From contig CAMLML010000039.1 of the NCBI GenBank assembly GCA_946481095.1, positions 1 to 38,037 on the forward strand: a stretch of DNA of 38,037 nt, in the 5' to 3' direction. Below are positions 1-38,037 of this stretch, piece by piece. The position numbers and the translations under genes were made by a program. Source of the stretch: an uncultured Cellvibrio sp. GTDB taxonomy: Bacteria > Pseudomonadota > Gammaproteobacteria > Pseudomonadales > Cellvibrionaceae. The first letter of the stretch is position 1; every line of letters starts with the position of its first letter. Below the pieces are notes generated by a model, which did no database searches, had not been told where the DNA came from, and saw only the letters and a list, made by a program, of their open reading frames with translations.

Positions 1-1
1 T

Positions 2-394
2 ATTCTCGGTTCCTTCGAGCGTTTCCTGGGGATTTTGATCGAGCACTATGAGGGATCTTTCCCGGTTTGGTTGTCACCAGTCCAGGTTGCGGTGGCTAAT
101 ATCACCGATAATCAGGCCGATTATGTGCGAAATATCGAAAAAACCTTGCGAGATAAGGGCATTCGAGTGATTCCGGACTTGAGAAACGAGAAGATCGGCT
201 TTAAAATCCGCGAGCACACCATACAGCGGGTTCCCTACCTGCTCGTCGTTGGCGATAAAGAGGTTGAAAATCAATCAGTTGCAGTGCGTACGCGCGACGG
301 CAGCGACCTTGGTGTTATGACCCTTGATGCTTTTATTTATCGCTTGACCGCCGAAATAGCGCGTCGAGGCAGAGTTTTTTCTGCTGGCGAATAA
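2..394 (+). CDS. thrS: Threonyl-tRNA synthetase, C-terminal fragment
   Basis: The 5' part lies before the window; 130 residues of the C-terminus remain. The enzyme charges tRNA-Thr with threonine in the cytoplasm. The fragment starts in the end of the class II catalytic core ([16 protein letters not shown]) and continues into the anticodon-binding domain (WLSPVQVAV, then [22 protein letters not shown], typical of ThrRS). The frame is open from base 2 to a TAA at 392-394. infC follows 36 nt downstream in the same direction, the usual thrS-infC-rpmI-rplT order in gammaproteobacteria. Identification rests on the recognisable C-terminal motifs and the neighbours. Confidence 0.95.
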
Positions 395-430
395 AAAAGA
401 TCAAGAATCGATTAATTTTTTGGAGATACG

Positions 431-991
431 ATTATCAAACGAGACAATGCACCCGCGGCAGCAGCCACTAAAGGCAATTCAAAAAAAGCGCGGATCAATG
501 ATCAGATAGAAGCCAAAACAGTTCGTTTAATTGATGCTGAAGGGACACAAGTCGGCATAGTCCCGTTGAGTGAAGCACTGGCGAAAGCTCAGGCTGCCAC
601 TCTGGATTTGGTGGAGATAGTCGCTGACAGTGATCCGATAGTCTGTAAGATCATGGACTATGGTAAACATCTGTTTGAAATCAAAAAAACCAAAGCCGCT
701 GCCAAGAAGAAACAAAAGCAGCAGCAGATCAAAGAAATGAAATTTCGCCCAGGGACGGAGGAAGCGGATTATCAGGTAAAACTGAAAGCTGTAATTCGCT
801 TCCTGGAGCATGGGGACAAGGCCAAGATAACCTTAAAGTTTCGTGGCCGCGAACTTGCCCATCAGGAGTTAGGTATGGAAATGATGCAACGCATCGAGAC
901 TGACTTAACTGAGATGGGCGCCGTTGAGCAAGCTGCCAAAATGGAAGGTAAGCAGCTCACTATGGTGATCGCCCCCAAAAAGAGGAAATAG
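431..991 (+). CDS. infC: Translation initiation factor IF-3, non-AUG start
   Basis: IF-3 binds the 30S subunit, prevents premature 50S joining and checks the start codon and initiator tRNA. I start it at ATT 431 (MIKRDNAP..., 186 residues, close to the 180 of E. coli). GGAG at 422-425 sits 5 nt upstream; the next codon, ATC 434, is the other possible start. No ATG exists in this frame before the conserved N-domain ([20 protein letters not shown]). The C-domain has [18 protein letters not shown] and [22 protein letters not shown], both IF-3 hallmarks. In E. coli infC starts at AUU and IF-3 represses its own translation through that codon; the same control is inferred here. Confidence 0.95.
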
Positions 992-1085
992 TCGGGCTTT
1001 TAGCTGCCTTGATTATTTCAATGGTGCGGTTTTTTAATATTGAAAGACTTGCATCGATATTTACCCAAAAGTGTGGAGTATACAC

Positions 1086-1283
1086 ATGGCAACCAAAGCT
1101 AAAGTACACAGTGGCGCATCCAAGCGCTTCAAAAAGACGGCTGCTGGCTTCAAGTTCAAACACGCGAACAAGAGCCATATCCTGACCAAAATGACTACCA
1201 AACGTAAGCGCCAATTGCGCGGTACCAGCATCGTTGATGCAGCTGATGTACCACGTGTTAAGCGTATGTTTCGCGCCATCTAA
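1086..1283 (+). CDS. rpmI: 50S ribosomal protein L35
   Basis: Small basic protein of the large ribosomal subunit. The 65-residue product ([20 protein letters not shown]...) has the normal L35 length and composition. I chose ATG 1086, with GGAG at 1075-1078 seven bases upstream, over an in-frame GTG at 1071 that would add five atypical residues. It lies 94 nt after infC and 36 nt before rplT. In E. coli, L20 represses rpmI-rplT through the mRNA leader; whether the 94-nt leader here folds to bind L20 cannot be judged by eye. Confidence 0.97.
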
Positions 1284-1319
1284 CCGGCGTTTATCAATAG
1301 ACATTTTGAGGATTGAGAT

Positions 1320-1679
1320 ATGGCCCGTGTTAAACGTGGTGTAGAGGCGCGTCGTCGTCACAAGAAAGTTTTAAAGCAAGCGAAAGGTTATTACGGTGCA
1401 CGTTCACGTACATTCCGTATGGCCAAACAAGCTGTGATCAAAGCTGGTCAATATGCTTACCGCGATCGTCGCGTGAAAAAGCGTAATTTCCGTGCTCTGT
1501 GGATCACTCGTATCAACGCCCAATCTCGTGCTGAAGGCGTGACATACAGTCAATTGATTGCTGGTTTGAAGAAAGCCAACATCATTCTGGATCGTCGCGT
1601 TCTGGCTGATTTGGCTGTTCACGATAAAGCTGCGTTTGCTGCCGTTGTTGCCAAGGCTAAGTCAGCTCTCGCTGCTTAA
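1320..1679 (+). CDS. rplT: 50S ribosomal protein L20
   Basis: Early-assembly protein of the large subunit that binds 23S rRNA; in E. coli it also represses its own operon. The 119-residue product has the classical basic N-terminus ([20 protein letters not shown]) followed by [17 protein letters not shown] and the globular C-domain. GAGG a few bases before ATG 1320 serves as ribosome-binding site. A strong intrinsic terminator follows at 1727-1763, so this gene probably ends the thrS-infC-rpmI-rplT transcript, apart from any read-through into pheS. Confidence 0.97.
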
Positions 1680-1726
1680 TCGCCCAACAACGTCGGTGTG
1701 ATGTTTGCACCGATAAAAAACGCGAT

Positions 1727-1763
1727 AAAAAGGGGAGGAGCTTACGGGTTCTTCCCTTTTTTT
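1727..1763 (+). terminator. Intrinsic terminator after rplT
   Basis: Arms 1727-1739 and 1749-1761 pair over 13 bp with two G-U wobbles around a 9-nt loop, and the 3' arm runs into a T tract. It lies 47 nt after the rplT stop and 176 nt before pheS, so it either ends the ribosomal-protein transcript or attenuates read-through into pheST. Confidence 0.8.
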
Positions 1764-1765
1764 AT

Positions 1766-1827
1766 GTACAGGATGTACGGGCAGAAAATTGCTCCTGCAT
1801 TTTCTGCACTTCCACCATCCATGGTGG
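1766..1827 (+). repeat. Cluster of three short palindromes between rplT and pheS
   Basis: Three inverted repeats follow each other: GTACA/TGTAC (1766-1770 and 1774-1778), GCAGAAAAT/ATTTTCTGC (1781-1789 and 1799-1807) and CCACCA/TGGTGG (1812-1817 and 1822-1827). A tandem GCGCAGGA pair follows near 1840-1860. The compact, non-coding, multi-hairpin layout resembles interspersed repeats of gammaproteobacterial intergenic regions. A role as pheST leader structure is the alternative. Confidence 0.5.
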
Positions 1828-1935
1828 TCGTATGTCGCGGGCGCAGGAAGCGCAGGAGCGACGATTTGCGCAGAACCACAATCTGTATTCTGTGTATTAA
1901 TGTTGAAAATATATTTTTTATTTTATTTGGAATAG

Positions 1936-2952
<1,017 letters not shown>

Positions 2953-2962
2953 TTTGAAATTT

Positions 2963-3030
2963 GTAGGTTGGGGTACAAACCCCAACCTTATCTCGATAGA
3001 AAAGTTGTTGGGAATTGCTGCCCAACCTAC
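2963..3030 (+). repeat. Nested inverted repeat between pheS and pheT
   Basis: AGGTTGGGGT (2965-2974) pairs perfectly with ACCCCAACCT (2979-2988) around ACAA. GTTGGG (3007-3012) pairs with CCCAAC (3021-3026). GTAGGTTGGG (2963-2972) can instead pair with CCCAACCTAC (3021-3030). The two folds exclude each other. The GTAGGTTGGG...CCCAACCTAC type resembles dispersed bacterial palindromic repeats. No T tract follows, so it is not a classical terminator. Confidence 0.7.
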
Positions 3031-3044
3031 GGAACAAATGAAAT

Positions 3045-5432
3045 ATGAAAATAAGTGAATCCTGGTTGCGTGAATGGGTCAATCCTTCCATCACTACCGA
3101 TGAGTTGGTTGCGCAACTGACTATGGCAGGTCTTGAAATTGATGCAGTGGAATCAATCGCAGGTGATTTTTCCGGTGTGATTGTGGGTGAAATCGTTGCA
3201 TGTGAACAACATCCGGATGCCGATAAATTACGCGTCACAAAAGTTGCCGGGTTACCTGATGGTCCCACTCAAGTTGTTTGTGGTGCTGCTAACGCGCGTG
3301 TTGGAATCAAAATTCCTTTCGCAACTATTGGTGCAGAATTGCCTGGCGCCACTGAAACAGATGAAAAATGGCAAATTAAAAAAGCCAAATTACGTGGTGT
3401 TGAATCCTTCGGTATGTTGTGTGGGCAAACTGAGTTAAAAGCCGGTGATGATGATTCCGGTTTATGGGAATTGGCCTCCGATGCACCTGTAGGCAAAAAT
3501 ATTCGTGAATATTTAAATCTTGACGATAAATTATTGGAAGTGGATTTAACGCCTAATCGCAGCGATTGTTTGAGTGTAAAGGGTGTTGCACGTGAAGTGG
3601 GTGTATTAAATCGAATTACGGTTAAAGCGCCGGTTATCAATTCAGTTACACCAAAAATTCCTGATACATTTCCGGTGAAACTTTCGGCTGCATCTGCATG
3701 TAGTCGTTATGTTGGGCGTGTGATTCGCAATATTGATATTTCTCGTCCAAGCCCTGCATGGTTGAAAGATAAATTAATTCGTTCGGGGTTGCGTAGTATT
3801 GATGCAGTTGTTGATGTGACTAATTATGTGTTGATCGAGCTGGGTCAACCCATGCATGCGTTTGATCTCAATAAATTATCAGTCGGTATTGATGTTCGCT
3901 TGGCAAAACAGGATGAAAAAATACTGTTACTTGATGGGCAGGAAATAAAACTCAATGCTGATACCTTGGTGATCGCCGATCAAAGTGGCCCTCTGGCGAT
4001 GGCTGGTGTGATGGGGGGTAAATCCAGTGCTGTGAGTTCGGAAACAAACAATATTTTTCTGGAGAGTGCATTTTTTAATCCTCTGGCAATCGCCGGGCGT
4101 GCACGTTCTTATGGATTACATACTGATTCTTCACATCGTTTTGAACGCGGTGTTGATTACAATTTGCAACGTGAAGCCATGGAACGAGCAACTGAATTGT
4201 TGTTGTCGATAGTGGGCGGCGAAGCGGGCCCTGTGATTGAGGTGGCCAATGAATATCTGCCCCAAACACGACAAGTGACATTACGGAAAGCGCGTATCCT
4301 TAGCGGCCTAAGCTTGGTCATTGATGATGCGCAGGTTGTGGACATAATGACTCGTCTTGGATTGGTATTGGTATCACAGGATAATGAAGCTTGGGTCTTT
4401 AATGTGCCCAGTTATCGTTTCGATATTTCAATTGAAGCCGATTTGCTTGAGGAACTGGCGAGAGTTTATGGTTACAACCGTTTGCCAACTCGCGTACTCG
4501 CGACGCCCATTCAAATTGCGGAGCATCCTGAAGCGGACTTATCGGTTTCTACTTTGAGAGATCAATTGATTGCCCGCGGTTATCAGGAGGCAATTACTTT
4601 CAGTTTTATCGAGCCCAAACTTTCAGCTTTGTTTGACCCCAAGACAGAACCTGTGGTTTTGCGTAATCCTATCAGTGCAGATTTGGCCGCTATGCGTACC
4701 AGCTTGCTTCCGGGGTTGGTTAGCGTGCTACGTAATAATTTGAATCGCCAACAGGAACGTCTGCGTTTGTTTGAAACAGGTTTGCGTTTTGTTCCATCCG
4801 CGAAGGGATTGGTTCAGGAGCCTTGTTTGGCAGGGTTGATTTATGGCAGCCGCTTTCCTGAGTCATGGGCAAATCCCAAGGATGAGGTCGATTTCTATGA
4901 TCTTAAGGGCGATTTGGAATCGCTTTTAGGTTTAACCGGTTTGGGGTATCGCTTTGGATCTGCAGCGCATGATGCGTTGCATCCTGGTCAGACGGCAGCT
5001 ATTTATCTGGAAGGTAAGTTTCTGGGTTATGCGGGGGCATTGCATCCCGGCTTGCAACAATCTTTGGACATCCCTGGAAAGGTCTATTTATTTGAAGTAA
5101 CTCTGGATCTTCTCACCAGGGCATCTGTGCCAAGCTTCTCCAACATGTCCAAATTTCCGGAAGTTCGAAGGGATTTGGCCTTGTTATTGGATAAGCAATT
5201 GCCCGTAGATCAACTACTGGAGTCAGTCAAATCCAAAGCAGGTAATTACGTCACAGACTTAAAGGTCTTTGACGTATATATGGGCAAAGGCATTGATCCA
5301 CAAAGAAAAAGTGTGGCGATAGGCTTGACCTTTCAGCATCCTTCGCGCACTCTTACGGAAGACGAAATTAATGCTTCTGTGGATGCAGTAGTCCAACATC
5401 TGCAGGAGAAGTATTCAGCTAGCCTTCGCTAG
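3045..5432 (+). CDS. pheT: Phenylalanyl-tRNA synthetase beta subunit
   Basis: Partner of PheS; it carries tRNA-binding and editing functions. The 795-residue length is normal. Domains in order: an N-terminal EMAP/OB-type tRNA-binding domain (about 40-150, with [19 protein letters not shown]), the B3/B4 editing region (about 210-390, with [11 protein letters not shown] and [15 protein letters not shown]), B5 (about 400-475), the catalytic-like core (about 480-680) and the C-terminal FDX-ACB anticodon-binding domain (about 700-795, with [14 protein letters not shown]). ATG 3045 lies 92 nt after pheS, behind a nested palindrome and without a clear Shine-Dalgarno. ihfA follows after 11 nt, so pheS-pheT-ihfA is probably one transcript. 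Confidence 0.96.
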
Positions 5433-5443
5433 GGATAATAACT

Positions 5444-5752
5444 ATGACTGATGGTGCTCTCACCAAAGCCGACCTTGCCGAAAAGTTATTTGAGGAACTC
5501 GGATTAAACAAGCAAGAAGCCAAAGAACTGGTGGAATTGTTTTTTGAAGAGATTCGTTTTGCTCTTGAAAATAATGAGGCAGTGAAATTATCCGGCTTTG
5601 GTAATTTTGAATTGCGCGACAAAAGCCAACGTCCTGGGCGAAACCCCAAGACAGGAGAAGAGATTCCTATCAGTGCGCGCAGAGTTGTTACCTTCAAACC
5701 AGGTCAGAAACTTAAGGCAAGAGTAGAAGAGTATGTTGGAACCCAGTCATAA
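5444..5752 (+). CDS. ihfA: Integration host factor alpha subunit
   Basis: DNA-bending nucleoid protein acting with IhfB in transcription, replication and recombination. The 102-residue product shows the DNABII pattern: [22 protein letters not shown] at the N-terminus, the [18 protein letters not shown] signature (about 48-65) and the [17 protein letters not shown] tail. The proline of the RPGRNP arm intercalates in DNA in this family. Its place 11 nt after pheT is the usual one for ihfA rather than hupB or ihfB. The last 20 nt overlap the next gene, pointing to translational coupling. Confidence 0.96.
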
Positions 5753-6095
5753 CGACGAACTTCCTGTCATCCCCGGCAAGCGTTACTTTACTATTGGTGA
5801 AGTGAGTGAGTTGTGTGCTGTAAAACCGCATGTTTTGCGTTATTGGGAACAAGAATTTCCTCAGCTCAAACCTGTCAAGCGCCGGGGCAATCGTCGTTAC
5901 TATCAGCGCCAGGATGTGCTCACTATTCGCCAGATTCGAAGCTTGCTTTATGATCAGGGCTTCACTATTGGTGGTGCGAGATTACAGATGACCAGTGAGT
6001 CTGATTCAACAACCAATGATTCAAAATTGAATCAGCTTGTTGGTCAAATGATCAGTGAACTTGAACAACTGCTTAAATTACTTTCCACTCGATAG
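5733..6095 (+). CDS. MerR-family transcriptional regulator
   Basis: A 120-residue protein with an N-terminal MerR-type winged helix-turn-helix (about residues 16-85): [26 protein letters not shown] (recognisable as [10 protein letters not shown] then VLRYWEQEF), [13 protein letters not shown] and [19 protein letters not shown]. The C-terminus (about 95-120) is a short helix fit for dimerisation, with no cysteines or effector domain, so a metal sensor is unlikely. It starts inside ihfA (20-nt overlap) and is followed by a terminator. A MerR-like gene directly after ihfA is a recurring Pseudomonas arrangement, but its targets are not evident from the sequence. Confidence 0.88.
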
Positions 6096-6103
6096 CTCAA
6101 TCT

Positions 6104-6139
6104 ACCTTTAAAAATTATTGATAATTTTTAAAGGTTTTT
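6104..6139 (+). terminator. Intrinsic terminator after the MerR-like gene
   Basis: Perfect 15-base arms 6104-6118 and 6121-6135 (ACCTTTAAAAATTAT and its complement) with a TG turn, followed by TTTT at 6136-6139. AT-rich but long. It begins 8 nt after the stop codon and closes the pheST-ihfA-merR transcript ahead of the tRNA promoter. Confidence 0.8.
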
Positions 6140-6178
6140 CCGCTAGAAAATCCTGCAATAACACAGTTGAATGTTTGC

Positions 6179-6214
6179 TTGCAAAGGCGATTTTTTCGGG
6201 TATTATGCCCGTCC
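6179..6214 (+). promoter_or_regulatory. Sigma-70 promoter of tRNA-Pro
   Basis: TTGCAA (6179-6184) and TATTAT (6201-6206) are 16 nt apart. The next bases, GCCCGTCC, form a GC-rich discriminator typical of stable-RNA promoters under stringent control. The predicted start near 6213 precedes the mature tRNA by about 24 nt. Confidence 0.7.
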
Positions 6215-6236
6215 TTTCAGTCACATAGCTGAATAT

Positions 6237-6313
6237 CGGAGCGTAGCGCAGCCAGGTAGCGCACCATACTGGGGGTGTGGGGGTCGTGGGTTCAAATCCC
6301 GCCGTTCCGACCA
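6237..6313 (+). tRNA. tRNA-Pro, anticodon GGG
   Basis: 77-nt cloverleaf with encoded CCA (6311-6313). Acceptor CGGAGCG (6237-6243) pairs with CGTTCCG (6303-6309) including one G-U; the discriminator is A. The D arm has GCGC/GCGC, the anticodon arm CCATA/TGTGG encloses CTGGGGG so the anticodon is GGG, and the T arm has GTGGG/CCCGC around TTCAAAT. It reads the CCC and CCU proline codons. It stands alone behind its own promoter. Confidence 0.95.
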
Positions 6314-6418
6314 AAAAATAATAACTTGCATATGGATCCAGCTTGAATTCCTTTTGTGAGTCTTCCTGTTTTACATCCGGTTTGCCTGGATGTAGTCATT
6401 AATACGAGAGGTCTTTTT

Positions 6419-7162
6419 GTGGCTAAACAACTCATGATTTACGACAACATCCAGCCTTTATCATCGGACGTTCATCGTAATTGGTCTGTTTCTGTTGATG
6501 GATACCAATTCGCTTCCTCGCTTATATCAGCACCTTTGGTGGCTACGGAAGTGATCCCTGCCGCTCAGGAGTTTCCTGTTGTGTTTTCGAAAGTGAAGGA
6601 TAGGGATGGCGAATATATGCCACTGGCAATAATGGGGTTACGAGAGGGCGAAAATTTATTGATTGGTGAAGATGGCCGTATGTCAACGCGTTATGTGCCG
6701 GGATTCATCCGTCGTTATCCTTTCATGGTTGGTGCCGGGCAAGGGGATAATATGTTGGTAGGGATAGACGTTGATAGCCCTGCTGTTATTAAAGATGGTA
6801 CCAAGGGGCAGAAGCTATTTAACGAGCAAGGCGAACAAACTCAATATTTAAAGGATGTCATAGCATTTGTTACAGACTACCAATATCGCTCGGAGGTTGT
6901 CAGCGTGTTTTGTCGTCGTTTGCATGAGTTGGATCTTCTCGAACCCATGTCTGCGAACATAACAGTAGGTGGAGAGTCTGGAGCCAATATTAATTTGCGT
7001 GGGTTTTATGTTGTGAATAAGGAAAAATTAAAGGCTATGGGGGATGAAAATGTTCTTGATCTCTTTAAAAAAGATGGCCTTGAGTTGATCTATGCTCACC
7101 TGATGTCTTTAGGCAATATGAATCGTTTGATGCAAAAAGTTGCTGAAAAAATTCGCAGTTAA
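6419..7162 (+). CDS. SapC-family protein
   Basis: A 247-residue protein of the SapC family (S-layer-related; often misnamed peptide transport permease SapC). I choose GTG 6419 because GAGAGG at 6406-6411 lies 7 nt upstream; the longer reading from 6356 has no such site. Seen: WSVSVDGYQFASSLISAPLVATEVIPAAQ-type N-terminus (short motifs WSVSV, APLVATE), GEYMPLAIMGLREGENL, then RRYPFMVGAGQGDNMLVGID and the FNEQGEQTQYLKDVIAF segment typical of the family. There is no signal peptide or membrane span, so the permease label would be wrong. Family members often sit near TonB-dependent receptors and tryptophan halogenase-like genes for glycan use, but none is here. Function unknown. Confidence 0.8.
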   Translation: MAKQLMIYDNIQPLSSDVHRNWSVSVDGYQFASSLISAPLVATEVIPAAQEFPVVFSKVKDRDGEYMPLAIMGLREGENLLIGEDGRMSTRYVPGFIRRYPFMVGAGQGDNMLVGIDVDSPAVIKDGTKGQKLFNEQGEQTQYLKDVIAFVTDYQYRSEVVSVFCRRLHELDLLEPMSANITVGGESGANINLRGFYVVNKEKLKAMGDENVLDLFKKDGLELIYAHLMSLGNMNRLMQKVAEKIRS

Positions 7163-7183
7163 TAATCTTCGTTCTGTGGTCAC

Positions 7184-7214
7184 AAAAAAATAAGCCGGGG
7201 GAGGCCCGGCTTTT
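7184..7214. terminator. Shared bidirectional terminator
   Basis: AAGCCGGG (7192-7199) and CCCGGCTT (7205-7212) form a perfect 8-bp GC-rich stem with a 5-nt loop. An A7 tract precedes it (7184-7190) and a T run follows, so it can stop transcripts from both the SapC gene and the converging HPF-like gene. Confidence 0.85.
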
Positions 7215-7257
7215 ATTTGGGGGAAATAAAATCGGATTGCTCCGATTTTGGGGCCAG

Positions 7258-7572
7258 CTAACGCATGCTGCGTTGCCGAGATGTCAGTTCCTTCACTTTG
7301 CGTTCTGCGGTGTAGAACGCGTCCCTAACAGCGATATGAATAGATTCGTCATCCTGAGTTACGGCGAACGGATGTCCTTTTATATCCAGCTCGATAGAGG
7401 CTCTGTACTGTTTACCTTTGTGTTTGTGGTTGTGAGGAGCGTCAAGAACGACGCGACTTCTAAGTATTTGGTCTGAGTAACGGCTCAGTTTTGCCAGTTT
7501 TTTGGCGATAATCTCGTTAAGTGCAGCAGAAGAATCCAGATCACGGTATACAACGTCTACAGCAGGTTTCAT
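7258..7572 (-). CDS. Short HPF/RaiA-family ribosome-associated protein
   Basis: A 104-residue protein resembling hibernation-promoting factor, which occupies the decoding site of inactive ribosomes. Seen: VDVVYRDLDSSAALNEIIAKK at the N-terminus (short motifs VVYRDLD, IIAKKLAKL), the central strand LDAPHNHKHKGKQYRASIEL, and DDESIHIAVRDAFYTAERKVKE, matching the D-x-Y/H-x-A-I-x-D-A-x-D helix of the family. Start ATG 7572 is preferred over 7575 because AAGGAG (7580-7585 on the minus strand) is 7 nt away. The long C-terminal dimerisation domain of long HPF is absent. It is not next to rpoN, the usual hpf place, so it may be a paralogue. Confidence 0.75.
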   Translation of the reverse strand: MKPAVDVVYRDLDSSAALNEIIAKKLAKLSRYSDQILRSRVVLDAPHNHKHKGKQYRASIELDIKGHPFAVTQDDESIHIAVRDAFYTAERKVKELTSRQRSMR

Positions 7573-7921
7573 CATAAGACTCCTTAGTATCAATTGTCTT
7601 GAGTTGGCATTTATTCTAGGCAATTTTTCATTCGAATAGTTCCAAAGCTCAGTGTCTATATTGCTACTCCCAAATAAAATTTCAAGAAGTTATTTTGCAG
7701 CGTTAATATCTTTTTGCTCTCTATTTAGAATTTAATGTGCTAACTGGAACTAATGTTTTTCTTAATCAATTGATCCGCCACATTTATTTGAATATAGGCC
7801 TGGCTTTTGCAGACGGCTCCTTAAATGTTTCTTTTGATTATAAAAATTCTTATTTGTGCGCCATGCATTTTGTTTGAAAATTGATCTTGTCACTTTAAGT
7901 AATGAAATCTTGTTACTTTCC
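7573..7921. other. Intergenic region upstream of the HPF-like gene and ibpA
   Basis: About 350 bases, AT-rich, between two divergent genes. It must hold the promoter of the HPF-like gene; TAGAAT can be read on the minus strand near 7615-7620 but without a convincing -35 box. I see no further gene, tRNA or long repeat in it. Confidence 0.6.
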
Positions 7922-7952
7922 CCTTGAATTATTTTTCTTTATCAACATATTA
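7922..7952 (+). promoter_or_regulatory. Probable heat-shock (sigma-32-like) promoter of ibpA
   Basis: CCTTGAAT with CTTGAA at 7923-7928 matches the sigma-32 -35 element; AACATATT at 7944-7951 is a fair -10, spacer 15. A sigma-70 reading (TTGAAT, 16-17 nt, CATATT or ATATTA) uses the same bases. Start predicted near 7958, giving a leader of about 70 nt. Confidence 0.55.
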
Positions 7953-7954
7953 CG

Positions 7955-8030
7955 ATTGAGTGCTCAATGAGGCTCATTAACCGTGCCATATATGGCTATT
8001 TTAAATATTGCTCCCTATGAGGATATTAAT
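7955..8030 (+). promoter_or_regulatory. ROSE-like RNA thermometer in the ibpA leader
   Basis: The 3' hairpin pairs AATATT (8004-8009) plus CTC (8011-8013) with GAGGATATT (8019-8027): five A-U/U-A pairs, U8009-G8022 wobble, G8010 bulged, then C-G, U-A, C-G, around the loop CCUAU. The UUGCU...GAGGA pairing with a bulged G is the hallmark of ROSE elements, and it masks the Shine-Dalgarno (8018-8023). Two alternative upstream hairpins (7955-7968 and 7966-7978) complete a multi-hairpin leader. Known ROSE elements lie before ibpA/hsp20 genes, as here. Confidence 0.78.
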
Positions 8031-8501
8031 ATGCGTAGTTTAGATTTTTCTCCTTTGTATCGTTCTGCAATTGGTTTTGATCGCATGGCAAGTTTGTTGG
8101 ATAGTCTATCCCGTACTGAACAAAATCAACCCAGTTACCCGCCATACAATATTGAATTAACAGGTGAAGATAAATATCGAATTACTATGGCTGTTGCCGG
8201 TTTTGATGCCTCCGAAATTTCTATCGAAGTCAATCAAAATCTGTTGACAGTTTCCGCAAATAAACCCAGTGAAGCGCAAGAAAAAACTTATTTATATCAG
8301 GGTATAGCAGCGCGCAGTTTCGAACGTAGGTTCCAATTGGCTGATCATGTTCAGGTACAAAATGCCAATTATCAAAATGGCTTGTTGCATATTGATTTGC
8401 AGAGAATTATCCCTGAATCTCTTAAGCCTCGAAATGTTCCAATTACTGTGACATCTTCAATAGATGTGCTGTCGCATAAAAACGATGCGCAAGCTGCGTG
8501 A
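8031..8501 (+). CDS. ibpA: Small heat-shock protein, IbpA type
   Basis: ATP-independent holdase that binds unfolding proteins for later rescue by DnaK/ClpB. ATG 8031 is chosen because TGAGGA (8018-8023) lies 7 nt upstream and the N-terminus then reads MRSLDFSPLYRSAIGFDRM, very close to E. coli IbpA; an upstream extension to 7983 has no support. The product is 156 residues. The alpha-crystallin domain runs from about 36 to 135: YPPYNIELTGEDKYRITMAV, then KTYLYQGIAARSFERRFQLA and NGLLHIDLQRIIPE. The leader carries a heat-shock-type promoter and a ROSE-like thermometer, so both transcription and translation are probably heat-controlled. A terminator follows. Confidence 0.93.
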   Translation: MRSLDFSPLYRSAIGFDRMASLLDSLSRTEQNQPSYPPYNIELTGEDKYRITMAVAGFDASEISIEVNQNLLTVSANKPSEAQEKTYLYQGIAARSFERRFQLADHVQVQNANYQNGLLHIDLQRIIPESLKPRNVPITVTSSIDVLSHKNDAQAA

Positions 8502-8516
8502 CAGTGTTTTATTAAT

Positions 8517-8541
8517 AAATGCCCGGAAATTCGGGCATTTT
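8517..8541. terminator. Terminator between ibpA and the AraC-type gene
   Basis: AAATGCCCG (8517-8525) pairs with CGGGCATTT (8532-8540) around GAAATT. The stem ends in T on the plus strand and in A/T on the minus strand, so it can serve both converging genes; it abuts the stop codon of the minus-strand gene at 8541. Confidence 0.8.
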
Positions 8542-9533
8542 CATATCTGCGGCTGGAATAATTTTGCTCTGACTGTTTTACGATAGGCTATTGGTGTGGT
8601 GTGCAAATGTTTTTTAAAAAGACTGGTGAAATAGCTGGGATCAGCACAGCCTATCTGGTCTGCTATTTCATTAATCGCAAGATTGGTGTTTTGTAACAAA
8701 TCCCGGGCTGCGTTAATGCGAATTTTTTGCAGATAGTCATTGGGTGTCTGATCCAGAGCATTTTTAAATCGTCGGTTTAAGCTGCGTGTACTCAAATCAA
8801 ATTGTTTTGCTAATTCTGAAAAATTTATTGGCAGGTAGTAGTGGGATTCCATCCAATTTTGAATTTGAATAATAGCTTCATCCGGGTGCGGTTTTTGTAG
8901 TCGATCAAAGTAAGCACTTTTGTCGTAAGATTTTCGAATTTCATGGGAGAAATGTTTTTCAACATGTTGTGCAATTTGTGTGGAAAAAAACTGGCTGATG
9001 AAGTGCACTGTCAAATCTGCTAGTGAATTTACACTGGCTGCGCAGTAAATATTTTCTGCTTGTGTAATAAAATATTCGTGTTTGAGTTGTATGGTTGGAT
9101 AATATTTTTTAAATTGTTCAAAGTAATACCAATGTGTAGTTGCTACTTTTCCATCCAGTAATCCTGCTTCCGCCAAAAAGCACACTCCTGTACCAACAGC
9201 ACTGATTGATGTGCCTGTTTGGTGCAAATTTTGTATCCATGTAATGACCTCACGGTTTCTCTGAATTGTAGGGCGAGGGTTACGCCAAAGTCCTGGCAAG
9301 TAAAGTAGATCCAGGTGTGGCATTTGGCTTATGTGTTTATCCGCAACAAGTGATATGCCTGTTTGTGTTTTGATGGGTGTGAGTTGCGTTGCCAATGTAT
9401 GGATCTGTAAAAAAGGTTGTTGGGATTTTCGTTGCTGGCTAGCTACGCTTTGTGCTGCCAATAGCATTTCCATCGGCAGTGTGGCACTGGTCGCCAACAT
9501 GTTGTCACAGAGTAAAAAGCCTACCTTTAACAT
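8541..9533 (-). CDS. GlxA-family AraC-type transcriptional regulator
   Basis: 330 residues with two domains. The N-terminal DJ-1/PfpI-like (amidotransferase-like) domain spans about 1-195 (VGFLLCDNMLATSATLPMEML, then LDLLYLPGLW and ISAVGTGVCFLAEAGLLDGK; the last holds the Cys of the nucleophile elbow region). The C-terminal AraC double helix-turn-helix spans about 235-325 (FSELAKQFDLSTRSLNRRFK, ISEIADQIGC-like INEIADQIGCADPSYFTSLF). Family members often respond to amino-acid-derived or quaternary-amine ligands, but the ligand here is unknown. ATG 9533 has AGGA upstream. It is divergent from fabY with a 119-nt gap, so a regulatory link is possible. Confidence 0.9.
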   Translation of the reverse strand: MLKVGFLLCDNMLATSATLPMEMLLAAQSVASQQRKSQQPFLQIHTLATQLTPIKTQTGISLVADKHISQMPHLDLLYLPGLWRNPRPTIQRNREVITWIQNLHQTGTSISAVGTGVCFLAEAGLLDGKVATTHWYYFEQFKKYYPTIQLKHEYFITQAENIYCAASVNSLADLTVHFISQFFSTQIAQHVEKHFSHEIRKSYDKSAYFDRLQKPHPDEAIIQIQNWMESHYYLPINFSELAKQFDLSTRSLNRRFKNALDQTPNDYLQKIRINAARDLLQNTNLAINEIADQIGCADPSYFTSLFKKHLHTTPIAYRKTVRAKLFQPQI

Positions 9534-9652
9534 ATGATTTTCCTGGTCAGATAAACGAATGGCTAAAATACAATAAAAAATGACTAAAAAATAAAAGAAA
9601 TTGATAATAAATACCCATAGACTGTCATCAAATTGTCTTTAGGTAGTAATTC

Positions 9653-11572
9653 ATGGCATCAATATCGAGACCTTTACCTGTGATTGTCGGCTTTGGTGGT
9701 TTTAGCGCTGCTGGGCGAGCCTCTGGTCATCAGGCTTATCGTCGAATGGTGATTGAAAGTCTGTCGGCAAAAGAGCGTCAGGAAACTTTGGCGGGACTTG
9801 CGGTAATGATGGGCTTGGTGGCTTATTCGGATGGTTATCGCGATGAGCAGGGTGCAATCTTATCTCTTGCGGACATTGAATCCCGTTTTGGTGAGAGGGT
9901 ATTGCAAGGCACATTAATTCGTCGAATTGAAAAAAACTTTTTTGATGTGGATGCTACCTTTTGGCAAAAGAGTGCAGTGTTAGGTACTGGTGATACCCCT
10001 TTAACCTTTGAAATACGTCGTCGAGATTTACCCGAGCCTGTGCCTGGGTCATGGTTGATTGAAGATATTGATGAAGACAGGGTCAGAGTGGTTGCGCCAT
10101 CAGGTTTACAAGTGAAGTTTGATAGTTACCGTGAATTACCGGTCAAGTCGGCTGGTCAATTGCCCAGTGGTTTTAATCCTGGGTCTTTATATCCATCCCA
10201 CTATCACCCCAGAGCTTTGCAGTTAGCAGTGATAGGGGCTTCTGATGCAGTGCGTTCGATTGGTATTGAGTGGCAGCAGATTATTGATTCAGTGAAACCT
10301 GATCAGGTTGCAGTTTATGCCAGTAATGTAATGAGCCAAATGGATGCCAATGGTTTTGGCGGCTTATTGCAATCCAGATTAAAGGGTGAGCGGGTCAGTG
10401 CCAAACAGTGCCCGCTGGGTTTGAATACTATGCCGGCTGATTTTGTGAATGCCTACATTCTGGGAAGTGTAGGGCAGACGGGGGCTTTGGTGGGAGCTTG
10501 CGCGTCGTTTCTCTATAATCTGCAGGCCGCGGTTGATGACATTAATGCTGGAAAAATACGTGTGGCGATTATTGGTAACGCTGAAGCGCCAATATTGCAG
10601 GAAATTATCGATGGTTATTCCACCATGGGTGCTTTGGCCAGTGAGGAGAAACTCAAAAAACTGGATAATTCGGATATTGCAGATCCCCGTCGAACCAGCC
10701 GCCCTTTTGGTGATAATGCTGGTTTCACCATGGCTGAGGCCAGCCAATATATAGTCTTGATGGATGATGCACTGGCAATTGAATTGGGTGCCGATATTCA
10801 TGCTGCTGCGGGAGATGTTTTTGTTAATGCAGACGGCTTTAAAAAATCCATTTCCGCACCTGGCCCGGGTAACTACATCACTATGGCAAAAGCAGTAGCT
10901 TCGGCGCGTGCGTTGTTGGGGGAAGATTCTGTTCGTTATCATTCCATGATTCAGGCTCATGGTTCCAGCACACCACAAAATCGTGTAACTGAATCACAAA
11001 TATTCGATCAGGTCGCAAAAGTATTTGGCATCGAATCCTGGCCGGTGGCAGCTATCAAATCCTATGTTGGCCATTCACTGGCGGCTGCCAGCGGTGAGCA
11101 GTTAATCAACAGTCTTGGCATATTTAAATACGGAATTATTCCCGGTATTAAAACCATTGATAAAGTTGCTGATGATGTTTTTGCTGATCGTTTGAAAATT
11201 TCCAACAAAGACCAAATTCGCGAATCTCTGGATATTGATTTGGTATTTATAAATTCCAAAGGTTTCGGTGGTAATAATGCAACCGCCTGTGTAATAGCTC
11301 CGCACAAGGTTGAACAGATGCTCACCAAACGCTATGGCGCCGCAAAAATGGCTGCTTATAAAACCCGACGTGAACAAGTGCGCGTTAATGCGGCCAGCTA
11401 TGATCAGGCTGCGCTTAAAGGTCAGTTTTCAACAATCTATCATTTTGGTGAAGGTCTGATAGATGAAAGCTTGATTCAGTTGGATGATAGCCTCTTGCAT
11501 TTGCCGGGTTTTGCTCAGGCGATTGAATTGCCTGATACAAATCCCTATGCAGATATGAGTTTGCTGGACTGA
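9653..11572 (+). CDS. fabY: Beta-ketoacyl-ACP synthase, FabY type
   Basis: Condensing enzyme of fatty-acid synthesis. The 639-residue length and N-terminus (LPVIVGFGGFSAAGRASGHQAYRR, read as PVIVGFGGFSAAGR) match the large synthase FabY of Pseudomonas aeruginosa, which starts fatty-acid synthesis there in place of FabH. The thiolase-fold catalytic triad is visible: Cys283 in VGACASF, His436 in QAHGSSTPQNR and His474 in SYVGHSLAAASG. The glycine-rich GFGGNNAT near the C-terminus is also typical. The first 200 residues are the extra region that distinguishes it from FabB/FabF. It is monocistronic, divergent from a GlxA-type regulator and upstream of the rpsP operon. Confidence 0.88.
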   Translation: MASISRPLPVIVGFGGFSAAGRASGHQAYRRMVIESLSAKERQETLAGLAVMMGLVAYSDGYRDEQGAILSLADIESRFGERVLQGTLIRRIEKNFFDVDATFWQKSAVLGTGDTPLTFEIRRRDLPEPVPGSWLIEDIDEDRVRVVAPSGLQVKFDSYRELPVKSAGQLPSGFNPGSLYPSHYHPRALQLAVIGASDAVRSIGIEWQQIIDSVKPDQVAVYASNVMSQMDANGFGGLLQSRLKGERVSAKQCPLGLNTMPADFVNAYILGSVGQTGALVGACASFLYNLQAAVDDINAGKIRVAIIGNAEAPILQEIIDGYSTMGALASEEKLKKLDNSDIADPRRTSRPFGDNAGFTMAEASQYIVLMDDALAIELGADIHAAAGDVFVNADGFKKSISAPGPGNYITMAKAVASARALLGEDSVRYHSMIQAHGSSTPQNRVTESQIFDQVAKVFGIESWPVAAIKSYVGHSLAAASGEQLINSLGIFKYGIIPGIKTIDKVADDVFADRLKISNKDQIRESLDIDLVFINSKGFGGNNATACVIAPHKVEQMLTKRYGAAKMAAYKTRREQVRVNAASYDQAALKGQFSTIYHFGEGLIDESLIQLDDSLLHLPGFAQAIELPDTNPYADMSLLD

Positions 11573-11581
11573 TACCAAGTC

Positions 11582-11610
11582 TATACAAAGACACTGCTTT
11601 CCCTTAGAAT
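11582..11610 (+). promoter_or_regulatory. Promoter of the rpsP operon
   Basis: TATACA (11582-11587) and TAGAAT (11605-11610) with a 17-nt spacer, followed by the GC-rich discriminator GCCGCGCC. This suits growth-rate control of a ribosomal-protein operon. The predicted leader is about 85 nt. Confidence 0.6.
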
Positions 11611-11665
11611 GCCGCGCCTTTCGTAGTGCATAGCTGATCCTGTGCTGCGACTTACCTATTTCAAC

Positions 11666-11682
11666 CGGAGCTCGGCGCTCCG
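11666..11682 (+). other. Hairpin in the rpsP leader
   Basis: CGGAGC (11666-11671) and GCTCCG (11677-11682) form a perfect 6-bp stem with loop TCGGC. It lies 20 nt before the rpsP start, just ahead of the AGGAAAA ribosome-binding site. It may be part of an autoregulatory leader fold; without a T tract it is not a terminator. Confidence 0.5.
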
Positions 11683-11702
11683 ATAACTACAGGAAAACCT
11701 CG

Positions 11703-11951
11703 ATGGTTACTATTCGTTTGTCTCGTGGCGGTTCCAAATCTCGCCCTTTTTACCATGTTACTGTTACCAACAGCCGCAGCGCCCGTAATGGTCGCTTCAT
11801 TGAACGTATTGGATTCTTTAACCCGATTGCCCGTGGTCAGGAAGAAACATTACGTGTCGATCAAGACCGCTTGCAATACTGGGTATCTCAAGGTGCTCAA
11901 TTAAGTGAGCGTGTTGAGAAGTTGGTAAAAGACAGCAAGAAAGCTGCTTGA
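11703..11951 (+). CDS. rpsP: 30S ribosomal protein S16
   Basis: Small-subunit assembly protein. The 82-residue product starts [19 protein letters not shown] and continues [20 protein letters not shown], the classical S16 sequence. ATG 11703 has AGGAAAA upstream. It is the first gene of the rpsP-rimM-trmD-rplS operon, with promoter TATACA-17-TAGAAT about 95 nt upstream. rimM follows after 14 nt. Confidence 0.97.
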
Positions 11952-11965
11952 TTTACGTCTGCTGC

Positions 11966-12508
11966 ATGTCGTCTGGTAATAAATCCAATCTGGTAAACGT
12001 TGGGCGGCTGACGGCGGTTTATGGCATTAAAGGCTGGTTAAAGGTGCACTCTTACACTGAGCCAGCCGAGAATCTGTTTGATTATCACCCTTGGTTGTTG
12101 AAAACACGCCATGGTGTCAAACAGGTTGAGATAGATGAAGTTCGTCCACATGGTGATGCCTTTGTAGTGCATATTGTGGGGATTGATGACAGGGATGAAG
12201 CGGCAACCTATGCCGCAGTTGATATAGCAGTAGAACGTGATTTGTTGCCAGAGTTGGATGAAGGTGAATATTACTGGAGTCAGCTCGAAGGTTTGGTTGT
12301 TATCACGCAATACCAAGGCGTTGAAAAGCGTTTGGGTACAATCTCAAAATTATTCGAGACAGGTGCGAATGATGTGCTGGTGGTGACACCGGATGATCAA
12401 AGTATCGACAAGCGCGAACGTTTGATTCCTTATGTTCCTGAGCAGTTTGTCTTATCCGTGAATCTCGACCTTGGAGAGATTCGGGTGGATTGGGATCCGG
12501 AATTTTGA
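11966..12508 (+). CDS. rimM: Ribosome maturation factor RimM
   Basis: Assembly factor for the 30S head; it binds S19 and helps 16S rRNA processing. The 180-residue product has the N-terminal RimM domain ([23 protein letters not shown], visible as [15 protein letters not shown]) and the C-terminal PRC-barrel-like domain ([12 protein letters not shown] to [25 protein letters not shown]). Start ATG 11966 is preferred to TTG 11948, which lies inside rpsP; the Shine-Dalgarno is weak. The stop TGA at 12506-12508 overlaps the probable trmD start. Confidence 0.95.
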
Positions 12509-13254
12509 AAATTGCACTGGTGACTTTGTTCCCGGAAATGCTCAAAGCGGTTACCGATTTTGGTATCAGCGGCAGGGCAGTCAGGCAAGGTTTACTGGAA
12601 TTGGCGACCTGGAGTCCTCGAGACTTCGCGCATGATAAACACAAAACTGTGGATGACCGTCCTTATGGCGGCGGACCTGGAATGTTGATGATGGTTCAGC
12701 CTTTGCGTGATGCAATTAATGCTGCAAAAGACTGGGCCGGGATAAATGCCAAGGTGATTTACTTGTCCCCCCAAGGGAAAGTATTCAATCAACAAGTGGC
12801 TGTTTCCATGGTGAATGACGTCAATCTGGTGTTGGTTGCCGGGCGTTATGAGGGTATTGATGAGCGTCTGATTCAGACCTTGATTGATGAAGAGTGGTCA
12901 ATAGGCGACTACGTGTTAAGTGGCGGTGAATTGGCGGCAATGGTGGTAGTGGATGCTATTACGCGGTTGTTGCCGGGTGCTCTGGGGCACGAGCAGTCAG
13001 CGGAACAGGATTCTTTCACTGGCGGTTTATTGGATTGTCCTCACTACACCCGACCAGAAGATTTTGATGGACTGCGCGTGCCTGATGTTTTGTTGTCAGG
13101 AAACCATGCGCAAATCAGACGCTGGCGATTGAAACAATCGCTGGGTCGAACCTGGCAAAGAAGGCCGGATTTATTGCAGGTAATAAAACTAACTGAGGAA
13201 CAGCAGGCGCTGTTGACGGAATTTCGTCGCGACCTTGAAAACGACAAACCTTAG
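12505..13254 (+). CDS. trmD: tRNA (guanine-N1)-methyltransferase
   Basis: SAM-dependent enzyme that makes m1G37 next to the anticodon and prevents +1 frameshifting. The product is 249 residues from TTG 12505 ([12 protein letters not shown]), whose TTGA overlaps the rimM stop, a coupled start; TTG 12490 is the alternative and would add five residues. The trefoil-knot fold is visible: [13 protein letters not shown] (about 50-62), [34 protein letters not shown] and the SPQGK loop. [10 protein letters not shown] in the C-terminal tRNA-binding domain is also conserved. rplS follows after 33 nt. Confidence 0.95.
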
Positions 13255-13287
13255 CTGTGAAGCTAAAGATTTTATTAGGAGTTAAAA

Positions 13288-13638
13288 ATGACTAACCCAA
13301 TTATCCAGGCGCTGGAAAAAGAGCAACTGAAGACCAACGTTCCCGAGTTTTCTCCTGGCGATACAGTAGTCGTCAATGTGAAGGTAAAAGAAGGTGATCG
13401 TGAGCGTGTTCAGGCATTTGAGGGTGTTGTGATTGCTATTCGCAATCGTGGATTGAACTCAGCCTTCACTGTTCGCAAGATTTCTCATGGTGTAGGTGTT
13501 GAACGTACCTTCCAAACTCATAGCCCGCTGATTGATAGTGTTACCCTGAAGCGTCGTGGTGATGTGCGTCAAGCCAAACTTTACTATCTGCGTGACCTGG
13601 CTGGTAAAGCTGCTCGTATTAAAGAGAAACTGGTTTAA
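13288..13638 (+). CDS. rplS: 50S ribosomal protein L19
   Basis: Large-subunit protein at the 30S-50S interface. The 116-residue product ([21 protein letters not shown]..., with [19 protein letters not shown] and [12 protein letters not shown]) is typical. AGGAG lies just before ATG 13288. Between trmD and rplS a small stem TTAGCT/AGCTAA (13251-13256 and 13261-13266) overlaps the trmD stop region; without a strong T tract it is more likely an mRNA-processing or stability feature. The operon ends at a terminator 14 nt after the stop. Confidence 0.97.
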
Positions 13639-13651
13639 TCAATTTCTTTCC

Positions 13652-13686
13652 AAAAACCGGAATGGGCAACTGTTCCGGTTTTTTTT
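13652..13686 (+). terminator. Intrinsic terminator of the rpsP-rplS operon
   Basis: AAAACCGGAA (13653-13662) pairs perfectly with TTCCGGTTTT (13673-13682) around a 10-nt loop and is followed by T residues to 13686. Confidence 0.9.
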
Positions 13687-13747
13687 ATCCCGAATTTGTC
13701 TTAACTGTAGAGATTCTTCACAGTATTCCTTCCTCAAGCGGCTTGCA

Positions 13748-13776
13748 TGGGCAAATTGATTTGGGTGAAGTAGAAT
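13748..13776 (+). promoter_or_regulatory. Promoter of accD
   Basis: TGGGCA (13748-13753), a 17-nt spacer and TAGAAT (13771-13776), then the GC-rich discriminator GCGCGACC. Predicted leader of about 27 nt before ATG 13810. The -10 plus discriminator closely resembles that of the rpsP operon. Confidence 0.6.
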
Positions 13777-13809
13777 GCGCGACCTGAGTAAGTAAAACGA
13801 GAAAAAACT

Positions 13810-14670
13810 ATGAGTTGGCTCGACAAAATTATTCCGAGTGTTTCGCGATCCGAAGCAAAACGCAGTAATAAAGTCCCAGAAGGATTGTGGGAAAAATGCC
13901 CTAAATGTGATGCCGTGCTTTATAAGCCGGAATTGGAAAAAAATCTTGATGTATGTCTGAAATGCGATCACCACATGCGGGTTCGCGCGCGCGCCAGGCT
14001 GGATATGTTTTTAGACCCGCAACATCGTGAAGAGTTGGCAACGGATGTCCTGCCAGTCGATCGCCTGAAATTCAAAGATATCAAAAAATACAAAGATCGC
14101 TTGCTCACCGCACAGAAAGAGACAGGTGAAAAAGATGCCTTGATTGCCATGCGTGGTGAACTAAAAGGCATACCTGTAGTAGCCGTGGCTTTTGAATTTG
14201 CTTTCCATGGCGGTTCTATGGGGTATGTGGTTGGTGAAAAATTTACTCGTGCAGCGACTATTGCCCTTAAAGAAAATATTCCTCTGGTTTGTTTCTCGGC
14301 AACTGGTGGTGCTCGCATGCAGGAAGCTCTTATTTCCTTAATGCAAATGGCCAAAACCAGTGCAGTGATTGAGCGTTTGAAAATGCAGGGAACACCTTAT
14401 ATATCAGTGATGACTGATCCGGTTTATGGTGGTGTTTCTGCGAGCCTCGCGTTATTGGGTGATTTAAATGTGGCGGAACCAGGCTCGCGTGCGGGTTTTG
14501 CAGGTCCCAGTATAATCGAGCAAACCATTCGTCAAAAATTACCGAAAGGTTTTCAGCGCGCTGAATTTTTGTTGGAACACGGTGCTATCGATATGATCAT
14601 TCATCGTCGCGACATGCGTGATAAATTGGCCTCTATCCTTTCCAAATTAACTCTCCGTGCGGCTGTTTAA
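13810..14670 (+). CDS. accD: Acetyl-CoA carboxylase carboxyltransferase beta subunit
   Basis: With AccA it moves CO2 from carboxybiotin to acetyl-CoA, giving malonyl-CoA, the committed step of fatty-acid synthesis. The 286-residue product has the N-terminal four-cysteine zinc ribbon (C30, C33, C49, C52, in EKCPKCD and VCLKCDHH) and the crotonase-like carboxyltransferase core with [40 protein letters not shown] and [16 protein letters not shown]. It sits between trmD-rplS and folC, as in many proteobacteria. The last codons form the 5' arm of a terminator-like hairpin. Confidence 0.96.
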
Positions 14671-14685
14671 TTACAGCCGTTTTTT
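14660..14685 (+). terminator. Terminator-like hairpin spanning the accD stop codon
   Basis: CGGCTGT (14660-14666) pairs perfectly with ACAGCCG (14673-14679) around TTAATT, followed by six T (14680-14685). The accD stop codon lies in the loop and folC begins 2 nt after the T tract. Confidence 0.75.
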
Positions 14686-14687
14686 CG

Positions 14688-15956
14688 ATGAAACATGATT
14701 CACTGACTGATTGGCTCTCGTGGCTGGAGCAATCGCATCCTCGTGAAATTGAATTGGGTTTGGGACGTATCACGCAGATTGCATCCCGTCTTGATTTACT
14801 TACGACTCAAGCCTTGGTCATCACTGTCGCAGGAACCAATGGAAAAGGTTCCTGCGTAGCAGCCTCGGCAGCAATTTTGTCAGCGGCTGGTTATTCTGTT
14901 GGTGTTTACACTTCTCCACATCTTTTACAGTACAACGAACGTATTGAGATCAATCATCAGTTGGCTGCTGATCGTGAGATTTGTGAAGCTTTTGCAGAGA
15001 TCAATCGGATTTGTGAGCAAGAATCTATTTCCCTGACCTATTTTGAATATGGCACTTTGGCCGCATTTTATTTATTTAAAAAACACAAAGTGACAGCCAT
15101 GGTTTTGGAAGTGGGATTGGGTGGTCGATTGGATGCTGTCAATATACTCGATGCTGATATTGCCATTATTACGAGTATTGATTTGGATCATCAGGATTGG
15201 CTGGGTGACACGCGTGAAAAAATTGGTTTCGAAAAATCCGGCATTATGCGAGCCAATCGTCCGATGATTTGTGCTGATGCAAACCCACCGCAATCACTGA
15301 TTGATTATGCTTTGTCGTTGCATACAGAAAGTTATTTTATAGAAAAAGATTTTGCATATCAGGTTGTAGATAAAAAATGGTGTTGGTGGAATACACAATA
15401 CACCGAGAAAAAAATGCATAACTTGCCGAATTTACCTTTGCCGAGTATGGCTGCAGCTCTACAAATGGCGAGTCTGTTAAAACTGGATCTTATCAAACTT
15501 GATGCATTGAATTTGTTGGCAGAATTAAAAGTGCCCGGCAGGTTTCAACATCTATTTGCACAAAATCGACATTGGGTGATGGATGTTGCACATAATCCAG
15601 CAGCAACTACATACCTTGCCAAGCGTTTGCTTGATTGGAAAAGTGAAAATCCACGCGCAAAAATCCACGCATTGGTTGCCATGATGTCAGACAAGGATTG
15701 TTTGGGTAGCCTGGGTAATTTGCAACAGATAATCGACTATTGGTATCTGGTCGATTTATCTTTTCTGCCAAGAGCAGCGACTATAGAACAATTGAAACAA
15801 AATTTAATGAGTTTATCGTTGCTGCCAAGTGGTTTCGGCGATATTCGAAACTGTATACAGCTTGCCATTGAAAAAAGTCAGGCACATGATTTGATTCTGG
15901 TTTTTGGATCTTTTTTTACTGTTGCGGAAGCAAGTAAGGCCTTGAAAGAGTTTTAA
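14688..15956 (+). CDS. folC: Folylpolyglutamate synthase / dihydrofolate synthase
   Basis: Mur-ligase-like enzyme that adds glutamate to dihydropteroate and then to folates. The 422-residue product is a normal length. Seen: P-loop GTNGKGS (49-55), YTSPHLLQYNERIEIN, YFEYGTLAAFYLF, the VLEVGLGGRLDAVNI signature, then SIDLDHQDWLG and FEKSGIMR. The C-terminal domain contains KVPGRFQHL and DVAHNPAA. ATG 14688 has no good Shine-Dalgarno and follows a terminator-like hairpin at the end of accD by 2 nt, so its expression may depend on read-through. It converges with valS. Confidence 0.94.
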   Translation: MKHDSLTDWLSWLEQSHPREIELGLGRITQIASRLDLLTTQALVITVAGTNGKGSCVAASAAILSAAGYSVGVYTSPHLLQYNERIEINHQLAADREICEAFAEINRICEQESISLTYFEYGTLAAFYLFKKHKVTAMVLEVGLGGRLDAVNILDADIAIITSIDLDHQDWLGDTREKIGFEKSGIMRANRPMICADANPPQSLIDYALSLHTESYFIEKDFAYQVVDKKWCWWNTQYTEKKMHNLPNLPLPSMAAALQMASLLKLDLIKLDALNLLAELKVPGRFQHLFAQNRHWVMDVAHNPAATTYLAKRLLDWKSENPRAKIHALVAMMSDKDCLGSLGNLQQIIDYWYLVDLSFLPRAATIEQLKQNLMSLSLLPSGFGDIRNCIQLAIEKSQAHDLILVFGSFFTVAEASKALKEF

Positions 15957-15989
15957 TATTCCCCTCTCGTCATCAAGAGGGGGAATATT
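15955..15989. terminator. Convergent terminator between folC and valS
   Basis: AATATTCCCCTCT (15955-15967) pairs with AGAGGGGGAATATT (15976-15989), a 13-bp stem with one bulged G and an 8-nt loop. The flanks are AT-rich on both sides; it begins at the folC stop and ends 2 nt before the valS stop, so it probably serves both. Confidence 0.7.
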
Positions 15990-15990
15990 A

Positions 15991-18849
15991 TTATAAAGCA
16001 CTGATTTTCTGAATTTGTTCGCGCAATTTTTCTACCGAAATTTTATTTTCAGCAACACGATTGCGTTCATTAGTCACTACTTCGACTGGTGCTTTTTCAA
16101 CAAAAGCCGCATTGCCCAGTTTGGTTTCGGTACGCTCAATATCTTGCGTTAACTTGTTCAATTCTTTTGTCAGTCGGGCAATTTCAGCATCTTTATCAAT
16201 AATGCCGGCCATTGGAACCAGAATTTCCATTTGACCTACAAGCGTCGTTGCAGACATGGGTTCTGCGTCGCCAGGGTTTAACCAGGTCACAGTTTCCAAT
16301 GACGCTAATTTTTTCAGAAATTGTTGATTGTCATGCAGGCGAGCTTGATCGTCTGCGCTGCCATTTTTAAATAAAACATGCAGATCTTTAGCTGGCGAAA
16401 TATTCATTTCACCGCGAATATTACGCACACCCAGAATAACAGCTTGCAGCCATTCAACATCTTTTAATGCTTGTTGATCAATTTTGCTTTCATCAGCAAC
16501 TGGATAGCGTGCCTGCATGATGGTTTCACCAGAAACACCCGCGAGCGGTTTAATTTTTTGCCAAATTTCTTCCGTGATAAAAGGCATTAAGGGATGGGTT
16601 AATCGCAAGGTTGTTTCGAGTACTCGAATTAACGTGCGGCGCGTACCTTTTTTACTGGCTTCGCTGCCTTCTGATTTATCAAATAATATGGGTTTTGATA
16701 ATTCCAGATACCAATCACAATACTCATTCCAGATAAATTCATAAATTGCTTGTGCGGCAAGATCCAGACGATAGGTATCCAATGCTTCTGTCACTTGTTT
16801 TTCTGCCAATTGCAGTTTGCTGATAATCCATTTGTCAGCGACAGATAATTCATAGTCGGTACTGCCACTTTGCCCGCAATCCTGATCTTCACATTGCATC
16901 AACACATAACGTGTTGCATTCCAGATTTTGTTGCAGAAATTGCGGTAACCTTCAACGCGCCCCATATCAAATTTAATATCGCGACCGGTTGAGGCAAGAG
17001 AGCAGAATGTAAATCGCAGCGCATCAGTGCCGTACGCCTGAATACCTTCCGGATATTCTTTACGGGTTTGCTTATCGATTTTTTGTGCATCTTTTGGATT
17101 CATCAAACCTGTAGTGCGTTTTTGCACCAAAGTTTCCAAATCGATACCGTCGATAATGTCGAGAGGATCAAGTACGTTACCTTTTGATTTCGACATTTTT
17201 TGACCCTGGCTATCTCGCACCAAGCCATGAACATAAACGGTTTTAAAAGGAATTTGCGATGAGCCATCAGGATTTTTGACCAGGTGCATGGTCATCATAA
17301 TCATGCGTGCAACCCAGAAGAAAATAATATCGAAACCGGTGACTAACAAATCCGTTGGATGAAATTTTTTCAAAAATTCGGTTTGCTCTGGCCAACCGAG
17401 TGTTGAGAACGTCCACAAGCCGGAACTGAACCAGGTATCGAGAACATCTTCATCCTGATTTAATGTAATTTCAGAACCGAGATTATATTTTTTGCGAACT
17501 TCTGTTTCATTTCGGCCTACATACACTTTACCGCTTGCGTCATACCAGGCAGGAATTCGGTGGCCCCACCAGAGCTGACGGCTGATGCACCAATCCTGGA
17601 TATCGCGCATCCAGGAAAAATACATATTTTCATATTGCTTGGGTACAAATTGAATGCGGCCATCTTCAACAGCAGCAATTGCCGGTTCTGCTAAAGGTTT
17701 TGTGCTCACATACCATTGATCTGTTAACCAGGGTTCAATCACAACGCCTGAACGATCACCACGCGGCACTTTCAATGCGTGATCATCAATTTTTTCCAAC
17801 AAGCCTGCAGCTTCAAAAGCAGACACAATTTGTTTGCGTGCTTCGTAACGGTCGAGACCGCCAAATTGCGCAGGCAAGAAATTATTGAGTTCAGAATTGA
17901 TGCTGCCATCCAGATTAAAAATCTGTGCTTGAGTAAGTACGGCTGCGTTTTTATCAAGTACGTTAATTAATGGCAGGTTGTGTCGCTTGCCAACTTCGTA
18001 GTCATTGAAATCATGTGCAGGTGTAATTTTTACGCAACCTGTTCCAAATTCACGATCAACATAATCATCCGCAACAATAGGAATTAAACGATTGACCAAG
18101 GGTAATAAAACAGATTTTCCAATTAAGGATTTATAACGCTCATCTTCCGGATGAACAGCAACAGCGCTGTCGCCCAACATGGTTTCGGGGCGAGTTGTCG
18201 CAACCACTAAATAATTTTTTCCTTCAGATGTTGTAGCGCCATCGGCTAACGGATAACGCAAATTCCAGAGAAAACCTTTTTCATCATGATTTTCAACTTC
18301 AAGATCAGAAATAGCAGTGTGTAATTTCGGATCCCAATTGACCAATCTTTTTCCGCGATAAATCAAACCATCTTCATACAAACGTACAAACGCTTCTTGA
18401 ACGGCTTTTGATAAGCCATCATCCATGGTGAAGCGTTCGCGAGACCAATCTACTGATGAACCCAATCGGCGAATTTGACGAGTGATAGTGCCGCCGGATT
18501 GCTCCTTCCATTCCCAGACTTTTTCGAGAAATTTTTCACGGCCGAGATCATGGCGGCTGATATTTTGTGCGGCTAATTGACGCTCAACTACCATTTGTGT
18601 GGCGATACCGGCATGGTCTGTACCGACTTGCCATAAAGTGTCATCACCTTTCATGCGTCGGTAACGAATTAATGCATCCATCACGGCATTGTTAAAACCA
18701 TGTCCCATGTGCAGGCTGCCAGTGACGTTGGGTGGCGGGATCATAATGCAATAAGGATTACCTTCACCCGCAGGTTTGAAGTAACCTTTTTCTTCCCAGG
18801 TTTGATACCACTCTCGTTCGATAGCATGGGGCTGATAAGTTTTTTCCAT
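15991..18849 (-). CDS. valS: Valyl-tRNA synthetase
   Basis: Class I synthetase that charges tRNA-Val and edits mischarged threonine. The 952-residue product has the normal length. Motifs: [13 protein letters not shown] with HMGH at 47-50, the CP1 editing domain (about 190-330, with [17 protein letters not shown]), [21 protein letters not shown] at 551-555, the anticodon-binding domain (about 660-800) and a C-terminal coiled-coil arm (about 885-950, Lys/Glu-rich). ATG 18849 gives the usual [28 protein letters not shown] start (short motif KTYQPHAIE). It is transcribed against folC and divergently from the malic-enzyme gene. Confidence 0.97.
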
Positions 18850-18978
18850 AGCGATAACAGACTCTTTCTGGTGTCCTCGTTTTCTGTATCAGTGAGGACG
18901 GAAATTGGATTAAAATCGGGTCGGCGATTATACAGTCTGTTTTTACGCTATTGTTAATGAAATATTCAATAAACCCGG

Positions 18979-20670
18979 ATGTTCCTTATGTCGAAAAAAC
19001 GCCCGATTTACATACCTTTTGCAGGGCCTGCCTTATTGGAATCTGCGTTGCTCAATAAAGGCAGTGCATTTACCCAACGCGAGCGACAACAATTTAATCT
19101 GGAAGGACTTTTACCTTACAACATTGAAACCATTGAAGAACAGGAATCGCGCCTGTACCAACAGCTGTGTTCATTTCATAATCCACTCGATAAACATATT
19201 TATTTGCGCAATATTCAGGACATTAACGAAACGGCCTATTACAAATTGGTGGTGAACCATCTCCAGGAAATTATGCCGTTGATTTACACCCCGACCGTAG
19301 GGCAAGCCTGTCAGCAATTTTCAAAAATTTATCGCCGCAAAAGAGGTTTGTTTATTTCCTGGCCTGATCGTGATCGTATCGATGATATTTTGCAAAATGC
19401 GACCAAACATAATGTGAAAGTAGTGGTGGTCACTGATGGTGAACGCATTCTGGGATTGGGAGATCAAGGTATTGGCGGAATGGGAATTCCCATCGGAAAA
19501 TTATGTTTGTATACCGCATGTGGTGGCATCAGCCCTGCGCATACTTTGCCAATTACTCTGGATGTTGGCACTAATAATACCGCGCTGCTGGATGATCCTA
19601 TGTACATGGGTTGGCGGCATCCGCGAATTGATGGCGATGATTATTATGAATTTGTGGATTTATTTATTCAGGCATTGAAGCGTCGTTGGCCAAAAGCATT
19701 GTTGCAGTTTGAAGATTTTGCCTTGGATCATGCAACACCTTTGCTGCAACGTTATCGCGATGAGCTTTGTTGTTTTAACGATGATATCCAGGGTACAGCT
19801 GCGGTTGCAGTTGGCACATTATTGTCGGCCTGTAATGCAAAAAAAGAAAAGTTATGTGATCAACGAATTGTATTTGCGGGGGCGGGTTCAGCGGGTTGTG
19901 GAATTGCGGATCACATAGTTAAACAAATGGTGCGCGAGGGTTTAACAGAGGGGCAAGCGCGCTCACAGATTTTTTTGTTTAGCAAAGATGGATTGTTGCA
20001 AAATTCCACGCCAAATTTGTTGGAGTTTCAACGGCCTTTTGTTACAAAAGATGATGTGGTTGCGTCTTGGGGATTGGGGCAATCTATCAGCTTGCAGGAT
20101 TTGGTCATCTGCGCCAAACCCACGGTTCTAATCGGTGTTTCAGGGCAGCCAGGTCTGTTTACGAAAACGATTATCGAATCGCTGAATCGATTTTCAACTC
20201 GCCCTGTCGTTTTGGCTTTATCGAATCCCAATTCAAAAGTTGAGGCCCAGCCTGCGGATATTTTACGTTGGACAAATGGCGATGCATTGGTGGCTACCGG
20301 TAGTCCATTTGATGCAGTTGATATGGGTGACAAAGTGGTTGAGATTGCCCAGTGCAACAACAGTTATATTTTTCCTGGCCTTGGTTTGGGCGTTGTAGCT
20401 TCAAATGCCAACCGCATCACAGATAATATGATGATGGCCGCCAGCAGTGCATTGGCAGAAGAGTCGCCGACAAGTGCTGATCCTGAAGGCGCTTTACTTC
20501 CACCTCTGTCAGAAATTCGACAAGTAAGCCGAAAAATTGCGTTAGCTGTCTATCGACAGGCAATTGTTGACGGGGTGGCTTTGCCTGTTCCTGATGAATT
20601 ATTACCCGAAGTGATTGAAAAACATTTTTGGATACCGGAATACAGAGAATATCGAAGAACTTCTTTCTAA
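18979..20670 (+). CDS. maeA: NAD-dependent malic enzyme (malate dehydrogenase, decarboxylating)
   Basis: Oxidative decarboxylation of malate to pyruvate with NAD+. The 563-residue product closely resembles E. coli Mae[49 protein letters not shown], the catalytic [21 protein letters not shown] region, [26 protein letters not shown] and the Rossmann motif [13 protein letters not shown]. The C-terminus ends [10 protein letters not shown], as in MaeA. ATG 18979 and ATG 18988 are both possible starts; neither has a clear Shine-Dalgarno. NADP specificity is less likely because this is the MaeA rather than the larger MaeB architecture. Confidence 0.94.
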
Positions 20671-20929
20671 TTTGCAGGTCTTGTGTACATAAAAATTGTT
20701 TTCAGTAACTCTGGCCTTGGACTATTTTGTACATGTGCTAGTCTGAAAATTGAGTTGGAACCTGTTTCGAGTCAATGTCGTGAAGTTCGACAAAATTATT
20801 TGAAGAGTTTAATGCCATGGGCTATATCGTTTCTTGGAAGACTCATGCACAATAGCGCCGTTTTTAACTTGTATTATGTTTAACCCTACAATCATCGATC
20901 ACAAGAGCTGTTCGATAAAGGACTAAAAC
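20671..20929 (+). other. Intergenic region between maeA and the yjbR-like gene
   Basis: 259 bases. It holds two TGTACA sites (near 20683 and 20728) in AT-rich surroundings and a candidate TATTAT -10 near 20874 without a clear -35. A 66-codon frame can be drawn from 20683, but nothing supports it as a gene. No terminator for maeA is evident. Confidence 0.5.
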
Positions 20930-21295
20930 ATGGATTTTTTGACTACCCAACAATATTTATTGAGCAAGCATCAATCGAAAGAAATGTTCCCTTCGGGGCA
21001 ACAGGATCTGGCGGTTTATAAAGTTTGCCATAAAATGTTTGCTACCCTCACTGCCGAAGGCGGTGTGCCGAGGGTTAGCCTTAAATGTGATCCCGATTTG
21101 GCGATCCAATTGCGTGAACAATATCCTGCGGTACACCCCGGGTTCCAGATGAATAAAAAACATTGGAACACCATTATGTTGGACGGTTCTATCCCTCCTG
21201 CACAGATTCAACGTATGATTGATCATTCCTATCAGTTGATCGTTGATAATCTGCCAGGCAATGAGCGTGATGCTTTGTTGGCCTCTAAATCCTGA
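20930..21295 (+). CDS. MmcQ/YjbR-family protein
   Basis: A 121-residue protein of the YjbR/MmcQ family, small cytoplasmic proteins with a CyaY-like fold and suspected DNA binding. Seen: LLSKHQSKEMFPSGQQDLAVYKVCHKMFA at the N-terminus (short motifs EMFPSGQQDLAVYKV), RVSLKCDPDLAIQLREQYP in the middle, then GFQMNKKHWNTIMLDGSIP and a C-terminal helix DHSYQLIVDNLP, all typical. GGACTAAAAC precedes ATG 20930. The stop lies within a 9-bp inverted repeat. The biological role of the family is not established. Confidence 0.85.
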   Translation: MDFLTTQQYLLSKHQSKEMFPSGQQDLAVYKVCHKMFATLTAEGGVPRVSLKCDPDLAIQLREQYPAVHPGFQMNKKHWNTIMLDGSIPPAQIQRMIDHSYQLIVDNLPGNERDALLASKS

Positions 21296-21302
21296 GGCCA
21301 AC
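21277..21302 (+). repeat. Inverted repeat across the yjbR-like stop codon
   Basis: GTTGGCCTC (21277-21285) and GAGGCCAAC (21294-21302) are perfect 9-bp arms around TAAATCCT; the TGA stop lies at 21293-21295. No T tract follows, so it is at best a weak terminator or a 3'-end-stabilising stem. Confidence 0.55.
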
Positions 21303-21357
21303 ACTTCTGCTATAGTCTTCATCGATCATAATTTTTCAGTGCTGAGCGAGAATTATT

Positions 21358-21957
21358 TTGGATGCGGATTTTTCCTTTGCTGGTGTCAGTCATACAGAAG
21401 CTACTTTCAATTCGTCGTTGGGCAACAGACTCAGGGTGTTGCGTGAAGCCTTTGGTCTATCGCAGCGGGAATTGGCCAAGCGAGCTGGCATTACCAATAG
21501 CAATATATCGATGATAGAACAGGGTCAGGTGAGCCCCAGCATCCAGAATTTACATAAAATTCTGGATGCGTTTCCCATGACCCTGGCTGAATTCTTTTCC
21601 TGTAATTTGATTCCTGATCAAACGCCTGTTATCAGAGCCAGGGATATTGCTGCCAACGCCCGCACTTCGGCAGAAGGTGTGTTGATTTATCAGTTATCAC
21701 AAGCGGGTTTAATCAAGCAGATAAGCCTATCGCGTCAATTTTTTCCGGCAAAAAGCCAGGTCGCCATGAAAGTTGCTGACCAGGACATTGCAGCCTGGGT
21801 GATTTCGGGTGAATTGGATTTGCATTTGGCAACACAGGTTTTTAAAGTCGAAAAAGGTGATGGCTTTTATATAAAACGTGAGCAAATCTATTCCTTTGCA
21901 AATCCTTATGCCGAGATTGCCGAAGTGGTACTGGCCAGTATGGTTTCAAACCAATAA
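21358..21957 (+). CDS. XRE-family regulator with C-terminal cupin domain
   Basis: 199 residues: a Cro/C1-type helix-turn-helix at about 20-75 (LGNRLRVLREAFGLSQRELAKRAG, ITNSNISMIEQGQVSPSIQNL, LHKILDAFPMTLAEFF) and a double-stranded beta-helix cupin at about 120-195 (AWVISGELDLHLATQVFKVEKGDGFYIKREQIYSFANP, seen as short motifs GELDLHL and KGDGFYIKREQIYSFANP). This is the PuuR/YdcN layout, in which the cupin senses a small ligand. TTG 21358 has GCGAG 7 nt upstream; a start farther in would cut into the HTH. It precedes fadB by 47 nt on the same strand, so it may regulate, or be cotranscribed with, beta-oxidation genes (inference). Confidence 0.88.
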   Translation: MDADFSFAGVSHTEATFNSSLGNRLRVLREAFGLSQRELAKRAGITNSNISMIEQGQVSPSIQNLHKILDAFPMTLAEFFSCNLIPDQTPVIRARDIAANARTSAEGVLIYQLSQAGLIKQISLSRQFFPAKSQVAMKVADQDIAAWVISGELDLHLATQVFKVEKGDGFYIKREQIYSFANPYAEIAEVVLASMVSNQ

Positions 21958-22004
21958 TAATTGGCTACACTCAACCAAACATAAACTAACCAAGAGATGA
22001 CCCT

Positions 22005-25342
<3,338 letters not shown>

Positions 25343-25350
25343 CCTTAGTT

Positions 25351-25401
25351 AAACCCCGCAGCCGGTGGTAGAATGTCGGCGCTTTCCTGCTGCGGGGGTT
25401 T
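25351..25401 (+). promoter_or_regulatory. Long-range hairpin between fadA and the next gene
   Basis: AAACCCCGCAGC (25351-25362) pairs with GCTGCGGGGGTTT (25389-25401), a 12-bp stem with one extra G and a 26-nt loop. The 3' arm contains the G-rich stretch that serves as ribosome-binding site for ATG 25403, and the stem ends in T residues. It may be a fadA terminator, a translational lid or both. TAGAAT (25369-25374) inside the loop could be a -10 box. Confidence 0.55.
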
Positions 25402-25402
25402 T

Positions 25403-25657
25403 ATGTCTTCTTCTTTGTATGAGATTGTTGAGTTGCCTGATGGTGATGTAGTTTTGCGTCGTGTTGACGACGAAGACGCTGAGCCTCTCGTTAAAATTCA
25501 TTTTTCCAGTGAGTCGCTGGATTATCTGGGTGAGTCAAAATTTGCGATTGCCAGAGCTATGATTGAAGCCGGTATGGATGCAGCAAATGATGAAACACAG
25601 GAAGACAATCCAGACCCATCCTATGAAGATCAGTTGGAAGGTTACTTACTGCATTAA
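25403..25657 (+). CDS. Small conserved acidic protein of unknown function
   Basis: An 84-residue acidic protein (MSSSLYEIVELPDGDVVLRRVDDE..., many Asp and Glu) that I recall as a conserved hypothetical of Pseudomonas-like bacteria. I choose ATG 25403 over a start at 25373 because the G-rich stretch 25394-25398 is close upstream and the shorter form starts at the conserved LYEIVELPDGDVVLRR. The first 40 residues look like short strands, the middle (FAIARAMIEAGMDAA) like a helix, and the tail is disordered and acidic. No signal peptide, membrane segment or known domain. It may be cotranscribed with fadBA; its function cannot be stated. Confidence 0.8.
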   Translation: MSSSLYEIVELPDGDVVLRRVDDEDAEPLVKIHFSSESLDYLGESKFAIARAMIEAGMDAANDETQEDNPDPSYEDQLEGYLLH

Positions 25658-25814
25658 GAGTGCCTGCTTTTTTCTTTTCCGATTATTCCTTCATGGCAGT
25701 TATTTACACCTGTCCAATCAATTAAATTCAATAAATTGAATCCAATAAAAAGTTACCCCTTCAAAAATTAAGTTGATATTATCCCCGGCTATAAAAGTCG
25801 CAAGAGATACATTA

Positions 25815-26714
25815 ATGACTCATTTTTCTACTCTGGGCTTGATCGGCCATCTCAACAATGAACGGGCTGTTTATTCAATTAAGCGCTTGATTCAATTCTT
25901 GCAGAAACAACAAAAACATTTCGTGTTGGAAGCAGACACGGCAGAATTAATTGATGATAAGGCTCTGGTACAGGCCGCCGAACAAATTGCTGAAATTGAT
26001 ACTTTGGGGCAATTGTGTGATTTGGTTGTGGTAGTCGGGGGTGATGGAAGTTTGTTAAGAGCCGGGCGTGCTATGGCGCAGTATCAGGTTCCATTGTTGG
26101 GAATCAATCGTGGGCGTCTTGGGTTTTTGACCGATATTTTGCCTGACGATATTGAAAGCAAAGTGGAAGATGTTTTAAACGGAAAATATATTTCAGAAAA
26201 ACGTTTTTTGCTGGATATGAATGTCATGCGTGGCACTGACATTATTGCAACTGCATCAGCCATGAATGATGTGGTGCTGCATCCCGGTAAATTTGTGCAT
26301 ATGCTGCAATTTGAAATTTATGTTGATGGTGATTTCGTTACCAGCCAGCGGGCTGATGGTGTGATTGTGTCAACACCAACCGGGTCAACAGCCTATTCAC
26401 TCAGTGGCGGTGGTCCAATTTTACATCCCAAGCTGGATGCGATTGCATTAGTGCCGATGAACCCCCATACACTCAGCAGCCGTCCGATGGTGGTTCCAGG
26501 TGGATCGGAGATTCGTGTAGTGGTGGGTGAACATTCCCGTGCATTACCTATGGTGACTTGTGATGGTGCCACTCATGCAGAAGTGCAAACAGGTGATGCG
26601 ATAGTGATTAATAAAAAACCGCAATTGTTGGAATTGTTTCATCCTGAAGATTACAATTTTTTTGAGCGTTGTCGTTCCAAGTTGGGCTGGGGCGGTCATC
26701 TATTGGATAATTAA
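25815..26714 (+). CDS. nadK: NAD kinase
   Basis: Phosphorylates NAD+ to NADP+. The product has 299 residues from ATG 25815 (MTHFSTLGLIGHLNNERAV); the open frame reaches back to 25773, but that extension has no homology I recognise. The nucleotide-binding GGDGS motif lies at 75-79, with Asp77 as presumed catalytic residue. GINRGRLGFLTDI, NDVVLHPG, the RADGVIVSTPTGSTAYSLSGGGPI region (visible as ADGVIVSTPTGSTAYSL) and PHTLSSRPMVVP complete the family pattern. The yeaC-like gene follows after 2 nt, indicating cotranscription. Confidence 0.95.
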   Translation: MTHFSTLGLIGHLNNERAVYSIKRLIQFLQKQQKHFVLEADTAELIDDKALVQAAEQIAEIDTLGQLCDLVVVVGGDGSLLRAGRAMAQYQVPLLGINRGRLGFLTDILPDDIESKVEDVLNGKYISEKRFLLDMNVMRGTDIIATASAMNDVVLHPGKFVHMLQFEIYVDGDFVTSQRADGVIVSTPTGSTAYSLSGGGPILHPKLDAIALVPMNPHTLSSRPMVVPGGSEIRVVVGEHSRALPMVTCDGATHAEVQTGDAIVINKKPQLLELFHPEDYNFFERCRSKLGWGGHLLDN

Positions 26715-26716
26715 TT

Positions 26717-26989
26717 ATGATGAACCTGCAAGAATTATTATCAAGTTTAACGCCGGAAATTTATCAAAATTTAAAGCGTGCTGTGGAATTGGGAAAATGG
26801 CCAGATGGCAATCGTTTGTCATCAGAGCAACGACAACTATGTATGCAAGCCATGATTGCTTACGAGCACAAACATTTACCGCCGGAACAGCACACAGGTT
26901 ATATACCACCAGAGCCGCATACATTTTGTGGTGATGAAGATCATGACCATGATCATGCACAGAGTGAGAAGCCGATTAAGTGGGTGTGA
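26717..26989 (+). CDS. YeaC-like DUF1315 protein
   Basis: 90 residues of the DUF1315 family (E. coli YeaC). The N-terminal part (LLSSLTPEIYQNLKRAVELGKWPDGNRLSSEQRQLCMQAMIAYE, with the family signature ELGKWPDGNRL) is followed by the conserved HLPPEQHTGYIP and a histidine-aspartate-rich tail (GDEDHDHDHAQ) that could bind metal. ATG 26717 (or 26720) lies 2 nt after the nadK stop. No function is known; the nadK-yeaC pairing also occurs in Pseudomonas as I recall it. Confidence 0.85.
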   Translation: MMNLQELLSSLTPEIYQNLKRAVELGKWPDGNRLSSEQRQLCMQAMIAYEHKHLPPEQHTGYIPPEPHTFCGDEDHDHDHAQSEKPIKWV

Positions 26990-26995
26990 ATTAAA

Positions 26996-27034
26996 CACCC
27001 TCTCCCCAACCCTCTCCCATCAAGGGAGAGGGGG
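26996..27034 (+). repeat. C-rich palindromic repeat, copy A1
   Basis: CCCTCTCCC (27010-27018) pairs with GGGAGAGGG (27024-27032) around ATCAA, and a further CCCTCTCCCC half-copy precedes it at about 26998-27007. With A2 it forms an inverted pair between the yeaC-like gene and pepN. Confidence 0.8.
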
Positions 27035-27110
27035 CAGATTGAAGTTCTGAAGGAAAGAAAGGTAAATTCGAAAATTGTAAGATTAAGTAGTCGATCGAAC
27101 AAAACTGCGT

Positions 27111-27149
27111 CCCCTCTCCCCTTGTGGGAGAGGGGCAGGGGAGAGGGGT
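27111..27149 (-). repeat. C-rich palindromic repeat, copy A2, inverted relative to A1
   Basis: CCCCTCTCCC (27111-27120) pairs with GGGAGAGGGG (27126-27135) around CTTGT; the extra half-copy (GGGGAGAGGGG) lies on the 3' side, so the unit is reversed relative to A1. The 76 nt between A1 and A2 hold no gene. Confidence 0.8.
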
Positions 27150-27179
27150 AAGAAAATTTAAATTTTTTCAGGATTCAAT

Positions 27180-29876
27180 ATGACGGCCGTAGAACAAAAC
27201 TTACCAGTAAAAGATCAGCAACCGAAAACAATTTACCTGAAAGATTATCAGGTACCGGATTATTTAATTAAAACGACGGATTTGCGTTTTGAAATTACCG
27301 AAGGTGAAACTTTGGTGAGCGCTATGTTGCATTGCTACCGTAATCCGGCGGCGACAAAAAAAGTGAATCAGATCACCCTGCATGGAGCCGATCTGGAATT
27401 GGTGTCGATTGCGTTGAATGACAAAATTCTGAATATTGATGATTATGTTTTTGGCGAAGAAAGCCTAACAATTTTGAATACACCGGAAGAATTCAAGTTA
27501 ATCACTATCACCAAAATAAAACCCGAAACCAATACTTCGCTTGAAGGTTTGTATCGCTCCCGCACTATGTACTGCACTCAATGTGAGGCTGAAGGTTTTC
27601 GCAAGATCACTTACTATCTTGATCGGCCCGATGTGATGAGTGAATTTACTACTACTATAGTGGCTGATAAAAAATACCCCGTGCTCTTATCTAATGGTAA
27701 TTTAATTGATCAGGGTCAGCTGGAAAATAATCGCCATTATGCAACCTGGCATGATCCTTTCAAAAAACCGGCTTATTTATTTGCACTGGTTGCAGGTGAT
27801 TTGGCGCATATTGAAGACAAGTTCACCACGTGTTCTGGTCGTGATGTCACATTGAAAATCTTCGTTGAAGAAAAAGATCTGGATAAATGTGATCACGCCA
27901 TGACTTCTTTAAAAAATTCCATGCGTTGGGATGAAGAAGTTTATGGCCGCGAATATGATTTGAATATTTTTATGATTGTTGCCGTCGATGATTTCAATAT
28001 GGGAGCCATGGAAAATAAAGGATTGAATATTTTCAATACTTCATGTGTGTTGGCCAAACCTGAAACCACAACGGATACTGGATACCAACGAGTTGAAGGG
28101 GTAGTGGCGCACGAATATTTTCACAATTGGAGTGGTAATCGTGTGACCTGTCGCGACTGGTTTCAGTTAAGTTTGAAAGAAGGCTTCACTGTTTATCGCG
28201 ATTCGGAATTTTCTGCGGATATGGGTTCGAGAACCATTAAACGAGTGGAAGACGTGACCTTGCTGCGCACTTTGCAATTTGCCGAAGATGCAGGCCCTAT
28301 GGCACATCCGATTCGCCCTGAATCCTATATTGAAATTTCCAATTTTTATACCATGACTATTTACGAAAAAGGTGCTGAAGTGATTCGTATGTTGGCGAAT
28401 TTGCTTGGCAAGGAAAATTATCGTAAGGGCACGGATTTATATTTCGAACGTCACGATGGCCAGGCAGTCACAACAGAAGATTTTGTTGCTGCTTTGGCAG
28501 ATGCGTCAGGCCGCGATCTTACTCAATTTAAACGTTGGTATTCGCAAGCAGGCACTCCTCATCTGTATGTAACTGATCATTATGATGAAAATACTCAGGA
28601 ATATTCGTTAACTATCAAACAATCTTGTCCACCGACACCCGAATGCCAGCATAAATTACCTTTCCATATTCCAATTGCTATGGGGTTGTTGGGTGCAGCA
28701 GGTGATTTGCCTCTCTATCTAAAAAATGCAGAGCCTGATTTTGAAACTGCTGATAACACACATTTAGTATTGGAGTTAACCCAAGCGGAACAAACGTTTG
28801 TTTTTGAACGAGTGCAGGAAAAACCGGTTCCCAGTTTATCGCGCGGTTTTTCTGCGCCAGTCAAATTGCATTTTACTTATAGTCGTGAAGATTTAATTCA
28901 ACTTATGAGTCGTGACAGCGACGGCTTTAATCGCTGGGAAGCCAGTCAGCAAATTGGTTTGGATTTAATTGTAAACGCGATGCAAACTTATCGAAAACAA
29001 AAAACAATTTCTGAAATAAAAATCGATAAAGCGATTATTGCCGCGTATCGCAGCCTGTTACAAAACACCAGCCTTGATCAGGCTATGGTAGCCTACATGT
29101 TAACCCTGCCATCAGAAGCTTATTTAGGTGAATTATCGGATGTGGTGGATGTCGAAGCAATTCATTATGCACGCATGGCAGTGCGTAGAGCGATTGCGCG
29201 TGAATTGCGCGATGACTTATTAACCATCTATAAAAATTATAATCATCAACAAACCTATGAGGCAACGGCAAGTGCAATTGCTAAACGCAGTTTAAAAAAT
29301 GTTGCCTTGGGTTATCTAATGTTGCTCAATGAAGATTCCATCATTCAAAGTTGCGAGCAACAATACAAAACTGCCAATAACATGACAGACAAAGTTGCTG
29401 CATTAACCCAGTTAGTTAACTCCAATGCTACGCTTGCGCAAACAATTGCCGAACAATGTCTGCAAAATTTTTACGATACCTGGAAAAATGAATCTTTGGT
29501 TATCAATCAATGGTTAGTATTACAGGCATCTTGTGTATTGCCTGGTACTTTGGCGCGAGTCAAAAAATTATTGCAACATCCAGGTTACGATGGTCGCAAT
29601 CCCAATAAGATTCGTTCATTGATTGCCAGCTTTGCCAATAATGCAATTAATTTTCATGCGGGTGATGGAGATGGATATCAATTTTTGGCGAACCAAATTA
29701 TTCAGCTCAATACACAGAATCCGCAAATTGCCTCACGTTTATTGACCCAATTGACAAAATGGAAACGATATCCGGAAACGCGACAACAATTAATGAAAAA
29801 AGAATTGCTACGTATTTTAGCTGTGCCTGATTTGTCCAAGGATGTTTATGAGGTGGTGAGCAAGAGTTTGGTTTAG
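27180..29876 (+). CDS. pepN: Aminopeptidase N (alanyl aminopeptidase, M1 family)
   Basis: Zinc metallopeptidase that removes N-terminal residues from peptides in the cytoplasm, a late step of protein turnover. The 898-residue product is a normal length for bacterial PepN. Catalytic motifs: GAMEN in NMGAMENKGLNIF (exopeptidase specificity) and HEXXH-X18-E with His311, Glu312, His315 and Glu334. The N-terminal beta domain (1-190) has YCTQCEAEGFRKITYYLDRPDV, and the C-terminal half is the DUF3458/ARM-like helical region. C-rich palindromic repeats lie on both sides. ATG 27180 starts MTAVEQNLP, preceded by a weak AGGATTCAAT. Confidence 0.96.
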   Translation: MTAVEQNLPVKDQQPKTIYLKDYQVPDYLIKTTDLRFEITEGETLVSAMLHCYRNPAATKKVNQITLHGADLELVSIALNDKILNIDDYVFGEESLTILNTPEEFKLITITKIKPETNTSLEGLYRSRTMYCTQCEAEGFRKITYYLDRPDVMSEFTTTIVADKKYPVLLSNGNLIDQGQLENNRHYATWHDPFKKPAYLFALVAGDLAHIEDKFTTCSGRDVTLKIFVEEKDLDKCDHAMTSLKNSMRWDEEVYGREYDLNIFMIVAVDDFNMGAMENKGLNIFNTSCVLAKPETTTDTGYQRVEGVVAHEYFHNWSGNRVTCRDWFQLSLKEGFTVYRDSEFSADMGSRTIKRVEDVTLLRTLQFAEDAGPMAHPIRPESYIEISNFYTMTIYEKGAEVIRMLANLLGKENYRKGTDLYFERHDGQAVTTEDFVAALADASGRDLTQFKRWYSQAGTPHLYVTDHYDENTQEYSLTIKQSCPPTPECQHKLPFHIPIAMGLLGAAGDLPLYLKNAEPDFETADNTHLVLELTQAEQTFVFERVQEKPVPSLSRGFSAPVKLHFTYSREDLIQLMSRDSDGFNRWEASQQIGLDLIVNAMQTYRKQKTISEIKIDKAIIAAYRSLLQNTSLDQAMVAYMLTLPSEAYLGELSDVVDVEAIHYARMAVRRAIARELRDDLLTIYKNYNHQQTYEATASAIAKRSLKNVALGYLMLLNEDSIIQSCEQQYKTANNMTDKVAALTQLVNSNATLAQTIAEQCLQNFYDTWKNESLVINQWLVLQASCVLPGTLARVKKLLQHPGYDGRNPNKIRSLIASFANNAINFHAGDGDGYQFLANQIIQLNTQNPQIASRLLTQLTKWKRYPETRQQLMKKELLRILAVPDLSKDVYEVVSKSLV

Positions 29877-29881
29877 TAAAT

Positions 29882-29921
29882 CCCCCCTCTCCCTAACCCT
29901 CTCCCACAAGGGGAGAGGGGT
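29882..29921 (+). repeat. C-rich palindromic repeat, copy A3
   Basis: CCCTCTCCC (29897-29905) and GGGAGAGGG (29911-29919) form a 9-bp stem around ACAAG, preceded by the half-copy CCCCCTCTCCCTAA. Same orientation as A1. It begins 6 nt after the pepN stop. Confidence 0.8.
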
Positions 29922-29949
29922 AACAATTTCAATTCAAGAGAGCACGATC

Positions 29950-30381
29950 ATGCAAATTAACTGCCCCCATTGTTTTACAACCAACAGAATTGAAAAAGAA
30001 AAATTGGCTGACAATCCAATTTGTGGAAAATGCAAAAAACCAATCTTCTTTGGCAAGCCTGTGGAATTAAATCCCGGAAATGTATCGGCTTGTTTGGAAA
30101 AAAATGATATTCCGGTGATTGTTGATTGCTGGGCGCCATGGTGTGGGCCATGTCTATCATTTGCACCAATTTTTGAGCAGGCTGCAAAATTATTTGAACC
30201 TAATTTGCGTTTCGCCAAGCTGGATACACAAGCTGTACCGAGTATTGGTAATGCGTGGCATATTCAAAGTATTCCGACGCTGATTTTATTTAAAGGCGGT
30301 CGTGAAGTGCAGCGCATTTCTGGCGCCTTACCTATGCAACAATTGAAACAATGGATTCAACAATCCGGTGTGCTTTCTTAA
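29950..30381 (+). CDS. trxC: Thioredoxin 2
   Basis: Cytoplasmic disulfide reductase with a zinc-binding N-terminus, linked in E. coli to oxidative stress (OxyR regulon). The 143-residue product has two CXXC zinc pairs (Cys5/Cys8 and Cys25/Cys28), the active site WCGPC with Cys65 and Cys68, and the cis-proline loop SIPTLILFKGG. It lies 73 nt after pepN, behind repeat A3. ATG 29950 has GAGAGC upstream. Confidence 0.95.
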   Translation: MQINCPHCFTTNRIEKEKLADNPICGKCKKPIFFGKPVELNPGNVSACLEKNDIPVIVDCWAPWCGPCLSFAPIFEQAAKLFEPNLRFAKLDTQAVPSIGNAWHIQSIPTLILFKGGREVQRISGALPMQQLKQWIQQSGVLS

Positions 30382-30407
30382 TTGTATTATTAACAAGCGA
30401 GGTTTCT

Positions 30408-30851
30408 ATGAAATCAACTATTAACAAAGTGGTTGCTCTTTCAGTTGTATTCGGTCTTATTTTTCAGCTGGTTGGTTGTGGCACCATATTGCATCCGGAA
30501 AGAAAGGGGCAGGTGTCAGGGCAAATCGATCCCAAAATTGCGATTTTCGATGCAATTGGTTTGTTGTTCTTTTTTATTCCCGGTGTTATCGCTTTTGCAG
30601 TTGATTTTAGTAATGGCACAATTTATTTGCCTGGAGGTCGCAGAGCCAGTTTGACACCGGAGGAAATGCAGAACTTGCGTCAAGATGATAATCAAGTTGA
30701 TAAGGCAGAGTTAATTGGTTTGCTTCAGCAAAAAGGCTTGGTTGATAAAGGTATTACAGTGAACGAAGTTCAATTTAAAAAGTTGGATTCAATTGCACAG
30801 GTAGAAGATTATTTATCGGTTTCCGGCCAACAATTAGCTATGCGTGATTAA
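30408..30851 (+). CDS. Putative lipoprotein of unknown function
   Basis: 147 residues from ATG 30408 (GCGAGG about 6 nt upstream), 26 nt after trxC. The N-terminus is a lipoprotein signal peptide (KSTINKVVALSVVFGLIF then the lipobox LVGC, Cys about 23). The mature protein has GTILHPERKGQVSGQIDP, a hydrophobic segment DAIGLLFFFIPGVIAFAVDF and FSNGTIYLPGG, followed by a charged helical C-terminus (to MRD). This pattern occurs in conserved proteins of Pseudomonas-like bacteria sometimes misnamed polynucleotide phosphorylase; it has no such domain. Function unknown. Confidence 0.75.
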   Translation: MKSTINKVVALSVVFGLIFQLVGCGTILHPERKGQVSGQIDPKIAIFDAIGLLFFFIPGVIAFAVDFSNGTIYLPGGRRASLTPEEMQNLRQDDNQVDKAELIGLLQQKGLVDKGITVNEVQFKKLDSIAQVEDYLSVSGQQLAMRD

Positions 30852-30880
30852 CTTTCTACCTGCAATTCTTTTTAATCGAG

Positions 30881-32743
30881 TTAATACAAGGGCCGCAGTT
30901 GATTTTCAGTTGCGGCCTTTTGCATTTTTCCCCGTCGTAAATTACCCAAAGCTTCCCTGAGTACTTGTTTATCAAAATGATGGTTGTTGGCAGCAAACAA
31001 GCTGGCATCAAGTTGTGCCAACATTTCTTGTAATGACACAGAGTCCGCCTGAACAGCAACATCCTGCAAGCTTTGTATGGAATCGTTTTTCCAATAAAGT
31101 TTGGCCCATTCGATAATTGCCTGACGAAGTTCAATCAAGTTATTTTGCTGTAAACATTCTTTTACTTGATTCCAAGCATTGGTTTCGGATGCTATAGCAG
31201 CTTTTTCCAGTTCATTTTTTCGATGAATATAAGTATTAAAGCGTTGGCGTAAATTCCACCAGGCTAAAAAGAAAAATACAGACAATAAACTGCTGATGGC
31301 CAGTGCGATATAAATCCATACAGGTGTTTTGGTTTCAGTTTGAATATTATTGGAATCTATAACGATCGAAGGTTCGTTGGTTTGTTCTTTGGATTTTTCC
31401 ATTATTTGTTTTGCAGTTTCCACTATTTCATCCGCAGTTGGGCTGTGACTGTTGGTGCCTACAGTTAAATTAACAGCAGGTAAAGTTGCCACTTGGTATT
31501 CTTGTGTTTTTGTGTTCCACCATTCTATTCGTATTTCAGGTAGCGTATATTTTCCATCTTTGTTGGGAACTATGGCGGTAGTTTCTATGCGCGAACCTTG
31601 AATTCCATTTTTGGTTTTTTGATCATCTGTTTGTGCCTGATCCTGATAAAAGGTTAAACCATCAATAGAAGATGAAGTTAGGGGCGGAATTTGTGCAGCG
31701 GTTAAACCCTTGGCGGTAATCGTAATAGTGCGACTGATGGGTTCACCCACTTTCATATTGTCCAGACCTGCACTCCAATGTTCACTGATATGCAAATTTT
31801 CTGCGGGCAACCAATTGGTTTTATCTGCAGGTGCAGCATTGACGGTTAATGTTTTCTCTTCTGTCATCAGCCGTAAAATATTATTACTGCCCGACATTCT
31901 GCTCCAGATGTCGCCATCGTCTATGGCTACCTGATAACGTAAAGCAGGAATAGTGAGTGTTCCGCTTTTTAATGGAAATATGGCAAATCGTTTTTCAACA
32001 ACCAAAGCCGGTTGATTATTGATAGTTGTTTTATAGTTTTGTTCATCCAGTTCGGTAACAAATGTATCGGGAATTGAGAGTGGATCCAATTGTGCAGCAG
32101 TGAGGCTGACATTAGTGATTAATCTCACTGTAAAAATAACCTGTTCCTGTACGAATAAATTGTTTTTGTCGGTGAGTACTTCAACACTCACCGGATCACT
32201 ACCTGAAGCTTTGAATTGTGTAGATTGTTTTTCAACAGTAATTTCAATTGCATCACTGATATTGCCATTGATGTCAAACGAAGGAATTAACAGCTTGCCA
32301 ATTTTGCGAGGCGCCAGCATCAATTTCCATTGAGTGTAGGATTCAGTTCGGCCATTGACTATAGACATGCTGCGGCCACTTTGCGTGTTTAAAATTTCAA
32401 AATCTTTTTCCAGCTGGGAATAATCGGGCGTCGCATTGGTTTGTGGATCGTGACGTAATGTCAGAGTTAATGTTTCAGAAATGCCGAGTGTGTCCCGATC
32501 GACGCTGGCGGTTAGGCTATCTGCGAAAGTTGGTGTGGCGATAAATAACAAACTTACCAGATAAAAAAGAAAAAATTTTATTGCAACAAAATCCAATATT
32601 GGATTTTGAATTGTGGTTTTTGACCCCCTCCTAACCTCCCCCTTGCCAGGGGAAGGGACTGTCCCCTCCCCTGGCAAGGGGGAGGTTAGGAGGGGGTCCA
32701 ATATTCTCGCAAATTCACATAAAACTTTCATTTTCATTCTCAT
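30881..32743 (-). CDS. batD: BatD-like membrane-anchored protein
   Basis: 620 residues from ATG 32743, which shares one base (TGATG) with the batB/C stop. BatD-type proteins are exported, with beta-sandwich domains and a C-terminal membrane anchor, and work with the Bat von Willebrand proteins in envelope functions. Seen: an unusual 52-residue N-extension (MRMKMKVLCEFARIL, then residues 16-41 encoded by a palindromic repeat), hydrophobic segment about 53-70 with a signal-peptidase-like TPTFA-D junction at 74/75, sandwich domains to about 440 (SVDRDTLGISETLTLTLRHD), a transmembrane span (PVWIYIALAISSLLSVFFFL) and a helical cytoplasmic tail. Whether translation really starts at 32743 or nearer to TTG codon 50 is uncertain. 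Confidence 0.82.
   Translation of the reverse strand: MRMKMKVLCEFARILDPLLTSPLPGEGTVPSPGKGEVRRGSKTTIQNPILDFVAIKFFLFYLVSLLFIATPTFADSLTASVDRDTLGISETLTLTLRHDPQTNATPDYSQLEKDFEILNTQSGRSMSIVNGRTESYTQWKLMLAPRKIGKLLIPSFDINGNISDAIEITVEKQSTQFKASGSDPVSVEVLTDKNNLFVQEQVIFTVRLITNVSLTAAQLDPLSIPDTFVTELDEQNYKTTINNQPALVVEKRFAIFPLKSGTLTIPALRYQVAIDDGDIWSRMSGSNNILRLMTEEKTLTVNAAPADKTNWLPAENLHISEHWSAGLDNMKVGEPISRTITITAKGLTAAQIPPLTSSSIDGLTFYQDQAQTDDQKTKNGIQGSRIETTAIVPNKDGKYTLPEIRIEWWNTKTQEYQVATLPAVNLTVGTNSHSPTADEIVETAKQIMEKSKEQTNEPSIVIDSNNIQTETKTPVWIYIALAISSLLSVFFFLAWWNLRQRFNTYIHRKNELEKAAIASETNAWNQVKECLQQNNLIELRQAIIEWAKLYWKNDSIQSLQDVAVQADSVSLQEMLAQLDASLFAANNHHFDKQVLREALGNLRRGKMQKAATENQLRPLY
30888..30921 (+). terminator. 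Terminator of the lipoprotein gene, overlapping the batD 3' end
   Basis: AAGGGCCGCA (30888-30897) pairs with TGCGGCCTTT (30911-30920), 10 bp with one G-U wobble, around a 13-nt loop, followed by T residues. It lies inside the batD coding end, converging from the plus-strand side. Confidence 0.55.
32587..32608. repeat. 22-bp perfect palindrome in the batD signal-peptide region
   Basis: CAAAATCCAAT followed directly by its reverse complement ATTGGATTTTG, with no loop. It lies 13 nt from the batD palindromic repeat and encodes residues IQNPILDF in batD. It could be a protein-binding site or a relic of the repeat insertion. Confidence 0.75.
32622..32698. repeat. Palindromic repeat B1, in frame in batD
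   Basis: Two 37-nt arms (32622-32658 and 32662-32698) are inverted copies with a single mismatch, around CTG. Within batD the minus strand reads DPLLTSPLPGEGTVPSPGKG and then EVRRGS. The plus strand gives almost the same peptide because of the symmetry. Confidence 0.9.
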
Positions 32744-34707
32744 CACAATCGTTGGTCAGCTTCGTTGTCCGGGGATTCCCAGGTGCCTTTCATTTTTTCG
32801 TATTGTTGTTTTCTGAATTCATTTTCGAATTTCCTGCGCAGCAGTCCACTCGGATCATCTGGAACTCTGCGTAACCATTGCTCCAGATTTTTTCGTTCTT
32901 CTTCGGTTAAACCATCTTTTTGCAATTCCGCCAGGGCTTTTGCTTCAGCTTCTTTTTGTGCATCACTTTTTTGTTCTTCCGATTGGGCAGACGAAGTTTG
33001 TGATACTTGATTCATTTGCGAACTTGCCGAACTGGATGTCTGTGCATCCATTGCAGAAGGATTAGCTTGTGATGAGTTGGTAGCATCATCCTGCATAGAC
33101 TGATTCTGCGCAGAGGAATCTTGCCCACTGGATGAATTCTGTTGATTCTGTTGCTGTGAATCCTGATTTTTTTGATCCTGATCCTGTTGTGATTGATCTT
33201 GTTGGTTTTGTTGTTGATCCTGACTTTTTTGATCTTGTGAATCTTTGTTTTGCTGGTTTTTATCCTGTTGGTTCTGATCCTGATTCTGTTGTTGATTGTT
33301 TTTTTGCTCCTGTTGTTTTTTAAGTGCTTCCTCAACAATTTTTCGATTCTTTTGAGCATCTTCCAAATTGGCGTCTATGGACAAGGCTTTGTCATAGGCT
33401 GTAATGGCTTCTTTAAGTTGCCCTGATTTTGCCAATGCGTTTCCCCGATTGTAGTGAGCAGTAGCGGTATCCTGATTTGCAAATTGTTTGGCTGCTTCTG
33501 CAAAATTTCCCGCACGATATTCGGCACTGGCTTTCCACTCGGGTTGGGTAAATTGTTTTGCGGCTTCATCTGCTTTGTCAGCTTGCAATTTTTCATAAGC
33601 TTGTTGATCTTTATTTTTCCAAAGATCATCCCAGCCTGCTGCATGAGCTTGTTCGGGTGAAAACAATATAAAAGGTGTCAGAAAAATAACGGCCAGCACT
33701 CCGCGACGAAATACATATAAGATTACAGGCAACAACAATAAAACCAACCAGTGACCTTCATCTGCCCATTGATCAAAAGTGCGGTTGCTGATTTTTTCTT
33801 CTTCGTTGTTATTTTTAAGATCCATTTTAATATTCATCAGTGATGTAAAAGTTTTCATATCATCAACATCACTGGAAAGTGTTTTGTAACGGCCACGATT
33901 TTCAAGTGCAAATTCACTTAAAGACGCAGCGTCCAGAAAACTGGTGACAATATCATTGGATTTATCACGCAGGAATCCGCCGTTGCGCGATGGAATAGGT
34001 GCTGGGTCTTTGCCACCTACACCCAATATGGATAAACGAATAGCTGTTTCATCCTGAAGGTTTTTATTGATAGTTTGTTGTGCATCAGGTGCAACCCCAT
34101 CGGTAATTAATAACAAGTCGCCCTGATTTAATCCTGCATCTTTCAAGAGTTGAACTGCACGTGCGACGGCGGCCTCTGTATTGCTACCTTGTGCGGGCAT
34201 AAGATTTGGGCTGAGCATGGGTAACAAATTACTGATGGTTTTTGAATCCTGGGTCAGTGGTGTGACAACATGTGCATTGGCACCGTAAACCAGAAGTGCG
34301 GTTTGGCCATCCTGCCTTTCGCGTAATAGATCCGCAATTTTCAGACGTGCACGAACAATACGTGAAGGTTTTATATCTTCGGTCAGCATTGAAGGCGATA
34401 AATCCAACATAATAACTAATGCATTGTTATTTTTTTCGACGGCGACTGGCAGTTTTTTCCAGCTTGGCCCTGCCAGCGCAATCGCTGCAATAATCCAGGC
34501 TAGCATCAGTATGATTAAATTGCCTGGTGATCTCCTGATGGTTTTACCTTCAAGTAAAAAGGGTAATAGTTCGGCTGAAATTAAATCTTGCCATTGACCG
34601 GATTTTTTTTGTTTTCGCCACAGCAGCACAATTACTGGCAGCAACAATAAAATCGCCCATAACCAGAGTGGCCGAATGAAATGGAAATTTTCAATAAATG
34701 AATCCAT
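32743..34707 (-). CDS. batB: BatB/BatC-like von Willebrand A and TPR protein
   Basis: 654 residues, apparently a fusion of BatB (vWA) and BatC (TPR). ATG 34707 is chosen because GAGG lies 8 nt upstream; an in-frame TTG at 34710 is the alternative. Membrane spans at about 12-30 and 62-80; vWA domain about 90-300 with MIDAS DLSPS (102-106) and TDGVA later; two more hydrophobic segments (VLLLLPVILYVF, VIFLTPFILF) at about 310-350; TPR-like helices at about 365-450 (AYEKLQADKADEAAKQF, HYNRGNALAKSGQLKEAITAYDKAL). Then an Asn/Gln/Asp-rich, low-complexity stretch (about 463-590) and a charged C-terminus. Repeats of QQNQQD are compositionally unlike the rest. It overlaps batD by one base. Confidence 0.85.
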   Translation of the reverse strand: MDSFIENFHFIRPLWLWAILLLLPVIVLLWRKQKKSGQWQDLISAELLPFLLEGKTIRRSPGNLIILMLAWIIAAIALAGPSWKKLPVAVEKNNNALVIMLDLSPSMLTEDIKPSRIVRARLKIADLLRERQDGQTALLVYGANAHVVTPLTQDSKTISNLLPMLSPNLMPAQGSNTEAAVARAVQLLKDAGLNQGDLLLITDGVAPDAQQTINKNLQDETAIRLSILGVGGKDPAPIPSRNGGFLRDKSNDIVTSFLDAASLSEFALENRGRYKTLSSDVDDMKTFTSLMNIKMDLKNNNEEEKISNRTFDQWADEGHWLVLLLLPVILYVFRRGVLAVIFLTPFILFSPEQAHAAGWDDLWKNKDQQAYEKLQADKADEAAKQFTQPEWKASAEYRAGNFAEAAKQFANQDTATAHYNRGNALAKSGQLKEAITAYDKALSIDANLEDAQKNRKIVEEALKKQQEQKNNQQQNQDQNQQDKNQQNKDSQDQKSQDQQQNQQDQSQQDQDQKNQDSQQQNQQNSSSGQDSSAQNQSMQDDATNSSQANPSAMDAQTSSSASSQMNQVSQTSSAQSEEQKSDAQKEAEAKALAELQKDGLTEEERKNLEQWLRRVPDDPSGLLRRKFENEFRKQQYEKMKGTWESPDNEADQRL

Positions 34708-34711
34708 CAAT

Positions 34712-35665
34712 TCATCCTCTTGGGAAAACGGGTTTTATATTAAAAACCTGGGCTAGTGTTAGAATTAAACTGAGCAGCAGTGCAAACGCCAGTGGCCAAT
34801 AAAAAAGAGTTTTCACCGGACGAAAAGTTTCTTCATCGGATTCACTGGGTTCAAGTTTGTCCAACTGATGATGGATGTTATCCAGCTCCTGCATACTGCG
34901 TGCACGAAAGTAAGCGCCGCCGGTTTTTTCAGCCATATTGTGCATGGCTTGTGCATCCACTTCCTGATCGTAAGGCGTAAATGCAATGGTGTAGATTTTT
35001 GTTTTTGCAGTTACTGCCAAATCTGTTGCTTGTTCCGGTGTGATGTCACCAGCCGTATTTTGTCCATCAGTTAATAAAATGATCACACGTTTATTGTCGG
35101 GATAATCTTTTAATCGTTTAATTCCCAAAGCCACTGCATCACCAATTGCGGTGGCTTCACCCGCCAATCCAACTTCACTTTCCAATAACATTTGTTGCAC
35201 TGTGTTAGTGTCAAAAGTGAGTGGCGCTTGTAGATAAGCATTGGTGCCAAATAATATTAAACCGAGTCTGTCCGACGTGCGGCGAGCTACAAAATCACCG
35301 ATGACTTTTTTGACCGCAATTAATCGCGTGACTCTATATTGCTGATAAACCATATCTGGTTCGCGCATACTGCCAGAGATATCGACGGCTAATAATAAAT
35401 CCCGTCCGGAGCTGGGCATTTTGACTGTATCACCAATCCATTGTGGATTGGCCGCTGCACAAAGTGCTGCAATCCAGATCAACCAGAGCAACAGATTTTT
35501 TAATGAACTTTTAGCGGATGCTGCCAGATTTTGTTGTAATGCCTGTGCTTGTTGGAAAAAAGGTACGCGCAACGCAGCCTGGATTTGCTCGCGCGGTTTT
35601 AATCGCGCGATTAAAAATGGCAAAGGCAATAATAGAAATAACCAGGGAAATGAAAATTCAAACAT
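34712..35665 (-). CDS. batA: BatA-like von Willebrand A domain protein
   Basis: 317 residues. Two N-terminal hydrophobic helices (FSFPWLFLLLPLPFLIA and LLLWLIWIAALCAAA), a vWA domain at about 85-285 with MIDAS residues DISGS (95-99) and TDGQN, and a C-terminal membrane span (TLFYWPLAFALLLSLILTLA). The vWA domain faces the periplasm in models of the family and binds a metal-dependent partner. ATG 35665 overlaps the DUF4381 gene by 8 nt; the stop is 4 nt before batB. The pair with batB suggests heteromeric assembly. Confidence 0.87.
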   Translation of the reverse strand: MFEFSFPWLFLLLPLPFLIARLKPREQIQAALRVPFFQQAQALQQNLAASAKSSLKNLLLWLIWIAALCAAANPQWIGDTVKMPSSGRDLLLAVDISGSMREPDMVYQQYRVTRLIAVKKVIGDFVARRTSDRLGLILFGTNAYLQAPLTFDTNTVQQMLLESEVGLAGEATAIGDAVALGIKRLKDYPDNKRVIILLTDGQNTAGDITPEQATDLAVTAKTKIYTIAFTPYDQEVDAQAMHNMAEKTGGAYFRARSMQELDNIHHQLDKLEPSESDEETFRPVKTLFYWPLAFALLLSLILTLAQVFNIKPVFPRG

Positions 35666-36167
35666 GAGAATTTTTCCCCGATTTTTTCTGCCATTGATTC
35701 TTGTGTTTCTTGATCCATTCTTCTGTCAGCGTGATTAATGCATCAATTTTTACATCGGGAGATTTTTGGTATTGTCCGACAATCAAAGCCTGACCCAATT
35801 CGCTATTAAATGGCGTTGTGAGTTTGGGGCAGTTGTCATCCAGCCAATTCAACCAGTCCTGTCCTTTAATGCTGGGATTAAAATTTTTGGGCTGTGCACT
35901 GAGTGCAACACGTTTTAATAACAGGCTTAGTGCTTGCAAAACAGTTGCAGTGTCTTGTGTTGATTCCAGTTTGATTTTTTGTAATTCAATTAATGCTTTG
36001 TGACGATAACGATCACGTTGTTTTCGTTTATGCCAAATGAAAACCAGCAGGCCAATTAACACAATCAACCCCAACAAAATCCACCAGCCAGGAGCCAACG
36101 GCCAATAACCGGGTGCTTCGGGGAGATGAATGTCGGCTAGAGGTAAATCGGAGAAATTATTTTCCAT
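35658..36167 (-). CDS. DUF4381 single-span membrane protein
   Basis: 169 residues. A short N-terminal segment (DLPLADIHLPEAPGYWPLAPGWW) precedes a membrane span (ILLGLIVLIGLLVFIW, about 30-46) and a positively charged stretch HKRKQRDRYRHKA, so the rest (about 50-169, with PSIKGQDWLNWLDDN) is cytoplasmic. DUF4381 genes usually sit between DUF58 and batA in MoxR clusters, as here. ATG 36167 shares one base with the stop of the DUF58 gene, with GGAG just upstream. Its function is unknown beyond the cluster. Confidence 0.85.
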   Translation of the reverse strand: MENNFSDLPLADIHLPEAPGYWPLAPGWWILLGLIVLIGLLVFIWHKRKQRDRYRHKALIELQKIKLESTQDTATVLQALSLLLKRVALSAQPKNFNPSIKGQDWLNWLDDNCPKLTTPFNSELGQALIVGQYQKSPDVKIDALITLTEEWIKKHKNQWQKKSGKNSHV

Positions 36168-37183
36168 TATTTAACTCCTTCCATTGAATCACTAGACCCC
36201 ACCCTAGCCCTCCCCTTGCCAGGGGAGGGGACAGTTCCTCCCTCAGGTAAGGGGGAGGTTAGGAGGGCACGATCCGAATTACTAAAATACTGCTGCATGG
36301 AAAGAGTTAAATCATCTGCAGTAGAAAAATTGAGAAGTGCTATGCCCATGGATTGACATAAAGTGTGTAATTGTTGCTGCTTTTCAACAAAATTCTGATG
36401 AAATGCTTGCTGAAATTTTTTGTCGTTGGTCGGCAATAAAATTTGTTGCGATCCATTTGATATTGAAAGATTGTTTGAACTGATAAGGAGTGATTCCAAT
36501 GGATCATGTACTTGCAACAAGCTCAGATCGGTATGACGCGTGAGCTGATAAATACTGGCGTGATCTTTTTCATCCAAATCGTGAAAGTCGCTGATAATAA
36601 AAACAGCGCTGCCGGGTTTGGCAATTCGTCGCGCATCATTAATTAATGGATTAATAGTTGTTGCTGATGTTTGACCCAATGGTGAAACCAGTTTTTGATT
36701 GAAGTCATGAATTTGATGAATCAATTCCAATACAGAATGTTTGCTGCGGCGCGCTTTGATATCGCGCTGTTCCTGATCACCTAACACCAATCCACCAATT
36801 CGATCACCGCGATTTAATGCGGCCCATGCCAGAGTTGCAGCAATTTCAGCAGCGAGCACAGATTTAAAACAATGACGGCTGCCAAAAAAAAGCGGGGAGC
36901 GTTGATCGATTAAAATTAACACCGGCCGCTCACGTTCTTCCCGATACACTTTGGTGTGAGTGACTTGCGTGCGCGCTGTGACTCGCCAATCAATATTGCG
37001 TATGTCGTCTCCTGCCTGATACAAGCGCACTTCTTCAAAATCCATTCCCCTGCCGCGAAAGTGAGTGCGCTCATTACCTGCCAACAAGCTGCGCGCACGT
37101 CGCTTGGGAAATAAAGACAAGCCCTGCGCAACAAACCGGGTTTGTAAAAGTTGGTCGAGTTGTGTGTAGGCACCGCTGGACAT
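36167..37183 (-). CDS. DUF58-domain protein of the MoxR cluster
   Basis: 338 residues without a membrane span. The DUF58 signature lies at about 50-110 (GRGMDFEEVRLYQAGDDIRNIDWRVTAR and THTKVYREERERPVLILIDQRSPLFFGSR, short motifs DIRNIDWRVTAR and VYREERERPV). A vWA-like core follows (LAAEIAATLAWAAL, FIISDFHDLDEKDH). The C-terminal tail, about residues 306-329 (LLTSPLPEGGTVPSPGKG), is encoded by a palindromic repeat related to the one in batD, so the natural end was probably near residue 304. Start ATG 37183 lies 21 nt after moxR. Proteins of this type act with MoxR; the exact role is unknown. Confidence 0.87.
   Translation of the reverse strand: MSSGAYTQLDQLLQTRFVAQGLSLFPKRRARSLLAGNERTHFRGRGMDFEEVRLYQAGDDIRNIDWRVTARTQVTHTKVYREERERPVLILIDQRSPLFFGSRHCFKSVLAAEIAATLAWAALNRGDRIGGLVLGDQEQRDIKARRSKHSVLELIHQIHDFNQKLVSPLGQTSATTINPLINDARRIAKPGSAVFIISDFHDLDEKDHASIYQLTRHTDLSLLQVHDPLESLLISSNNLSISNGSQQILLPTNDKKFQQAFHQNFVEKQQQLHTLCQSMGIALLNFSTADDLTLSMQQYFSNSDRALLTSPLPEGGTVPSPGKGRARVGSSDSMEGVK
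36195..36267. repeat. Palindromic repeat B2, in the DUF58 3' end
   Basis: The left arm (36195-36231) is clearly related to B1 (TAGCCCTCCCCTTGCCAGGG against the B1 arm); the right arm (about 36236-36267) has diverged. Read on the minus strand it gives LLTSPLPEGGTVPSPGKG, the same frame and almost the same peptide as B1. Confidence 0.8.
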
Positions 37184-37204
37184 GAGGCTCTCGCTGATGA
37201 ATGG

Positions 37205-38037
37205 TTAAACCAGAGGCACTGTTGCCAGCAGGCGTTCGATGACCTGTTGGGTATTGATACCCTTGGCCTCTGCTTCAAATCGCAAAATAAGACGATGACG
37301 CAAAACATCAAAGGCTATGGCCTGAACATCATCCGGGGTTACATAATCGCGACCTTCCAACCAGGCATGCGCACGCGCGCAACGATCCAATGCAATAGTG
37401 GCTCGCGGGCTGGCGCCGAACTCGATCAGGCTGGCCAGCTCCTTGTTGTATTGCGCGGGGCGTCGGGTTGCGTTGATTAAATGCACCAGATAATTTTCAA
37501 CCGTGTCAGCCATATGCAATCCCAGTACTTCCTGACGTGCAGCCAAAATACTGGATTCACTGATAACCGCAGGTGCTTCAACAGATTGATACGAGGCTTC
37601 CTGACGAGCCAAATGCAGGATTCGTTTTTCAGCTTCCAGGCTTGGGTAATCCACTACCACATGCAACAAAAAGCGATCCAGCTGTGCTTCGGGCAAAGGG
37701 TAGGTACCTTCCTGTTCTATCGGGTTTTGGGTGGCCATCACCATAAATAATTTCGGCAAAGGATAGGTTTTGCTGCCCACACTGACTTGTCTTTCCGCCA
37801 TAGCTTCCAGCAGCGCAGACTGTACTTTTGCCGGTGCGCGGTTGATCTCATCCGCCAACACCAGATTATGAAATATAGGGCCGGGTTGAAATTCGAACTG
37901 CCCTGATTGGGGGCGGTAAATGTCGGTTCCTGTGACATCGGCTGGTAGCAAATCGGGGGTAAATTGCACGCGGTGGAATTCCGCTTCTATGCCTTGCGAC
38001 AGAGTTTTGATGGCTTTGGTTTTTGCCAGGCCGGGCG
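37205..38037 (-). CDS. moxR: MoxR-family AAA+ ATPase, N-terminus cut by window end
   Basis: 277 residues are visible, the N-terminus lying outside. The first bases encode PGLAKT, the end of the Walker A loop (GxPGxAKT). Then Walker B in NLVLADEINRAPAKVQSALLEAM, sensor region MVMATQNPIEQEGTYPLPEAQLDRF and the C-terminal helical lid (EFGASPRATIALDRCARAHAWLEGRDYVTPDDVQAIA, seen as short motifs GASPRATIALDRCARA and VTPDDVQAIA). MoxR ATPases are chaperone-like and work with vWA proteins to activate or insert cofactors into complexes. The gene leads a minus-strand operon with DUF58, DUF4381 and Bat proteins. The remaining N-terminal part lies upstream of the window. Confidence 0.93.
   Translation of the reverse strand, partial: PGLAKTKAIKTLSQGIEAEFHRVQFTPDLLPADVTGTDIYRPQSGQFEFQPGPIFHNLVLADEINRAPAKVQSALLEAMAERQVSVGSKTYPLPKLFMVMATQNPIEQEGTYPLPEAQLDRFLLHVVVDYPSLEAEKRILHLARQEASYQSVEAPAVISESSILAARQEVLGLHMADTVENYLVHLINATRRPAQYNKELASLIEFGASPRATIALDRCARAHAWLEGRDYVTPDDVQAIAFDVLRHRLILRFEAEAKGINTQQVIERLLATVPLV

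Follow-up and report, generated by a model that had tools for sequence, protein, structure and literature searches.

The locus described here raises the question of why a near-perfect palindrome should lie within the reading frame of batD, ahead of the hydrophobic core of the predicted signal peptide, and whether it is translated there. It is found in a window of 38,037 nt, by which we mean the whole stretch of DNA that was analysed, and belongs to an operon in which Pfam recognises a MoxR-type AAA protein, a DUF58 protein, a DUF4381 protein, two VWA proteins and BatD; the gene names batA and batB are presumed to apply. The batD gene (30881..32746, minus strand; BatD family protein, Pfam PF13584 and PF25607) has four candidate starts, GTG 32746, ATG 32743, ATG 32737 and ATG 32731, and the stop codon of batB (32743..34710, minus strand; VWA and TPR domains) overlaps ATG 32743 by one base. 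Elsewhere in batB, a low-complexity, tandem-like stretch (33146-33317) encodes a Q/N/D-rich linker (QQNQDQ...).

A hairpin scan confirmed the near-perfect 77-nt palindrome that a sequence-only reading of this DNA had proposed. It occupies 32622-32698 on the minus strand, with two 37-nt arms that differ by one mismatch and enclose a CTG loop, and the arms reach 41 nt once a second mismatch is allowed. With at most one mismatch and a loop of at most 10 nt, hairpin arms elsewhere in the window reach 16 nt at most, and the longest arms in ten first-order resampled windows are 11–13 nt. The G+C content of the element is 69%, against 43% for the window. Counted from GTG 32746 the element corresponds to batD codons 17-42, while counting from ATG 32743 gives residues 16-41, as had been noted. 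The batD frame is free of stops across the element, whereas the element's two other frames hold a stop, on both strands; stops also occur in both other frames of the batD leader. This copy of the element was found in no contig other than that of the window (P0001, a one-member cluster).

Each half of the element is made up of a pyrimidine stem, a loop, a purine stem, TTA and a mirror purine strand. Judged by this pattern, the element is a head-to-head pair of G/C-rich intrastrand-triplex motifs (TM), both halves matching the class II G/C-rich motif that the accessible part of PMC4666352 describes as TMECO type A. A finder for pyrimidine stem, loop of 1–6 nt, purine stem, loop of 1–6 nt and mirror purine strand (stem of 8 nt, at most one mismatch) recognised both halves, TM unit 1 at 32624..32656 on the minus strand (8-nt stem, one mismatch, loops of 6 and 3 nt) and TM unit 2 at 32665..32696 on the plus strand (8-nt stem, one mismatch, loops of 5 and 3 nt), each with TTA as the second loop; the two units lie on opposite strands, 8 nt apart. 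TM units were found at four loci of the window (38 kb), against none in 20 resampled windows. The batD copy and a copy in the DUF58 gene are inside ORFs, and the other two loci are intergenic: two units in inverted orientation, 26998-27031 (minus strand) and 27113-27147 (plus strand), upstream of an ORF at 27180, and a unit with a TTA loop, 29885..29918 (minus strand), directly past an ORF ending at 29876. The long ORF 27180-29876 is flanked by these three intergenic units, and the unit at 29885-29918 is very like the type A motif of E. coli.

As far as the available text of PMC4666352 goes, the likeness to TMECO extends from the build of the unit (a pyrimidine and a purine stem joined by a short loop, then TTA and the mirror purine strand) to the occurrence of inverted pairs and, over the four loci of the window, of dispersed copies; TM loci are described as unstable between strains, being more rearranged there than controls. 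According to the same text, TMECO are always intergenic in E. coli MG1655 and in five cases form inverted pairs, which join type A to type B, whereas the batD pair joins type A to type A and lies inside coding sequence. The TM identity stands, because an intergenic position characterises the copies in E. coli and not the motif as such.

The sequence-only reading called the element "REP-like". Like GTAG/CGTC REPs, which the accessible portion of PMC3733652 describes as short palindromes, often head-to-head dimers and in some cases within ORFs (more at N-termini than at C-termini), the element is a paired palindrome inside a gene. Identity with a GTAG/CGTC REP is ruled out, however, since the element is a TM pair and contains neither the GTAG nor the CGTC tetranucleotide, its ends reading GACC...GGTC. 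A search of 24000-38037 against Rfam gave no match at the gathering score.

Beyond the element, the rest of the batD leader (SKTTIQNPILDF..., 32588..32621, minus strand) resembles, by eye and in a MAFFT alignment, part of a second repeat found in relatives, namely its right half (NPMLGFAPQPT), the corresponding stretch in the window being KTTIQNPILDF. A 20-nt perfect palindrome, AAAATCCAATATTGGATTTT, lies within this part of the leader at 32588-32607, and so does TTG 32596, the start codon of a rival reading discussed below. The hydrophobic core of the signal peptide is placed by hydropathy and pattern scan at codons 55-69 (32540..32584, minus strand), which supports the earlier suggestion that the element comes between the N-terminus and the hydrophobic segment of the signal. 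A simple scan predicts the features of a Sec signal, namely a positive n-region, which is unusually long, then the hydrophobic core and an A-x-A-like site, here T-F-A, after which, at codon 75, cleavage is likely. As positive residues, core and T-F-A end are all kept, export of BatD is probably preserved, and the altered export that had been suggested as a possibility is not supported. On both sides of the insert, in phase, stands the sequence AATATTGGA (32705-32697 and 32600-32592); it is not claimed as a target-site duplication, because 64 of 2000 random placements share at least 9 nt (a few draws near the copies were skipped yet counted within the 2000).

Protein searches scored 7990 candidates for BatD and 7999 for DUF58, taken by most shared words, and the best 120 were listed. 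The BatD lineage consists of P0001 (the window) to P0011, the fragment P0012 being left out of all counts, and the mature parts of the ten other proteins are 61–95% identical to that of the window. A member of the lineage, P0007, belongs to a cluster whose longest contig has 2,510,054 bases. A repeat peptide precedes the hydrophobic core in 10 of the 11 BatD proteins, or 9 of 10 when only the relatives of the window are counted; P0011 has no recognised repeat peptide in its leader.

The repeats found at this one site differ. The TM pair is read in frame 0 in P0001, P0003, P0005, P0006 and P0009, with the left half only in P0010; the copy in P0003 is shorter by some 10 codons, and the TM peptide of P0006 contains additional sequence. 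A frame-2 reading, PPPNLPL...LRRGGLGW, is present in P0002 and P0004, and NLPLRRGGLGW in P0008; on the evidence of the predicted proteins, these peptides look like the same repeat family. Frame 2 of the window's own element gives PPPNLPLARG and then a stop in the right half, at the position where the frame-2 proteins show LGW, as expected with a change from TTA to TTG or CTG, and CTG is found in the DNA of a relative (L126). The second repeat, VGWG...NPMLGFAPQPT, occurs whole or as a half in P0003–P0008 and P0010. It is palindromic as well (VGWG.NPN...NPMLGFAPQPT), and is partly nested with the TM pair in the leader. Six of the 11 proteins begin with Met-Lys-hydrophobic-Leu (MKVL, MKFL, MKLL). 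The frames of relatives rest on predicted proteins, and the repeat peptide motifs were defined after the sequences had been viewed. Leader lengths that differ by whole codons were dropped as evidence because only predicted proteins were compared, and these allow nothing else. An alignment of relatives, which had been proposed as a check, does not place the element at the same site with the same peptide throughout: in P0002 the mature part is 95% identical to that of the window and the leader peptide is different. To judge by these proteins, the repeats at the BatD site turn over quickly within the lineage.

Of several possible explanations, we favour one in which a TM pair was inserted at the batB-batD junction, is read in frame and is removed with the signal peptide, in-frame copies surviving at tight gene junctions; we give this reading a probability of just under 0.6. 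A dispersed G/C-rich TM pair would have inserted at the junction, as repeats favour gene ends, and an operon without spacers would offer no room; since batB and batD overlap there, the repeat would end up within batD, behind the first codons and ahead of the hydrophobic core. Copies that shift the frame or bear a stop would be lost, while in-frame copies would persist where the peptide matters least, and the one stop-free frame of three in the batD copy is indeed that of batD. Translation would begin at the ATG beside the batB stop and run through the repeat, giving an n-region some 50 residues long, at the end of which KGEVRRGSK would add positive charge, with K and R residues contributed by the repeat half beside the core. 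Signal peptidase would take off the repeat peptide together with the signal, so that mature BatD would be unchanged and the insertion might be neutral. Further copies would be kept at other tight junctions, in the DUF58 tail and in a DUF3570 signal peptide.

Repeat peptides occur in three unrelated protein families, BatD, DUF58 and DUF3570. The second in-frame copy of the window (36195..36267, minus strand; 82% identical to the batD copy) sits in the DUF58 tail (gene 36167..37183, minus strand; Pfam PF01882), just ahead of a stop codon that shares one base with the DUF4381 start. As a palindrome this copy is degraded (67% self-complementary in the best register); it is absent from the list of the window's strong hairpins, and contains one recognised TM unit, 36197-36229, with CTA as the second loop. 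A further protein cluster (P0121, ENA source; 99% identical) has the copy too. Among the matches listed, repeat peptides are found at the DUF58 tail in 7 of 12 relatives and are missing from the other 5, and P0128 and P0132 look, from their sequences, like the filled and the empty state of the site. A DUF58 search of genome contigs gave a best identity of 59% among the matches listed. A mis-called start cannot explain the DUF58 copy, because it is situated near the C-terminus.

The third family was found in a protein search with the BatD element region, which yielded 10 candidates and two matches, BatD itself and P0241. The latter is a DUF3570 protein (Pfam) that begins with MKK, followed by LDPLLTSPLPGGGTVPSPGKGRARVGS, the same peptide as in the BatD element, and then by a hydrophobic core; within the nearest family of comparison genomes, its closest relatives share 67–71% identity with it. 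Among DUF3570 relatives, the upstream gene ends 43–91 nt before the mature part in 14 of 15 Cellvibrionaceae loci, the fifteenth (L112) being masked at that place, and the junction of this copy is taken as tight for that reason. The in-frame copies in BatD, DUF58 and DUF3570 are thus all at tight gene junctions, partly by inference from relatives. At the same DUF3570-start junction, loci L111 and L114 of Cellvibrio-type genomes have the peptides SFARMRES and SFPRTRES, which we take to be reminiscent of a reading of another common bacterial repeat.

We consider it probable that translation of batD runs through the element. In 10 of 11 proteins of the lineage the predicted leader before SVDR has at least 45 residues; among the other BatD proteins of the best 120 listed this holds for 4 of 108 (Fisher p ~1e-10 with kinship ignored). 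In 9 of the 10 repeat-bearing proteins there is an upstream Met with a frame open through the repeat, while the predicted start of P0007 is inside the second repeat. Anti-SD pairing amounts to -5.2 kcal/mol for both ATG 32737 and ATG 32731. The element has an AGGAGG of its own (pairing -15.6), 15 nt away from ATT 32611; as a start, this codon is weakened by the rarity of ATT and by the position of the AGGAGG site inside the hairpin.

A rival explanation, possible but in our view rather unlikely, is that the element sits in an enlarged batB-batD spacer that is open by chance, and that translation starts downstream, the start codon being TTG 32596 in the window and the ATG within NPMLGF in several relatives. 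Cellvibrio-type batD genes, which have a short signal peptide, start anywhere from overlapping the batB stop to 130 nt past it (28 rows, some genomes twice), and the ancestral junction may therefore have had a spacer. A start at TTG 32596 would give a leader of 30 residues before SVDR, near the 34–37 of Cellvibrio, but its anti-SD pairing of -0.4 kcal/mol is not Shine-Dalgarno-like. The start predicted for P0007, at MLGFAPQPT, agrees with this explanation; against it, P0002 and P0009 have no Met from the repeat peptide to the core, and in P0004 and P0008 the repeat peptide comes after the last Met before the core (GTG or TTG starts being possible in all four, for which proteins only were compared). 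Gene callers extend open frames upstream, and the 4 of 108 other BatD proteins do show long leaders; REPs at annotated N-termini are treated in the accessible part of PMC3733652, with the warning that such repeats are often extragenic. The upstream start region is alike among the relatives, however, and the copy in DUF58 would be left unexplained. A downstream start, also raised by the sequence-only reading, is thus conceivable but disfavoured, with less support than the upstream one.

Element-like DNA is present in 15 of the 144 genomes of the nearest comparison family; a search of these 144 with the element peptide, confined to the peptide of that one frame, matched 2 of the genomes at E <= 0.01, with no match in a long stop-free frame. 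Ten sister-genus loci with element-like DNA were examined, of which L130 was not centred on the match and the nine others were read. In L132 and L135 the repeat is in an open frame, yet ahead of the true start of a gene, of FlgE/F/G type and for T2SS protein G, which speaks for an extragenic repeat in batD too. The open frame has no Pfam match in L126 and L133, the repeat precedes a GARS gene in L127, it is at the ends of the TauE and carbamoyl-phosphate synthase small-chain genes in L129 and L134, and it falls in no frame of at least 90 codons in L128 and L131. Extragenic open-frame repeats therefore do occur in sister genera, but there, unlike in the window, the start beyond the repeat is evident. 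The TM-like repeats of L132 and L135 are possible raw material for an N-terminal extension. The tyrosine transposase Y1_Tnp, present in 115 of the 144 genomes, was ruled out as a marker of carriers, because 13 of the 15 carriers have it and so do 102 of the 129 other genomes. DNA of a closely related batD was not found among the 144 genomes, where the best BatD is 50% identical; P0007 as query had no match at E <= 1e-165 in 390 genomes of the order (a search run with no positive control), and viral contigs gave nothing by BatD or by the exact 26-nt core of the element.

A more far-reaching version of our preferred reading, in which some signal peptides of this lineage have, as their n-region, a landing pad that has been rebuilt repeatedly from at least two palindromic repeat families in two frames, with the repeats supplying charge, appears doubtful to us; if it were true, signal peptides would be exchanged in front of a mature protein that remains about 95% identical.

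That the hairpin was selected for regulation, its RNA shielding the batB mRNA or lowering batD translation and its coding being incidental, is very improbable: the predicted stability (-87.2 kcal/mol for the element, and a z-score of -10.8 for the region relative to 100 shuffles), the position at an operon junction, and the accounts of REPs as transcribed and near gene ends in the available parts of PMC3733652 and PMC12306157, with roles of this sort proposed for intercistronic REPs, all fit it, but conservation, as read from the sequences, gives no support to a regulation of batB or batD by the hairpin (the copy is shortened in P0003, no recognised repeat exists in P0011, and the DUF58 copy is degraded), the accessible text of PMC4666352 has no sign of a regulatory role for TM in E. 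coli, and translation of the leader would itself unfold the hairpin.

In-frame palindromes are already known from RPE, REPs and enterobacterial repeats. RPE, as described in the available parts of PMC2229807 and PMC3733652, are palindromic repeats that lie in frame within unrelated protein genes and are missing in relatives. The comparison with Rickettsia RPE drawn earlier is supported in this sense, as the in-frame repeats in BatD, DUF58 and DUF3570 are likewise absent in relatives (from predicted proteins, and with RPE known by description). RPE are 105–146 bp long and belong to Rickettsia, whereas the batD element has 77 nt, comes from a Cellvibrionaceae relative and has the sequence of a TM pair. 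By BatD and DUF58 the closest comparison genomes are Cellvibrio-like. Another parallel is RU-2, a 168-bp enterobacterial repeat that, in the accounts accessible in PMC2759123 and PMC2229807, is read within the ORF YPO1552 and forms part of a predicted signal peptide. In both cases part of a predicted signal peptide comes from a small mobile repeat, but RU-2 supplies the signal part of a putative new protein, while the batD repeat lengthens the n-region of an established family. In our searches of the open-access literature we found no coding TM pairs, no signal peptide described as a recurrent landing site, and no printed match to the repeat peptide motifs; the DNA motifs occur in print in six papers, one of them relevant here.

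Coding palindromes are best known from Rickettsia, and batD would, if the insertion reading is true, be a case outside that genus which comes with a reason for its position. A motif described as always intergenic in E. coli is found here inside genes, with a fast turnover between close relatives, and gene starts next to such repeats need experimental verification. Cleaved signal peptides and loose protein tails would be the places where a coding insertion does least harm in compact operons.
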